DNA from: Flavobacteriaceae bacterium CG_4_10_14_3_um_filter_33_47
GTDB lineage: Bacteria; Bacteroidota; Bacteroidia; Flavobacteriales; Flavobacteriaceae
Assembly (NCBI GenBank): GCA_002784145.1
Contig: PFKE01000088.1
Coordinates: forward strand, 1 to 64,000
Direction: 5' to 3'
DNA length: 64,000 bases
Below are positions 1 to 64,000 of this stretch, in pieces. A model generated the notes under the pieces. The model ran no database searches, was not told where the DNA came from, and was given only the letters and a program-made list of their open reading frames with translations. Made by a program: the position numbers and the translations under genes. Every line of letters starts with the position of its first letter. The first letter of the stretch is position 1.

Positions 1-7
1 AAAGTGT

Positions 8-40
8 TTTGAAAAACCATCCGTTTTTCAAACTTTTCCT
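8..40 (+). terminator. hairpin after an upstream gene (off window)
   Basis: A perfect 10-bp inverted repeat (TTTGAAAAAC / GTTTTTCAAA, five-base loop) is followed by a T/C-rich run. This looks like the transcription end of a gene lying left of the window. The stem is A/T-rich, so strength is uncertain. Confidence 0.4.
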
Positions 41-81
41 CTTTTGACCCCGAGGCAGAGCCTCGAGGAATTCTTTAGATT

Positions 82-110
82 AAAGCCAAAATTAAACGTT
101 TGGCTTTTTT
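82..110 (+). terminator. rho-independent terminator upstream of nhaC
   Basis: AAAGCCAAA pairs perfectly with TTTGGCTTT across an eight-base loop, followed by a T run. A short GC-rich hairpin (CGAGGC-aga-GCCTCG, 51-65) sits just before it. Together they separate nhaC from the preceding transcript and argue against the upstream start offered by the ORF track. Confidence 0.55.
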
Positions 111-175
111 GTATTTGCTATTTTTATTCTAAAAGCGTAACATTACACTTCAAAAGTAAAAATAAATCATTCCAT

Positions 176-1663
176 ATGAATAGCAAAGATATCAAAGCAG
201 GTGAGCCTAAAGATGACCCAATTATTGAAAACAGTGAATTAAATATCTGGGAAGCCTTAATTCCTGTATTTGCATTGGTAGGCATGCTGGCTTATAATGT
301 GTACACTTTTGGTGAAGATGCTCTTGGTGGTTCAAATCAATTTGTGCTTTTATTGGGTGCCGCTGTAGCGGCTATTGTTGGTGTGTTTAATAAGGTTAAA
401 ATCAGTCAAATGATTGAGGAAATTGCAGAAAACATAAAATCTACAGCAAGCTCTATTCTTATTTTGTTAATGGTTGGTGCTTTAGCCGGAACTTGGTTAA
501 TAAGTGGAATCATTCCAACCATGATTTATTACGGGCTACAAGTTTTAAATCCTACTATATTTCTTGCAGCCTGCGTTATTATTTGTGCAGTAATTTCAGT
601 TGCCACAGGAAGTAGCTGGACAACCTCCGCAACCGTTGGTATTGCTTTAATTGGTATTGCTGATGCCTTAAATGTACCTCTTGGAATCACCGCAGGAGCG
701 ATTCTTTCAGGAGCATATTTTGGCGATAAAATTTCTCCTATGAGTGATACTACTAATTTGGCGCCTGCCATGGCCGGAACCGATTTGTTTACACACATAA
801 GATATATGCTTATAACCACAGTGCCAACCATAACCATTACATTAATAATATTTGTTATTATTGGTTTAAATCTTGAGCCAAGTGGTTCTGCAGATACTCA
901 TGATATATTGCAATCTATTAACTCTGCTATCCATGTGAGCCCTTGGTTATTTTTTGTGCCTATTATTGTTATCGTACTAATTATTAAAAAAACGGCTCCA
1001 TTAATTGCCCTTTTATTTGGAACTATTCTTGGAGGCATTGCAGCATTAATATTTCAACCAGACATTGTAGTTTCTATTGGAGGCGGAACCTCATTAGATT
1101 TTTCAACAGGTTATAAAGGTATTATGAATGCTATCACAACAGACACCTTTATTCCAACTGATAACGAAGCCTTAAAAGGATTATTCAAAGCGGGAGGCAT
1201 GGCTAAGATGATGGGAACTATTTGGCTTATTCTTTGCGCTATGACCTTTGGAGGTGTAATGGATGCTATTGGAGCATTAGCCACCATTAGTAAAGCTTTA
1301 TTGAAATTGTTTCATACAACCTTTGGTTTATTTGCTAGCACGGTTGCCAGTTGTTTAGCTTTAAATATTACGGCAAGTGATCAATATTTAGCCATCGTAG
1401 TGCCAGGAAAAATGTATGCACAAGCCTTTAAAGATAAAGGATTAGCACCCGAAAATCTTTCCAGAACTTTAGAAGATAGTGGCACAGTAACATCGGTTTT
1501 AGTACCTTGGAATACCTGTGGAGCTTACCAAAGTGGTGTTTTAGGCGTTGACACCTTACATTATGCTGGATATGCTATTTTTAATTGGTTAAGTCCGTTT
1601 ACAACCTTATTATTTGCTGCTCTTAAAATAAAAATTAAACTATTAGCAAAAAGTAAATCTTAA
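176..1663 (+). CDS. nhaC: Na+/H+ antiporter, NhaC family
   Basis: About 495 residues with roughly a dozen hydrophobic segments. The conserved NhaC core is visible: TGSSWTTSATVG, then GAYFGDKISPMSDTTN and a late NITASDQYLAIVVPG stretch. Members exchange sodium for protons at the inner membrane and support pH and salt tolerance, consistent with a marine flavobacterium. The ORF track begins at 44, but that would translate through a terminator hairpin; the ATG at 176 (MNSKDIKAGEPK) is preferred. It stands alone on the plus strand. The family is clear; substrate preference within it is not. Confidence 0.9.
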   Translation: MNSKDIKAGEPKDDPIIENSELNIWEALIPVFALVGMLAYNVYTFGEDALGGSNQFVLLLGAAVAAIVGVFNKVKISQMIEEIAENIKSTASSILILLMVGALAGTWLISGIIPTMIYYGLQVLNPTIFLAACVIICAVISVATGSSWTTSATVGIALIGIADALNVPLGITAGAILSGAYFGDKISPMSDTTNLAPAMAGTDLFTHIRYMLITTVPTITITLIIFVIIGLNLEPSGSADTHDILQSINSAIHVSPWLFFVPIIVIVLIIKKTAPLIALLFGTILGGIAALIFQPDIVVSIGGGTSLDFSTGYKGIMNAITTDTFIPTDNEALKGLFKAGGMAKMMGTIWLILCAMTFGGVMDAIGALATISKALLKLFHTTFGLFASTVASCLALNITASDQYLAIVVPGKMYAQAFKDKGLAPENLSRTLEDSGTVTSVLVPWNTCGAYQSGVLGVDTLHYAGYAIFNWLSPFTTLLFAALKIKIKLLAKSKS

Positions 1664-1797
1664 AATCAAAAAAGCTATTTATTGTTTAGTTGATATTTTT
1701 TAAGGTAACTTTTTAACTTTTTAATAAAAAGTATCCCCCAATTTTTTACCTATTTCATTAAGCTATTCAAGTATAAGTTTTTATAATCATTCCATAC

Positions 1798-1828
1798 TTG
1801 TTTTTAACCTTAAGTAAGCCTAAGTTTG
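1798..1828 (+). promoter_or_regulatory. Bacteroidota-type promoter for the peroxiredoxin operon
   Basis: TAAGTTTG at 1821-1828 matches the Bacteroidota -7 consensus TAnnTTTG exactly. A TTG lies at 1798-1800, 20 bases upstream. Transcription would start about 30 bases before the peroxiredoxin ATG at 1863. Confidence 0.55.
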
Positions 1829-1862
1829 CACCAAATTAATATAAACATTAAACATTTTTAAT

Positions 1863-2507
1863 ATGGCATTTGTAGGGAAAAAATTTCCAAGTTTAAGCGT
1901 TAACGCAATGAATGATTTAGGCGATACTTATAAAGTAAACGTTTTTGAAGAAGCTGTTAACAATCATAAAAAAGTACTTTTATTCTGGTATCCAAAAGAT
2001 TTTACTTTTGTTTGTCCAACCGAGTTACATGCGTTTCAAGCGGCTTTAAGTGAGTTTGAAAAACGTAATACTATGGTTATTGGAGCATCATGTGATACTG
2101 CAGAAGTTCATTTTGCATGGTTAAATACTTCGAAAGATAATGGTGGTATCGAAGGGGTAACGTATCCTATTTTAGCAGATTCAAACAGAAATTTAGCTTC
2201 AACCTTAGGCATTCTAGACATTTCTAATGAACAATACAACGAAGAAACCGGGATAGTAACGGTAGAAGGTGACAATGTAACCTATAGAGCAACCTACATT
2301 ATAGACGAAGATGGTATTGTGCAACATGAAGGTATAAACAATATGCCAATTGGTAGAAACGTACAAGAATTTTTAAGAATCATAGACGCTTTAACGCACG
2401 TACAGGAAAAAGGTGAAGTGTGTCCAGCCAACTGGGAAGAAGGAAAAGAAGCTATGAAAGCAGACAGAAATTCTACTGCAGAATATTTATCAGCTCAATT
2501 AAACTAA
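1863..2507 (+). CDS. 2-Cys peroxiredoxin (AhpC/Prx1 type)
   Basis: A 214-residue thiol peroxidase that reduces hydrogen peroxide and organic peroxides. The peroxidatic cysteine is C51 in FVCPTE. The resolving cysteine is C187 in GEVCPANW, so this is a typical dimeric 2-Cys enzyme. Length fits the family. It is the first gene of a three-gene unit: a small thioredoxin begins 8 bases after its stop and is the likely reductant, followed by a DUF6952 gene. A good promoter lies immediately upstream. No ahpF is present, so reduction through the adjacent thioredoxin is the natural inference. Confidence 0.95.
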   Translation: MAFVGKKFPSLSVNAMNDLGDTYKVNVFEEAVNNHKKVLLFWYPKDFTFVCPTELHAFQAALSEFEKRNTMVIGASCDTAEVHFAWLNTSKDNGGIEGVTYPILADSNRNLASTLGILDISNEQYNEETGIVTVEGDNVTYRATYIIDEDGIVQHEGINNMPIGRNVQEFLRIIDALTHVQEKGEVCPANWEEGKEAMKADRNSTAEYLSAQLN

Positions 2508-2515
2508 TATAACCT

Positions 2516-2830
2516 ATGTTTCAAGAATTAGAACAAGACAATTTACAGGATGTTATTGCAAAAAATGATATGGTTGTTGTACAATTTTCTGCCACTTGGT
2601 GCGGTAATTGCAGAATCATGAAGCCAAAAGTAAAAAAACTAGCTTCAGAAAATGACACGATTATGTTTGTTGTTGCCGATGCTGAAAAATTTCCAGAATC
2701 TAGAAAATTAGCAACGGTTGATAATTTGCCAACGTTTGCAACCTTTAAACACGGAACCTTTATAAACCAAGTTCAAACAAATAAATTTGAAGTATTAAAA
2801 GACTTAGTAAATGAAGTTACCAATAATTAA
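2516..2830 (+). CDS. thioredoxin-family protein
   Basis: A 104-residue single thioredoxin fold without a signal peptide. The redox motif is WCGNC (C29, C32) rather than the classical WCGPC; the altered middle residues should shift its redox potential. A cis-proline is visible in DNLPTFATF. It sits 8 bases after the peroxiredoxin gene, and its last 20 bases overlap the next ORF, so the three are co-translated. I infer that it reduces the neighbouring peroxiredoxin. The fold and motif are certain; the partner is inferred from context. Confidence 0.9.
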   Translation: MFQELEQDNLQDVIAKNDMVVVQFSATWCGNCRIMKPKVKKLASENDTIMFVVADAEKFPESRKLATVDNLPTFATFKHGTFINQVQTNKFEVLKDLVNEVTNN

Positions 2831-3068
2831 ACATTTAACGCAGTTTATTGAAGAAAACGACGAAGATTTTCTTGAAGAAACCATAGAAACCCTAGAAGGT
2901 TTAACCGAAGTTTCCTCATTAAAAGACGAAGAGTTAGATGTTATTGGAGAATTAATCTCTAATATGTATGGAGCCATAGAAGTAAACAAAATGATTAAGC
3001 AAGGAACTCCAAAAAAAGAAGCACTAAATCAATTTATGAGCCGAGTTTTAGGAGCTATTGATAAATAG
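2811..3068 (+). CDS. DUF6952 family small protein
   Basis: An 85-residue acidic, helical protein with no cysteines and no membrane segment. It matches my recollection of DUF6952, a small family found behind peroxiredoxin/thioredoxin genes in Bacteroidota. It overlaps the thioredoxin ORF by 20 bases in another frame, which implies translational coupling. The function is unknown. Conserved linkage suggests a partner or regulator of the peroxidase system. The downstream terminator ends the operon here. Confidence 0.75.
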   Translation: MKLPIIKHLTQFIEENDEDFLEETIETLEGLTEVSSLKDEELDVIGELISNMYGAIEVNKMIKQGTPKKEALNQFMSRVLGAIDK

Positions 3069-3092
3069 ACAAATAACTATTGCATTAAAAAG

Positions 3093-3130
3093 AAGCCGTC
3101 TCAAAAATTAAAACACGAGGCGGTTTTTTT
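3093..3130 (+). terminator. terminator of the peroxiredoxin operon
   Basis: AAGCCGTCTC pairs with GAGGCGGTTT (two G-U pairs), followed by a T run. The same unusual stem sequence recurs after katG at 27641-27676. Confidence 0.8.
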
Positions 3131-3478
3131 ATTGCCTTTTATTTACGTCAAGCGTTTACACTTTTAAAAGCGAGGGCAAACTTAGAGGTTTGTTTAAAAA
3201 ACCCATAATTCTTACGTCTAAAATATTATTTGCCTTAAAAAGCTTGCTTCCTTTAACTGGTATTGTTGTTTTGGAAAAAAAATCTGTAGCTAAAAATGCT
3301 GGATTTATATTATTATGCAAGATTTGAAGATTTTGATGTGTTATATTACAACTGTACATTTAACCTCTAAGGCTTTAAGTCGCTTTATCCACGAAGTATC
3401 TACGGAGTATCTAAAGGGGAACTAGGACTCTGACTCGTCCTTGACCCATCGCAAAAAAGAAATCCTTGCACTGTAAAA
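3131..3478. other. intergenic, no supported gene
   Basis: The only ORF (minus strand, 67 codons, 3156-3359) has no recognisable family, no neighbour and a composition typical of chance ORFs. Short direct repeats (GAAGTATCTACGGAGTATCT) are visible. This looks like decayed DNA beside the island. Confidence 0.5.
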
Positions 3479-3850
3479 AATCCAACTAAAAAAACTAAAT
3501 ACAAACAAGTTAAAAAGAATTTTCAAAAAACACAGGCATACATTCATTTAACATTTGAAGATAGAATTTTATTTTTACAAGAGTTAGCTGATTTTATTGG
3601 TAGCTGGAGTTTTGCTAGGATCTTTTTTGAAGCTATTTATAAAATCCACTTTGACCCTAAAAGAACAAAGCAAACTGTAGATGAACAAGCTTTAGAGCAA
3701 ATTGTTTCAAGATTTGATATTTTTGCAGTTTGCATTGGCTTTTGTGCTTTTGGCATAAAAGTGAAGTGTGATTTTTGTTTTCATTGTGGTGACCAATTAA
3801 TTATTACTCAATTTAAATTCCTAATTGAAATCAAACAAGATGTTTACTGA
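3479..3850 (+). pseudogene. degenerate coding remnant, perhaps DUF3800-like
   Basis: An open frame of about 123 codons without a start codon reads like real protein: LTFEDRILFLQELADFIG, then IYKIHFDPKRTKQ and VDEQALEQIVSRF. That pattern resembles the middle of DUF3800-type proteins, but I cannot confirm it. After SRFDI the frame becomes cysteine-rich and unconvincing, suggesting a frameshift. No intact N-terminus is found. It lies just outside the left att-like repeat of the island. I regard it as a dead gene fragment. Confidence 0.35.
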
Positions 3851-3910
3851 CTGAACAAGCTATTGAACCTGTCGTTGAACCCAATATTTGTAGGTGTTGA
3901 GGTAATTTAG

Positions 3911-3949
3911 CGAGACCCTAATTTTTAAATTTTCTAGGGTCTCGATTTT
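3911..3949. terminator. strong bidirectional-looking hairpin
   Basis: A perfect 10-bp stem CGAGACCCTA / TAGGGTCTCG with an A/T loop is followed by ATTTTA. No intact gene lies on either side, so it probably ended the decayed gene to its left. Confidence 0.6.
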
Positions 3950-3996
3950 ATCTCGATTAGAATAAGATTTAATGAATAATTTGGTCTATCTGGAAA

Positions 3997-4037
3997 AGCA
4001 AAAACCCTGTTAATCATAAGATTTACAAGGTTTTGCT
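3997..4037 (-). terminator. imperfect hairpin left of the island, possibly the old tRNA-Ser terminator
   Basis: AGCAAAAACCCTGTTAATC pairs imperfectly with GATTTACAAGGTTTTGCT around a four-base loop. It lies directly outside the left copy of the tRNA 3'-end repeat. If the island were removed, this hairpin would sit just downstream of tRNA-Ser, so it may be the original terminator. Confidence 0.45.
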
Positions 4038-4053
4038 ACCATTTAGGATTTTT

Positions 4054-4069
4054 TCAGCGGAGAAAGAGG
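4054..4069. repeat. attR-like 16-bp direct repeat (distal island end)
   Basis: TCAGCGGAGAAAGAGG is identical to 13583-13598, which covers the last bases of the tRNA-Ser(TGA) gene. Beyond it the two sequences diverge. An exact copy of a tRNA 3' end about 9.5 kb from the tRNA is the usual footprint of a tyrosine-integrase element. Confidence 0.8.
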
Positions 4070-4317
4070 AACTATCCATAAACTTAATTGTACTGATTTC
4101 ATTGGGTTTTTGATAAGTTAATAATTAAATACGCACCGAATTACGCACCTCATGTTATTTATTAATCTAATTGTATTCAAAACACGCTAAATTATCCCAA
4201 AAAGCATAAAGTATTTTTCTCTAAATCAATCTCGATAGTTTACTTTTAATAAAATATATCAACTTTCAGTTTAGCTTTTAGCATTTTTTTAAACTTCTTT
4301 TTGAGAAATATTAATCC

Positions 4318-5076
4318 TTACTTGTGTTTAAATTCAAGACCCAAATGCCTAAATAATCTCCTTACCTTCATTCTCCAACTTGTCCTAGCCTCAATCCATG
4401 ATTTTCCACCTTCAGGAATTAGAATATTATCGTTAGAGTGCATGGGCTTAATTTTGCTTTGGTATACATTTCCATCAAATTTTAATAATAGGTAAGGATC
4501 TTGTGTTGGACAACCTTCATCATCCAAATCAAATATGCTTTGATGTTCCTTTTGGTTGAATTTCTCCTTTTTAGCTTTTAATCCTTCAAATAGGTCTGCC
4601 AATGAAATATGCTCAGTAATAAAATCTAAATCATAAATATCTTTATTTGCTGCCCTACTTGAACCAGTTATTAATTTAAACAGCCCAATATCTTTTGTAG
4701 TAACTAATCTTATTCCATCAATAGTTTCCGGGTCATCCATCATTTTCATATTTTGGATAACTTCAACTTTAATTATAGTGTCACAGGGTTTGGTCACCCA
4801 AAACCTTAAAAAGGTAAATTACTCACTTTCTTTGCCAGCTGGATAGTCAATACTTGATATGTTTTTTTCACCATAAAAATCAACGACTTCTTTTTGTATC
4901 TGCTCTAAATGTTTTATCCCAACAATTTCAGGGCAAAATAAATCAATATCTTGAGATTCTCTGTGACCAAATCGGATAGCCAAATTTGTACCACCTGCCA
5001 ATGCAAATTGCGATAATCCAGAAAGTTGCTGTAATTCTTTGATTGTGGTTAGGAGTACTGGAGAAACTGTACTCAT
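4318..5076 (-). pseudogene. AbiEii-type nucleotidyltransferase toxin, interrupted by one stop codon
   Basis: Two ORFs (5076-4819 and 4797-4318) are in the same frame, separated by a single TAA at 4821-4819. Reading through gives a continuous 252-codon protein (GKESE-stop-FTFLRFWVTKPCD). The first part holds the nucleotidyltransferase core LAGGTNLAIRFGHRESQDIDLF, with the GG...D-x-D pattern of AbiEii/AbiGii toxins. Members act as type IV toxins that modify tRNA and can abort phage infection. The DUF6922 gene ends 3 bases upstream and is the likely partner. GTG could restart translation at 4797, but that product lacks the active site. Probably inactive unless the stop is suppressed or is an assembly error. 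Confidence 0.8.
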
Positions 5077-5079
5077 TTG

Positions 5080-5367
5080 CTAAAACTTATAGCGTAAAAA
5101 AGTAGGTTTATTATAACGAGCAGCAACCATTTTACATATTTGGTTACTTATACGTTCTTTAGTATTTTTAAGTACTGAATATATTTCATTAGCTGTATAT
5201 ACTTCCTCAACAGAAGCAATATCTTTTTTAAAAGTTTTCTCATTAGTAGCCAATAACATTCTTGGGATGATAACTTCTTTATCTTTTTTAACAGATAATT
5301 TGTTAACATCCATATCCCAAAACACTTTTTTTGGAACTATATTAGCTATATTTACTTTGGTTTTCAA
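5080..5367 (-). CDS. DUF6922-like protein, partner of the AbiEii toxin
   Basis: A 95-residue protein with the VFWDMDVNKL opening typical of DUF6922, which commonly precedes AbiEii-type nucleotidyltransferases in Bacteroidota and probably plays the antitoxin role in place of AbiEi. Its stop lies 3 bases before the toxin start. The start is a TTG (KTKVNIANIV follows), with no ATG in a sensible place; the same frame stays open upstream through remnant sequence. It is intact while its toxin is broken. The family call is from memory of the N-terminal motif. Confidence 0.6.
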   Translation of the reverse strand: MKTKVNIANIVPKKVFWDMDVNKLSVKKDKEVIIPRMLLATNEKTFKKDIASVEEVYTANEIYSVLKNTKERISNQICKMVAARYNKPTFLRYKF

Positions 5368-5451
5368 AACTTCTTTATCTTCTTTTATACTATTAAGTAC
5401 ATTACAAATATATAAAATAGTATTTAATTGACTATGTGTAAAAACATTTCT

Positions 5452-6398
5452 TTAACTATTAAGAGCAATATCTATACCAATACCAGTAGTTTCTGAACTC
5501 TTATCAATATCATTCTCATTATCTTTTTAATTAAAAGAGTTATTATATATTTGGAAGTAATCTTTATGTTCAATAATTTATTTTATCAAAAAAATAATTA
5601 AGACTAAAAAAATATTTAATTAAATTTTGATTGTCATTATTATTGTTCAAGAAATTATTAAAATAATCTATATCAAGATTATTTGGAATATATTCTTTTG
5701 AAAATCTATTCTTAATAACATCAAAAATCAATTCTTGAATTGTTCCATTTGAATCAAAATATTTTTTAAAAAGTTCTTTGTTAGACAACTTATCATAATT
5801 AATTAAGTATTCACAAGATTCTTCTAATAATAAATTATGTTCATTCTTCTTAATTTCATATCCCGAAATTATAGCCTTTCTTAAAGTGAATTTATTTTCT
5901 ATAAATGGAGGTAAATTAATATTAAAAAATAAAGAGTCAAAAATCAGATATAATTCATTCAAATTTTTTTTGAAATCTATTTTCAAATTTTGAAGTTCTC
6001 TTTTTAAGATTAAAATTAAATCATTTAGTAAAACAATTCCTTTTATCTCGTTATAAGGATTTGAATATTTTGTCTTCCATAATTTAGCGTAATGGAATAA
6101 TACTAGCTTAATTTCAGATTCTGTATTATTTTCAATTAATTTTAATCCTATCCATTCAGTTAGTATTTTACTATTGGATTTCGATTAACACTTTCTTCTA
6201 GCCAATCGTTGTTGGTTAAATTCAATTGTTCTGATAAAATAATTTGAGTTAGATTTCCATTATTTTTTAATGAATCTAAAATCAAAAATTTATCTTGAAA
6301 ATCAATAGGCTTGTTTTTAATTAATTGTTCACTAATACGCCTTTAAATTTATTATATAATGTGTTTTTATCTTGATTGGTGAAAAATTTTGTTGACAT
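5452..6398 (-). pseudogene. unknown gene with several frameshifts
   Basis: The 138-codon ORF at 5570-5986 is only the longest piece. Its frame continues upstream to about 6084 (KSNSKILTEWIGLKLIENN). A different frame carries RISEQLIKNKPIDFQDKF and NDWLEESVNRNP further upstream, and a third starts at an ATG at 6398 (MSTKFFTNQDKNTLYNKF). Downstream, one more shift leads to IEHKDYFQIYNNSFN, an in-frame stop, then KDNENDIDKSSETTG up to 5452. Reassembled it would be about 310 residues, hydrophilic, rich in N, K, L and I, without membrane segments. I do not recognise the family. At least three frameshifts and one stop make it a decayed cargo gene. Confidence 0.6.
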
Positions 6399-6511
6399 TT
6401 AGTAGTCTTAAGTTTTGGTTATTAGTAAATTAATCTAATATTTATTTTAAAGTCGCTATTTTAATATTACAGACCGTTTTAGGCATCTATGCTATTAATA
6501 TCAAAAAAAAC

Positions 6512-6555
6512 ATTACAATTAAATTTGGTTTGTTTTGAACCATTTTAATTGTAAT
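6512..6555 (-). terminator. imperfect inverted repeat downstream of the 132-aa gene
   Basis: ATTACAATTAAATTTGG and its near-complement CCATTTTAATTGTAAT flank a 12-base loop. Position fits a terminator for the minus-strand gene at 6633-7031, although no clear T run follows. Confidence 0.35.
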
Positions 6556-6632
6556 TAGGGAAACTTAAAGATATGAAAATCGCTTAAAATAATGTAGAAA
6601 AACTTACAAAGAAATGCTGAAACATAATAATT

Positions 6633-7031
6633 CTAAAAAGGCATCATACCGTCTAACCAGTCTGATTGTTCAGAACATCTATAAATATCGGTTATTTCAC
6701 CTTCTGTGAATTCTACAAATATGGCATATTTATGACCAGAAGTATTGCCAGTGAATACAAAAACAGGTTGAGGATCATTGCACAAACAGCCTGTACAAAT
6801 ATTTGTTGAAAGATTAAGATATGTATCTCCTTTTTTACGAAATTCTTTAAAGATTTGCATTTGTTTATAGATAAACGCTGTTTTTTTCATGTCCTGGTAA
6901 TAGGCTTCTTCATCTAACAAATCGTTTAACTTATGGTAATCCATATTTTGGAAGGCATCAAGGACTTGTATAAGGAATGATTTTACCACTTCTTTTGTTG
7001 CGATTTTTTGAACTAGTTCTTGTACTTCCAT
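6633..7031 (-). CDS. hypothetical protein, 132 aa
   Basis: An intact cytoplasmic-looking protein. The first half is helical (VVKSFLIQVLDAFQNMDYHKLNDLLDEEAYYQD), resembling the opening of a SnoaL/NTF2-like fold. The middle has a cysteine cluster CTGCLCNDPQPVFVFTG that could bind metal, and the end is ITDIYRCSEQSDWLDGMMPF. I do not recognise the family. A degraded copy of its 5' part lies at 11090-11215 in the same orientation, so the helicase/RNase H pair is bracketed by the two copies. ATG start at 7031. Function unknown. Confidence 0.7.
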   Translation of the reverse strand: MEVQELVQKIATKEVVKSFLIQVLDAFQNMDYHKLNDLLDEEAYYQDMKKTAFIYKQMQIFKEFRKKGDTYLNLSTNICTGCLCNDPQPVFVFTGNTSGHKYAIFVEFTEGEITDIYRCSEQSDWLDGMMPF

Positions 7032-7158
7032 TGGATTTTAATTTTTTTTCTAAATTAATTATTTTCATTCATATAATTAGTACAATATAATTCTATTTAC
7101 AAAAACAGCTTTACGGTTTTACGTAACGCTTTAACATTTCATTATCTTACACTTTTTG

Positions 7159-7166
7159 TATCTTCG
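7159..7166 (+). promoter_or_regulatory. possible -7 box for the helicase gene
   Basis: TATCTTCG differs from the TAnnTTTG consensus at one base and lies 111 bases before the helicase ATG. It would give a leader of about 100 bases. No convincing -33 box is seen. Confidence 0.3.
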
Positions 7167-7276
7167 TTATTGAAGCCTTACTATGTTTAGCAGGAAGATA
7201 ATAGCAGCCCTAAGGTGACACATAACAGACAACAGCAAAATATTGAAATACCTTTTCATAATTACATTCCCATTAT

Positions 7277-10261
7277 ATGATTAAAAAAAATATAACAGCA
7301 CTATTAGGAAAGGCTATTAGAGAAGGTAAATATCTTAATATCACTTACAAAAATAAAATTGGAGAAATTACTCCTTTTTGGATTTGTATTTTGGATATTA
7401 ATGCAAACGATGAACTTTATGTCAATATGTTTAATGTTACTAAAGATGAACCTGTTTTAGACGTAAAAATTTTCATATCAAGCATACAGACAGCTGAAAT
7501 CTTAAAATTTTCACATTATGATGTAACTGACGAACTAATAAAAAAGATTGAAGAAGATGAGAGTTTGCAGAAATATAACTTTGATAGATATGACAACAAT
7601 ATTTTAAATTATTATTTAGAATGTTATAAAGCAAATAATAACCCATTTTTACACAAGATGCATTTAATTCCAAATTTGGATTTAAATACATTCATTAATA
7701 ACAATACAGCACCATTAACAAAGCAGCAGCAGTACCACATTATAAGAGACATTTATAACAATGATTATAATACATTCTATGATTACGAGCTTGCTTTATG
7801 TGAATTTTCAATTGACTTAGAATCAAGAGGTAAATTTGTTGTTGCGTTTAGAAAATTAACTTATGACCCTATTGGGAAAACACTTGAAATAGGAAATAAA
7901 ACACAATTCAATTCAAATTTTTACATTAAAGGCATAAAATATTCGCTGTCTTATTATACCGATTTAAGTCCTGTAGATTTTGAAACGTTATACCTTAAAG
8001 ACAAAATTGGTACTATCGCTTTATTAAAAGACTATTTTAAATCGGGAGAATTACCTAACACAAGACCAGAAATTGTAGTGTTGGGCTATGCCCAAATTGA
8101 TATTTCTGGTATTTACGAAGAGATCAATGTAGAACACTCGAAGAAAGAACTGCAAATTCCATTAAAAGCATTCTTTCAAAACCTAACCTTACTGGATAGG
8201 AAAAATAGAACAGAACCGTATATTGTTCTTTATGATAATAATGTCAATATAGACCAGCTCCGAACTGTTTATAATTCGTTAAAATACCCCATTACTTATG
8301 TACAAGGGCCTCCGGGTACAGGAAAAACGCAAACCATCTTAAATATTGTAGCTAATTGTTTGACGAACGAAAAAACCTTATTGATTTCTTCCAATAATAA
8401 CATTCCCATTGATGGCATCAAAGACAAATTGTATTTAGGAACCTTTAAAAATAAAGAGATTCTATTTCCAATGATTAGACTTGGAAATAATACCTGTGTA
8501 GCGGAAGCCTTAAAAAAGATAAAAGTGCTTTATGAGTTTGAAACAAAAGATGTTCCGAAAAAAGAACTCTTACTTAATTTAAAAGAGGAGTCAAAGGAAC
8601 GCAATAAAATACTACTTGAAAGATTAAAAAATTATGAAGACCGAATTGATTTAGAGCAAAATTTGGGGTTTATTAATGGTTTGCTATCAAAAGGTAGTTA
8701 TTGGGCACTTGAAGAAGAAAAAGCAGCACTAGAAAAACGACTCCATCAAATTCCCAAAACCACAGACGATAATGTTAAAGGCATTTTTGAGGTTATAAAA
8801 GATAATTACCAGTTACTTCAATATTTTTACTTTGAGTCTTTAAGATATATAAAACGCCTAAAAACAAAGGCTTATAGTGAGCTAATTGCCATAGCCTATC
8901 TTGAAGATGAAAAAGAGCAAGTAAAAGAATTTAATAAATGGATTGCAGATGATGTGAATTTAAAAAAATTTACCAGAGTTTTTCCCATTATACTTACCAC
9001 CAATATTTCAAGTAGAAAATTGGGAACGCATTTTAAATTTGATTTATTAACAATGGATGAAGCAGGGCAGTGTGATATTGCCACCAGTTTAATCCCTATT
9101 TCTAAATGCACAAATATGGTTTTAATTGGAGATACCAATCAACTAAAACCAATTGTAGTTTTTGAAGAAAGTAAGAATAACGAATTCTTAGATCAATTTA
9201 AGATTGATGCGCTTTATGACTACTACAACAACTCTATACTATCAGTATATAAAAATATAGATAATATTTCAAGAGATATTTTATTGAGCTACCATTATCG
9301 TTGTGGTGAAAAGATTATCAATTATTCTAATATGAGATTTTATGAGAATAGGTTAAATCTTTCGGCAATAAAAAACACAGGTACTTTAAAATTATTGGAT
9401 GTAACTAATGTAAATCATAAAAATAAAAACTCTCAGATAGAAGAGGCAATAGGCATTGTAAACTACATAAAAGACAATAAATTATCGGATGTTTTTATTA
9501 TTACACCTTTTAGAAATCAAGAAGAAGTTATAAATCATTATCTAAAAGAAGCTAAAGAAAATGGAAATATAAATTCTTCCGTAAGCTGTGGCACAATTCA
9601 TAAAATTCAAGGGCAAGAAAATAAAACTATAATAATTTCTACGGCAATTTCAAGACAAACAAGTCCAAGAACTTACGATTGGATAAAAAATAATAGCCAA
9701 TTGATAAATGTTGGGGTTACTAGAGCCAAAGAAAATTTAATTGTTGTAACCGATAGAAAGGCCATAGATATTTTGTCTAAAAAAGATGATGATTTGTATG
9801 CCTTGATTGATTATGTTGAAAAAAACGGAACCACTCAAATCTCACATAGTATCGCTAATAAACTCACAATTGGTTTTTCAAATAATTCTAAGTTTGAGGA
9901 TGAGTTTTATAAAACCATGCTGCATTACTGTACCATAAATGGTGTGCGTTTCGAGCGGAATATAAAAATAGTTGATGTGTTTCCAGAAGAAAGGCATAAT
10001 ACTCTAGTAAATAAAAAAGAGTTTGATGCTGCTATTTTCCAAGGACTTGAGCCTAAAATTATTTTTGAAATAAATGGGATTGAGCATTATAAAAATAAAC
10101 GCCGTATGGCATCGGATAAAATTAAAATGGAATTATTAAAAGGAAAACAAGTCCTATTTCTATCTATTCCAAATCAGTATGTGAAACATTATGAGTTTAT
10201 AATAGAATTAATTAAAAAGTTTAAAGGTGATATTTATCAAAAAACATTGTTTGACTATTAG
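7277..10261 (+). CDS. SF1 helicase (DNA2/NAM7-like) with C-terminal nuclease-like domain
   Basis: A 994-residue multidomain protein. Residues 1-80 look like a small beta domain, WYL-like by eye (KYLNITYKNKIGEITPFWI). The helicase holds Walker A GPPGTGKT at 344-351, Walker B with DEAGQ at 594-598, then LSYHYRCGEKI, a GTIHKIQGQENK motif and INVGVTRAKENL. The last ~110 residues contain EFDAAIFQ (D917) and IIFEINGIEHY (E931), an arrangement like the Vsr/DUF559/DUF2726 branch of PD-(D/E)xK nucleases. Such helicase-nuclease fusions are frequent in anti-phage islands, so a defence role is likely but unproven. RNase HI follows 61 bases later on the same strand. All helicase motifs are intact. Confidence 0.85.
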   Translation: MIKKNITALLGKAIREGKYLNITYKNKIGEITPFWICILDINANDELYVNMFNVTKDEPVLDVKIFISSIQTAEILKFSHYDVTDELIKKIEEDESLQKYNFDRYDNNILNYYLECYKANNNPFLHKMHLIPNLDLNTFINNNTAPLTKQQQYHIIRDIYNNDYNTFYDYELALCEFSIDLESRGKFVVAFRKLTYDPIGKTLEIGNKTQFNSNFYIKGIKYSLSYYTDLSPVDFETLYLKDKIGTIALLKDYFKSGELPNTRPEIVVLGYAQIDISGIYEEINVEHSKKELQIPLKAFFQNLTLLDRKNRTEPYIVLYDNNVNIDQLRTVYNSLKYPITYVQGPPGTGKTQTILNIVANCLTNEKTLLISSNNNIPIDGIKDKLYLGTFKNKEILFPMIRLGNNTCVAEALKKIKVLYEFETKDVPKKELLLNLKEESKERNKILLERLKNYEDRIDLEQNLGFINGLLSKGSYWALEEEKAALEKRLHQIPKTTDDNVKGIFEVIKDNYQLLQYFYFESLRYIKRLKTKAYSELIAIAYLEDEKEQVKEFNKWIADDVNLKKFTRVFPIILTTNISSRKLGTHFKFDLLTMDEAGQCDIATSLIPISKCTNMVLIGDTNQLKPIVVFEESKNNEFLDQFKIDALYDYYNNSILSVYKNIDNISRDILLSYHYRCGEKIINYSNMRFYENRLNLSAIKNTGTLKLLDVTNVNHKNKNSQIEEAIGIVNYIKDNKLSDVFIITPFRNQEEVINHYLKEAKENGNINSSVSCGTIHKIQGQENKTIIISTAISRQTSPRTYDWIKNNSQLINVGVTRAKENLIVVTDRKAIDILSKKDDDLYALIDYVEKNGTTQISHSIANKLTIGFSNNSKFEDEFYKTMLHYCTINGVRFERNIKIVDVFPEERHNTLVNKKEFDAAIFQGLEPKIIFEINGIEHYKNKRRMASDKIKMELLKGKQVLFLSIPNQYVKHYEFIIELIKKFKGDIYQKTLFDY

Positions 10262-10322
10262 CGGCAAAATGATAATAGGTAAATTTATGAAACAACAAAT
10301 TATAAAAATAATTTTTTAAAAT

Positions 10323-11030
10323 ATGAGCTGGTATGACATACCTGAAATTGATCTTTTCTCGGATGGAGGAGCTGAACCTAACCCTGGAAAGGGTGGGTTT
10401 GGCGTGATATTACGATATAAGGGTAGACAAAAGGAATTTTCTGAGGGCTATGAGCTAACGACTAACAATAGAATGGAGTTAATGGCTGTGATTTTTGGTT
10501 TAGAAAAAATTAAGACTAAGGCAAAAGTTACCGTTTACTCGGATTCCAAATATGTTGTTGATGGCATTGAACAAGGATGGGCAGTTGGTTGGGAAAGAGA
10601 TAATTGGATTAAGAAAAAAGGTAATTTGGTGTTCAATAAGGATTTATGGCAAAGATTATTGGATGTTATAGATAAACATGAAGTGACTTTTAACTGGGTA
10701 AAAGGACATGATGGCCATATTGAAAATGAACGTTGTGATTATTTAGCTAATAATGGGATCAATTCTGAACATAAAATTAAGGACGAAGGGTACTTAGAGT
10801 ATCTAGAAAATATTGAGTACTACCAAGAACAGAAAATAGAAAAAGAAGGTGATGTGTGCAGAAAGTGTGATGTACCAGTAGTAATTAAACGCCCTAAAAA
10901 ACGTAAAGTCAAACAAAACCAAAACTACTATTATGAGTATTATCTCTTTTGCCCAATTTGTAAAACAATGTATATGGTAGAAGATGCAAAACGAACCCTT
11001 GACCAACAAGGCAACACATTATTCGAATAA
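10323..11030 (+). CDS. rnhA: RNase HI with an added zinc-ribbon-like C-terminus
   Basis: Residues 5-145 form a complete RNase HI domain that cleaves the RNA strand of RNA-DNA hybrids. The acidic catalytic set is present: D in LFSDGG, E in NNRMEL, D in VYSDSKY and D in NERCDYLA. The remaining ~85 residues carry two CxxC pairs (CRKC and CPIC) separated by a basic, tyrosine-rich stretch, resembling a zinc ribbon. Ordinary RNase HI ends near residue 155, so the tail is an addition. It follows the helicase by 61 bases with no visible terminator between. A chromosomal housekeeping rnhA probably exists elsewhere, making this the island version. Confidence 0.88.
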   Translation: MSWYDIPEIDLFSDGGAEPNPGKGGFGVILRYKGRQKEFSEGYELTTNNRMELMAVIFGLEKIKTKAKVTVYSDSKYVVDGIEQGWAVGWERDNWIKKKGNLVFNKDLWQRLLDVIDKHEVTFNWVKGHDGHIENERCDYLANNGINSEHKIKDEGYLEYLENIEYYQEQKIEKEGDVCRKCDVPVVIKRPKKRKVKQNQNYYYEYYLFCPICKTMYMVEDAKRTLDQQGNTLFE

Positions 11031-11089
11031 AAATACTTTCAGATAAAAATATATTCTGAGAAAAGATATATGTTAAATGGGAATTGGCC

Positions 11090-11215
11090 GAATCATCAAA
11101 CAATTCTTTTAACTTATTATAATGCATATTTTGAAGGCTTCAAGGACTCGAATAAGGAATGATTTTACTTTTTTTGAACTAGTTCTTGTGCTTGTATGGG
11201 ATTAATAATTTTAGT
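11090..11215 (-). pseudogene. degraded 5' copy of the 132-aa gene at 6633-7031
   Basis: About 125 bases align with the first third of the 6633-7031 gene and its upstream edge (shared blocks include AAGGAATGATTTTAC and TTGAACTAGTTCTTGT). A deletion of about 20 bases breaks the frame, and the rest of the gene is missing. Same orientation as the intact copy. Confidence 0.75.
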
Positions 11216-11228
11216 TTTTTATAGGTGT

Positions 11229-12479
11229 TTATAAATTAAATGCTTTTTCCATCAATTCTATTTCTCTATTAGGAACACCTATTTTAATAGCCATTTCTTT
11301 CCAAGAAGCAACTGCTGTAAAAACCTCATCTAAAATAGCATTCATTTGGTTTTCATCTAAACGGAAATATATGCCTACACTTTTTGCTAAATCATAATCT
11401 AACGCATTGTTATCCATATCTATATTTAAGGCTAAACCATCTTTATCTATAGACGGGTTGAGGTCGTAAGCTGGAGAGAGTTCCCAACCATTATTTGTAA
11501 TTATAAACCCATGATTGCGTAAATGATCATCGGTATTGGAAATGGCAATATTAAAAACAATACGGCGCCAAAGTTGCTCGAGATTACTTTCTATATTACG
11601 ACCATGGTTTTGGATGAACTCTGCCAATTCTAAATAACTTGCTTGATGATCTCTAATTTTGACCTCGTTATTACCAGTCATGGTCATAGCCGAAGCGAAA
11701 TGAATTCTTTCGCCATTTTCTCTATCGAAGCGTTTTGTAAAAAATGTATTGTAATTTCCGGTAACCTTTTGGATTTTACATTCGGACATGTTTATACCTG
11801 CTTTTAATGCCAATTGATATGCTAGATATTCCCAAGCAGCTTTGTCTGTGGTATCATTTTTTGCAGGAAATTTTGCTATCCACAAATTTTTATCGTTATC
11901 TAAAATATTTGCTTTGGGTCTGGCACCACCCAAAGAGGAACCAGGTGCCATTAAAATAGCTAGCCATTGTCTTGCTTCATCATTTTCGGTATCATTTTCA
12001 AAGTTTTGAGCAGCATCTTGAAGTTCACGTATTGATGACCAAGGTGGTGTTGGAGACAGATTGTTATTATCTAAAAATGGACCATCTAAATCTGTTTTAA
12101 ATCTTAATGCACCCATTCGGCTTTCATCATACACACCGAGTAAAAAGTCTATTTCATATAGTGTTTTTGCTGTTTCTCCAGTTACAGCTGCTTCTTGAGA
12201 GGCTCTTCTTTTCATTAATGTACGTCCCCAGGTATCCGGCATACTGTCTAAAAAGACACCAAAATTTTCTTTATTATTTGGATATTGTGGACCACCATAA
12301 AACTGAATATCTGGATCTAATAGCATTTGGTTTTTAGATTTGATCCAGTTTTTATCATACTCAAAACTAAAGGCCTTTTTTCCTTTAGCATTTAGTGCTG
12401 AAAGGATGCCTATTAATTCGGGTTCTTCCATTGGTTTCCAATGCGCGAAGACGTATATGTCTAATTTCCCAGTTGCCAT
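11229..12479 (-). CDS. hipA: HipA-family serine/threonine kinase toxin
   Basis: A 416-residue HipA-type protein with HipA_N (roughly 5-110) and the kinase-like HipA_C. Visible motifs are SSLGGARPKA (nucleotide-binding loop), LWIAKFPAKND (lysine), the catalytic NTDDHLRNHG and the metal-binding SPAYDLNPS. Known HipA proteins phosphorylate a translation factor or tRNA synthetase and induce dormancy; some such loci also act in defence. Length fits family members of 410-440. The HipB-like gene ends one base upstream, so they form one operon. It lies in the tRNA-Ser island. Family and intact active site are clear; the target is unknown. Confidence 0.93.
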   Translation of the reverse strand: MATGKLDIYVFAHWKPMEEPELIGILSALNAKGKKAFSFEYDKNWIKSKNQMLLDPDIQFYGGPQYPNNKENFGVFLDSMPDTWGRTLMKRRASQEAAVTGETAKTLYEIDFLLGVYDESRMGALRFKTDLDGPFLDNNNLSPTPPWSSIRELQDAAQNFENDTENDEARQWLAILMAPGSSLGGARPKANILDNDKNLWIAKFPAKNDTTDKAAWEYLAYQLALKAGINMSECKIQKVTGNYNTFFTKRFDRENGERIHFASAMTMTGNNEVKIRDHQASYLELAEFIQNHGRNIESNLEQLWRRIVFNIAISNTDDHLRNHGFIITNNGWELSPAYDLNPSIDKDGLALNIDMDNNALDYDLAKSVGIYFRLDENQMNAILDEVFTAVASWKEMAIKIGVPNREIELMEKAFNL

Positions 12480-12480
12480 T

Positions 12481-12768
12481 TTATAATAAATCTAAATCTT
12501 GTAATTTTCTTCCAAACTCATCATCCGCTGCTAGTTTTAAGAAATCATCTTGCAAGCCTAACACTCTCAATACATTGAAATAGGCACCTATAGCAACGCT
12601 TGGGTTGCCTTTTTCAATTTGATATAAAGTCATTCTTACGATATCAGCTCTTTCAGATACTTGAACTGCTGTTAATTTTCGTCGCTTTCTTGCTAATTTG
12701 ATGTTTTCACCTAACTGTTCAAGAATTACCAAGTGCTTTGGAAATAGTATTTGCTTTTTCTTTCCCAT
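12481..12768 (-). CDS. hipB: HipB-like XRE-family antitoxin
   Basis: A 95-residue DNA-binding protein with a helix-turn-helix (LARKRRKLTAVQVSERADIV, then MTLYQIEKGN) at about residues 20-60. It precedes hipA by one base and should neutralise HipA and repress the operon. Two copies of GTATA-N6-TATAC lie immediately upstream, around a promoter -7 box, which fits autoregulation. The C-terminal tail (DEFGRKLQDLDLL) is the sort of flexible degron-like end seen in HipB proteins. Assignment rests on fold, size and position. Confidence 0.9.
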   Translation of the reverse strand: MGKKKQILFPKHLVILEQLGENIKLARKRRKLTAVQVSERADIVRMTLYQIEKGNPSVAIGAYFNVLRVLGLQDDFLKLAADDEFGRKLQDLDLL

Positions 12769-12779
12769 AATGCAATAAT

Positions 12780-12826
12780 GTATATATAATTATACAAATA
12801 TAGCAATAATGTATAAAATAATATAC
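12780..12826 (-). promoter_or_regulatory. hipBA promoter with two operator-like sites
   Basis: GTATA-N6-TATAC occurs twice, at 12780-12795 and 12811-12826, each within a longer direct repeat beginning GCAATAATGTATA, spaced 31 bp. Between them the minus strand carries TATATTTG (12802-12795), an exact TAnnTTTG -7 box. One site would cover the -33 region and the other the transcription start, so bound HipB would block the promoter. Confidence 0.6.
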
Positions 12827-12898
12827 GTTTTTATGTATTTTTTTAAATTCATTTGTCTTTAGAATTATTATTAAAGGCTATTAGATTGAAAGATTCTC

Positions 12899-13309
12899 TT
12901 AATCTGCTTCTAACTCGATTGCCATAATGATGTTCAAGTTCTGATGCAGATAAGTCATTATTTCTAAAATTGTTGTTTTTTTCTCTGGATTTTCATCAAA
13001 ACAATGTTGTTTTAAATACAATGGTGTAATGTTCTCTTCTTGCAATTCCCTAGTTTTAATTAATTCGATATATTTTGATTCTATGCTCGATTTGAGAGTA
13101 TTTAAATATTCTTTCAAAGAAATTTCATTGTCAATTCTTAAAGTATTCCTTAACTGATTCGTTTTTTCCCAACGGTCTCTATTCATATATTTTGAAGTGG
13201 AAAATGTGGTTTTTGTGGAACCAATATATATTTTGCCATATATAGCAGTTTCACCTGATTCATTTTTTTTGTCGCCTTTAACGTAGAATTTTACTTTTAA
13301 TTTTTTCAT
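12899..13309 (-). pseudogene. truncated tyrosine integrase (N-terminal arm-binding domain only)
   Basis: The 136-codon ORF matches the start of Bacteroidota tyrosine integrases: a beta-rich arm-type DNA-binding domain (KVKFYVKGDKKNESGETAIYGKIYI, TKTTFSTSKYMNRDRWEK), then a helical linker and TTILEIMTYLH, where the core-binding domain normally begins. Full-length relatives are about 400 residues; the core-binding and catalytic domains are absent and the final ~12 residues look unrelated. It reads away from the tRNA-Ser gene and sits between it and hipB, the usual place for an island integrase. It cannot catalyse recombination. The deletion probably accompanied arrival or rearrangement of hipBA. 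Confidence 0.72.
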
Positions 13310-13390
13310 TTCTTTTAGTATTAATTATTTGAGCAATAATACTTTTGAAAGTTTTCGAAGAGAATAAGAAGTTGGCAATTGTCAACTTTT

Positions 13391-13438
13391 GGTACCCTGA
13401 TGATTGTCATAATTTCATAGGGTACCATAAAGGGTACC
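13391..13438. repeat. three GGTACCCT/AGGGTACC repeats near the integrase stub
   Basis: GGTACCCT at 13391-13398 and its inverse AGGGTACC at 13419-13426 and 13431-13438. Three copies of one 8-mer between an integrase gene and its tRNA target could be arm-type integrase sites. A near-perfect palindrome (AAGTTGGCAATTGTCAACTT) lies just to the left. Confidence 0.4.
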
Positions 13439-13561
13439 ATTCAAATCAGATACAAAGTGTAAAATGAAAATATAAGTCATTAAACATTTTGTAACTATTT
13501 AAGCTAGATACCCAGTAAAATATAGGATTTGTAGATGAGAATGAATTTCTATGAATGTAAA

Positions 13562-13583
13562 AAGCCCTCTTATGAGGGCTTAT
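13562..13583 (-). terminator. tRNA-Ser terminator
   Basis: Reading the minus strand, AGCCCTC-ATAA-GAGGGCT is followed by TTTTT. It lies immediately 3' of tRNA-Ser and, by the island model, arrived with the element. Confidence 0.7.
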
Positions 13584-13598
13584 CAGCGGAGAAAGAGG
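13583..13598. repeat. attL-like 16-bp direct repeat (tRNA end)
   Basis: Same 16 bases as 4054-4069. It overlaps the 3' end of tRNA-Ser, so integration restored an intact tRNA. Confidence 0.8.
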
Positions 13599-13671
13599 GA
13601 TTCGAACCCCCGGAGGTGTGACCCTCAACAGTTTTCAAGACTGCCGCAATCGACCACTCTGCCATTTCTCC
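13587..13671 (-). tRNA. tRNA-Ser (anticodon TGA)
   Basis: The minus strand folds as a class II tRNA of 85 bases with acceptor GGAGAAA/TTTCTCC, anticodon stem-loop CAGTC-TTGAAAA-CTG giving anticodon TGA, a long variable arm and the T-loop GGTTCGAATCC. CCA is not encoded. The gene is intact and serves as the integration site of the island to its left. Confidence 0.95.
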
Positions 13672-13787
13672 AATAGTGCCAAATCAAGTTTGTACTGATT
13701 GCGGGTGCAAATATAGAAACCTTTTTTGTATCTAAAAAACCTTTTTTCTTTTTTTTATTTTCTTCTTTTTAATTCATTTTTTGACTG

Positions 13788-13795
13788 TATTTTTG
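13788..13795 (+). promoter_or_regulatory. -7 box almost touching the tauE start codon
   Basis: TATTTTTG matches TAnnTTTG exactly and ends only 4 bases before the ATG at 13800. Transcription would begin at or next to the start codon, suggesting a leaderless mRNA. Confidence 0.45.
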
Positions 13796-13799
13796 CACT

Positions 13800-14555
13800 A
13801 TGGAACATTGGTATTACTATGTGCTTTTAGTCGTGGTGGGCATTATAGTTGGAATTATTAACACCATGAGTGGTGGTGGTTCATTGTTAACACTTCCTAT
13901 TCTTATTTTTGTAGGATTGCCATCCAATGTTGCTAATGGCACTAACAGAATTGCAATTTTTGTTCAATCTATATTTAATATTGCTGGTTATCACAGTAAA
14001 CATGCCATTGACAAATCACCTTTTCCATTTTATATCTCTATTTCTGCAACTATTGGAGCTATTATTGGTGCTAAATTGGCTATTGATATAAAAGGCGAAT
14101 TATTCAATAAAATTTTAGCGGTCGTTATGGTTGCTATGGTATGTTTTATGATATTGAGGCCAAAACAAAATTTTAATGAAATAGCAAATAGAATTAAGGG
14201 TAAGTATCTAATATACAGTATCATGATCTTTTTTTTTATAGGCATTTATGGCGGATTTATTCAGGCAGGAACAGGCATTTTTATATTATTAGCTTTATCG
14301 TCAATAAACCATCTTACTTTAATTAAATCTAACATCATTAAAGTAATCGTTATGTTTATTTACACCACTGCAGCTCTATTAATGTTCGGAATAAATTTAA
14401 AACTCGATTGGGTTGCCGGATTAACATTGGCTTCAGGTCAAGCTGCTGGTGGATGGTTTACTAGTCGATGGTCTGTAAATAAAGGAGATGGCGTTGTTAA
14501 AATATTTTTAATCATCATGGTATCGGGTATGGCCATTAAATTATGGTTTTTTTAA
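13800..14555 (+). CDS. sulfite exporter TauE/SafE family membrane protein
   Basis: A 251-residue inner-membrane protein with about seven to eight hydrophobic segments. The N-terminal family motif GIINTMSGGGSLLTLPIL, followed by NVANGTNRIAIF, is diagnostic, and a second half-repeat contains GGFIQAGTGIFILLAL. Members move sulfite, sulfonates or related anions. The substrate here is unknown. The following nitroreductase ORF nominally overlaps, but its better start is 11 bases after this stop, so the two are probably co-transcribed. Confidence 0.88.
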   Translation: MEHWYYYVLLVVVGIIVGIINTMSGGGSLLTLPILIFVGLPSNVANGTNRIAIFVQSIFNIAGYHSKHAIDKSPFPFYISISATIGAIIGAKLAIDIKGELFNKILAVVMVAMVCFMILRPKQNFNEIANRIKGKYLIYSIMIFFFIGIYGGFIQAGTGIFILLALSSINHLTLIKSNIIKVIVMFIYTTAALLMFGINLKLDWVAGLTLASGQAAGGWFTSRWSVNKGDGVVKIFLIIMVSGMAIKLWFF

Positions 14556-14566
14556 ATAAATTACAT

Positions 14567-15202
14567 ATGAATACAATTATTGAAAGGTTACAATGGCGGT
14601 ATGCCACCAAAAAATTTGATAAACACAAACCTATTTCAAACGATAAAATAGATATTCTTAAAGAAGCATTTAATCTTACTGCAACCTCTTTCGGACTTCA
14701 AACCCTTAGCTTGGTTATTATAACCAATAAAGATTTAAAAGCAACATTAGTGCCTTATTCTTATAATCAAAATCAAGTTTCAGAAGCTTCACATTTGCTG
14801 GTCATTTGCATTCAAAACAATATTACAGATAAGGATGTTAATGATTATTTTGATGCCATTAAAAGCATTAGAAGTACACCAGAAACCATCCTTGAACCGT
14901 TTAGAAAAAACCTGCTAAAAACCATGCAAAACAAGTCTGTAGAACAACAACAACAATGGTCCATGAATCAGGCTTATATTGCCTTAGGAAATTTAATGAC
15001 CGTTTGCGCTATGGTAGGCATTGATGCTTGTCCCATGGAAGGCTTTATGCCAGAAAAATTTGATGAGATTTTAAACCTTAAGGATAAAGGGTTAAAATCC
15101 GTATTATTGTTACCTGTTGGATATAGGGCAGAAGACGATATGTTTGCAACTTTAAAAAAAGTTAGAAAATCTTTAGACAAAACAATCATAGAAATACCTT
15201 AG
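14567..15202 (+). CDS. NAD(P)H-dependent flavin oxidoreductase, nitroreductase family
   Basis: About 211 residues of the FMN-binding nitroreductase fold. The N-terminal RYATKKFDKHKPI is the FMN-contacting motif, then LTATSFGLQTLSLVII, and near the end MVGIDACPMEGFMPEKFDEIL with LLPVGYRAEDD. Such enzymes reduce nitro compounds, quinones or similar acceptors. I use the ATG at 14567 (MNTIIERLQW) rather than 14543, because family members begin close to this point and the upstream start overlaps tauE. A DegT aminotransferase starts 4 bases after its stop. The physiological substrate is unknown. Confidence 0.9.
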   Translation: MNTIIERLQWRYATKKFDKHKPISNDKIDILKEAFNLTATSFGLQTLSLVIITNKDLKATLVPYSYNQNQVSEASHLLVICIQNNITDKDVNDYFDAIKSIRSTPETILEPFRKNLLKTMQNKSVEQQQQWSMNQAYIALGNLMTVCAMVGIDACPMEGFMPEKFDEILNLKDKGLKSVLLLPVGYRAEDDMFATLKKVRKSLDKTIIEIP

Positions 15203-15206
15203 AACT

Positions 15207-16400
15207 ATGCCAGGATTTGAATTATTTGGAGCGTTAGAGCGCAAAGAAGTAAACGATGTTTTAGATAACGGTGTTTTAATGCGTTATGGTTTTGATGGCA
15301 TGCGCAACGGACATTGGAAAGCCAGAGAGTTAGAACTTGAACTTCAAAAGCAGTTTCGTGTAAAGCATGCGCAACTGGTTAGCAGCGGAACGGCAGCGGT
15401 TTCTATGTCATTAGCCATAGCAGGTGTAGGAGCTGGTGATGAGGTCATTATGCCATGTTTTACTTTTGTGGCCAGTTTTGAAGCCATTTTGATGCTTGGA
15501 GCTATTCCTATTTTAGTTGATATTGATGATACTTTAACCTTAGATATTGAAGAAGTTAAGAAATCAATTTCTCTAAAAACCAAAGCTATCATGCCAGTTC
15601 ATATGTGTGGAAGTATGGCGAATTTGCAAGCTTTAAAATCCATTTGTGATACTAACAACCTTTTCCTTATTGAAGATGCCTGTCAGGCCATTGGTGGAAC
15701 GTATCAAGGAATTCCATTGGGAAGTTATGGAGATGTAGGAAGCTTTTCGTTTGATTTTGTAAAAACAATCACTTGTGGCGAAGGCGGAGCGGTCATTACC
15801 AATAATTCTAAATTGGCTCTGTGCGCAGACCATTTTTCAGACCATGGGCATGACCATCAAGGACATGATAGAGGTGCTGAATTGCATCCGTTTTTAGGAT
15901 ATAATTTTAGAATTTCAGAACTTAACGCAGCCGTTGGCTTAGCGCAGTTACGACGTTTAAATGATTTTATAGGCATTCAAAAAAAAAATTATACCATTTT
16001 AAGAGAAGCCTTATCTCAAATTCCTGAAATCATGTTCAGAACTGTTCCTGATGGTGGTGTAGAAAATTATTCATTCTTAAATATTTTTTTACCAAATTTA
16101 GAAATCACGAGATTAGTTTCAAAGGCTTTTAAAGAAGAAGGTGTTGATGGCTGTTTTCATTATTATGACAATCATTGGCATTACATTCGCAAATGGGAAC
16201 ATTTAAAAGAGTTAAAAACACTATATCCGGTTTCACTAGATGTTAGTAAAGGTTTAGAATATTTAAAGAATAAATCTTTTGAACAATCAGACTATTTTAT
16301 CGGGCGAAATTTATCCTGTTTAATTAAACTGTCTTGGACCGAGGCTGAAGTTATAGATAGAGCTCATAAAATGGCACAAATTATTAAGAGAATGTTGTAA
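15207..16400 (+). CDS. DegT/DnrJ/EryC1/StrS-family PLP aminotransferase
   Basis: A 397-residue type I fold enzyme. The PLP-binding lysine is K186 in SFDFVKTITCGEGG, with EDACQAIGG (D157) holding the pyridine nitrogen and SGTAAVSMSL near the phosphate cup. Members usually aminate keto-sugars for surface polysaccharides or antibiotics, but no sugar-nucleotide gene is nearby, so the role is open. It follows the nitroreductase by 4 bases and may share its transcript. The C-terminal third (GCFHYYDNHWHYIRKWEH) is less typical of the sugar enzymes and may mark a divergent subgroup. Confidence 0.88.
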   Translation: MPGFELFGALERKEVNDVLDNGVLMRYGFDGMRNGHWKARELELELQKQFRVKHAQLVSSGTAAVSMSLAIAGVGAGDEVIMPCFTFVASFEAILMLGAIPILVDIDDTLTLDIEEVKKSISLKTKAIMPVHMCGSMANLQALKSICDTNNLFLIEDACQAIGGTYQGIPLGSYGDVGSFSFDFVKTITCGEGGAVITNNSKLALCADHFSDHGHDHQGHDRGAELHPFLGYNFRISELNAAVGLAQLRRLNDFIGIQKKNYTILREALSQIPEIMFRTVPDGGVENYSFLNIFLPNLEITRLVSKAFKEEGVDGCFHYYDNHWHYIRKWEHLKELKTLYPVSLDVSKGLEYLKNKSFEQSDYFIGRNLSCLIKLSWTEAEVIDRAHKMAQIIKRML

Positions 16401-16474
16401 TGTATGGTTTTTGTTGTGGTCATTAATTCGGTTGGTTAATTTGAATAAAGTTTCTTTGTTTTAAACTACACGAC

Positions 16475-17998
16475 ATGAGAAATTTTTACAGTAGCATTTT
16501 AATAATCTTCCTTTTTTTAAGTCAAATTTCTTTCTCACAACAAATGCCTATTGATTTTTCTGAGGCTACAGAGACCTTTAATGTTTGGGGAGGAAGTAGC
16601 TTTTCTCTTAGAAATTCGCCTTCAAATGCCAATAATAAAGTTGGAGAGTTTTACCATGCGCCAACAGTTGCGCAACAAGGCTTTTATATAGATTTATCAC
16701 GATCTATTGATTTAGATTTTCAAAACTCAATAACCTTGCTTTTTTATGCATTCGATCCTAACATACATACAGTTACATTAAAACTAGAAAGAGGTGCAAA
16801 TACTGATGTACTAGTAAATGTTAATACGCCATCTTCTCAAGAAAATTGGGTTCCACTAACGTTTAATTTTTCAGGTGCAAGCGGAACCTACGACCGCTTA
16901 ACTATTTTAATTGATAATGGTAATGCTACGCCTGGAACTTTTTTAATTGATGATATAGATGATGGATCAACACCCGTAGTTCTTCCACCAGATCCTGTTT
17001 ATGATTATTTAGTTTGGTCTGATGAGTTTGATGGAAGCGGTGCCATTAATACAACAAATTGGTTTCATCAAACGATACCAATTATAAATGGACAAAGTTG
17101 GGCTAATGGTGAAATTCAACATTATACAGATAGAACTACGAACTCTTATTTGGAAAATGGATCCTTAAAAATTTTAGCAAAAAAAGAGACCTATACAAAT
17201 CTAGGAGTTACCAAACAATATACGTCTGCAAGACTAAATTCTAAGTTTGCATTTACCTATGGTAAAGTTGAGATTAGAGCAAAAATGCCTTTTGGAGTTG
17301 GTACATTCCCTGCGCTTTGGATGCTAGGACAAAATATTACAGAAACTGGAGGTTACTGGGCGGCTACACACGGAACAACCAGTTGGCCAGATTGTGGAGA
17401 GATCGATATTATTGAGCATTGGGGAGAAAATCAAGATTTTGTTCAAAGTGCTTTGCATAATAGGTCTAGTTTTGGAGGTACCATTAACAAAGGAGGAAGA
17501 TTGATTAGTAATGCATCGACAGAATTTCATATTTATACTTTGGATTGGAATTCTAATAAAATGACTTTTAGTGTAGATGGAATAGCTCATTATGTTTATA
17601 ATCCAGTATCTAAAAACATTCAAAACTGGCCTTATAATGCACCTCAATATTTATTATTTAATGTTGCGATTTTACCAAATATTGCATCAAATTTTACAGA
17701 AAGTGCTATGGAGATAGATTATGTAAGAGTATTTCAGGAAGGAACATTAAGCATAGAAGAAACCCCATTAAACAAGCTTATAAAAGTGTACCCTAATCCT
17801 GCTCAAGATTATCTTTATATCGATTCTAAGGTAGCTATTAATAAGATTTCATTTTACAACATGTTTGGAATGCAAGTGTTAAAAAATGCCTCTTTAGAAA
17901 ATAATAGTATTGATATTAGTGAATTGTCATCTGGAATTTACCTACTAGAGATCGTTTCAGATTCAAAAAAAACCATAAAGAAAGTGGTAATAAATTAG
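16475..17998 (+). CDS. secreted GH16 glycoside hydrolase with T9SS sorting domain
   Basis: A 507-residue exported enzyme. Residues 1-21 are a signal peptide. Residues ~25-165 form a beta-sandwich resembling a carbohydrate-binding module. The GH16 domain begins near 178 (LVWSDEFDG) and has the catalytic E-x-D-x-x-E at 309-314 (EIDIIE). The last ~70 residues (IKVYPNPAQDYLYI ... GIYLLEI) are a type A C-terminal signal for type IX secretion. GH16 members cut beta-1,3/1,4-glucans such as laminarin, or agar and carrageenan. WPDCGEIDIIEHWG looks laminarinase-like. No SusCD pair or sulfatase is adjacent. Its stop overlaps the convergent ribB stop by 4 bases. Confidence 0.93.
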   Translation: MRNFYSSILIIFLFLSQISFSQQMPIDFSEATETFNVWGGSSFSLRNSPSNANNKVGEFYHAPTVAQQGFYIDLSRSIDLDFQNSITLLFYAFDPNIHTVTLKLERGANTDVLVNVNTPSSQENWVPLTFNFSGASGTYDRLTILIDNGNATPGTFLIDDIDDGSTPVVLPPDPVYDYLVWSDEFDGSGAINTTNWFHQTIPIINGQSWANGEIQHYTDRTTNSYLENGSLKILAKKETYTNLGVTKQYTSARLNSKFAFTYGKVEIRAKMPFGVGTFPALWMLGQNITETGGYWAATHGTTSWPDCGEIDIIEHWGENQDFVQSALHNRSSFGGTINKGGRLISNASTEFHIYTLDWNSNKMTFSVDGIAHYVYNPVSKNIQNWPYNAPQYLLFNVAILPNIASNFTESAMEIDYVRVFQEGTLSIEETPLNKLIKVYPNPAQDYLYIDSKVAINKISFYNMFGMQVLKNASLENNSIDISELSSGIYLLEIVSDSKKTIKKVVIN

Positions 17999-19155
17999 TA
18001 GCTCACATAATCTACAATCTCTAAGCCATAACCAATTAAACCTACGCGTTTGGTTTGTTCAGAATTGGAAATAATTCTAAGCTTATGAATGTTTAAATCA
18101 TGAAGAATTTGTGCGCCAATACCAAAATCTCGGGCATCCATATCAATTCTTGGAACTTTTGAAATTTTATTAGGTTTTTGATTTTGTTTTAAAACATCCA
18201 AACGCTTTAAAATATTCATTGATTCTACCTCTTGGTTTATAAAAAGGATGGCACCTTTACCTTCATCATTGATAACCTTAAACATATCATCTAATTGTTT
18301 ATCAACATTATTGGTTAAGGTTCCAAGAATATCATTATTAATCAAGGTTGAATTTATTCTGGTAAGAACTGGTTCCTGATCTTTCCATTGCCCTTTAGTT
18401 AACGCAATGTGTATTTGATTATTTGTGGTTTGTTGATAAGCTCTTAACCTAAAACTTCCAAAACGAGTTTCTATTTGAAAATCTTCCTTTTTATCAATTA
18501 AAGAGTCATGTTGCATTCTGTAGGCCACTAAATCTTCAATAGAAACAATTTTAAGATCTAAACGTTTGGCAACGTCCATAAGTTCTGGTAATCGGGCCAT
18601 ACTGCCATCTTCATTCATAATTTCTACGATTACACCAGCAGGATTTAAACCAGCTAATCGAGCAAAATCAATAGCTGCTTCGGTATGTCCGGTTCTTCTT
18701 AAAACACCACCTTGTTTTGCAACTAATGGAAATATATGGCCAGGTCTTCCTAATTCAAAGGGTTTTGTGTTGGTGTCAATAAGGGCTTTTATGGTTTTTG
18801 CTCTGTCACTTGCAGAAATACCCGTGGTTACGCCGTTTCCTCTTAAATCAACAGAGACTGTAAAAGCTGTTTCCATAAGGTCAGTATTATTTCTTACCAT
18901 CATGTTAAGCTCCAGTTCTTCACATCTGCTTTCTGTAAGTGGCACACAAATAAGACCCCTTCCATGGGTTGCCATAAAGTTGATTATTTGTGGTGTTACT
19001 TTATCAGCGGCTGCAACAAAATCACCTTCGTTTTCGCGGTTTTCATCATCAACCACAATAATGACTTTACCATTTCTAATATCATCAATGGCTTCGTGAA
19101 TGGTGTTGAGTTTAAATTTAGAAGATTTTATGGGTGTTTTCATTTCAGTAATCAT
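17995..19155 (-). CDS. ribB: 3,4-dihydroxy-2-butanone-4-phosphate synthase with degenerate GTP cyclohydrolase II domain
   Basis: The N-terminal half (~15-215) is a complete RibB domain that makes the four-carbon riboflavin precursor from ribulose-5-phosphate: DDENRENEGDFV, HGRGLICVPL, TGISASDRAKTI, RTGHTEAAIDFARLAG. The C-terminal half aligns with GTP cyclohydrolase II by length and ending, but the three zinc cysteines and the QEGRG catalytic segment are gone (RINSTLINNDILG and INQEVESMN stand in their place). A separate ribA is therefore needed. Start could be 19155 or the ATG at 19143. It is last in the tpx-to-ribB minus-strand run, 16 bases after the lptFG-type gene stop. Confidence 0.92.
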   Translation of the reverse strand: MITEMKTPIKSSKFKLNTIHEAIDDIRNGKVIIVVDDENRENEGDFVAAADKVTPQIINFMATHGRGLICVPLTESRCEELELNMMVRNNTDLMETAFTVSVDLRGNGVTTGISASDRAKTIKALIDTNTKPFELGRPGHIFPLVAKQGGVLRRTGHTEAAIDFARLAGLNPAGVIVEIMNEDGSMARLPELMDVAKRLDLKIVSIEDLVAYRMQHDSLIDKKEDFQIETRFGSFRLRAYQQTTNNQIHIALTKGQWKDQEPVLTRINSTLINNDILGTLTNNVDKQLDDMFKVINDEGKGAILFINQEVESMNILKRLDVLKQNQKPNKISKVPRIDMDARDFGIGAQILHDLNIHKLRIISNSEQTKRVGLIGYGLEIVDYVSY

Positions 19156-19171
19156 ATGGCAAAGATATGAG

Positions 19172-21139
19172 TTATTTTAAACTGTCTAAACAATTTTGTT
19201 TTAAGTCGTCATTCATCTTTTTCTTTAAAAGAAAATGACTAATAAAATAGATAGGCAAACCAATGAGAAGTAACCCAAAATTTGGTTTTATTTTTAGCTT
19301 GTTAATATTACGGTAAAAACTGCTTATATTAAGGCTGCTTTTTATATAGTAAACCATATACAAAACAAATGAGATGATACTTATTTGAATGGATGCCGAT
19401 GCCAACGATGGCATTTTGTTATTTTTAAAGACAAAAAATAATATTAATAATATGGCTCCAATAATATATAGGGTTGAGGCAAATTTAAAATGTTCAATAA
19501 AGTCATTATAAACCTTTTTTGAAACACCATATTCGGTCTTAATTTCAATACCATTGGCTCGTATTTCATCTATTTCAATGCCTCTGGAATTCAAAACTTG
19601 CATGGCTTCATATCTACTTGATTCTGTGTAACCATGAAGGTTATAATTTTTAATGGTATCAAATAATTTTTCATTGGTAAATGACTCTAAAAACTTATAA
19701 TCTATAGCTTCGTTTTCTTTGATACTAAATAGTTTTTTGAGTGGTTCAATAAGGTTATCAAAACCAAACAAACCTTTATCTTCAGTAGCTCTTTTGGTTA
19801 AAATAATTCCTAATGGAAGCATGATTAAGGTTGAAAACCAAGTGGCAATAACAGGATTTAAATCACCACTTTTTGCACTGTTTGTAGCAAAAATTCCGAT
19901 AAAATGATAGGTTAAAAAAAGTAAAATGGCTATAATCATGGGTAATCCTAAACCTCCTTTTCTAATTAAAGCGCCTAAAGGAGCTCCAACAAAAAATAGA
20001 ATAATGCAAGCAAAGCCTAAGGCCAACTTTTCATGTAACGCAATAACATGTTTATTAAAGTTACTTTTTGAAATTTTAAAAGCATTTTTTCTGGTGGTAA
20101 TAATTTGATTGGTACTTCTAGTAGAGTTTAAAGCAATGTTAACTAGTTGAGCTTTGTTTTTTGTTTCAAAAACATCTAAAATATTTCCTGTGTATAAAGA
20201 ATCTGTTTTTTTAAGTGTTTGATTTTTTAATGGAGCAGCTATGGCTCTTTCGTAAATATTTTCAGAAAATAGAGTATATTCCTCTTGGTTTTTTTGTGAT
20301 AAAGAATCTATAGTGTAATTTAAATCACTAATTTTAAGCATGTTATATTTGTTAGTGATTGATTTATCATCATCTAACTCATTTTGAGCATTAAGGAAAG
20401 ATAAATCAATGTTAATGGTGTATTTATCAAACGTACTTTTTGCAAAAGGTGCATTGTTTTTCGCCCTAATATTTTTTGGTTTTAAATCGTGATAATAATT
20501 ACCATCAAAGAGTACAAGTTTTAAAACATTTGAGGTTTCTGCACTAACCAGTTCACCTGCTTTAGATTTTATGGTGGTAGCATTGGTTCTTCCATCAGAG
20601 CCTTTAATATGGATAACAACATCTTTTAAATATTGACCTCTGTCACCACTTTTGTCACTAAATTTAATATTGTAAGTGCCAATTTCATTAAACTGCCCTT
20701 TAGCCAAATACATGGCAGGTTTAAGTTTAGCAATGTTTTTTCTAAGATTAAAAGAGTTGTATTCGGACCAAGGAATTACATTGTTTGAAAAGAAAAAGGT
20801 GGTAATTCCTAAAATAACGATAAAAACACTCAGTCCAGACATGGCTCTCATGAGTGAAATACCGGTAGATTTCATGGCTGCAAACTCATAATTTTCAGCA
20901 AAATCCCCAAACACCATAATAGATGCCAAAAGTATGGTAAGCGGTAATACCAAAGGCATTAGTTTTGGCATAAAATATATTAAGAATTTAAAAACCACCA
21001 TGATGTCTAAATCTTTACCAGCTAATTCTCTTATGTATAACCAAATGGTTTGCAATACAAAAATCAGAATGAGAATTAAAAACACACTGATAAAAGTTTT
21101 AAGATAGGTGGTAAGTATGTAACGGTCTAATATTTTCAA
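19172..21139 (-). CDS. LptF/LptG-family permease (YjgP/YjgQ)
   Basis: A 655-residue inner-membrane protein. Three N-terminal transmembrane segments (FISVFLILILIFVLQTIW, MPLVLPLTILLASIMVFGDFAENYE) precede a periplasmic beta-jellyroll domain (~130-330), then three more segments. It belongs to the LptB2FG exporter that pulls lipopolysaccharide to the outer membrane. Bacteroidota homologues are longer than the ~360-residue proteobacterial proteins because of a C-terminal extension, here from about 470 on with two further hydrophobic segments. Its start is 6 bases after the lolA stop. Whether it is LptF or LptG cannot be told from sequence. Confidence 0.9.
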   Translation of the reverse strand: MKILDRYILTTYLKTFISVFLILILIFVLQTIWLYIRELAGKDLDIMVVFKFLIYFMPKLMPLVLPLTILLASIMVFGDFAENYEFAAMKSTGISLMRAMSGLSVFIVILGITTFFFSNNVIPWSEYNSFNLRKNIAKLKPAMYLAKGQFNEIGTYNIKFSDKSGDRGQYLKDVVIHIKGSDGRTNATTIKSKAGELVSAETSNVLKLVLFDGNYYHDLKPKNIRAKNNAPFAKSTFDKYTINIDLSFLNAQNELDDDKSITNKYNMLKISDLNYTIDSLSQKNQEEYTLFSENIYERAIAAPLKNQTLKKTDSLYTGNILDVFETKNKAQLVNIALNSTRSTNQIITTRKNAFKISKSNFNKHVIALHEKLALGFACIILFFVGAPLGALIRKGGLGLPMIIAILLFLTYHFIGIFATNSAKSGDLNPVIATWFSTLIMLPLGIILTKRATEDKGLFGFDNLIEPLKKLFSIKENEAIDYKFLESFTNEKLFDTIKNYNLHGYTESSRYEAMQVLNSRGIEIDEIRANGIEIKTEYGVSKKVYNDFIEHFKFASTLYIIGAILLILFFVFKNNKMPSLASASIQISIISFVLYMVYYIKSSLNISSFYRNINKLKIKPNFGLLLIGLPIYFISHFLLKKKMNDDLKQNCLDSLK

Positions 21140-21145
21140 TAGAGA

Positions 21146-21781
21146 CTAATCTAAATTATTGATGTAGTAATCTTTATATTTTATGCTATCAAAGGTAAAT
21201 AAGGTTTTTGATAAAGGTTCATTCGTTTTAAATGAATTTACGGTAAGGGTGGTTTTAGTACCATTTTTGCCTATTTGAATTAAATTATAAATATGTTTTG
21301 TTTGAGAATCTATGCCCAACAAAATATAGTTAATTTCTGAATTTGAATCGATGGGTATTAATTTTACATATTGAATTTTTCTTCCTTTTACGTCTTGAAC
21401 AATATCCATAGTGCTGGTATAACCGTTTTCATAGAAAGACAACATTTTACTGGGAGCAATAATGTCTTCCTCATCATCTTTTTGTTTTGATACGGTTACT
21501 TCTTCATCTTCTGGACTAATGTTGTACATGGTTTTTCCATCAAACAATCTGGTAACACCAAGAATGTTTAATTTGTATTTGTCTCCTTGCAAAACAACGT
21601 CTCCTCTTGTTTCTTGTTTTATATTTTCGGAGGCATTTTCAAGCACATATTTAAAATCGATAGAAATGTTTTCATAACTACTCACTTTTTCTGACACCTC
21701 TTTTAGAAGATTCTTTCCGCTTTTTTGTGCAAAACTGCTGAGGTTAAAAAATACCAGAAGTATTAATATCAAATGTTTCAT
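21146..21781 (-). CDS. lolA: LolA-like outer-membrane lipoprotein carrier
   Basis: A 211-residue periplasmic protein with a signal peptide (ILILLVFFNLSSFAQ). The beta-rich body has the LolA-family pattern (ISIDFKYVLENASENI, GDVVLQGDKYKLNILG, TMYNISPEDEEVTV). Members ferry lipoproteins between membranes. It lies between ftsK (15 bases upstream) and the LptFG-type gene (6 bases downstream), a conserved flavobacterial arrangement linking envelope assembly with division. Exact carrier function is inferred from the fold. Confidence 0.88.
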   Translation of the reverse strand: MKHLILILLVFFNLSSFAQKSGKNLLKEVSEKVSSYENISIDFKYVLENASENIKQETRGDVVLQGDKYKLNILGVTRLFDGKTMYNISPEDEEVTVSKQKDDEEDIIAPSKMLSFYENGYTSTMDIVQDVKGRKIQYVKLIPIDSNSEINYILLGIDSQTKHIYNLIQIGKNGTKTTLTVNSFKTNEPLSKTLFTFDSIKYKDYYINNLD

Positions 21782-21796
21782 TTTTTTATCTTTAAT

Positions 21797-24178
21797 TTAT
21801 AAAGTTTCGTTTTCTAAGAGTTTATCTAAAGAGGTCAAGTCACTTACTAAAACCTGTCTGGCTTTGCTTCCTTCAAAAGGACCCACAATGCCTGCAGCTT
21901 CTAATTGATCTATAAGTCTGCCTGCACGATTGTAACCTAATTTAAGTTTTCGCTGCAACAGTGATGCTGAACCTTGTTGGGCAGTTACGATAACCTCGGC
22001 AGCTTCTCTAAATAATTTATCTCTGTCTGAGATATCTATATCAAGACTTGTGCCGCTTTCTTCACCAAGATATTCCGGTAGTAGAAAAGCATCGGGATAG
22101 GCTTTTTGTGAGCCAATAAATTCTGTTATTTTTTCAATTTCGGGCGTATCAACAAAAGCACATTGCACTCTAATTAAATCATTTCCTTGGGTAAACAACA
22201 TATCGCCACGGCCAATAAGTTGATCGGCTCCAGAACCGTCTAGAATGGTTCTAGAATCAATTTTAGAAGTTACCCTAAAAGCAATTCTAGCAGGGAAATT
22301 GGCTTTAATAATTCCCGTAATAACGTTTACTGATGGTCTTTGAGTTGCAATAATTAAATGAATGCCAATAGCTCTGGCCAATTGAGCCAAACGCGCTATG
22401 GGCGTTTCAACTTCCTTACCAGCTGTCATGATTAGATCTGCAAATTCATCAATTACTAAAACAATATAAGGTAAAAATTGATGTCCATCGTTTGGATTTA
22501 GTTTTCGTGCTTTAAACTTAACATTGTATTCAGCAATATTTCTGCATAGGGCATTTTTAAGCAATTCATAACGATTATCCATTTCAATACACAACGAATT
22601 TAATGTATTGATAACTTTGGTGTTGTCTGTAATAATCGCATCTTCACTGTCGGGTAGTTTTGCTAAATAGTGACGCTCAATTTTATTAAAAAGAGTCAGC
22701 TCTACTTTCTTTGGATCTATCAAAACAAACTTGACTTCGGCTGGATGTTTTTTATAAAGCAAAGAGGTCAATACCGCATTTAATCCAACAGATTTTCCTT
22801 GACCTGTAGCACCAGCCATCAATAAATGAGGCATTTTAACCAAGTCAACCACAAAGGTTTCATTGCTGATGGTTTTTCCCAAAGCAATGGGTAATTGCAT
22901 TTCAGAACTTTGAAACTTTTTAGAAGCAATAACAGAACGCATGGAAACTATGGTGGCATTTTTGTTGGGAACTTCAATACCAATGGTTCCTTTGCCAGGA
23001 ATTGGTGCAATAATTCGAATGCCTAATGCCGAAAGAGATAGGGCAATATCATCTTCTAAATTTTTTATTTTTGAGATTCTAACGCCAGCATTAGGAACAA
23101 TTTCATACAAGGTTACTGTTGGACCAATAGTGGCTTTAATGCTTGCAATTCCAATGCTGTAATTATTTAAGGTTTCAACGATTTTATTTTTATTTTCTTC
23201 TAATTCTTCTTGGTTTATGGTAATGCCTTCAGATTCGTATTTTTTTAATAAGTCTAAATGTGGAAATTGATAAGATCCTAACTCAAGAGTTGGGTCAAAT
23301 AAGCCAAAGTCTTCAACCAGTTTATTTGCTAAATTATCTGTTTCTGAAAGTTCTTCAGTTGTTTTTTCAACAACCATTTCTATTTCAGGTTCTTTAGGTT
23401 CATTTTTTATTTGTAAATCTAAATCAGACTCCGGTTTAGTCCTTGTGGTTTCTTTATTTTTCTTAGGGTCTGATGTTATTTCAAGAGCAGATTTAATAGC
23501 TTCTGCCTCAAGAGATAAATTATTTTCTAGAGCAACGGTGTAATCTTCTTGAGATTGATTCTGATTAAAATCGGCTTTAATATCTTTTTTTGCCAGTTTA
23601 AAGAGACTAATAAAACTTTCTGCAGATAGTTTATAGCGAACTGCCAGAAAAACAATGAGTACAAAAACAAGTAAAGAAATAGTACCTATTTTTCCTAAAT
23701 AATCCTGCAAAAAGCCATTAATTTCAAACCCGAATGTACCTCCTAGTGCATCATTAAAATTACTAAAAAAACCTAAAAAAACGGATGCCCAAATAATAGT
23801 TATTAAACCCCAAAACCAATGATTTATTAGTCTTGCTCTACTTGAGTCAAGCAGAACATACAAACCAGACAAGAATATTAATCCTGAAAATATAAAGGAT
23901 GCTATACCAAATCCGCGTAAAATAAAAAAATCGCTCAACCAAGCACCAGATTTATTCAACCAGTTTTCTGCATTTGTTTGTCTGGATGTGAAATTTGAAA
24001 TAGTGCTTTGGTCGGCATCACCAGTAAAGAAAAAGGATATGAATGCTAGACATAATAATATTCCAAAAATCACTAAAAAACTACCAAGAACAAGCTTTTG
24101 CTGACTAGACAACTTAAAGCTTAACATTTTGGTTTTTTCTTTTGTGGAGGTATTGGTTTTAGTTTTCTTCTTCGCCAT
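21797..24178 (-). CDS. ftsK: DNA translocase FtsK
   Basis: A 793-residue septal motor that pumps chromosome DNA toward dif for XerCD resolution. Four N-terminal membrane segments (~25-185) are followed by a charged linker (~190-290), the alpha-beta RecA-like motor with Walker A GATGQGKS and Walker B YIVLVIDEFADLI, and a C-terminal gamma winged helix (SASLLQRKLKLGYNRAGRLIDQLEAAGIVGP) that reads KOPS-like signals. All modules are intact. First gene of the ftsK-lolA-lptFG-ribB block; dgkA and tpx lie upstream. A matching recombinase gene (xerC) lies at 55 kb in this window. Confidence 0.96.
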   Translation of the reverse strand: MAKKKTKTNTSTKEKTKMLSFKLSSQQKLVLGSFLVIFGILLCLAFISFFFTGDADQSTISNFTSRQTNAENWLNKSGAWLSDFFILRGFGIASFIFSGLIFLSGLYVLLDSSRARLINHWFWGLITIIWASVFLGFFSNFNDALGGTFGFEINGFLQDYLGKIGTISLLVFVLIVFLAVRYKLSAESFISLFKLAKKDIKADFNQNQSQEDYTVALENNLSLEAEAIKSALEITSDPKKNKETTRTKPESDLDLQIKNEPKEPEIEMVVEKTTEELSETDNLANKLVEDFGLFDPTLELGSYQFPHLDLLKKYESEGITINQEELEENKNKIVETLNNYSIGIASIKATIGPTVTLYEIVPNAGVRISKIKNLEDDIALSLSALGIRIIAPIPGKGTIGIEVPNKNATIVSMRSVIASKKFQSSEMQLPIALGKTISNETFVVDLVKMPHLLMAGATGQGKSVGLNAVLTSLLYKKHPAEVKFVLIDPKKVELTLFNKIERHYLAKLPDSEDAIITDNTKVINTLNSLCIEMDNRYELLKNALCRNIAEYNVKFKARKLNPNDGHQFLPYIVLVIDEFADLIMTAGKEVETPIARLAQLARAIGIHLIIATQRPSVNVITGIIKANFPARIAFRVTSKIDSRTILDGSGADQLIGRGDMLFTQGNDLIRVQCAFVDTPEIEKITEFIGSQKAYPDAFLLPEYLGEESGTSLDIDISDRDKLFREAAEVIVTAQQGSASLLQRKLKLGYNRAGRLIDQLEAAGIVGPFEGSKARQVLVSDLTSLDKLLENETL

Positions 24179-24319
24179 TAATGCGTTGTTATTTTAAACA
24201 AAAATACAAATTACTAGCATTAACGAAACTATATTTTAAAAAATTGCAAAACTATGTTTTTTAGACTATCAACAATAGTTCACGATATGAAAATAAAGGA
24301 CAAAATTTTATTTAATGAA

Positions 24320-24691
24320 TTAAAAAAATTTAGGAATATAAATAATCAAACCAATAATAATAGAGAAAACAGACACTATAAAAACACTGCCAGCCGCAAT
24401 GTCTTTTATAAGACCTATTTTATTGTTTTTTTCTGGATGAATAAAGTTAGCCATTTCTTCTAAAGCAGTATTGAGTCCTTCAATACCCATAACCATACTT
24501 ATACAAAGTAATTGCACCATCCATTCCGTTCTTGAAATATTAAAGTAAAAACCTAAAAGGGTAAGGGATAGGGCGATTGTAAATTGCACCCTAATACTAG
24601 ACTCCTTTTTTAATAAATATACAGCACCTTTAAAAGCATATATAACACTCTTGAGTCTGCTTACAAAAAAGGAGTCCTTTTTTAGGTTCAT
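24320..24691 (-). CDS. dgkA: diacylglycerol/undecaprenol kinase family protein
   Basis: A 123-residue integral membrane protein with three hydrophobic segments. The kinase signature appears as EGLNTALEEMANFIHPEKN, preceded by an amphipathic N-terminus (SRLKSVIYAFKGAVYLLKKE) common to DgkA/UdpK proteins. It phosphorylates diacylglycerol or undecaprenol to recycle lipid carriers; which one cannot be decided here. It starts 25 bases after the tpx stop and could share its transcript. Confidence 0.9.
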   Translation of the reverse strand: MNLKKDSFFVSRLKSVIYAFKGAVYLLKKESSIRVQFTIALSLTLLGFYFNISRTEWMVQLLCISMVMGIEGLNTALEEMANFIHPEKNNKIGLIKDIAAGSVFIVSVFSIIIGLIIYIPKFF

Positions 24692-24715
24692 GGATAGAGA
24701 TCACTTAAGATTCTC

Positions 24716-25216
24716 TTATTTTAAAGCTTTTAGAGCTGCTTCGTAATTGGGTTCATTTACAATTTCAGGAACTTGTTCTGTATAAGTTATCATGCCTTTA
24801 TCATCAATAATAACAACACATCTTGAGTTTAAAGCTTCTAACGGTCCAGTAATAAAATCAAGACCATACGTTTTTCCAAAGCTACCGTCTTTATAATCTG
24901 ATAAGTTGATAACATTGTCTAGACCTTCAGCACCACAAAAGCGACTCAATGCGAATGGTAAATCACGAGAAATACACAAAACTTTTGTATTTTTTAAGGT
25001 ACTGGCTTCTTTATTAAATTGTCTTACAGATTGGGCACAAGTGCCAGTATCTATACTCGGAAAAATATTCAAAACCAATTGATGACCTTCAAAATCCTTT
25101 AATGTTTTTGTAGATAAATCGGTTCCTGTTAATTTAAATTCTGGTGCTTTGCTGCCAATTTTAGGAAGATTTCCTGATGTTTTAATCTCGTTGCCTTTAA
25201 GTGTTACTGTTGCCAT
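24716..25216 (-). CDS. tpx: thiol peroxidase Tpx
   Basis: A 166-residue atypical 2-Cys peroxiredoxin that reduces lipid and alkyl peroxides with thioredoxin. The peroxidatic cysteine lies in SIDTGTCAQSVRQF, and the resolving cysteine is in LSRFCGAEG. The N-terminal TLKGNEIKTSGNLPKIGSKAPEF is standard. It is transcribed divergently from katG across 236 bases that contain a perfect 12-bp inverted repeat, suggesting shared peroxide-responsive control. It may be co-transcribed with dgkA. Confidence 0.95.
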   Translation of the reverse strand: MATVTLKGNEIKTSGNLPKIGSKAPEFKLTGTDLSTKTLKDFEGHQLVLNIFPSIDTGTCAQSVRQFNKEASTLKNTKVLCISRDLPFALSRFCGAEGLDNVINLSDYKDGSFGKTYGLDFITGPLEALNSRCVVIIDDKGMITYTEQVPEIVNEPNYEAALKALK

Positions 25217-25254
25217 TTTTATTGTTTTTTATTAATAGTTAAAATTAATAATTA

Positions 25255-25283
25255 TTTATGTTTTTAGGGTCTAAAAACATAAA
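25255..25283. promoter_or_regulatory. perfect inverted repeat in the tpx-katG intergenic region
   Basis: TTTATGTTTTTA and TAAAAACATAAA flank GGGTC, giving 12-bp perfect arms. It lies 38 bases upstream of the tpx start, between two divergent peroxidase genes. It could be an operator or a leader hairpin. Confidence 0.5.
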
Positions 25284-25437
25284 TTGTTTTAATAAAAAAG
25301 AATAAAATAACATTATTAAAATCTATCAATTACAACTTAATCAATAAGTTTTATCAATTTAAATATCAAATATAAAAATAGAATTTATCAAGTTTTTAAG
25401 GGCTTATTTCGTAAATTTAAATGAATATAATTTTTAA

Positions 25438-27618
<2,181 letters not shown>

Positions 27619-27640
27619 TTATTTGGGGTTTTATGCGTAA

Positions 27641-27676
27641 AAAGAAGCCGTCTCAAAAACTTGAGGCGGTTTTTTA
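27641..27676 (+). terminator. katG terminator, near-copy of the one at 3093
   Basis: AAAAAGAAGCCGTCTC and GAGGCGGTTTTTT form the same stem seen after the peroxiredoxin operon, with a shorter loop. Confidence 0.8.
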
Positions 27677-27963
27677 TGTTTTTTTCAATCTTAAAGTACT
27701 GCTATTTTATATATATGATTTAAAGACTGCTATATATAAATTTAAAACGTTACAATCAGTGTCCAACTGCAAAAAAAATATTAAAGTGAGCCACTTAAAA
27801 CGGAAAACATTTAATCAATTAAAAACTAACTACTGCATAAGTTCTAAAACGATTCTTAATATTTAATACTGCCCTCTCCTTCATCAAATGATGGCATCAA
27901 CTTGTCTTCTCTTTTACATACAACCATTAAAGCATATTAAAAATTAGCCCAATAACTTTTATG
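27677..27963. other. intergenic, no supported gene
   Basis: About 290 AT-rich bases between the katG terminator and the DEAD-box promoter. The 77-codon ORF at 27633-27866 runs through the terminator and has no protein-like character. I see no RNA gene. Confidence 0.5.
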
Positions 27964-27971
27964 TATCTTTG
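27964..27971 (+). promoter_or_regulatory. -7 box of the DEAD-box helicase gene
   Basis: TATCTTTG is an exact TAnnTTTG match 19 bases before the ATG at 27991. It lies inside the first codons of the longer ORF, which supports the downstream start. Confidence 0.6.
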
Positions 27972-27990
27972 CAGCAAATTTCAATATAAC

Positions 27991-29229
27991 ATGTCGTTTA
28001 AAGACTTACAACTTAACAGACCCATTTTAAGAGCCGTTGCCGAAGCTGGTTATGACAACCCAACCTTGGTTCAAGAAAAAACCATTCCGTTGGTTTTAGC
28101 AAAAAAAGATGTGATTGTGTCTGCTCAAACGGGTACGGGCAAAACCGCTGCATATGCCTTGCCCATTTTACAACTATTGTTCGATAAACAAGATGCCAGT
28201 AAAAAAGGCAAGAAAATTAGAGCGCTAATTGTTAGCCCAACGCGCGAATTAGCCATTCAAATAGATGAAAATTTTAAAAAGTACAGCACCTACACTAATT
28301 TAAGAACAACCGTTGTTTTTGGAGGTGCATCAATAGAACCTCAAATAGACGTTTTGAAAAAAAGTGTGGATATTTTAATTGCTACGCCAGGCCGCTTACT
28401 CGATTTACACAAACAAGATATTATTAACCTCGATTGTATTGAAATTTTGGTTTTGGATGAAGCCGATTTAATGTTGGATATGGGCTTTATAGACGATGTT
28501 AAAAAAATTGAGCGTTTATGTACTAGTGAAAAACAGATTTTATTGTTTTCTGCAACCATACCATTTAAAGTGGAGCAACTGGCAAATACCATTTTAAATG
28601 CACCAGAACGTGTTGAAGTTGCCGTAAACTCATCCACTTCAAAAAACGTCAATCAAGTTTTGTATTATGTGCCTAAACGCAATAAAATTGAATTGTGTTT
28701 GCATATATTACGAAATACCATAAAAGGCAGTATTCTTATTTTTAGACGTACCAAATTTGGTGTTGAAAAGTTAGAACAAACCCTTAAAAAAAACGGTTAC
28801 AAAGTGGATAGTATTCATGGCGATAAAAGTCAGAATTTAAGAGAAGAAGCTTTAAAAAACTTCAAAACCCACCAAGTAAACATTTTAATAGCTACCGATG
28901 TGGCGGCACGTGGCATTGACATAAATGAGCTGGATGCGGTAATAAATTTCGATTTACCAAACGTACCCGAAACCTACGTACACCGCATTGGAAGAACTGC
29001 CCGAGCTGGAAAGACTGGAACGTCTTATTCTTTCTGTTCGGCCGATGAAAAACCTTATGTAGCGAGCATTCAGCAACTTATACAATTACAATTAGATGTT
29101 ATTGAAGACCATCCTTACCCTCTAGACCCAAAAGCCAAGAAAGAAATACACCGAACTCCTGGGAAAAGCAAGCACAAAAAAGGTCGCAAAAGTGAAGGTT
29201 CAAAAAAGAATAAGAAACGCTGGTACTAA
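27991..29229 (+). CDS. DEAD-box ATP-dependent RNA helicase
   Basis: About 412 residues with the full motif series: SAQTGTGKTAAYALPIL (I), PTRELAIQ (Ia), TPGRLLDL (Ib), DEADLMLDMGF (II), SATIPF (III), STRRTK-like IFRRTKFG (IV), TDVAARGIDI (V) and HRIGRTARAG (VI). The lysine/arginine-rich tail (KSKHKKGRKSEGSKKNKKR) should bind RNA. RhlE-like members remodel ribosomal RNA or mRNA, often at low temperature. Start at 27991 (MSFKDLQLN) because the promoter -7 box lies within the longer ORF. Confidence 0.95.
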   Translation: MSFKDLQLNRPILRAVAEAGYDNPTLVQEKTIPLVLAKKDVIVSAQTGTGKTAAYALPILQLLFDKQDASKKGKKIRALIVSPTRELAIQIDENFKKYSTYTNLRTTVVFGGASIEPQIDVLKKSVDILIATPGRLLDLHKQDIINLDCIEILVLDEADLMLDMGFIDDVKKIERLCTSEKQILLFSATIPFKVEQLANTILNAPERVEVAVNSSTSKNVNQVLYYVPKRNKIELCLHILRNTIKGSILIFRRTKFGVEKLEQTLKKNGYKVDSIHGDKSQNLREEALKNFKTHQVNILIATDVAARGIDINELDAVINFDLPNVPETYVHRIGRTARAGKTGTSYSFCSADEKPYVASIQQLIQLQLDVIEDHPYPLDPKAKKEIHRTPGKSKHKKGRKSEGSKKNKKRWY

Positions 29230-29339
29230 ATCGCCTATAATTCCGTTAATTAATAACTATCTTTAAACAAAACAAAAAAAATCAACAGACTTCTTCTTAC
29301 CATACTAACGATACCAACGCCTTTAAAATTTAAACTGTA

Positions 29340-30314
29340 ATGAATTTTACAAACCCGTTAGTGTATGGTATTCCCTTTTTTTTGGGTCTTATTTTACTTG
29401 AACTAACTTACAGCAAAACCCATAACTATAAAAATCTCTATAAGTGGAAAGATTTAGCATCCAGCCTTACTATGGGTGTTGGATCTATTGTTATTGCGCC
29501 GTTAATCAAAACGATTTCAGCCATTATCATTTTTAGTTATGTTTACGAATTATTCAACCCTATCGTTGGTGGCATTCGCACCAATATTATGGGCTGGGAA
29601 TCTTTTGGTTATGCCTGGTATGTTTGGATTTCATGTCAATTTTTAGACGATTTCTCCTATTATTGGTTCCATAGACAAAACCACATGGTTCGTTTCTTAT
29701 GGGCTGCACACATTGTTCATCACTCTTCTGGAAATTTCAATCTGGGAACAGCTGTTAGAAACGGCTGGTTCACTATTTTATACAAACCTTTGTTTTACAT
29801 GTGGTTACCTGCTATTGGATTTCCACCAGAAATGGTTATTGTATGCTTAGGTATCGAAGCCCTTTGGCAATTTCAGTTGCATTCGGCTTACATTCCTAAA
29901 ATGGGAATTATTGAAAAAATATTCAATACACATACCATGCACCAAGTGCATCACGCCAAAAATTTAGAATACATGGATAAAAATCATGGTGGATTTTTAA
30001 ATATGTTCGATAAACTATTTGGAACCTGGAAAGAATTAGACGAAGATATAGCTATTGAATATGGTGTTACAAAACCACCAAATTCTTATAATCCTTTGGT
30101 GATATTAACCCATGAATATAAGGACATTTGGAAAGATATGAAGAAAAGCCCAAATATATTTCATAAATTCATGTATGCCTTTGGTCCTCCTGGCTGGAGC
30201 CATGATGGAAGCACTTTAACCATTAAACAAATGCGGAATAAAATGGAATTAACCCATAAAACAAGCATTACATATGCTAAGTTACAAAGCACTAATTTTC
30301 AAATCGTTGATTAA
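29340..30314 (+). CDS. sterol desaturase / fatty acid hydroxylase family membrane protein
   Basis: A 324-residue integral membrane di-iron enzyme. The histidine clusters are present: WFHRQNHMVRFLWAAHIVHHSS and THTMHQVHHA. Hydrophobic segments lie at ~5-20, 45-70, 85-105 and 140-180. Members hydroxylate or desaturate lipids, carotenoids or alkylglycerols; the substrate here is unknown. Its 3' end overlaps the convergent anti-sigma-like ORF by 23 bases. Confidence 0.9.
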   Translation: MNFTNPLVYGIPFFLGLILLELTYSKTHNYKNLYKWKDLASSLTMGVGSIVIAPLIKTISAIIIFSYVYELFNPIVGGIRTNIMGWESFGYAWYVWISCQFLDDFSYYWFHRQNHMVRFLWAAHIVHHSSGNFNLGTAVRNGWFTILYKPLFYMWLPAIGFPPEMVIVCLGIEALWQFQLHSAYIPKMGIIEKIFNTHTMHQVHHAKNLEYMDKNHGGFLNMFDKLFGTWKELDEDIAIEYGVTKPPNSYNPLVILTHEYKDIWKDMKKSPNIFHKFMYAFGPPGWSHDGSTLTIKQMRNKMELTHKTSITYAKLQSTNFQIVD

Positions 30315-30720
30315 AATGATGTTTTAAAAACGGAATTTGTACACACACCATAATACCTAAAAGAAGTAGTGAGTAGCTAAGCGTTTTAGAAACTTCAAAA
30401 CCAGATATTTTAAAACCAGAAAATACCTTGGTGATTTTATTGTTGGTAAGAACACTAAAATCTATGGTACTCAAGAAACCAGTAGATTCTGTTTTTATGC
30501 TAAATGCAATAAAAATAGTTAAAGCCAGTAGTGCAAAACCAATAAAAAACCAACCAATTTTAGATATTAAAGGTTTGTAAATAAATACATTAGTTGAACT
30601 TAATGCCTTAATTTGAGACATGACATTGGCCGTGAAATCAAATGAAGGTGTTTGCAACGTGTTTTCCTTCATAAGTTTATCAACTAATTTTTCTATATGC
30701 TTTTCTGAATTATCGTTCAT
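30292..30720 (-). CDS. single-pass membrane protein, probable anti-sigma partner
   Basis: A 142-residue protein with a short hydrophilic N-terminus (EKHIEKLVDKLMKENTLQTPS) and two hydrophobic stretches (WFFIGFALLALTIFIAFSI and LSYSLLLLGIMVCVQIPFL). Its start overlaps the end of the ECF sigma gene by 11 bases, so the two are translationally coupled. That pairing is typical of sigma/anti-sigma units, but no zinc-binding anti-sigma motif is seen. Function is inferred from context only. Confidence 0.7.
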   Translation of the reverse strand: MNDNSEKHIEKLVDKLMKENTLQTPSFDFTANVMSQIKALSSTNVFIYKPLISKIGWFFIGFALLALTIFIAFSIKTESTGFLSTIDFSVLTNNKITKVFSGFKISGFEVSKTLSYSLLLLGIMVCVQIPFLKHHFNQRFEN

Positions 30721-31291
30721 AATATTCCATTATTTCAGGTTCTAATCGTTCTTTTAAAATGGTGGTCAACTTTTTCCTACTTCTAAACAACTTGACTTTA
30801 ACATTATTGGCCGTTACATTGATAACTTTTGCTATCTCATCTAAAGATTGTTCTTCAAAATAAAATAAAGTTAACAAAAAAGCATCATCACTTGGCAACA
30901 GATTTATGCAATCTTGTATAGCTTGTCTTCGTTCCTCATCTTCCATAGCATCAAGAGCATTGTCTAAACTTTTAATTTGATTGGTGTTGAACTCATCTAT
31001 TGAAACAACCTGTTGCTCTCTTTTATGCTTTTTCAATCTATCCAAACACGTATTATAGGTTACCTTATAAATCCAAGTTGAAAATTTTGAATCGCCATTA
31101 AATTGACTTAACGATTTAAATACTTTTATAAACGTGTCTTGAGCAACTTCTTCAGCTTCTTCCCTATTTTTAACCATTTTTAACGCCAAAGAAAATACCA
31201 AATCTTTATAACGATCCACTAAAACGCTGAATGCGTTAGTGTTTCCTTCAATAATTAAATTGATATAATATATGTCGTTGTTGGTGGTCAT
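30710..31291 (-). CDS. ECF-type RNA polymerase sigma factor
   Basis: A 193-residue sigma-70 family protein with region 2 (VLVDRYKDLVFSLALKMVKNREEAEEVAQDTFIKVFK) and region 4 (LPSDDAFLLTLFYFEEQSLDEIAKVINVTANNVKVKLFRSRKKL). No region 1 or 3, as expected for ECF factors. It is coupled to a membrane protein downstream and divergent from the DUF6249 gene. Its stress signal is unknown. Confidence 0.94.
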   Translation of the reverse strand: MTTNNDIYYINLIIEGNTNAFSVLVDRYKDLVFSLALKMVKNREEAEEVAQDTFIKVFKSLSQFNGDSKFSTWIYKVTYNTCLDRLKKHKREQQVVSIDEFNTNQIKSLDNALDAMEDEERRQAIQDCINLLPSDDAFLLTLFYFEEQSLDEIAKVINVTANNVKVKLFRSRKKLTTILKERLEPEIMEYYER

Positions 31292-31432
31292 TTGTATGTA
31301 AGACGACGGTTATTGGACTAAGGTTACACGAGATTTTAAAATTATTTTTTATAAAAAGGTGTAACCTAAATAAAAAAGGTGTCGTCATAAGCTATGAACA
31401 CATTAAAAATAATCAATTAAAAACGAACAATT

Positions 31433-31780
31433 ATGGGATCAGAATTAATTATAGTACCTGTCATGTTTGGAGCTATTTTTGGAATTGTATATTTATACCT
31501 TTCCACTCGAAACAAAGAACGATTAGCACTTATTGAAAAAGGCGCAGACGCCAGTATTTTCATTAAAGGTAAAGGTCATACCGCACCTATTTGGAAAGTG
31601 TTAATTTTAAACCTAGCCTTATTATTAATGGGTATTGGATTAGGTGTTTTTATAGCCTCTCTTTTAGCTAATTACACAAGCTTGGACGAAGATGCTATTT
31701 ATCCTGCAGTTATTTTCTTTATGGCTGGCGTTGGTTTATTTGTAGGATTCAACATGACCAAAAATTTGGAAAAAGAATAG
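31433..31780 (+). CDS. DUF6249 family membrane protein
   Basis: A 115-residue protein with three hydrophobic segments (IIVPVMFGAIFGIVYLYL; VLILNLALLLMGIGLGVFI; YPAVIFFMAGVGLFVGF) and the conserved loop TRNKERLALIEKGADASIF typical of DUF6249. It is divergently placed next to the ECF sigma gene, a frequent neighbour in Flavobacteriaceae, and may belong to its regulon. No biochemical function is known to me. Confidence 0.82.
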   Translation: MGSELIIVPVMFGAIFGIVYLYLSTRNKERLALIEKGADASIFIKGKGHTAPIWKVLILNLALLLMGIGLGVFIASLLANYTSLDEDAIYPAVIFFMAGVGLFVGFNMTKNLEKE

Positions 31781-31806
31781 AACTATTTCCTACCTTAAAA
31801 AACATT

Positions 31807-31840
31807 AAATCCTGCTTTCTTAATGGTAAGCAGGATTTTT
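31807..31840. terminator. bidirectional terminator between DUF6249 and VanX-like genes
   Basis: AAATCCTGCTT and AAGCAGGATTT form a perfect 11-bp stem with a 10-base loop, T-rich on both sides. It overlaps the stop codon of the convergent gene. Confidence 0.8.
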
Positions 31841-32505
31841 TATTCAATAACAAAATCAAAATATGTGTCTGGAAATGGCTCTTGCCTTAATGTAAAATGC
31901 CACCATTCCTTTGGGTAATTTCTAAAGCCATGTCGCAACATGACATTTTGCAATAACTGCCTGTTATTTTTTTGCTCTTTGGTTATTCCTTGAAAATTAA
32001 CCCAGGATTCTTCTCCAAAAAAATCATAAGGAGTTCCCATATCTAAAGGTTTGCCTGTATTGGCATCAATAATGGTTAAATCTAAGGTGCTTCCTTTACT
32101 ATGCCCAGAGCGAGTTGCAATATATTCTTCTTTAAATAAGCTGCTTTTGTCAACATTTGGATAATATGTTTTCTTATTTATAGTATCATTTAAATGTCTA
32201 GCCCAATCTATAAAATGATTTACAGCGCGTTGTGGCCTATACCCATCATACACTTTTAAGCATAAATTCTGAAGCAATAATACCTCCTGAACTTTCTTTA
32301 AAGCATTGGCAGTTTCCTTAGTTAAAATAAGCTTATGAGATTGATAACCTTCAATTGGCTTGCCTACAAAATTATGGTTTGTATAATATCTTAATTCTAC
32401 ATTTAAATCTGGTATAACATCTTCAACGTAAACAAACCCTTCTGGTAACTGACCAAACATAAATATATTTAAAAACATGAATAAAAAAGTTAACCAATAT
32501 TTCAT
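31840..32505 (-). CDS. D-alanyl-D-alanine dipeptidase, M15D (VanX/DdpX-like)
   Basis: A 221-residue zinc peptidase with an N-terminal signal peptide (LTFLFMFLNIFMFGQ), so it acts in the periplasm. Zinc ligands are in SGHSKGSTLDLTI (H, D) and KEWWHF (H), and YDGYRPQRAV contributes the catalytic arginine. It cleaves D-Ala-D-Ala or related peptides from wall turnover. No van resistance genes are adjacent, so a recycling role is more likely than vancomycin resistance. Confidence 0.92.
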   Translation of the reverse strand: MKYWLTFLFMFLNIFMFGQLPEGFVYVEDVIPDLNVELRYYTNHNFVGKPIEGYQSHKLILTKETANALKKVQEVLLLQNLCLKVYDGYRPQRAVNHFIDWARHLNDTINKKTYYPNVDKSSLFKEEYIATRSGHSKGSTLDLTIIDANTGKPLDMGTPYDFFGEESWVNFQGITKEQKNNRQLLQNVMLRHGFRNYPKEWWHFTLRQEPFPDTYFDFVIE

Positions 32506-32549
32506 ATGACTTCAATTTAAGCTAATTTAGAGAAATTAATTTTGAAAAT

Positions 32550-32909
32550 ATGACTTATCCTTGGCATTTATACCTCATGGCCTTATTGTATGTTATTGCA
32601 GGTATTTTTCATTTTATAAAACCAAAAATATATCTGAGAATTATGCCACATTATCTACCTAATGCTAAATTTTTAGTTTTTTTAAGTGGCTTTTTTGAAA
32701 TAATTTTAGGGCTGGCTTTATGCATTCCCATTCTCAAAAACATCTCTATTTACGGCATTATCTTAATGCTATTGGTGTTTTTAATGATTCACTTTTACAT
32801 GCTCTCAAGTAAAAAAGCTGGCGCAGGAATCCCAAGATGGCTATTAATTTTAAGAATTCCAATGCAATTTGCTTTGATGTTTTGGGCTTATTCCTATTTA
32901 AACTTATAA
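32550..32909 (+). CDS. DoxX-like small membrane protein
   Basis: A 119-residue protein with four hydrophobic segments, starting YPWHLYLMALLYVIAGIFHFIKPKIYLRIMP. The HF-x-KP motif after the first helix and the IPILKNISIYGIIL region match DoxX/MauE-type proteins. The biochemical role is poorly defined. Five bases separate it from alkB, implying co-transcription. Confidence 0.8.
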   Translation: MTYPWHLYLMALLYVIAGIFHFIKPKIYLRIMPHYLPNAKFLVFLSGFFEIILGLALCIPILKNISIYGIILMLLVFLMIHFYMLSSKKAGAGIPRWLLILRIPMQFALMFWAYSYLNL

Positions 32910-32914
32910 ACCCT

Positions 32915-33508
32915 ATGCTTTTTACTGAAGTTTTACCGCTAAACATGAAGGATGCAGATGTGATCTATTATCCAAACTTTTTTACCCAAGAGCAATCCAA
33001 TGCCTATTTTAATACGCTCTTAAACACGATAGAATGGCAAGAAGACACCATAAAAGTTTTTGGAAAAACATATTTACAACCTAGGTTAACGGCTCTTTAC
33101 GCTAATAATAAAAATCCTTATTCCTATTCAAATATCATCATGCATCCAAAAGCTTTTACAAAAGAGTTGAACGACATAAAAAACAAAATAGAAAAAGCAG
33201 TCCATATAAAATTTACAACCTGTCTGGCCAACTTATACAGAAATGGAAATGAAAGTAATGGTTGGCATGCAGATAATGAAAAAGAACTTGGTAAAAACCC
33301 AGCGATTGCTTCAGTGACATTTGGGGCTGAACGCATGTTTCATTTTAAACATAAATACAACCCAAATCTTAAAAGCAAGTTAATTTTAAATCATGGAAGT
33401 TTACTCCTAATGAAAGGATCTACCCAAGAAAACTGGTTGCATCAATTACCAAAAACCAAAAAACTTATTGGAAAAAGAATCAATCTTACTTTTAGAATTA
33501 TTGCATAA
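32915..33508 (+). CDS. alkB: AlkB-like Fe(II)/2-oxoglutarate DNA repair dioxygenase
   Basis: About 197 residues. The iron-binding triad is visible as HxD in NGWHADNEKEL and the later H in WLHQLPKT. The 2-oxoglutarate-binding arginines are in KRINLTFRIIA. It repairs alkylated bases by oxidative demethylation, like the ALKBH2/3 class. The longer ORF from 32837 overlaps the DoxX gene by 70 bases, so the ATG at 32915 (MLFTEVLPLN), 5 bases after the DoxX stop, is preferred. A terminator follows directly. Confidence 0.93.
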   Translation: MLFTEVLPLNMKDADVIYYPNFFTQEQSNAYFNTLLNTIEWQEDTIKVFGKTYLQPRLTALYANNKNPYSYSNIIMHPKAFTKELNDIKNKIEKAVHIKFTTCLANLYRNGNESNGWHADNEKELGKNPAIASVTFGAERMFHFKHKYNPNLKSKLILNHGSLLLMKGSTQENWLHQLPKTKKLIGKRINLTFRIIA

Positions 33509-33724
33509 AAAAACCAAGATCCCTCAATCTTGGTTTTTCATTCATTTGCTTTTTTATTTTGAAGATAGATTTAGGGTCTCTATAACTACAACAAAATGCA
33601 AATATTAATTAATCCATTGAACTAAAAAGTATGTTATTTAGTACACTTCAAAAGTAGCATTAAATTTCAATTTCAACGTCTAAATGTATATTTTTTCGAT
33701 GTAATGCGAATTATTTTAACATTA
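33507..33724. repeat. duplicated intergenic unit, copy 1
   Basis: About 220 bases that recur at 33809-34031. Starts with a terminator hairpin (AACCAAGAT-ccctca-ATCTTGGTT) directly after alkB, then GATAGATTTAGGGTCTCTAT, then CCATTGAACTAAAAAGTATG with an ACTAAA/TTTAGT inverted repeat, and ends TTTTTTCGATGTAATGC. No ORF. The minus strand has a near-consensus promoter, so an ~85-nt RNA ending at the hairpin is possible. Confidence 0.6.
33512..33540. terminator. alkB terminator (copy 1 hairpin)
   Basis: A 9-bp perfect stem, loop CCCTCA, with A run before and T run after, so it can act in both directions. One base pair differs from copy 2 with the pairing kept. Confidence 0.8.
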
Positions 33725-33808
33725 TCTAAAAAAAGTGATAATAATCTTATAAAAAAGAAACCTTTAATGCTGTAAATGCAATAACATTAGCAGGAAAAAA
33801 TAAAGACA

Positions 33809-34031
33809 AAAAAAAACCGAGATCCCTCAATCTCGGTTTTCGTCAATCTGCTTTTTTTATTATGAAGATAGATTTAGGGTCTCTATATCTACTACATAAT
33901 GCAAATATTAATTAATTAATCCATTGAACTAAAAAGTATGTTATTTAGTACACTTCAAAAGTAATATTAAATTTTAATTTCAACGTTTAAATGTATATTT
34001 TTTCGATGTAATGCATTTTATTTTAACATTT
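33809..34031. repeat. duplicated intergenic unit, copy 2
   Basis: A second copy of the 33507-33724 unit, about 90% identical by eye over most of its length. The hairpin is AACCGAGAT-ccctca-ATCTCGGTT (33815-33838). A third, partial copy of the tail (ATATGCTTTTTTATCGATGAAATGC) follows at about 34040-34070. Confidence 0.6.
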
Positions 34032-34199
34032 TTAGACTAAATATGCTTTTTTATCGATGAAATGCATGCTTAAAATCATTCAAATATAATATAACACTTC
34101 TTCGTTATTTGTTCGTTTTAATATATTTTTACTAGGTTTAATAATAAAATCACTGGACTTCTGTTAATAAACACGTAAACGAAATAAGTTTCTAAAAAG

Positions 34200-35123
34200 A
34201 TGAAAACCAAACTATGTATTATCCTTTTATTTTTTTCAATCAAACTATTCTCTCAAGAGCTTCTATTTAGTTCACAAGATATTTCTGTAAACCCTATCAT
34301 TGAAGGAACGCTTTTAATTCCAAACAACATTGAAAAACCAAATTTAGTCATCATTATAGCTGGTTCTGGACCAACAGACCGAAATGGCAATCAAAGTTAT
34401 TTAAAAAACAACTCATTAAAAAAATTAGCTGAAGCGATTTCAAACAACAACATCGCTACTTTTAGATATGATAAACGCGTTATAAAACAACTTAAATTAA
34501 GAAATATAGATTACAATATTAAGTTTGATGATTTTGTTACAGATGCTATTTCTGTAATTGATTATTTTAAACAAAAAAACTCTTTTAATAAAATTTTTGT
34601 TTTAGGCCATAGCCAAGGCAGTTTAATAGGTATGTTAGCCGCTAAGGATAAGGCCGATGGTTTTATATCGGTAGCTGGAGTAGCTCAAACTATTGACCAT
34701 GTTATCATTGAGCAAATAAAAAAAACCTATCCTGTATTTGTTAATGATACCAAACAACTTTTTATGAGTTTAAGAGAGGGCAAAAAAACGGATAACTATC
34801 CACCAGAATTAGCTTCTGTATTTAATAAAGACATTCAAGCATTTATGATGAATTGGATGCAGTATAATCCACAGGATGAAATTAAAAAACTTAATATCCC
34901 CATTTTAATCCTTCATGGCACTAAAGACTTACAAGTTGAAAGCAAAGAAGCAGCTATGCTACATGAATCTGCAGCCAATTCGTATATGAAATTAATTGAA
35001 AACATGAATCATGTTTTAGTGGACATTGAAGGTGATGCACTAGAAAATTCTAAATCATACACAGAAGCTTACAGAAAAATTTCTCCTTTGCTTATCAAAG
35101 AAATTATTGATTTTATAAAATAG
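34200..35123 (+). CDS. secreted alpha/beta-hydrolase
   Basis: A 307-residue serine hydrolase with a signal peptide (IILLFFSIKLFSQ). The nucleophile is the serine of VLGHSQGSLIGM, the acid probably D in LHGTKDLQV, and the histidine is in MNHVLVD. The oxyanion region reads IIAGSGPTDRNG. Substrate unknown; an esterase or peptidase role is usual. It is a single-gene unit with a clear terminator. Confidence 0.9.
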   Translation: MKTKLCIILLFFSIKLFSQELLFSSQDISVNPIIEGTLLIPNNIEKPNLVIIIAGSGPTDRNGNQSYLKNNSLKKLAEAISNNNIATFRYDKRVIKQLKLRNIDYNIKFDDFVTDAISVIDYFKQKNSFNKIFVLGHSQGSLIGMLAAKDKADGFISVAGVAQTIDHVIIEQIKKTYPVFVNDTKQLFMSLREGKKTDNYPPELASVFNKDIQAFMMNWMQYNPQDEIKKLNIPILILHGTKDLQVESKEAAMLHESAANSYMKLIENMNHVLVDIEGDALENSKSYTEAYRKISPLLIKEIIDFIK

Positions 35124-35136
35124 TAAAAGCAAAAAA

Positions 35137-35164
35137 AAAGCATCCTAAAAAGGATGCTTTTTAC
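35137..35164 (+). terminator. terminator of the hydrolase gene
   Basis: AAAAGCATCCT-aaaa-AGGATGCTTTT, a perfect 11-bp stem followed by T residues. Confidence 0.85.
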
Positions 35165-35342
35165 TAACCAACCAAAAATATAATTACACTCTTAAGTTTA
35201 AAGTAACCACTCAATAAACTATTCATTTTGAATGTAACAATTATTATGTTTCAATGATTGTGCCAAATTATCTATTTAACAAAATCTTAATACTAATTTA
35301 TATTATAATATTTTGGTATTTTTAAACAAAATAAAATCTAAT

Positions 35343-36653
35343 ATGGATAATACGCCACTTTTTACAGACGATACAATTGTATTTGGATTACTAATGCTTG
35401 CCTTAGGATTCGTTTTTTATACAGAATCAAAAACATCAGGCTTTTGGGTTAAATTCTATAAAATAGTTCCTGGGTTATTTGTGGCCTATATGCTACCATC
35501 ATTATTTACTACTATTGGCCTAATAGCTCCAGAATGGGAAACATTAAATGCCTCAGGTGAAATAACAAAACACAGTTCAAATTTGTATTATGTGTCAAGC
35601 AGATATTTGTTGCCAGCAGCATTGGTTTTAATGACTTTAAGCATTGATTTAAAAGCTGTTTTCAATTTAGGATGGAAAGCTTTAATCATGTTTTTTACAG
35701 GAACCATTGGCATCATCATTGGAGGACCCATTGCCATATTATTAATTTCAATGGTTTCTCCTGAAACCGTTGGTGGTGTTGGGCCAGATGCTGTTTGGAG
35801 AGGCTTATCAACCTTAGCGGGAAGTTGGATTGGTGGTGGAGCAAATCAAACAGCTATGCTAGAAATTTATGGATACAACCAAAAACTATATGGAGGTATG
35901 GTGTTTGTTGACATTGTTGTAGCTAATATTTGGATGGCAGTTTTATTAATAGGTATAGGAAAGACTGACAAAATTGATAAATGGTTAAATGCAGACAATT
36001 CGGCAATAGAATCTTTAAAAGAGAAAGTATCAACATTCACTAATAAAGTGAAACGAAATCCATCCTTAAAAGACCTCATGATTATTGCTGCAATTGCTTT
36101 TGGAACAGTAAGTATCTCACATTTTTTTGCTGGATATTTATCGCCTTACTTTGGTAAATTAGTTGGAAATATTCAATCTCCAACAACAAGAAACATATTT
36201 ACTTTTTTAGATTCAGAATTCTTTTGGATGATAAGTATAGCAACATTAATTGCCATAGTATTATCATTTACAAAAGCTAAAAATTATGAAGGTGCAGGCG
36301 CAAGTAAATATGGAAGTGTATTCATTTACATTCTTGTCGCAACTGTTGGAATGAAAATGGATTTAACACTAATCTTTGACAATACAGGCTTAATTTTTAT
36401 TGGTATGGTTTGGATGACTATTCATGCAACACTATTAATTTTAGTAGCAAAATTAATTAAAGCTCCATATTTCTTTTTAGCCGTTGGTAGTCAGGCAAAT
36501 GTTGGTGGTGCAGCATCAGCACCAATTGTAGCAGCAGCTTTTCATCCATCGCTAGCAACTGTTGGTGTTTTACTAGCTGTTTGTGGTTATGCCATAGGTA
36601 CAGTAGGTGCCATTTTATGTGCTATTTTAATGGAACTAGCTGCTGTAAGTTAA
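35343..36653 (+). CDS. DUF819 family membrane protein
   Basis: About 436 residues and 10-12 hydrophobic segments. GGVGPDAVWRGLSTLAGSWIGGGANQTAM and AVGSQANVGGAASAPIVAAAFHPSLATVGVLLA are the hallmark glycine-rich motifs of DUF819, which resembles carboxylate and amino-acid carriers. Substrate unknown. The ATG at 35343 (MDNTPLFTDD) is preferred over 35313, which adds ten untypical residues. Confidence 0.88.
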   Translation: MDNTPLFTDDTIVFGLLMLALGFVFYTESKTSGFWVKFYKIVPGLFVAYMLPSLFTTIGLIAPEWETLNASGEITKHSSNLYYVSSRYLLPAALVLMTLSIDLKAVFNLGWKALIMFFTGTIGIIIGGPIAILLISMVSPETVGGVGPDAVWRGLSTLAGSWIGGGANQTAMLEIYGYNQKLYGGMVFVDIVVANIWMAVLLIGIGKTDKIDKWLNADNSAIESLKEKVSTFTNKVKRNPSLKDLMIIAAIAFGTVSISHFFAGYLSPYFGKLVGNIQSPTTRNIFTFLDSEFFWMISIATLIAIVLSFTKAKNYEGAGASKYGSVFIYILVATVGMKMDLTLIFDNTGLIFIGMVWMTIHATLLILVAKLIKAPYFFLAVGSQANVGGAASAPIVAAAFHPSLATVGVLLAVCGYAIGTVGAILCAILMELAAVS

Positions 36654-36730
36654 TTGCAAATATTATATTCTCTTAATTTTTTTAAAATATATAATTATCT
36701 GATATTTGCGTTCTCTAAATTCAATTTTAA

Positions 36731-37438
36731 ATGAAAAAATTATCTATATTATTGGTTCTATTTTTAATATCTTCATGTGGTAAAGAACAGCATGACCTTA
36801 CTGTTATCGGTAATATTAAAGGACTTAAAAAAGGTAGCGTTTATCTTAAAAAAGCGAAAGATACGTCTTTAGTAATGGTAGACTCTGTAACTATTAATGG
36901 AAATTCCCAATTTGAATTGCATAGTAAATTAGAGTCTCCTGAAGTATTTTTTCTATACTTAGATAAAAACAGTAACAATGAAGATGATAGAATTCTGTTT
37001 TTTGCAGATAAAGGTGTCACTGAAATAAATACTACTTTAAAAAACTTTGTTTTTGATGCTAAGATTAATGGTTCAAAACAACAAAAAACTTTAGAAGAAT
37101 ACAGATTGATGGCTTCTCGCTTTAATGACAAAAACTTAAATCTAATTAAAGAAAGTTTTGAAGCTCAAAAAAGTGGGGATACTGCTAAATATAATAGTAT
37201 TCAAAATGAGTTTGATAACTTATTAAAAAGAAAATACTTATATACAGTAAATTTTGCTTTAAACAATAAGGATAGTGAAGTTGCACCTTATTTAGCACTA
37301 ACAGAAATTTACAATGCTCAAATTAAGTTTTTAGATACCATAAATGTTTCATTAACTCCAGAAGTAAAAAACTCAAAGTATGGTAAAGAATTTCAAAATT
37401 TTATTGATAACATTAAGAAAGAAAATTCAAAGAATTAA
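36731..37438 (+). CDS. DUF4369-type lipoprotein
   Basis: A 235-residue lipoprotein with signal peptide and lipobox LISSCG (Cys16). The body TVIGNIKGLKKGSVYLKKAKD matches the DUF4369 domain often found before thioredoxin-like domains in Bacteroidota. Here the thioredoxin part is absent; a helical tail (~120-235) replaces it. Probably anchored in an envelope membrane. Function unknown. It ends 17 bases before a bidirectional terminator. Confidence 0.8.
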   Translation: MKKLSILLVLFLISSCGKEQHDLTVIGNIKGLKKGSVYLKKAKDTSLVMVDSVTINGNSQFELHSKLESPEVFFLYLDKNSNNEDDRILFFADKGVTEINTTLKNFVFDAKINGSKQQKTLEEYRLMASRFNDKNLNLIKESFEAQKSGDTAKYNSIQNEFDNLLKRKYLYTVNFALNNKDSEVAPYLALTEIYNAQIKFLDTINVSLTPEVKNSKYGKEFQNFIDNIKKENSKN

Positions 37439-37454
37439 TCTTATAATTGAATAC

Positions 37455-37490
37455 AAAAAAAAGACCTTTCAATTGAAAGGTCTTTTTTTA
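37455..37490. terminator. bidirectional terminator, DUF4369 gene / tRNA-Thr
   Basis: AAAAAAGACCTTTC-aatt-GAAAGGTCTTTTTT, a perfect stem with A and T runs on both sides, between convergent genes. Confidence 0.85.
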
Positions 37491-37491
37491 G

Positions 37492-37565
37492 AGCCGATAG
37501 AGGGACTCGAACCCACGACCTGCTGATTACAAATCAGCTGCTCTAGCCAGCTGAGCTACATCGGC
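37492..37565 (-). tRNA. tRNA-Thr (anticodon TGT)
   Basis: The minus strand folds as a 74-base cloverleaf: acceptor GCCGATG/TATCGGC, anticodon stem-loop CTGAT-TTGTAAT-CAG with anticodon TGT, T-loop GGGTTCGAGTCCC. No encoded CCA. An identical gene occurs at 54514-54587. Confidence 0.95.
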
Positions 37566-37625
37566 AATGTAACGGATGCAAATATAATCGCAAAAATTAT
37601 ATTTGCAATAGGTTCAATAAAAAAA

Positions 37626-37895
37626 TTATCCTAGTTTATTTATTTTTTCAATAAGCGCTCTGCACTTTTCTTCAAGCTCAGCACTGATGCCTTTAAAATG
37701 TGCTTTTTTATTTTCAGCGCTCTTATCATTAATCTTTGCTATTAATGCATCAAATGTCTCAATAGCCTCATCTATAATTGCTTCACTCTGTTTGGTGTCT
37801 TTGTTTGTGTTTGCATATTCCCAAACATAAACTGCTTCAATAATATCGCCTAAAACATAATTAATATCTTTTTTTAGGTCTCTAACATTTGCCAT
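37626..37895 (-). CDS. conserved small hypothetical protein
   Basis: About 89 residues, starting at MANVRDLKKDINYVLGDIIEAVYVWE (the ORF track adds eight residues upstream). The sequence is fully helical and charged, with no membrane segment, and resembles small proteins I have seen in Flavobacteriaceae genomes, though I cannot name a family. It precedes tRNA-Thr and follows queD/idi on the same strand with an ~100-base gap. Function unknown. Confidence 0.7.
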   Translation of the reverse strand: MANVRDLKKDINYVLGDIIEAVYVWEYANTNKDTKQSEAIIDEAIETFDALIAKINDKSAENKKAHFKGISAELEEKCRALIEKINKLG

Positions 37896-37996
37896 ATCTA
37901 TATTTTTTGTTTGTTGCAAAATTACACATTAACTTCAAATGGTACTATAATTTTTGGAGTATTTTATGCATTGCATGAAATGACAATCAGGGAAAT

Positions 37997-38407
37997 TTAT
38001 TTACCAGAATAGGTAACAAAATTTCGAGGCGTTTCATAGAGAACAATCTCCAAATCTAAGTTGCCATTTAATTTTGCCTTTATCTTGTTATAAATAATCA
38101 CCACTATATTCTCAGCCGTTGGATTGAGCTCTTTAAAATCTGGAAGATCCAAGTTCAAGTTTTTATGATCAAAAGCATCTTCAATTTCAGTTTTAATAAT
38201 ATCTTTTAAAATTTTGATATCTATAACATAACCTGTTTCTTGGTCAATTTCTCCCGTAACGCTGGCAATTAACTCATAGTTATGACCGTGATAATTAGGA
38301 TTATTACACAAGCCAAACACCTCGTTATTTTTTTCAAAACTCCAATCTTTTCTATACAATCTATGAGCTGCATTAAAATGTGCCCTCCTACTTACCGTTA
38401 CTTTCAT
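37997..38407 (-). CDS. queD: 6-carboxytetrahydropterin synthase QueD-like
   Basis: A 136-residue enzyme of the PTPS family. Zinc histidines are in RAHFNAAHRL and YHGHNYEL; the catalytic cysteine is in FGLCNNPNYHG. It converts dihydroneopterin triphosphate to 6-carboxytetrahydropterin in queuosine synthesis, or acts as the pterin synthase variant. Its start lies within the idi gene, overlapping by 20 bases, so the two are translationally coupled. Confidence 0.92.
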   Translation of the reverse strand: MKVTVSRRAHFNAAHRLYRKDWSFEKNNEVFGLCNNPNYHGHNYELIASVTGEIDQETGYVIDIKILKDIIKTEIEDAFDHKNLNLDLPDFKELNPTAENIVVIIYNKIKAKLNGNLDLEIVLYETPRNFVTYSGK

Positions 38408-38930
38408 TATTTTGAATGTTTATGTTTTGATAAAATTTATCGAAAATAATCTTAAACCACTCGGTATATAATTTTGGATGTTTTTCTATGTCCATCTTAA
38501 CAGATTTTAAAGGCATCCATTTCCAGTTCGCAACCTCTTCAAGATTAATTTTAGGCATTCCGTTATATTTTCCAGTCAGGACATGATCAAATTCATGTTC
38601 TGTTAAACCATTATCAAAAGGTGCTTTATAAATAAATGAAATAGACTCTTTTAAATCTACCACAAATCCCATTTCTTCTTGCAACCTTCTTTTTCCTGCT
38701 TGAATATTACTTTCGCCTTCTCTTTGATGACTACAACAAGTATTGGTCCATAAATTTGGTGAATGGTATTTATGTGAAGCACGTTGTTGCAGCATAATTT
38801 CATTGGCATCATTAAAAATAAAAACCGAAAAAGCTCTATGCAACAAAGCTTTTTCATGAGCTTCCAGTTTAGGCATAACTCCTATTTGCTCATCATTCTC
38901 ATTTACTAAAATTACATTTTCTTCTGTCAT
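38388..38930 (-). CDS. idi: isopentenyl-diphosphate delta-isomerase type I
   Basis: A 180-residue Nudix-fold enzyme interconverting IPP and DMAPP for isoprenoid synthesis. Catalytic cysteine in WTNTCCSHQ; Nudix-like helix in GKRRLQEEMGF; the second glutamate site in GLTEHEFDHVL. Type I enzymes are usual in Bacteroidota. First gene of the idi-queD unit. Length fits the family. Confidence 0.95.
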   Translation of the reverse strand: MTEENVILVNENDEQIGVMPKLEAHEKALLHRAFSVFIFNDANEIMLQQRASHKYHSPNLWTNTCCSHQREGESNIQAGKRRLQEEMGFVVDLKESISFIYKAPFDNGLTEHEFDHVLTGKYNGMPKINLEEVANWKWMPLKSVKMDIEKHPKLYTEWFKIIFDKFYQNINIQNNESNGK

Positions 38931-39025
38931 AGTGTAAAAATACCAAGTAAATTATTAAAATCACCCATCTCATCATAAATTTAAAAAGCAGCATTATCAA
39001 TTATTCTTATTGTATTTAATAATAG

Positions 39026-39033
39026 TATCTTTG
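39026..39033 (+). promoter_or_regulatory. -7 box of prfC
   Basis: TATCTTTG, an exact TAnnTTTG match, 22 bases before the prfC ATG at 39056. Confidence 0.55.
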
Positions 39034-39055
39034 CAACCGATTTGCAATAAAGAAT

Positions 39056-40642
39056 ATGAGTTTTATTAAAGAAATACAACGAAGACGAACTTTTGGTATC
39101 ATATCACATCCAGATGCCGGTAAAACAACCTTAACAGAAAAACTGTTGCTTTTTGGGGGCGCCATTCAAGAAGCTGGTGCTGTAAAAAGCAATAAAATAA
39201 AAAAAGGTGCTACCAGCGATTTTATGGAAATTGAGCGCCAACGTGGAATATCTGTGGCTACCTCTGTTTTAGCATTTGAGTACAATAAAACTAAAATCAA
39301 TATTCTTGATACGCCTGGTCACAAAGATTTTGCTGAAGACACTTTTAGAACCCTTACAGCTGTTGATAGTGTTATTGTTGTAATTGATGTTGCAAAAGGT
39401 GTGGAAGAGCAAACTGAAAAACTCGTTGAAGTTTGCCGAATGCGAAACATACCTATGATAGTTTTCATTAACAAAATGGACAGAGAAGGAAAGGATGCTT
39501 TTGATTTATTGGATGAAATTGAACAAAAATTAGGGCTTCAAGTAGCGCCTCTAAGTTTTCCGATAGGCATGGGCTACGATTTTAAAGGCATTTATAATAT
39601 TTGGGAAAAGAACATTAACCTTTTTAGCGGTGACAGTAGAAAAAATATCGAAGAAACTATAGAAATTTCGGATTTGAATTCACCTGAATTAACGAAACTA
39701 ATTGGTGAAAAATCTGCCAAAACACTGCGTGAAGAAATAGAATTGGTTGAAGGCATTTATCCTCCGTTTGATAAAGAAGCTTACCTTAATGGGCACTTGC
39801 AACCGGTATTTTTTGGTTCGGCTTTAAATAATTTTGGGGTAAGAGAATTATTAGATTGTTTTGTTGAGATAGCACCAAAACCAAGACCAAAACAAAGCGA
39901 AGAACGTTTAGTTGAACCTAGCGAAGATAAATTCACTGGTTTTGTTTTTAAAATTCACGCTAATATGGATCCTAACCACAGAGACCGGTTAGCCTTTGTA
40001 AAAGTTGTTTCAGGAACATTTGAAAGAAATAAACCCTACTTGCACGTTAGACATGGGAAAAAATTAAAATTTTCTAGTCCGAATGCTTTTTTTGCCGAAA
40101 AAAAAGAAATTGTAGACATTTCATATCCGGGAGATATTGTTGGTTTGCATGACACCGGAAACTTTAAAATTGGCGATACCTTAACAGAAGGTGAAACCAT
40201 AAATTATAAAGGAGTACCAAGTTTTTCGCCAGAACATTTTAGATATATAAATAACGCTGATCCATTAAAATCAAAACAATTATTTAAAGGCATTGACCAG
40301 TTAATGGATGAAGGTGTTGCGCAATTATTCACCTTAGAGCTAAACGGCCGAAAAGTTATTGGAACCGTTGGAGCTTTGCAATATGAAGTGATTCAATATA
40401 GATTGGAACATGAGTATGGCGCCAAATGCACTTATGAAAATTTAAATGTTTACAAAGCCTGTTGGGTTGACCCTAAAGAATCTAAAAGCGAAGAATATAA
40501 AGAATTTGTTAGAGTGAAGCAGCGATATCTTGCTAAAGATAAACAAAATCAATTAGTATTTTTAGCAGATTCTGCTTTTTCATTACAAATGACTCAACAA
40601 AAATACCCTAAGATTAAGTTTCACTTTACCTCAGAATTTTAA
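39056..40642 (+). CDS. prfC: peptide chain release factor 3
   Basis: A 528-residue translational GTPase that recycles RF1/RF2 from the ribosome. G1 is [15 protein letters not shown]3 DTPGHKDF, G4 NKMDRE, followed by domain II and the RF3 C-terminal domain ([28 protein letters not shown]). Length and motifs distinguish it from EF-G. Single-gene unit with its own promoter. Confidence 0.96.
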
Positions 40643-40758
40643 CTTATAAACGAAATTATTTTTATTTGATTATATAATTCTCAATATTTATACATAATAA
40701 ATATGATTATCTTATAAATAATAATTATTCTTTAATAATTTCATAACCACAAATATGA

Positions 40759-40998
40759 ATGCCTATGGAACCTTATTCTAACCAATACAGTAACGATGAA
40801 ATTACTGTAACTTATGAACCAAGTATTTGTATACACGCCGAAAAATGTGCAAATGAAATGTCTAGTGTTTTCAGAACCTCAATAATTCCTTGGATAAATC
40901 TTGACAATGCAGAAACCAAAGCCGTCATAAATCAGATAAAAAAATGTCCTTCTGGAGCATTGAAATATATGAACAGTCGCTCTAAAAAAGCTAGTTAG
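40759..40998 (+). CDS. divergent 4Fe-4S mono-cluster protein (YjdI-like)
   Basis: A 79-residue protein with three cysteines in the family pattern: C-x5-C in ICIHAEKC and a later C in IKKCPSGALKY. YjdI-type proteins resemble half-ferredoxins; the electron partner is unknown. No partner oxidoreductase gene is adjacent. It ends just before a bidirectional terminator. Confidence 0.88.
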   Translation: MPMEPYSNQYSNDEITVTYEPSICIHAEKCANEMSSVFRTSIIPWINLDNAETKAVINQIKKCPSGALKYMNSRSKKAS

Positions 40999-41004
40999 CT
41001 AATA

Positions 41005-41040
41005 AAAAAAAGCCCTTTGAAAAATCAAAGGGCTTTTTTT
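41005..41040. terminator. bidirectional terminator between YjdI-like and DUF3467 genes
   Basis: AAAAAAAGCCCTTTGA-aaaa-TCAAAGGGCTTTTTTT, a perfect 16-bp stem with runs on both sides; its right edge overlaps the DUF3467 stop codon. Confidence 0.88.
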
Positions 41041-41365
41041 ATGCTTGACCCGTTGGTCCAAAATTTAAAGGAATTGGTGGTTGCTCATAATCTTTAATTT
41101 CTCCATGAGCATTTTCAAATCGTGATATATTTTCACCCAAAGCCTTAAGTAATCTCTTGGCATGCTGTGGCGTTAAAATAATTCTTGACTTCACCTTATT
41201 TTTTGGAACACCAGGCATAATATTTACAAAATCAACAACAAATTCTGATACAGAATGATTGATAATAGCCAGATTAGAATAGGTTCCTTCTGCTACCGAT
41301 TCATCCAATTCTATATTTATTTGTCCTGGTTTTAAGTCTTTTTTTTCATCAGCCATGGTTACCAT
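41039..41365 (-). CDS. DUF3467 family protein
   Basis: A 108-residue cytoplasmic protein. INIELDESVAEGTYSNLAIINHSVSEFVVDFVNIMPG and VKSRIILTPQHAKRLLKALGENI are the DUF3467 core. The family often follows rpoC in Bacteroidota, as here, but its role is unknown. Start at 41365 or the ATG at 41356 (MADEKKD). A hairpin separates it from rpoC. Confidence 0.88.
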   Translation of the reverse strand: MVTMADEKKDLKPGQINIELDESVAEGTYSNLAIINHSVSEFVVDFVNIMPGVPKNKVKSRIILTPQHAKRLLKALGENISRFENAHGEIKDYEQPPIPLNFGPTGQA

Positions 41366-41376
41366 GTATTTAAAAA

Positions 41377-41406
41377 AAAGATTCCCATGTGTTATGGGAA
41401 TCTTTT
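41377..41406 (-). terminator. rpoC terminator
   Basis: On the minus strand, AAAAGATTCCCA-taacaca-TGGGAATCTTTT, a strong stem with a T run, 5 bases after the rpoC stop. Confidence 0.8.
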
Positions 41407-41410
41407 ACTT

Positions 41411-44400
41411 TTAATTATAATTCATTTCTTTTCTAGCTTGCATCATTTCATCAAACTCTTCTTTAGAACCCACTATAATGTTGTTGTATTTACGCAAACC
41501 TGTTCCGGCTGGTATTCTATGTCCAACAATTACATTCTCTTTTAGTCCTTCTAAATCATCAATTTTAGCTGCTACTGCTGCTTCATTAAGAACTTTTGTG
41601 GTTTCTTGGAAGGATGCTGCAGATATAAATGATTTCGTTTGAAGCGAAGCTCTTGTAATACCTTGTAATATTGGTGTTGCTGTTGCTGGTTGTGCATCTC
41701 TGGCAACTATAAGGTTTTTATCTTCTCTGCGCAAAATAGAATTTTCATCTCTTAATTGACGCGCTGAAATAATTTGCCCAGCTTTTACATTCACAGAATC
41801 TCCAGAATCATCAATCACTTTTAAACCAAAGATTTGATCGTTTTGCTCTATGAAATCAGATTTATGAACCAATTGATCTTCAAGGAATAACGTATCTCCA
41901 GAATCTATAATTCTAACTTTACGCATCATTTGTCTTACAACAACCTCAAAATGTTTATCATTAATTTTTACACCTTGTAAACGATATACCTCTTGAACTT
42001 CATTAACTAAGTACTGTTGTACTGCAGATGGTCCTTTAATATCTAAAATATCATCTGGTGTTACTGAACCATCAGAAAGTGGCATACCCGCTTTTACATA
42101 ATCATTTTCTTGTACAAGAATTTGACTTGATAATTTCACAAGGTATTTTTTAACCTCACCTAATTTTGATTCAACAATAATCTCTCTGTTACCTCTCTTA
42201 ATTTTACCAAAAGAAATAACGCCATCTATTTCACTTACAACCGCTGGATTTGAAGGATTACGTGCTTCAAATAACTCTGTTACACGTGGTAAACCTCCTG
42301 TAATATCTCCGGACTTAGCTGATTTACGAGGTATTTTAACTAAAATTTTACCAACTTTAATTTTCTCGTTATCTTCAATCATCAAGTGAGCACCTACTGG
42401 CAAGTTATATGAACGTAAAATATTTCCTTTTCCATCTTCAACATGAAGTGTAGGTATTAAACGTTTGTTTCTGGATTCAGATATAACCTTCTCTTGGAAT
42501 CCTGTTTGTTCATCTATTTCAACTTGATAAGTGATCCCTTGCTCAATGTTTTCAAATTTAATTTGACCTGCAAATTCTGATATGATAACACCGTTATATG
42601 GATCCCAAGAACAAACAACATCACCTTTTTTCAACGAATCACCACTCTTAACAAACACACTAGAACCGTAAGGAATGTTATTGGTGCTTAAGGTAATTCC
42701 TGATTTTTTATCAATTAGTTTAAGTTCTGAAGTACGTGAAATTACAATATCAATAGCATTCCCTTCAGCATCTTCTCCTTTTACGGTTTTAAGATCTTCT
42801 ATTTCAGCAATACCATCGAATTTAATGGCTAATTTATTTTCTTCTGAAATGTTACCAGCAATACCACCTACGTGGAATGTACGCAATGTTAACTGTGTAC
42901 CAGGTTCTCCAATAGATTGTGCTGCTACAACGCCAACCGCTTCTCCACGTTGAACCATTTTACCGGTAGCTAAATTACGTCCGTAACATTTAGCACAAAT
43001 GCCTTTAGTAGCTTCACAAGTTAATGCAGAGCGAACTTCAACACTTTCTATCGGCGATTCTTGAATGGCTTTAGCAATATCATCTTCAATTAATTGACCA
43101 GATGCTACTAATAATGCTTCTGTAATTGGATCATAAACATCGTTTAACGCAACACGGCCTACAATTCTTTCTTCAAGAGTTTCAACAACTTCGTCATTTT
43201 TCTTTAAAGCTTCAACTTCGACACCTCTTAAGGTTCCACAATCTTCAGTGTTAATAATGACATCTTGAGAAACGTCAACCAAACGACGAGTTAAATAACC
43301 AGCATCGGCGGTTTTAAGAGCTGTATCGGCAAGACCTTTACGAGCACCGTGAGTAGAAATAAAGTATTCTAAAATTGAAAGACCTTCCTTAAAGTTAGAT
43401 AGAATTGGGTTTTCAATAATCTCTCCACCACCAGCATTAGATTTTTTAGGTTTAGCCATTAATCCACGCATACCGGTTAGCTGACGAATCTGTTCTTTAG
43501 ATCCACGAGCTCCAGAATCAAGCATCATAAACACTGAGTTAAATCCTTGTTGGTCTTCACGAATACGTTTCATAGACAACTCGGTTAACGCTGCGTTGGT
43601 AGATGTCCAAATATCAATCACTTGGTTATAACGTTCGTTATTGGTTATAAGTCCCATGTTATAGTTGGCCATAATACCATCAACTTGTTTATTGGCAGCA
43701 GAAATCATCTCAGTTTTTTCTGGTGGAATAATAATATCGCCTAAACTAAATGACAATCCACCTTGAAATGCAAACTTAAATCCTAAGGTTCTAATTTCAT
43801 CAAGGAATTCAGCCGTTTCAGGTACCGAGGTGAATTTTAAAATATTTCCAATAATATCTCTTAAAGATTTTTTAGTAAGAACTTCGTTGATATATCCAGC
43901 TGCTTGAGGTACTTTTTGATTAAATAATACACGTCCAACGGTTGTACTAATGATGGTAGGAGCAAGTTTTCCGTCAGCATTAATATCTAAAGTTCTAACT
44001 CTAATAGAGGCATTTAAATCTACTTTTCTTTCATTGAATGCAATTTCAACTTCTTCAGGACCATAGAAGGTTAAACCTTCTCCTTTTACAGGTGCTTCTG
44101 GTGTTGATTTACGTTCTTTGGTCATGTAGTATAAACCAAGAACCATGTCTTGAGATGGCACCGTTACCGGTGATCCATTCGCAGGATTTAGGATATTATG
44201 AGATGCCAACATTAATAACTGACATTCTAAAATAGCTTCTGGTCCAAGTGGTAAATGCACAGCCATTTGGTCACCATCAAAATCCGCATTAAACGCTGTA
44301 CAAACTAACGGATGCAATTGAATTGCTTTACCCTCAATAAGTTTAGGTTGAAACGCTTGAATACCAAGTCTGTGTAATGTAGGAGCTCTGTTTAGTAAAA

Positions 44401-45712
44401 CTGGATGTCCTTTAAGAACATTTTCCAAGATATCCCAAACAACTGGCTCTCTTTTATCTATAATTTTTTTAGCTGATTTAACCGTTTTTACAATACCTCT
44501 TTCAATTAATTTACGGATAACGAAAGGTTTGTACAGCTCTGCAGCCATATTTTTTGGTAAACCGCATTCAAATAATTTTAATTCTGGCCCAACAACAATC
44601 ACAGAACGTGCAGAATAATCAACACGCTTTCCTAGTAAGTTTTGACGGAAACGTCCTTGTTTTCCTTTTAAGGAATCTGATAATGATTTAAGTGGTCTGT
44701 TAGAATCTGTTTTTACAGCAGATGATTTTCGTGTATTATCAAATAATGAATCTACCGATTCTTGAAGCATACGTTTTTCGTTTCGTAAAATAACTTCAGG
44801 AGCTTTTATTTCAACCAATCTTTTAAGACGGTTGTTTCTAATAATTACTCTACGATATAAATCGTTTAAATCTGAGGTTGCAAAACGACCACCATCTAGT
44901 GGTACTAAAGGACGTAATTCTGGCGGAATTACAGGAATCACTTTCATGATCATCCATTCTGGACGATTTTCTCTGTTTTGATTGGATTCACGTAATGACT
45001 CAACTACTTGCAAACGCTTTAAAGCCTCTGTTTTACGTTGTTTAGACGTCTCTGTATTAGCCTTGTGGCGTAATTCATAAGACAAAGCCTCTAAATCAAT
45101 TCTAGATAATAATTCAATTAAACATTCAGCTCCCATTTTAGCAAGGAACTTGTTTGGATCGTTATCATCTAAATATTGATTTTCTTGAGGAAGCGACTCT
45201 AGAATGTTTAAATATTCTTCTTCTGTTAAGAAATCCATTTGTTGTAATGGCTCTCCGTCAACATTTTTAGCATTACCTGGTTGAATGACTACATAACGTT
45301 CGTAGTAAATAATCATATCTAATTTCTTAGATGGTAATCCTAATAAATATCCAATTTTGTTTGGTAAAGAACGGAAATACCAGATATGAGCAATAGGCAC
45401 TACTAAATTGATGTGACCTACTCTATCACGACGTACTTTCTTTTCTGTTACTTCAACACCACAACGGTCGCAAACGATTCCTTTGTAGCGAATTCTTTTA
45501 TATTTACCACAAGCACATTCGTAGTCTTTTACAGGACCAAAAATACGTTCGCAAAACAAACCATCTCGCTCTGGTTTGTGAGTTCGATAATTGATAGTTT
45601 CTGGTTTTAAAACTTCACCTTTTGACTCTGCTAAAATAGATTCAGGTGATGCTAAACCAATGGAGATTTTATTAAATCTCTGTACTGTATTCTTATCTTG
45701 TTTTCTTGCCAT
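41411..45712 (-). CDS. rpoC: DNA-directed RNA polymerase subunit beta'
   Basis: 1433 residues, the usual Bacteroidota length. The N-terminal zinc site is in [20 protein letters not shown]; the active-site magnesium loop is [12 protein letters not shown]; the second zinc site is [13 protein letters not shown]. The bridge helix and trigger-loop region ([25 protein letters not shown]) are intact. It follows rpoB by 95 bases that hold a repetitive palindromic sequence instead of a short spacer. Last gene of the ribosomal-protein/RNAP operon. Confidence 0.99.
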
Positions 45713-45724
45713 AATTTCTTATAG

Positions 45725-45795
45725 TATTCTGTATTCAGTGTTCAATGTTCAGTAAGTAGTACGCAGTTGAACTGTTTACTGAACACTGCTTACTG
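45725..45795. repeat. CAGTGTTCAGT-type repeat in the rpoB-rpoC gap
   Basis: Reiterated words (TTCAGTGTTCAATGTTCAGTAAG) face their near-inverse (ACTGTTTACTGAACACTGCTTACTG), giving an imperfect palindrome. Low-complexity repeats of this kind are dispersed in some Bacteroidota genomes. Confidence 0.5.
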
Positions 45796-45807
45796 CTAAC
45801 TATTTGT

Positions 45808-48800
45808 TTATTCCTCTAGTCTTATGTCTAATCCAAGGCCTTTCAATTCGTGCATCAACACATTGAATGATTCTGGTAGTCCTGGTTCTGGCATTGGTTC
45901 TCCTTTTACAATGGCTTCATACGTTTTTGCTCTTCCAATAACATCATCAGATTTTACTGTTAAAATTTCACGAAGTGTTGCGGAAGCACCGTATGCTTCA
46001 AGAGCCCAAACCTCCATCTCACCAAAACGTTGACCACCAAATTGGGCTTTACCACCAAGAGGTTGTTGTGTAATTAATGAGTAAGGACCTATGGAACGTG
46101 CGTGCATCTTATCGTCAACCATATGTCCTAATTTCAACATATAGATAACACCAACTGTTGCTGGCTGATCAAATCGTTGTCCGGTTCCACCATCATACAA
46201 ATAAGTATGTCCAAATCTAGGAATTCCTGCTTCGTCCGTTAACTCGTTTATCTGATCTAAGGTAGCACCATCAAAAATAGGGGTTGCAAATGTGCGTCCC
46301 AATTTTTGTCCTGCCCAACCAAGAACAGTTTCATAAATCTGTCCAATATTCATACGAGAAGGTACTCCAAGAGGATTTAAAACGATGTCAACTGGCGTTC
46401 CATCTTCTAAGAATGGCATATCTTCATGTCGAACTATACGAGCTACAATACCTTTATTTCCGTGACGACCAGCCATTTTATCACCAACTTTTAACTTACG
46501 TTTTTTAGCAATATAAACTTTAGCTAACTTTATAATTCCTGCTGGCAATTCATCACCCACAGAAATGGTAAACTTTTCACGTCTTAAAGAACCTTGTAAA
46601 TCGTTTTCTTTAATTTTATAATTATGGATTAAATCCGCTACTAAATCATTGGTATGATCATCAGTAGTCCATTTTCCTGATACTAAATGAGCATAATCAT
46701 CAACAGCATTTAACATTTTAAGTGTGAATTTCTTACCTTTTGGCAATACTTCTTCACCTAAATCATTATAAATACCTTGAGCTGTTTTTCCGTTGACTAT
46801 GTTGAATAATTTTTCGATTAAAACATTTTTTAAATCTTCAAATTTAGCTTCATAAACACCTTCTAGCTGTGCAATATCATCTTTGTCTTGAGCTCTTTTG
46901 CGCTTATCTTTTACCGCACGAGCAAATAATTTTTTATCAATGACAACGCCATTTAAGGATGGTGACGCTTTTAAAGATGCATCTTTTACATCTCCAGCTT
47001 TATCACCAAAAATAGCACGAAGTAATTTTTCTTCTGGCGTTGGGTCACTTTCACCTTTAGGTGTAATTTTTCCAATAAGAATATCGCCAGGTTTAACTTC
47101 AGCACCAATACGAATCATTCCGTTTTCATCTAAATCTTTGGTAGCTTCTTCTGAAACGTTAGGAATGTCGTTGGTTAATTCTTCGTTTCCTAATTTAGTA
47201 TCTCTAACTTCTAATGAATACTCGTCAATATGGATGGAAGTAAAGATATCTTCTCTCACCACTTTTTCAGAAATTACAATAGCATCTTCAAAGTTATACC
47301 CTTTCCAAGGCATGAAGGCTACCTTCATGTTTCTACCTAAAGCCAATTCTCCTTTTTGGGTAGCATAACCTTCACAAAGAACTTGTCCCTTGGTTACTTT
47401 ATCTCCTTTAACCACAATTGGTTTTAAATTGATGCTTGTACCTTGGTTAGTTTTTCTAAATTTTACCAAAGGATATGTTTTAACATCGCTATCAAAACTT
47501 ACTTTTTCTTCATCTTCAGTACGATCGTACTTAATAACAATTTGCGTTGCATCAACATATTGTACAATACCATCGCCTTCTGCGTTGATTAGCACTCTAG
47601 AGTCTGAGGCTACTTGACGCTCTAAACCGGTTCCAACAATAGGCGCTTGAGGCAATAATAATGGTACTGCCTGACGCATCATGTTTGATCCCATCAATGC
47701 GCGGTTCGCATCATCATGCTCTAAGAATGGAATCAAAGATGCCGAAATGGATGATATTTGGTTTGGAGCCACATCGGTATAATGAAGTGCCGATGGGTCA
47801 ATTACTGGGAAGTCTCCTTCCATTCTAGCAATAACCTTATCATGTAAAATTTTACCATTCTCATCAACTTTAACCGTTGCTTGAGCTATTAATTTTTCTT
47901 CTTCTTCTTCTGCACTTAAGTATATAGGAGCATTTTTAATATCCACTACACCGTTTTCAACTGGACGATATGGTGTTTCTATGAATCCCATAGAATTTAC
48001 TTTAGCATAAACAGAAAGCGAAGAAATCAAACCAATGTTTGGTCCTTCCGGCGTTTCAATCGGGCATAAACGACCGTAATGTGTGTAGTGAACGTCACGC
48101 ACCTCAAAACCTGCTCTTTCACGAGATAAACCACCTGGCCCTAATGCCGATAAACGGCGTTTGTGCGTAATCTCGGCTAATGGATTGGTTTGATCCATGA
48201 ACTGAGATAACTGGTTTGTACCAAAGAATGAATTAATTACTGAAGACAATGTCTTAGCATTAATCAAATCAATTGGTGTAAACACTTCATTATCACGAAC
48301 ATTCATACGCTCACGAATAGTACGAGCCATACGAGCTAAACCAACACCAAACTGTTGAGATAATTGTTCACCTACCGTACGTACACGACGGTTAGATAAA
48401 TGGTCAATATCATCAATCTCTGCTTTAGAGTTGATAAGTTCAATTAAATATTTAATGATGGTAATGATATCTTCTTTGGTAAGGACTTGCTTGTCCATAC
48501 CTATATCAAGACCTAATTTTTTATTCATTCTATAACGACCTACTTCACCTAAAGAGTAACGTTGATCAGAAAAGAATAATTTATCTATAATACCGCGTGC
48601 TGTTTCCTCATCTGGCGGTTCAGCATTACGTAATTGTCTATATATATGCTCAACAGCCTCTTTTTCAGAATTTGTTGGATCCTTTTGTAAGGTATTATGT
48701 ATGATGGCATAATCACCTTGTTGTGCACTTTCTTTGTGTAAAAGAATGGTTTGAACATCAGCTTCAATAATTTCCTCTACATTATCCTTATCAAGAACAG

Positions 48801-49623
48801 TATCACGATCCAATACAATTTCGTTACGCTCTATAGATACTACTTCACCAGTATCTTCGTCCACAAAATCTTCATGCCAAGTATTAAGAACACGAGCAGC
48901 AAGCTTGCGACCTAATACTTTCTTTAATCCAGATTTTGATACTTTTACTTCTTCAGCAAGATCAAAAATCTCTAAGATATCTTTATCACGTTCAAAACCT
49001 ATAGCTCTAAACAATGTGGTTACAGGTAATTTCTTTTTTCTATCAATGTAAGCATACATTACCTGATTAATATCGGTAGCAAATTCAATCCAAGAACCTT
49101 TAAAAGGGATAACTCTTGCAGAATACAGTTTTGTTCCATTAGCATGGAAAGATTGCCCAAAGAAAACACCCGGTGAACGATGTAATTGTGACACAACAAC
49201 ACGTTCAGCACCATTGATAACAAAAGTGCCACTAGGTGTCATGTAAGGAATTGTACCCAAATACACATCTTGTACAATGGTTTCAAAATCCTCATGTTCA
49301 GGATCAGTACAATACAATTTAAGCCTTGCCTTTAATGGAACGCTATATGTAAGACCTCTTTCAATACACTCATCAATAGCATATCTAGGTGGGTCAACAA
49401 AATAATCTAAGAATTCTAAAACGAATTGATTACGAGAATCTGTAATAGGAAAGTTCTCCATAAAGGTATTGTAAAGACCTTCATCTCCTCTTTCTTCAGA
49501 TTTAGTTTCTAATTGGAAAAAATCCTGAAAGGATTTAATCTGAATATCCAAGAAATCTGGGTATTCTGTTCTATTTACAATAGATGAGAAATTTAATCTT
49601 TCAGCTTGTGTTGATAACATCAA
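45808..49623 (-). CDS. rpoB: DNA-directed RNA polymerase subunit beta
   Basis: 1271 residues. The rifampicin region ([53 protein letters not shown]) reads wild type by eye, and the C-terminal [24 protein letters not shown] is canonical. Start is MMLSTQ, M1 or M2. It follows rplL with a 121-base gap holding a long hairpin that may attenuate transcription. The antisense ORFs listed within it are shadows. Confidence 0.99.
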
Positions 49624-49685
49624 TGGACGGAATTATGATTAAAAAATAATAGTTAAAGCGTATCTAATGATTATATACGCAAAAT

Positions 49686-49721
49686 GGTTTAGGTCTTGAA
49701 GTTAATCTTCAGACCTAAACC
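49686..49721 (-). promoter_or_regulatory. hairpin between rplL and rpoB (possible attenuator)
   Basis: GGTTTAGGTC and GACCTAAACC form a perfect 10-bp stem, extended by TTGAAG/CTTCA inside. No strong T run follows. In many bacteria the rplL-rpoB gap contains a partial terminator or RNase III site adjusting RNAP versus ribosomal protein output; this is a plausible equivalent. Confidence 0.55.
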
Positions 49722-49744
49722 TTTGTATTGTTTGGTTGTTAAGC

Positions 49745-50122
49745 TTACTTAAGCTCAACCTCAGCGCCAGCTTCTTCTAAAGATGCTTTTAACCCTTCAG
49801 CTTCGTCTTTAGAAACTGCTTCTTTAATTGGGCTTGGTGCATTATCAACTAATTCTTTAGCTTCTTTTAAGCCTAGACCAGTTAACTCTTTTACTAATTT
49901 AACTACAGCTAATTTAGATGCTCCAGCTGCTTTTAGTATAACATCAAACTCAGTTTGAGCTTCAGCTACATCTTCTCCACCGGCAGCAGGTCCAGCAGCA
50001 ACTGCAACTGCAGCAGCAGCAGGCTCTATACCATACTCTTCTTTTAAAATAGTAGCTAACTCGTTTACTTCTTTTACTGTTAAGTTAACTAATTGTTCTG
50101 CGAAATCTTTTAAATCTGCCAT
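49745..50122 (-). CDS. rplL: 50S ribosomal protein L7/L12
   Basis: 125 residues: N-terminal dimerisation helices, an alanine-rich hinge ([16 protein letters not shown]) and the C-terminal factor-binding domain ([27 protein letters not shown]). It forms the ribosomal stalk that recruits translation factors. It follows rplJ by 68 bases. Confidence 0.98.
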
Positions 50123-50190
50123 TTTTCTATCGTTTTTAATAAATTTTTAAATTTTAATATAATTGTAATAAAGTGCGTACTTTTTTAATA

Positions 50191-50712
50191 CTATCCTTCT
50201 TTTTCAGATAATGTTTTAAGAATTCCAGCTAGTTTTCCACCGCTTGATTTAAGTGCTGAAATAACGTTTTTAGCAGGCGATTGTAGTAATCCTATAATCT
50301 CTCCTAATAACTCTTCTTTAGACTTGATATCAACTAACATGTCTAATTGGTTATCGCCAATATAAACGCACTCCTCAATAAAAGCACCTTTTAATAAAGG
50401 TTTCTCTGATTTTTTACGGAACGTTTTTATTAACTTAGCTGGTGCATTACCTGTTTCTGAATACATCACAGATGTATTACCTTTTAAAACAGAAGGAAGG
50501 TCTCCAAATTCTTTATCTGAAGCTTCCATTGCTTTTTCAAGCAAGGTATTTTTTACTACTGCTAACTTTACGTTTGCTTTAAAACAAGCACGACGTAAGT
50601 CTGAGGTTGTTGCTGCATTTAATCCGGAAATATCTGCTAAATAGATATTTGCATTATTAGCTAATTCTGCCGTTAACTCCTCAATTACTTGTGATTTTTC
50701 TTCTCTTGTCAT
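50191..50712 (-). CDS. rplJ: 50S ribosomal protein L10
   Basis: 173 residues, base of the L7/L12 stalk, with the RNA-binding N-terminal domain (YLADISGLNAATTSDLRR ... VKNTLLEKAM) and the C-terminal helix that binds L7/L12. 19 bases after rplA. In many bacteria L10 represses its own operon; no leader structure was established here. Confidence 0.98.
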   Translation of the reverse strand: MTREEKSQVIEELTAELANNANIYLADISGLNAATTSDLRRACFKANVKLAVVKNTLLEKAMEASDKEFGDLPSVLKGNTSVMYSETGNAPAKLIKTFRKKSEKPLLKGAFIEECVYIGDNQLDMLVDIKSKEELLGEIIGLLQSPAKNVISALKSSGGKLAGILKTLSEKEG

Positions 50713-50731
50713 AATAAAAGTTTTTAACTAA

Positions 50732-51421
50732 TTAATTAACTTTTGGATCAACAGCAACACTAGGACTCATAGTACTAGAGATAGAAATACTCTTTACATA
50801 AGTACCTTTAGAAGCGGTTGGTTTAAGTTTAATTAATGTATGAATTAGTTCATTAGCATTTCCTGCAATTTTATCTGCACTAAATGATGCTTTTCCAATT
50901 GGAGCATGTACAATACCTGTTTTATCAACTTTAAAGTCAATTTTACCAGCTTTGACCTCTGCTACCGCTTTGGCAACATCCATGGTTACAGTTCCTGTTT
51001 TTGGATTTGGCATTAAACCACGTGGGCCTAAAATACGACCTAAAGGGCCTAATTTACCCATAACGCTAGGCATGGTTATAATCACATCAACATCAGTCCA
51101 ACCGTTCTTGATTTTATCAAGATAATCATCTAACCCAACATAATCCGCTCCTGCTTCTTTAGCTTCTGCTTCTTTATCTGGAGTTACTAATGCTAAAACT
51201 TTCATGTCTTTACCAGTACCATGAGGTAATGATACAACGCCTCTTACCATTTGATTCGCTTTTCTAGGATCAACTCCTAATTTTATTGCGATATCAACAG
51301 ATGCATCAAATTTTGTAAAGGTTATATCTTTAACCAATTCTGATGCTTCATTAATAGAATAAAGTTTTCCTTTTTCTATTTTTGCTAAAGCTTCTTTTTG
51401 CTTTTTTGTTAATCTTGCCAT
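50732..51421 (-). CDS. rplA: 50S ribosomal protein L1
   Basis: 229 residues, with the characteristic [29 protein letters not shown] loop that binds 23S rRNA at the L1 stalk. 20 bases after rplK. L1 represses the rplKA mRNA in studied bacteria. Confidence 0.98.
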
Positions 51422-51441
51422 TTTTTAATGTCTTTAATAGA

Positions 51442-51879
51442 TTAATTTGGTGCGTTTCCGGTTACGGTTATACCCATAGACCTAGCAGTACCAGCAATCA
51501 TTCTCATAGCAGATTCTATAGTAAATGCATTTAAATCTACCATTTTGTCTTCTGCTATTGTTTTAATCTGATCCCATGAAACTTTAGCTACTTTTTTTCG
51601 GTTTGGTTCTCCAGAACCTTTTTTTAATTTGGCCGCTTCTAATAATTGTACTGCAGCTGGAGGCGTTTTAATTACAAAGTCAAATGATTTGTCTTTGTAA
51701 ACGGTGATAACCACAGGTAATACTTTACCTGGCTTATCTTGTGTTCTAGCATTAAACTGCTTACAAAACTCCATGATATTTACTCCAGCAGCACCTAAAG
51801 CGGGTCCAACCGGTGGCGACGGATTCGCAGCACCTCCCTTAACTTGTAGTTTAACTACTTTACCAATTTCTTTTGCCAT
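51442..51879 (-). CDS. rplK: 50S ribosomal protein L11
   Basis: 145 residues; the proline-rich [25 protein letters not shown] segment is the thiostrepton/GTPase-centre domain, and the C-terminal domain ([10 protein letters not shown]) binds 23S rRNA. First ribosomal gene after nusG. Confidence 0.98.
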
Positions 51880-51950
51880 TTTTAATAATTTAATTTGATA
51901 TGCTTCTTAAATTGAAGCTGAAGAGCATATCTATTTTAGTGTAACAATTA

Positions 51951-52505
51951 TTATACTTTTTCAACCTGCATATAACTTAGCTCTAATGGTGTTTTTCTTC
52001 CAAAAATTTTAACCATCACTTCTAGTTTACGCTTTTCTTCATTTATCTTTTCAATAGTTCCATCAAAGCCATTAAATGGCCCATCTATAACCTTAACCGT
52101 TTCTCCCTTTGTAAATGGAATAGAAACATTTGCATCAGCATCTACCGTTAATTCATCGACCTTGCCTAGCATTCTGTTAACTTCAGATTGTCTTAAAGGA
52201 ACTGGATCGCCTCCTTTGGTTTCACCTAAAAAACCAATAACATTAGTTACTGCTCTTATGATGTGTGGAATTTCTCCAGATAAATTTGCTTGAATCATAA
52301 TGTAACCTGGAAAATAAACCTTTTCCTTGTTAATTTTTTTTCCATTACGGATTTGAATTACTTTTTCTGTTGGAACTAATACCTGATCAACATAATCTTG
52401 AAGACCTAAACGAGCAATTTCATTTTCGATATACGTCTTGATTTTATTTTCTTGACCGCTTACCGCTCTAACAACATACCATTTTTTTCCACTTACTTCA
52501 GACAT
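51951..52505 (-). CDS. nusG: transcription termination/antitermination factor NusG
   Basis: 184 residues: NGN domain (KWYVVRAVSGQENKIKTYIE ... VYFPGYIMIQANL) and C-terminal KOW domain (GETVKVIDGPFNGFDGTIEKIN). It couples RNAP to ribosomes or Rho. 17 bases after secE, in the standard secE-nusG-rplK order. Confidence 0.98.
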   Translation of the reverse strand: MSEVSGKKWYVVRAVSGQENKIKTYIENEIARLGLQDYVDQVLVPTEKVIQIRNGKKINKEKVYFPGYIMIQANLSGEIPHIIRAVTNVIGFLGETKGGDPVPLRQSEVNRMLGKVDELTVDADANVSIPFTKGETVKVIDGPFNGFDGTIEKINEEKRKLEVMVKIFGRKTPLELSYMQVEKV

Positions 52506-52522
52506 AGATTTAGATTTTACTG

Positions 52523-52717
52523 TTAATTGATTAATTGAAAGTAAAACGTAATCAATTTACTGAATACGGTATCAACGCCCCAAATTGCCAAAGAAAATAC
52601 TATTGAAAAAACTGCTACTAATACCGTTAAGCTTTGAGCTTCAGCTCTTGGTGTCCAACTTACGTTATTTTTAAGCTCTTCAAATGATTCTTTTATGTAA
52701 CTTACAATTCCAGCCAT
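52523..52717 (-). CDS. secE: preprotein translocase subunit SecE
   Basis: 64 residues with an amphipathic N-terminal helix (SYIKESFEELKNNVSWTPRAE) and one transmembrane segment (LTVLVAVFSIVFSLAIWGVDTVF). Single-span form typical outside enterobacteria. It clamps SecY in the export channel. Confidence 0.96.
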   Translation of the reverse strand: MAGIVSYIKESFEELKNNVSWTPRAEAQSLTVLVAVFSIVFSLAIWGVDTVFSKLITFYFQLIN

Positions 52718-52825
52718 TTATATTTATTTTTATTAGTACGAATTAAAAACATTTATTAGGAATGCTTTTTTGTCTCGCATTATCTTTTAAAGATTTATGC
52801 TTTAAAAGGGTTTAATTTTTCCAAG

Positions 52826-52898
52826 CACGGGTTGAGAGACTCGAACTCCCGACACCTGGTTTTGGAGACCAGTGCTCTACCAACTGAGCTAAACCCGT
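52826..52898 (-). tRNA. tRNA-Trp (anticodon CCA)
   Basis: 73-base cloverleaf; acceptor ACGGGTT/AACCCGT, anticodon loop CTCCAAA giving CCA, T-loop GAGTTCGAGTCTC. Located between tuf and secE, its usual position in Bacteroidota. Confidence 0.96.
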
Positions 52899-52910
52899 AA
52901 ATATAAGTCA

Positions 52911-52936
52911 AGGTATTCCATAAACATGGAATACCT
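52911..52936 (-). terminator. hairpin after tuf
   Basis: AGGTATTCCA-taaaca-TGGAATACCT, perfect 10-bp stem 25 bases after tuf. The T run on the minus strand is weak, so it may be a processing site or a partial terminator. Confidence 0.5.
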
Positions 52937-52961
52937 TTCTTATTATTTAATTATACTATGA

Positions 52962-54149
52962 TTAGTCTAAAATCTCAGTTACTTGACCAGCACCTACAGT
53001 TCTACCACCTTCACGGATAGCGAAACGTAAACCAACATTCATAGCAATTGGTTGGATTAACTCAACCGTAATTGTTAAGTTATCACCAGGCATAACCATC
53101 TCAACACCTGAAGGTAAAGAAATAGTACCCGTTACATCTGTTGTACGAACATAAAACTGTGGACGGTAATTGTTGTGGAATGGTGTATGACGACCACCTT
53201 CTTCTTTTTTCAGGATATAAACCTCAGCTTTAAATTTAGCGTGTGGAGTTACAGAACCTTTTTTACAGATTACCATACCTCTAGAGATTTGGGTTTTTTC
53301 AATACCTCTTAATAAAATCCCTACGTTATCTCCAGCTTCACCTCTATCTAATATTTTACGAAACATTTCAACTCCTGTGATAGTAGATGCTAATTTTTCA
53401 GCACCCATACCAATAATATCAACAACATCACCAGTATTAGCAATACCTGTTTCGATACGACCTGTAGCAACAGTTCCACGACCAGTAATTGAGAATACAT
53501 CTTCAATTGGCATTAAGAATGGTTTATCAATATCACGAGGTGGTAATTCAATCCAGCTATCAACAGCATCCATTAATTGCATGATTGATGGTACCCATTT
53601 ATCATCACCATTTAATCCTCCTAGAGCAGATCCTAAGATAACAGGAGTATTATCACCATCATATTCATAAAATGATAATAAATCTCTGATTTCCATTTCA
53701 ACTAACTCTAATAATTCTTCATCATCAACCATATCCACTTTGTTCATGAATACAACCAATCTAGGAATACCAACTTGACGACCTAATAAAATGTGCTCAC
53801 GAGTTTGTGGCATAGGACCATCAGTAGCAGCAACAACAATAATGGCACCATCCATTTGAGCAGCACCAGTAACCATGTTTTTTACATAATCTGCGTGACC
53901 TGGACAGTCAACGTGGGCATAGTGACGATTTGCAGTTGAGTACTCAACGTGAGATGTATTAATTGTAATACCTCTTTCTTTTTCTTCAGGAGCGTTATCA
54001 ATAGAATCGAAACTTCTCATTTCTGATAATCCAGCTTTTGCCAATACCATTGTAATAGCCGCTGTTAAAGTTGTTTTACCGTGATCTACATGTCCAATTG
54101 TACCAATGTTTAAGTGTGGTTTGGAACGATCAAAATTTGCCTTTGCCAT
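52962..54149 (-). CDS. tuf: elongation factor Tu
   Basis: 395 residues. G1 [10 protein letters not shown]3 DCPGHADY, G4 NKVD, and domains II/III intact ([20 protein letters not shown]). Delivers aminoacyl-tRNA to the ribosome. Embedded in the tRNA-tuf-tRNA-Trp-secE order. Confidence 0.99.
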
Positions 54150-54214
54150 GTTTAATTTATTTAATCTTAGTTATATAATAATATTAGTGTCTATTTTCAT
54201 TTAAACTTTTATAG

Positions 54215-54286
54215 AGCCAATGACGGGAATTGAACCCGTGACCTCTTCCTTACCAAGGAAACGCTCTACCCCTGAGCTACACCGGC
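54215..54286 (-). tRNA. tRNA-Thr (anticodon GGT)
   Basis: 72-base cloverleaf; acceptor GCCGGTG/CATTGGC, anticodon loop TTGGTAA giving GGT, T-loop GGGTTCAATTCCC. Closest tRNA to tuf in the cluster. Confidence 0.94.
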
Positions 54287-54296
54287 TTTAAAAAAG

Positions 54297-54369
54297 AGCG
54301 GGAGACCGGGTTCGAACCGGCGACATTCAGCTTGGAAGGCTGACGCTCTACCAACTGAGCTACTCCCGC
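54297..54369 (-). tRNA. tRNA-Gly (anticodon TCC)
   Basis: 73-base cloverleaf; acceptor GCGGGAG/CTCCCGC, anticodon stem TCAGC/GCTGA with loop CTTCCAA giving TCC, T-loop CGGTTCGAACCCG. Confidence 0.95.
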
Positions 54370-54398
54370 ATTATTTTAAAAATCCTATGTTAAAAATG

Positions 54399-54480
54399 TG
54401 GGGAGAGCAGGATTCGAACCTGCGAAGGTGAAACCAACAGATTTACAGTCTGTCCTCGTTGGCCGCTTGAGTATCTCCCC
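54399..54480 (-). tRNA. tRNA-Tyr (anticodon GTA)
   Basis: 82-base class II tRNA; acceptor GGGGAGA/TCTCCCC, anticodon loop CTGTAAA giving GTA, a long variable arm and T-loop AGGTTCGAATCCT. Confidence 0.95.
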
Positions 54481-54513
54481 AATTTAAAACTTTTCACTCT
54501 TTTAAAGAACTTG

Positions 54514-54587
54514 AGCCGATAGAGGGACTCGAACCCACGACCTGCTGATTACAAATCAGCTGCTCTAGCCAGCTGAGCTACATCGGC
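54514..54587 (-). tRNA. tRNA-Thr (anticodon TGT), second copy
   Basis: Identical over the whole 74 bases to 37492-37565. First tRNA of the tuf cluster. Confidence 0.95.
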
Positions 54588-54607
54588 TTTTCTTACTTTT
54601 TTCACAC

Positions 54608-54640
54608 AAAAAAAGTCCGCTATTTCTAACGGACTGCAAA
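54608..54640 (-). terminator. terminator of the xerC-hpf unit
   Basis: On the minus strand AGTCCG-N10-CGGACT followed by TTTTTTT, between hpf and the tRNA cluster. Confidence 0.75.
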
Positions 54641-54686
54641 TGTATAGATTTATTTTTTTAATCAAAACATTTTTCAATAAATTTTA

Positions 54687-54989
54687 TTACAAATTTGCTC
54701 TTAATTTTTCTTTTCTCTTTTTTAACTGTCTTTCTAATGATGCAGCAGCCATGTCTACACCTTCTTCAAAGGTCTTACATTGCTTTTTAACTACAAAACT
54801 ATCACCTGGCACACTAACCCTTGCCTCAAATATTTTATTTTCTTTATCACTTGTGTTTTCAACTTTTAAATACACATCTGACGAAATGACTTTATCATAA
54901 AATATTTCCAACTTATCCATACGCTTTTGAATGAAATCTAACAGTTTTTTGTCGGCGGTAAAATTGACTGATTGTGTGTTTACTTTCAT
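54687..54989 (-). CDS. hpf: ribosome hibernation-promoting factor, short form (HPF/RaiA)
   Basis: About 100 residues of the HPF/RaiA fold (MKVNTQSVNFTADKKLLDFI, then DVYLKVENTSDKENKIFEARVSVPGDSFVVKKQCKTFEEGVD). It binds idle 30S subunits in stationary phase. No C-terminal dimerisation domain, so it is the short class. Start at 54989; the ORF track adds eight residues. It follows xerC by 36 bases. Confidence 0.9.
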   Translation of the reverse strand: MKVNTQSVNFTADKKLLDFIQKRMDKLEIFYDKVISSDVYLKVENTSDKENKIFEARVSVPGDSFVVKKQCKTFEEGVDMAAASLERQLKKRKEKLRANL

Positions 54990-55025
54990 ACTTTTATTTT
55001 TTAGGTTATACAAAATTTTACTGTT

Positions 55026-55916
55026 CTATTTTTTACTTCTAGGATGTGCATTAACATGTACTTTTTTTAACTCTGCAATACTATTATGAGTATAAACTTG
55101 AGTGGCAGCTAAACTTGAATGTCCTAAAAGTTCTTTAACAGCGTTTAAATCTGCACCTTGATTTAATAAATGTGTTGCAAAAGAATGCCTTAAAATATGT
55201 GGACTCTTTTTAACTTTTGAAGATGCTATACTAAAATACTCAATTATTATTCTGTAGACAAGTGTTTCATATATTTTAACGCCATTTTTTGTTAAAAATA
55301 AGTTATGGTTATCTTGAATATTTGTTAGTTCACTTCGTTTCTTGATATATTTAATGAGGGTATTTAATACGGGTTTTATTAATGGTATGATCCGTTCTTT
55401 ATTTCGCTTTCCTAAAACCTTCAATGTCTTGGTATTAAAATCGACACTCGTAATTTTTAAATCTACTAATTCTATTCGTCTTATTCCTGTTGAATAAAAA
55501 AGCTCTATAATTAATTTATTTCTTATGCCTTCAAAATCATCTTCAAAATGTAATTCATCAAGCACCATGCTAATTTCAGTTTCTGAAAAAGGTATTTGAA
55601 CTTTTTTACTGGTTTTTAATGCTTTGTGCTTAACTAATGGATTGGTTTTAATATCTCCTACTTTTAAAAGATATTTATAATAGGTGTTTAAAGAGGATAC
55701 TTTTCTGTTTATACTTCGGTTGGATATATTTTTATCTACCAAGGAAACAATCCATTGTCTTATTTGAGGGTAATTTACATTTTGTATGTCTTCTGTCTCA
55801 TATTCGGCATTGATAAACGTTTTAAAATTTTCCAAATCTTGTTGATAGGCTTTAACCGTAAGCCTTGAGTAATTTTTCTCCAGCAGTAAATAATCTATAA
55901 ATGATTTGAAAGGCAT
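55026..55916 (-). CDS. xerC: tyrosine recombinase XerC
   Basis: 296 residues. SAM-like core-binding domain (MPFKSFIDYLLLEKNYSRLTVKAYQQDL) and catalytic domain with R (STGIRRIELVDLK), K (LGKRNKERIIPL), HxxR (HILRHSFATHLL), H (LGHSSLAATQ) and the nucleophile Y (VYTHNSIAELKKVH). With its partner it resolves chromosome dimers at dif, driven by FtsK. Its place between rpsU and hpf is a conserved core locus, so it is not a mobile integrase. Confidence 0.95.
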   Translation of the reverse strand: MPFKSFIDYLLLEKNYSRLTVKAYQQDLENFKTFINAEYETEDIQNVNYPQIRQWIVSLVDKNISNRSINRKVSSLNTYYKYLLKVGDIKTNPLVKHKALKTSKKVQIPFSETEISMVLDELHFEDDFEGIRNKLIIELFYSTGIRRIELVDLKITSVDFNTKTLKVLGKRNKERIIPLIKPVLNTLIKYIKKRSELTNIQDNHNLFLTKNGVKIYETLVYRIIIEYFSIASSKVKKSPHILRHSFATHLLNQGADLNAVKELLGHSSLAATQVYTHNSIAELKKVHVNAHPRSKK

Positions 55917-55982
55917 TTTTGCACTTATTTAGTTTAAGTTAAATGTACAAAGTTTTTATTGGGATTTAGGTTTAGAGCAAAA

Positions 55983-56008
55983 AAATCCCGCTTGAAGCGG
56001 GATTTTTA
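55983..56008 (-). terminator. rpsU terminator
   Basis: AAATCCCGCT-tga-AGCGGGATTT with flanking A/T runs, between rpsU and xerC. Confidence 0.85.
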
Positions 56009-56027
56009 TATATGCTTATGAAGTTAA

Positions 56028-56222
56028 TTATATATCCTCTGCATCTCTTAAACCTTGAATGTATTGCGCTTTTTGAATTTGCGCTCTACGTTCTACTGAA
56101 GGCTTTGTAAATTGTTTACGAGTTTGCAATTGACGTTTAATGCCTGTTTTATCAAACTTTCTTTTAAAACGCTTTAACGCTCTATCTATATTTTCTCCTT
56201 CTTTAATGGGTATTATTAACAT
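56028..56222 (-). CDS. rpsU: 30S ribosomal protein S21
   Basis: 64 residues, basic, with the S21 opening IIPIKEGENIDRALKRFKRKFDKTG. In Bacteroidota S21 takes part in sequestering the anti-Shine-Dalgarno region, which fits the lack of obvious ribosome binding sites across this window. Single-gene unit with its own terminator. Confidence 0.95.
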   Translation of the reverse strand: MLIIPIKEGENIDRALKRFKRKFDKTGIKRQLQTRKQFTKPSVERRAQIQKAQYIQGLRDAEDI

Positions 56223-56306
56223 AGTGTCTTAACCTCCTCTCTTTTAAATTTTGGTGTGCAAATATATAAATAATTCTGAATTTAAGATTCTGTATTCCAA
56301 ATTATT

Positions 56307-57473
56307 TTATGTTACTGGCTTATACTCTTTTTTATCAATAATAATTCTTGCTAAAATCTCTCTGAGAATTTCTGAAGTTCCTCCACCTATAGGCCCTAGC
56401 CTACTATCTCGGAATAAACGCGCCATGGGATAGTTTTCCATATAACCATAACCTCCAAGAAACTGAAGACATTGATAAATAACGTCATCGGCCATTTTAG
56501 TGGATTTTAGTTTTGACATGGTTGCCTCTTTAACCATATATTCATTATTATTCAATCTAAAAGCCACTGAGTAATTAAACTCCTTACACATTTCCATCTC
56601 AGTATATAAGTCAGCAATGGAATGTCTTAAAGCCTGAAATCTATCTATAGCCTTCCCAAAAGCTTCCCTTTCAGACATATATTGTAAGGCATATTCTAAA
56701 GCATATTCTGCACGAGCATGAGCATTGATTCCCATAATTAAACGCTCTAAGGCAAAATGTTGCATAATGTATCCAAAACCAGCATTTTCTTCGCCTAAAA
56801 GATTTTTACAAGGTATTTTAACATTATCAAACGCAATTTCGCCAGTATCTGATGCTTTCCAACCTAATTTATCCAATTTTGTTGCCGACAAACCTTCAGA
56901 ATCTCTATCCACAACAAATATACTGATACCTTTATTGCCGAGTTCTGGATTTGTCTTAGCTGTGACAATTAAATAATCACTATAAACACCATTGGTTATA
57001 AAGGTTTTGGAGCCATTTAGAATATAATAATCTCCATCTTTAACAGCAGTACTGCGCATAGCTGCAACATCACTTCCGCCAAAAGGCTCAGAAATACATA
57101 AACAACCTATTTTGTCTCCAGAAATGCTTGGGGTTAAATAGCGTTGTTTAATATCATGATTTCCTTCTTTGTTTAAATGAGTCATTGCCAAATAAACATG
57201 GGCCCAAATAGCAGCTGCAAAACCACCTGAGTTTATTTTTTGAAGTTCTTCTAAAAGAATTACGGCGTAAAAAAGGTCTAAATTTAATCCGCCATAAGCC
57301 TCTGGATATGATATTCCAAAAAAGCCCATATCGCCAAATTTTTTCCAAATGAATCTATCTATAGACCCTGACTTTTCCCATTTTTCAATATGTGGAACTA
57401 CTTCTTTCTTTAAAAAATCTTGAATACTTTCCCTAAAAAGTTTATGCTCTTCTTTGAAGTACATACTGTTCAT
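56307..57473 (-). CDS. acyl-CoA dehydrogenase
   Basis: 388-residue FAD enzyme. FAD/substrate motifs CLCISEPFGGSDVAAM and GSKTFITNGVYSDYLIV, and a C-terminal helical domain with RLFRDSRLGPIGGGTSEILREIL. The IGGGT motif has Gly where short/medium-chain enzymes have the catalytic Glu of YEGT; in this subclass the base usually lies in helix G (the AEYALEYAL region). Substrate chain length unknown. Starts MNSMYF at 57473 or the second Met. Confidence 0.92.
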   Translation of the reverse strand: MNSMYFKEEHKLFRESIQDFLKKEVVPHIEKWEKSGSIDRFIWKKFGDMGFFGISYPEAYGGLNLDLFYAVILLEELQKINSGGFAAAIWAHVYLAMTHLNKEGNHDIKQRYLTPSISGDKIGCLCISEPFGGSDVAAMRSTAVKDGDYYILNGSKTFITNGVYSDYLIVTAKTNPELGNKGISIFVVDRDSEGLSATKLDKLGWKASDTGEIAFDNVKIPCKNLLGEENAGFGYIMQHFALERLIMGINAHARAEYALEYALQYMSEREAFGKAIDRFQALRHSIADLYTEMEMCKEFNYSVAFRLNNNEYMVKEATMSKLKSTKMADDVIYQCLQFLGGYGYMENYPMARLFRDSRLGPIGGGTSEILREILARIIIDKKEYKPVT

Positions 57474-57495
57474 AAACGCTATTTTTTTTATTTTT

Positions 57496-58359
57496 TTAAT
57501 CGAGCGACAAATATAATTTAATTATCTCGATTTTATTAATTGGGAAGTCTTTAACTTTTGTTAAATCGTCAAGAGATTTAAATCCTTCTCTTAATTGCCT
57601 TTGTTCGATGATGTTATAGGCAAGTTCATAATCGATATGTTGCACCGTGACCAACTCATCAACAGTAGCCGTATTTAAATTGATTTTTTGGATTTGTCTT
57701 GGTGTTTTTACCGTAAACTCCTCGGTTATTTTCTGAATAACTTCCGGAGTTAAGCCAAAAACATCTTGCAGTTGAATATCTGAAATAAAACCACCTTTAA
57801 AACTACTTCTTAGTTTGATTATTTTTTCTGAATAATACTTTCCTATGCCATTAATTATTTGCAATTGCACTGCTGTTGCAGTATTTAAATCTTGCTTTTG
57901 GGCAAATGTTTTTGGTGTATTACTATAAGATGATGATGTACCTGATGTTGTATCTGTAACCCATTCTGGAAATTTAAAATAAGGCGATATTTGATTTAAT
58001 AAGGAATCTGAAACCCGTGTAACCTCTTGAAATTGTTTAACAGAATTAATCCATTCTCCTTGATTTCTAAATTTTAATAGTCTATCAATTTCTTCAGGAT
58101 TCATTCCTAAAGTGTACCCTTTATAATCGGTTATGTAATTAGGGTTGAAAGGGTGAATTTTTGGTTTCTTTTTTTCTAATTCAATGTTCCTTAAAGAATC
58201 TATTTCTTGCTCATATTTTTTTAATTCTTTTGAATTTACTTGATATTCTGGAACCGAGGTGTTCAGGAAAAAATATAAACATTGTAAAACTATGATGACT
58301 AGAACCAATAAAAAAATCCCATTTCGTTGACTTCTAGTAAACTTGAAATGGGATTTCAT
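57496..58359 (-). CDS. helix-hairpin-helix protein (ComEA-like)
   Basis: 287 residues. One N-terminal membrane segment (GIFLLVLVIIVLQCLYFFL) and then HhH motifs: DLNTATAVQLQIINGIGKYYSEKII, and KINLNTATVDELVTVQHIDYELAYNIIEQR, with a degenerate copy earlier (INPEEIDRLLKF-like). Members bind DNA non-specifically; ComEA proteins help natural uptake. Membrane-anchored with the HhH domains outside. Function inferred. Confidence 0.85.
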   Translation of the reverse strand: MKSHFKFTRSQRNGIFLLVLVIIVLQCLYFFLNTSVPEYQVNSKELKKYEQEIDSLRNIELEKKKPKIHPFNPNYITDYKGYTLGMNPEEIDRLLKFRNQGEWINSVKQFQEVTRVSDSLLNQISPYFKFPEWVTDTTSGTSSSYSNTPKTFAQKQDLNTATAVQLQIINGIGKYYSEKIIKLRSSFKGGFISDIQLQDVFGLTPEVIQKITEEFTVKTPRQIQKINLNTATVDELVTVQHIDYELAYNIIEQRQLREGFKSLDDLTKVKDFPINKIEIIKLYLSLD

Positions 58360-58376
58360 ATAAATGTATTAATTAG

Positions 58377-60056
58377 TTACATATGTTTTGTAATATCTTC
58401 AGCACCATCAAGAATTGCTTCCTTTTTAATAGAAATAGCATTAAGATATCGTTTCATTTCTTGTCTTACTTTAGGAAATAAGAAAAATAATCCAATCATA
58501 TTAGGGAAAACTAAAGCTAAAATCATGGCATCAGAAAATTTAATGACAGCATCTAAAGTGGCAGCTGCTCCAATAACGACAAAAATCAAGAACAATATTT
58601 TATAAACTAAATCTGCCATTTTTCCTTTTCCGAACAAATATTTCCATGCTTGTAAACCATAATAAGACCAAGAAATCATGGTTGAAAAAGCAAATAATAC
58701 AATGGCAATAGTTAATACATAAGAAAAATGAGGGATCACAGAATCAAAAGCCATGGACGTTAAATCTACCCCACTTATGGTATTTCCATTAGAATTTAAA
58801 ATAACGCTGCTTCCGTGTTCTGCAGTGTAATTAAATACAGACTGAACGTCCGTTCCATTAATATTAAAGAAAATAATAACTAAAGCCGTCATGGTACAAA
58901 TAACAACAGTATCAATAAAAGGTTCTAGCAATGCTACAACACCTTCTGAAGCAGGATATTTTGTCCTTACAGCAGAATGGGCAATAGCGGCAGATCCTGC
59001 TCCAGCCTCGTTTGAGAATGCGGCTCTCTGAAAACCAACAATTAAAACACCAACGAGTCCACCCAATCCCGCCATTGGTGTGAAAGCTCCTTCAATAATT
59101 AAACTGAAAGCTGTATCAATATCACTAAAATTTGCAAAAATTATTACTAAAGAGGCCAAGATATAAAGCCCAGCCATAAAAGGCACAATCTTTTCAGTAA
59201 TACTAGCAATACGCTTAATACCACCAATGATTACAACACCTACTAGCGCAGCCAATACAATACCTATAATAACACCCGTTGAACCACCTTGCAAATTAAA
59301 TAAAGTACTTAACTGAACAGCAGCCTGATTTGATTGAAAAGCATTACCACCTCCAAAAGATGCACCAACACAAAGTACAGCGAACAATATGGCTAATACC
59401 TTTCCAAAACCAGCAAAACCAATTTCTTTCATTCCTTTTGAAAGGTAATACATAGGCCCACCATAAACGGTGCCATCTTTTCCTATATCTCTGTATTTTA
59501 CTCCAAGAGTACATTCAACAAACTTGGTAGACATTCCTAATAACCCACAAACAATCATCCAAAAAGTAGCTCCTGGTCCACCGAGGCCAATAGCAACTGC
59601 CACACCAGCAATATTACCTAGTCCTACTGTACCCGAAACAGCTGTTGCCAAAGCTTGAAAATGAGACACTTCGCCATGAGCACTTTCGTCTCTAATAGTA
59701 TTGGGAATATCTTCAACCGCTAAGGCTTCATCGTTATTATAGAGTTTATCAACACCATGCTTCTCAATATCTACATACTTACCTCTAACTGTGCTTATAG
59801 CCGTCCAAAATTTAGTAATGCTTGGAAATTTGAAATAGACAGTAAAAAATGTTGCGCCAAGAACTAAAAGAAGTACAACAAAAGGAATTCTATATTCTCC
59901 AACAGGAACCTTTGTTAAAATAAATCCTTCCCACCAAGTAGCAAAAGGCATAAAGGCATCATTTACTTTTTCGTCAAGGCCTTTTTCTGTAATTTCTTGA
60001 GCAAACGTTAAAAAAGGTAAAATTAAAGTGAAAATTGAAAGAAAATATTTCTTCAT
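58377..60056 (-). CDS. sodium:alanine (AGCS) symporter
   Basis: 559 residues with an N-terminal signal-like segment and about 11 transmembrane helices. The AGCS signature appears in SHFQALATAVSGTVGLGNIAGVAVAIGLGGPGATFWM and FSNEAGAGSAAIAHSAV. Imports alanine or glycine with sodium. The long N-terminal region (~1-70) before the core is normal for Bacteroidota members. Single-gene unit. Confidence 0.93.
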   Translation of the reverse strand: MKKYFLSIFTLILPFLTFAQEITEKGLDEKVNDAFMPFATWWEGFILTKVPVGEYRIPFVVLLLVLGATFFTVYFKFPSITKFWTAISTVRGKYVDIEKHGVDKLYNNDEALAVEDIPNTIRDESAHGEVSHFQALATAVSGTVGLGNIAGVAVAIGLGGPGATFWMIVCGLLGMSTKFVECTLGVKYRDIGKDGTVYGGPMYYLSKGMKEIGFAGFGKVLAILFAVLCVGASFGGGNAFQSNQAAVQLSTLFNLQGGSTGVIIGIVLAALVGVVIIGGIKRIASITEKIVPFMAGLYILASLVIIFANFSDIDTAFSLIIEGAFTPMAGLGGLVGVLIVGFQRAAFSNEAGAGSAAIAHSAVRTKYPASEGVVALLEPFIDTVVICTMTALVIIFFNINGTDVQSVFNYTAEHGSSVILNSNGNTISGVDLTSMAFDSVIPHFSYVLTIAIVLFAFSTMISWSYYGLQAWKYLFGKGKMADLVYKILFLIFVVIGAAATLDAVIKFSDAMILALVFPNMIGLFFLFPKVRQEMKRYLNAISIKKEAILDGAEDITKHM

Positions 60057-60164
60057 AAGGTTCTTGTGTTAGTTAGATTTTTTTGAATAATTCTTATTAA
60101 AAAGCAGCAAGATGCTAAAAAAAAATGGTTTTTTAAAAAAACTGTTGTTAAAATAAAACATTCT

Positions 60165-61184
60165 CTAATCTATGTTGTACTGAGAATTTAACACATCTAT
60201 TTGTTCTGGTCTCCCTAAAACAATGATTTTAGAATTTGGTACAAGTTTAATATCTGCTTCCGGATTTACAATATATTCTCCTTTTTCATTCTTATATCCT
60301 ATGACCGTGCAGCCTGTTTTTCTTCTTAAATCTAAATCTTTAATGGTTTTAATGTCTTTGGTATTGTATAATTTTTCTACGGCAACTTCTTCAATGTTAA
60401 TATCAGATTTTCCAACAATGGATAAGTTATCTAAAAACTCCATTAAACCAGGCACAACCACTAATGATGCCATGTGGTCTCCACCAATTTTATCAGGTAA
60501 AATCACATTGTTGGCACCTGCAAATTTGAGTTTATCGTAAGAAGAATCTTGCGATGCTCTACTTATAATATTGATGTTTTTATTTATTTGCCTTGTAGAA
60601 AGTACTACAAAAAGGTTATCGGCATCACTGGGTAAAGCCGAAATAAAACAGGAAGCTCTATCTACACCAGCTTTTAAAAGAACCTCATCTTCATTGGCAT
60701 TTCCTATAACATGAGGCACATTATCAAACATGAGTCTTTCCAGAACATCTTTATCTCTTTCTATAACAACAAAGGAACGTTTATAAGCCGCTAACTTTCT
60801 GGCAGCTTGTTTACCATTTCTACCATAGCCACAAATAATGATGTGGTTTTTGTAACTGTCTATCAATTTTTGCATCTTTTTTTGTTTTAACGCTTCAATA
60901 TTATTTTTACTCAAAATATATTCTGTTATAATGGATAAGGCATAACCAACCACCACTATACTTATTAAAATTAGAAAAATTGTAAAAATTTTAGATGGAT
61001 CATTTAGCGGAACCACTTCGCCAAACCCAACCGTTGAAATGGTAATAACGGTCATGTAGAGCGCATCAATCCAAGAATAATTTGAAATAACCTTAAAACC
61101 AACAATACCAAAGGTTAATACCAATAATAACAGCAATATGGCTGTATAAACTTTCTTTCTAAAAAATACTAAGAGTGGATTCAT
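60165..61184 (-). CDS. potassium channel with RCK (TrkA-N/TrkA-C) domains
   Basis: 339 residues. Two membrane segments enclose the pore with filter STVGFGEVVP. The RCK N-domain has the Rossmann loop IICGYGRNGKQAA; the TrkA-C domain is at 250-339 (IIVLGRPEQID). It conducts potassium gated by a cytoplasmic ligand. Its start overlaps the end of the PspC gene by 4 bases (ATGA), so the two are co-translated. Filter has GFG rather than GYG. Confidence 0.92.
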   Translation of the reverse strand: MNPLLVFFRKKVYTAILLLLLVLTFGIVGFKVISNYSWIDALYMTVITISTVGFGEVVPLNDPSKIFTIFLILISIVVVGYALSIITEYILSKNNIEALKQKKMQKLIDSYKNHIIICGYGRNGKQAARKLAAYKRSFVVIERDKDVLERLMFDNVPHVIGNANEDEVLLKAGVDRASCFISALPSDADNLFVVLSTRQINKNINIISRASQDSSYDKLKFAGANNVILPDKIGGDHMASLVVVPGLMEFLDNLSIVGKSDINIEEVAVEKLYNTKDIKTIKDLDLRRKTGCTVIGYKNEKGEYIVNPEADIKLVPNSKIIVLGRPEQIDVLNSQYNID

Positions 61185-61408
61185 AAATCAAATACCGATG
61201 AGCGTTTGGTATATAATAAATCTTTTATGCGCATCCAGAAGGCAATAAATACATAAAGGGCAAAACCAAATCCAACGGTTACAAAAGTTAGATACATAAA
61301 GGATGTGCGAACTACCTTGGCTCTTATTCCTAATCTATCGGCTATGCGCTGACACACATAATATCCATGTTTTTGAAAATACAATAAGGCTTTGTAAAAA
61401 ATATTCAT
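61181..61408 (-). CDS. PspC domain protein
   Basis: 75 residues: short cytoplasmic region with the PspC motif (YYVCQRIADRLGIRAKVVRTSFMYLTFVT), then one membrane segment. Usually a membrane-stress sensor, here minimal and coupled to the potassium channel gene by a 4-base overlap. Confidence 0.85.
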   Translation of the reverse strand: MNIFYKALLYFQKHGYYVCQRIADRLGIRAKVVRTSFMYLTFVTVGFGFALYVFIAFWMRIKDLLYTKRSSVFDL

Positions 61409-61496
61409 TGGTTAATCATTATTTGGCAAAAATAGTTTGCTGCACATTATTTTAATTAAAACCAACCCTTTTCTTAGGCTTAATTCAGGATGCAAA

Positions 61497-62774
61497 TTAA
61501 TGATTTCCTACTAATATTGCACTACCTATAGCACAATGTAAACACCTATTTTTAATACAATACTCGTTTTTAAGCTGAATTAATGCTTGAGATTGCAAGG
61601 CTGATTTTGCTATGGGTTTTAACGATTCAAATTTATCGACAATATTATTTTTTTCTGAAGCTATTTTTTGAATCAGTTTTAAAAGATCTTCATCCATTTG
61701 CTTTCCTAATTTAAGAGCATAACAAAACTTAATAGGAATGATGGTATTTATCAGCAATAAATCAATAAATGATTTTGTTACCATCTTTTTGGATGCTTTT
61801 GAGGTTTTAGAAAATGTATAATGCGATTCCCAAAATGAGGTTGCTGTTACCGAAAATAAATCATAACATTCCGTGATGGTTTTTAATTCAATAACTTTAG
61901 AAAATAGGTTTTGATTTTGATTATATAAACTGGCAAATTGCGACAATCGAATGGTTGGAAAATTTGGTGGACGTAATCTAAAAAACTGTATTGGTAAAAC
62001 ATTTTGGTTTGACAGATTAAATTTGCGTTTTAAAAAGTGGTATTCCTTCTGTAAATTTAAATAATAGACCTCTTGAATATCGTCCTCTAACAATCCTGCC
62101 TGACCCATAAACAAAGATTCTAAAGCTATTGCATTGGATTGTAGTTTTCTTATAATAGAAAAAACAATGCTATTGGAAATACTTAAAAAAGCATCGGCAT
62201 TGACTTTCAAACCAAAATTTTTGATTAACATTTTAAACAACACGGCTTCCCAATCATTTTTTGACGCTTTTAAAAGCTCTTGTATCGTTTCAGATTTTTT
62301 CTCGAGACGTTCAACATACAAACGTTCTAGCCAATGATTTACAATAAAATCATCAACACCCGGAAAATCATGCTCACAATTAATCCATTTTTGGGTTTTT
62401 GAAAACAGCTTTACATAATTATTTAAGGCTTCTTTTGAAACGTATTGCTTTAACTCTAAAGTAGGAATTTTGCTGTGGTCTTTTCTAAACACGTCGGTAT
62501 CATACTCCCAAACCACATGAAGAATCACGTTATCATAATTAACATCGGTTTCATGATTATGCAAATACCAATCAGATGATTTTACATGAATTTCAACATT
62601 ACCAGCCCAAAGTTGTTTTCCAATTCGTATTTGAGCATTAAAAAAATCAGGTCCAGAATTTAAGTTATGCGTTCCAACAGACGTTATAAAAACCAAATCT
62701 CCATGGATGGTTTTCACATTTGAAACCTCAAATTTTTTATGTTTCCAGATGTAATGTAAAAAATCTTCTTGCAT
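61497..62774 (-). CDS. DUF2851 family protein
   Basis: 425 residues. EDFLHYIWKHKKF at the start, then LNSGPDFFNAQIRIGKQLWAGNVEIHVKSSDWYLHNHE, the conserved core, and a C-terminal cysteine cluster (CIKNRCLHCAIG). The first ~120 residues resemble a PD-(D/E)xK fold by pattern (GPDFFNA ... GNVEIHVKSSDW); I infer nuclease ancestry but activity is unknown. Common in Bacteroidota. Confidence 0.88.
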   Translation of the reverse strand: MQEDFLHYIWKHKKFEVSNVKTIHGDLVFITSVGTHNLNSGPDFFNAQIRIGKQLWAGNVEIHVKSSDWYLHNHETDVNYDNVILHVVWEYDTDVFRKDHSKIPTLELKQYVSKEALNNYVKLFSKTQKWINCEHDFPGVDDFIVNHWLERLYVERLEKKSETIQELLKASKNDWEAVLFKMLIKNFGLKVNADAFLSISNSIVFSIIRKLQSNAIALESLFMGQAGLLEDDIQEVYYLNLQKEYHFLKRKFNLSNQNVLPIQFFRLRPPNFPTIRLSQFASLYNQNQNLFSKVIELKTITECYDLFSVTATSFWESHYTFSKTSKASKKMVTKSFIDLLLINTIIPIKFCYALKLGKQMDEDLLKLIQKIASEKNNIVDKFESLKPIAKSALQSQALIQLKNEYCIKNRCLHCAIGSAILVGNH

Positions 62775-62878
62775 CCTACTAAACTAATAAAACCAATACA
62801 ATTTAAATAGATATTTTTTTGTAATTTAAAACAAACTATTTACAAAAAGCACGGTCTAAGTAATAAAAGCTGCGCGTT

Positions 62879-63424
62879 TTGAACCGAGATACTGAACTTA
62901 TAAAAAAACTTAAAAATCCAGAGCTTAAAAATGAGGCCTTCAAGGATTTACTTGATTTATATCAAGAACGCCTATATTGGCATATAAGGAAGATTGTTAT
63001 TACGCACGACAATGCCAACGATGTATTACAAGAAACCTTTATAAGAATATTTAGAGGCATGGATAGTTTTAAAGAAAAAAGCTCCTTACACACTTGGATG
63101 TACAAAATTGCCTATAATGAATCCCTGCGTTTTATTGAAAAGAATAAGTTACAAACCTCGGTTTCTATAGAGCAAGACCACAATACTTATATTAAAAACT
63201 TAACTCAAGACGAGTTTTTTAATGGCAATGAACTTCAATTAAAATTTAACGAGATTATTTCAAAACTACCCAGCAAACAACAGCGCGTATTTCAAATGAA
63301 ATATTTTGACGATTTGAGTTTTCGTGAAATCTCAGACCTTTTAGATATTAGTGAAAACACCCTGAAATCTGCATACTATACTGCCGTAAAAACCATTGAA
63401 GACAACATATTAGCTGAATGCTAA
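62879..63424 (+). CDS. ECF-type RNA polymerase sigma factor (second)
   Basis: 181 residues with region 2 (FKDLLDLYQERLYWHIRKIVITHDNANDVLQETFIRIFR) and region 4 (LPSKQQRVFQMKYFDDLSFREISDLLDISENTLKSAYYTAVKTIE). The start is TTG at 62879 (encoding MNRDTEL). It precedes an unusual membrane protein by 51 bases, paralleling the 30.3-31.3 kb pair. Confidence 0.93.
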   Translation: MNRDTELIKKLKNPELKNEAFKDLLDLYQERLYWHIRKIVITHDNANDVLQETFIRIFRGMDSFKEKSSLHTWMYKIAYNESLRFIEKNKLQTSVSIEQDHNTYIKNLTQDEFFNGNELQLKFNEIISKLPSKQQRVFQMKYFDDLSFREISDLLDISENTLKSAYYTAVKTIEDNILAEC

Positions 63425-63475
63425 AACAAACTATTTACAAAAACATAGGTCAAATATTAAAATAAAAACAACCAC

Positions 63476-63979
63476 ATGAAAAAATTAAAACTACATAAAG
63501 AAGATCTTTCAAGATTGCATAAAGACAAGCTTGGCATGGACATTCCTGAAGATTTCTTTGCAAAATCAAAGGAAAACATTCTTAACAAGGTTATAGAACC
63601 CGAAACACCAAAGCAAACTGTTTTTTGGTTAAGACCAATCATTGCTTATCCTATTGCAGCAAGCATTATTCTAGCCATTGCCATAACGTTTTGGATGAAA
63701 AACAATCCCTCAGAAATTAAAAATCAAATGTCTAATACTGAAGCTATTAAATTGATAAGCCCAGATTTACTTGAAAGCGATTTTTTAATAGCATCACTTA
63801 TGGTGTCTGATTCAGAAATGAATGATTATTTAGACCGTTATCTTATAAAAAACGTTGTGATTGAAGCCGAATTATCTGAACAACAATTAGAAAATATCTT
63901 TATTAATTCTGTTTTAATAGAAGACTCCTTAATAAACCATTACTTGGATAAAAGCCTCATTGAAAATATAGTTTTATAA
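63476..63979 (+). CDS. single-pass membrane protein with internal repeat, probable anti-sigma partner
   Basis: 167 residues. Cytoplasmic N-terminus (~1-55), one membrane segment (PIIAYPIAASIILAIAITFWM, ~58-78), then an outer domain with two related 24-residue units: SLMVSDSEMNDYLDRYLIKN and SVLIEDSLINHYLDKSLIEN. No zinc anti-sigma motif. It follows the sigma gene with the usual flavobacterial layout, so a sensor/anti-sigma role is inferred. Complete at the window edge. Confidence 0.7.
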   Translation: MKKLKLHKEDLSRLHKDKLGMDIPEDFFAKSKENILNKVIEPETPKQTVFWLRPIIAYPIAASIILAIAITFWMKNNPSEIKNQMSNTEAIKLISPDLLESDFLIASLMVSDSEMNDYLDRYLIKNVVIEAELSEQQLENIFINSVLIEDSLINHYLDKSLIENIVL

Positions 63980-64000
63980 TTTCAAACTATTTCAAGATTT

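Follow-up and report, generated by a model that had tools for sequence, protein, structure and literature searches.

Composite islands and CIMEs, such as the ICESt1-related elements, form when elements accrete in tandem at a shared attachment site and parts are then deleted (PMC5704250). The composite island CGI48 of Shewanella putrefaciens occupies tRNA-Trp and is stabilised by HipAB (PMC8978831), and the 10K island of Riemerella anatipestifer lies at tRNA-Arg, is bounded by 53-bp repeats and carries a functional integrase (PMC6764341). Islands at tRNA genes with perfect repeats are routinely scored as one mobile element. A search of the literature returned no paper combining Flavobacteriaceae, tRNA-Ser, an integrase and a genomic island.

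Here, we analyse such a locus in a stretch of 64,000 nucleotides (hereafter the window) of contig PFKE01000088.1 of Flavobacteriaceae bacterium CG_4_10_14_3_um_filter_33_47. The 9.5-kb segment at its tRNA-Ser(UGA) gene is likely the remnant of at least two elements, lying beside the stump of a third and produced by accretion and subsequent deletion.

Results and Discussion

Core repeats and the ends of the island

The 16-mer TCAGCGGAGAAAGAGG had been reported to occur once in the 3' end of tRNA-Ser and again 9.5 kb away, and both copies were located, each on the plus strand, at 4054-4069 and 13583-13598. The whole genome (a 2.94-Mb draft in 164 contigs) contains exactly these two copies, even when two mismatches are allowed, and shuffled sequence is expected to yield a mean of 0.27 at up to three mismatches; the repeat is therefore not a common genomic word, a possibility that had been named as fatal to the island. 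The direct repeats surround foreign genes, one of them lies in the 3' end of a tRNA gene, and a relative lacking the island (genome G004, of the same genus) has a single core copy at the join, as is typical of a tRNA-targeted genomic island. The tRNA gene has a TauE-type gene alongside, an arrangement conserved in relatives. No close relative carrying the same island was found among the genomes compared. The features of the two ends and of the left flank, where B denotes the element at the near (tRNA) end, A the class of the far end and C the element beyond it, are as follows.

3728..4053, minus strand: truncated near end of element C, comprising terminator, arms and integrase start, with 88% identity to the whole element of G004
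3782-3784: start codon of the element C integrase, of which only the first 19 codons are in the window
3911-3944: GGGTCTCG arms of element C
4054..4069, plus strand: distal core copy (16 bp), followed by AACTATCC as at other A-class far ends
4130..4149, plus strand: arm-type repeats TACGCACCGAATTACGCACC of an A-class far end; identical 20-mer in G172 and G203
12852..12962, minus strand: P-loop ATPase gene, tail only, joined in another frame to the integrase stub
12953..13309, minus strand: integrase B stub, arm-binding N-terminus only, of the clade with GGTTACCC arms at tRNA-Ser
13391..13438, minus strand: arm-type repeats of the element B near end, a GGTACCC pair at 12-bp spacing and one inverted copy
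13583..13598, plus strand: tRNA-proximal core copy (16 bp), within the tRNA-Ser 3' end
13586..13671, minus strand: tRNA-Ser(UGA), the integration target

Arm repeats match at the two ends of most tRNA-Ser elements

Examination of 400 Flavobacteriaceae genomes revealed a copy of the tRNA-Ser end with no tRNA body following it in 65, a number that includes some chance matches according to a reversed-pattern control. Ends were extracted only from genomes with both core copies on one contig. Many of these islands bear, at each end, a direct repeat of 6-10 bp with a spacing of about 12 bp, and the position and pattern of these repeats suggest that they are integrase arm-binding sites. Of 21 comparable pairs, 17 have near and far repeats that are reverse complements of each other; 20,000 permutations gave a mean of 4.9 and no more than 14, a figure which overstates the precision because related genomes are not independent. 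This matching recurs in separate classes (GGTGACC, GGTTACCC, GTTGACAGT, ATCCCCACA, GGTGCGTA and, in G004, GGGTCTCG), and the arm class tracks the integrase clade. A softer test, which accepted any 6-mer shared within 350 bp, had a high chance rate and was given no weight. Across the Flavobacteriaceae, tRNA-Ser is a hotspot shared by six or more integrase classes, each with its own arm sequence.

The window departs from this pattern, with GGTACCC repeats at the near end versus TACGCACC at the far end. Arms of the latter type go with the integrase clade of G172, G284, G409 and G299; in G172 a far-end block with the identical 20-mer is paired with GGTGCGTA near arms. The integrase stub is 46-48% identical to the GGTTACCC-clade integrases of G290, G185 and G365, and its clade shares only about 23-30% identity with that of the TACGCACC-arm (G172) integrases. 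Since the stub belongs with one clade and the far arms with another, where most comparable elements have matching ends, it seems that the ends derive from two elements. The same arm class is not present at both ends, as it would be in a single element; instead, three classes meet at one tRNA gene (B near, A far and C near), as in a composite, accreted island. The preliminary description is thus borne out for the tRNA-Ser insertion and for the reduction of the integrase to a stub, but a single element with its own integrase is not supported.

Strict matching failed in four further cases. Two of these (G091 and G201b) are tandem arrays with an intermediate core, and in G205 the near arms are unrecognisable. 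The fourth, G314:C11:290686-296353, has near GTTGAC arms and far AGGGTAAC arms 5.7 kb apart, and may be a second candidate hybrid. Tandem arrays are present today at tRNA-Ser in G091 and G201. In G032, G307, G313 and G204, tRNA-Ser cores lie about 177-185 bp apart directly after the tRNA gene, sometimes several in a row (for example, L058:5472-5656); these would represent either minimal scars or a very small element.

The integrase stub ends at an ATPase gene tail

The open reading frame that contains the stub (12899-13309, minus strand) matches a single domain, Arm-DNA-bind_5, in agreement with the earlier observation that the integrase beside the tRNA consists of the arm-binding N-terminus alone; a full-length relative also carries the SAM-like and catalytic domains. 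Homology to full-length integrases stops at approximately position 12,953, where the ATPase tail begins out of frame; the G004 element encodes a 203-aa P-loop ATPase whose final 37 residues are 62% identical to this tail. The fusion at approximately 12,953-12,962 looks like a deletion junction, and the coincidence of the two boundaries suggests that the integrase gene was cut short by a deletion and not by gradual erosion. The cargo and the ATPase tail may derive from A, B or a C-like element.

A search for the missing integrase C-terminus had been proposed, and in the rest of the assembly it detected no C-terminal part of the same integrase. The only other matches were to an integrase at tRNA-Arg, which is intact, and to a fragment of an unrelated recombinase. 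The latter, on contig C142, was considered as the missing half and ruled out, as it is the C-terminal part of a different recombinase. The intact integrase (G000:C75:1-1542, L245), from the same genome and of the same family as the stub, lies beside tRNA-Arg(UCU) at a contig end. No whole GGTACCC element with both ends was present in the 400 genomes, so that the far end of element B is deduced from its clade. GGTACCC pairs in six other genomes received no support as cognates of element B, the match to the stub nearby being negligible.

The left flank is the stump of a third element

The sequence adjoining the distal core, the apparent left flank, consists of the initial 326 bp of element C and stops after 19 integrase codons. 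In G004, element C is whole at the same tRNA gene, with a 421-aa integrase, a far core 31.6 kb away and matched GGGTCTCG arms at both ends. The G004 equivalents of 3728-4069 and 13580-13727 adjoin each other next to tRNA-Ser, with a single 16-mer at the join. The preliminary description had anticipated a relative in which tRNA-Ser abuts the hairpin at 3997-4037 with a single 16-mer, and G004 has precisely this arrangement, but the flank in question proves to be the end of a mobile element. G004 was therefore discarded as an example of an unoccupied site. The site of G005, in which a transporter gene follows the tRNA, is probably truly empty, and the same type of terminator lies past the far core of the G001 element. 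An apparent 40-bp deletion in the G001 tRNA-Ser is in reality an assembly gap (NN).

In five relatives, one of another genus, the DUF6952 gene (2811-3068 in the window) is convergent with katG (25453-27618). In the window it faces the tRNA side instead (regions compared, 3069-3728 and 27618-27961), and this difference in order points to a chromosomal rearrangement breakpoint between 3091 and 3728. The breakpoint adjoins a short ORF remnant at approximately 3540-3722.

Cargo of the island

Between the two ends, the following features were distinguished.

4318..5076, minus strand: AbiEii-like nucleotidyltransferase pseudogene, with one in-frame stop at about 4819
5080..5367, minus strand: DUF6922 ORF, adjoining the AbiEii pseudogene
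5570..6400, minus strand: decayed ORF with frame changes; decayed sequence spans 5430-6400
6633..7031, minus strand: small ORF, NTF2-like by eye, with no significant family match
7277..10261, plus strand: UPF1/SEN1-like SF1 helicase of 994 aa, a candidate defence gene
10323..11030, plus strand: RNase HI with a cysteine-containing tail at the C-terminus; inspection shows the catalytic acidic residues
11229..12479, minus strand: HipA-like kinase toxin, full length, NTDDH motif present
12481..12768, minus strand: HipB-like antitoxin, intact

Intact and dead genes coexist, as previously noted: HipBA and the helicase are whole, whereas AbiEii is interrupted by a stop, so that no intact AbiE type IV toxin-antitoxin system is present, and another ORF has decayed. 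The helix-turn-helix hipB gene lies directly upstream of the full-length hipA kinase gene, and the pair is predicted to function as a toxin-antitoxin system. No intact integrase or relaxase was found in the island. Both type I restriction genes and AbiE genes occur in related tRNA-Ser elements. The view of the segment as a stranded, decaying island with a defence flavour is thus supported, the defence role of its cargo, and the selection earlier proposed to act on its surviving genes, being putative. The 5' end of the small NTF2-like gene (6895-7046) is duplicated at 11078-11212 with 72-90% identity, and the duplicates flank the helicase-RNase HI block, as if this had been inserted or duplicated as a unit.

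The helicase is of the UPF1/SEN1/SMUBP2 SF1 type. Its frame is open over all 994 aa and colinear with 27 homologues; homologues 64-79% identical and colinear are found at 40 other Bacteroidota loci. An RNase HI gene with the same tail lies beside it in the window and, in two gene orders, at three distant loci among these 40 (L084:3957-4688, L092:5247-5951 and L117:5244-5948). Neighbours of the helicase loci include McrBC, Gabija-like, MADS, DISARM-type, AbiE, type II restriction, Vsr and GmrSD genes, a list which, drawn up without a matched control set, is only suggestive of defence-gene enrichment.

Pfam assigns only AAA_11/AAA_12-type domains to the helicase. With PADLOC, its core scores against both MkoC (1e-42) and MkoA of Mokosh, the match being confined to that core. 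Mokosh pairs such a helicase with a kinase or phospholipase-D-type nuclease domain, whereas neither was detected in the 994-aa protein, which has another C-terminal domain, possibly PD-(D/E)XK-like, and sometimes an adjacent RNase HI. The AlphaFold model (mean pLDDT 59) was too poor for a fold search, although the C-terminal domain is among its locally confident stretches. We offer as a speculative and rather doubtful idea that the helicase with its nuclease-like C-terminus, sometimes with the tailed RNase HI, is an undescribed defence system acting on RNA-DNA hybrids or phage transcripts, carried across the Bacteroidota by such elements and fixed here by the loss of matching ends. In its favour are the adjacency of the two genes in the window and at 3 of the 40 homologous loci, and the many restriction or defence genes among the neighbours.

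Proposed history of the locus

We infer the following order of events. Element C would have integrated first at tRNA-Ser, after which an A-class and then a B-class element would have entered the regenerated tRNA end, the older elements being pushed outward. A deletion would then have fused the beginning of integrase B with a distal position in the interior, with loss of the B far end, the A near end, the A integrase and the transfer genes, and a separate rearrangement would have cut C at 3728. What would remain is the B near end, a cargo block (HipBA, RNase HI, the helicase and a broken AbiE) and the A far end. As recognition of both ends by one integrase is not expected, this block would be locked in place, save for ordinary homologous recombination, and by analogy with CGI48, HipBA may stabilise it further.

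The mixed ends might instead have been produced by homologous-recombination replacement, or by insertion of one element into another, in place of tandem integration followed by deletion. AbiE and HsdMSR modules are indeed common to elements of different att class (G172 and G004), which would suit such an exchange, but the fusion of stub and ATPase tail is simple and out of frame, as expected from deletion, and tandems are directly visible in other genomes. We consider this route somewhat unlikely, and it would alter only the route, the hybrid ends standing either way. A single element with an unusual pair of ends, whose integrase once tolerated different arms on each side, would account for the perfect direct repeats of the core and for an insertion that is precise relative to G004; nevertheless, the matched arms of 17 of the 21 comparable elements, the tracking of arm class with integrase clade and the distance of the far-end clade from that of the stub (only about 23-30% identity) render it improbable. 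An assembly artefact joining pieces of different origin, which a 164-contig draft and the deviant gene order left of 3091 might bring to mind, is very improbable, given that an assembler would not be misled by a core of only 16 bp and that the junctions of the far end with C and of the near end with the tRNA are each structured like real att sites.

Comparison with known systems

For the composite history that we favour, the kind of event, accretion and deletion at a shared attachment site, is already known (PMC5704250). What is new is the end-matching test, together with the evidence that perfect terminal repeats can bound a hybrid island. Comparing the arm repeats of both ends is cheap, separates whole elements from patchworks and can be used on other islands. 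The locus also illustrates the way in which toxin-antitoxin and helicase genes can be trapped as a block in a chromosome, and the distinct arm sequences of the at least six classes make the arm-binding specificity of these integrases directly testable.

As a tRNA-targeted Flavobacteriales island of about 10 kb, with a tyrosine integrase beside the tRNA, the segment resembles the Riemerella 10K island, but the latter has tRNA-Arg, 53-bp repeats and a functional integrase in place of tRNA-Ser, 16-bp repeats and a stub. With CGI48 it shares a composite structure at a tRNA gene and a HipAB pair; however, CGI48 still excises and its HipAB has been tested (PMC8978831), whereas here there is no working integrase and HipBA is only predicted. 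The CIMEs are similar in that elements at one attachment site stack, decay and lose their integration genes while keeping att sites (PMC5704250). A CIME, however, lacks integration and transfer genes and retains the attL and attR of one element, while the outer ends of this island belong to two integrase classes, for which reason cis-mobilisation by one integrase is not expected here.
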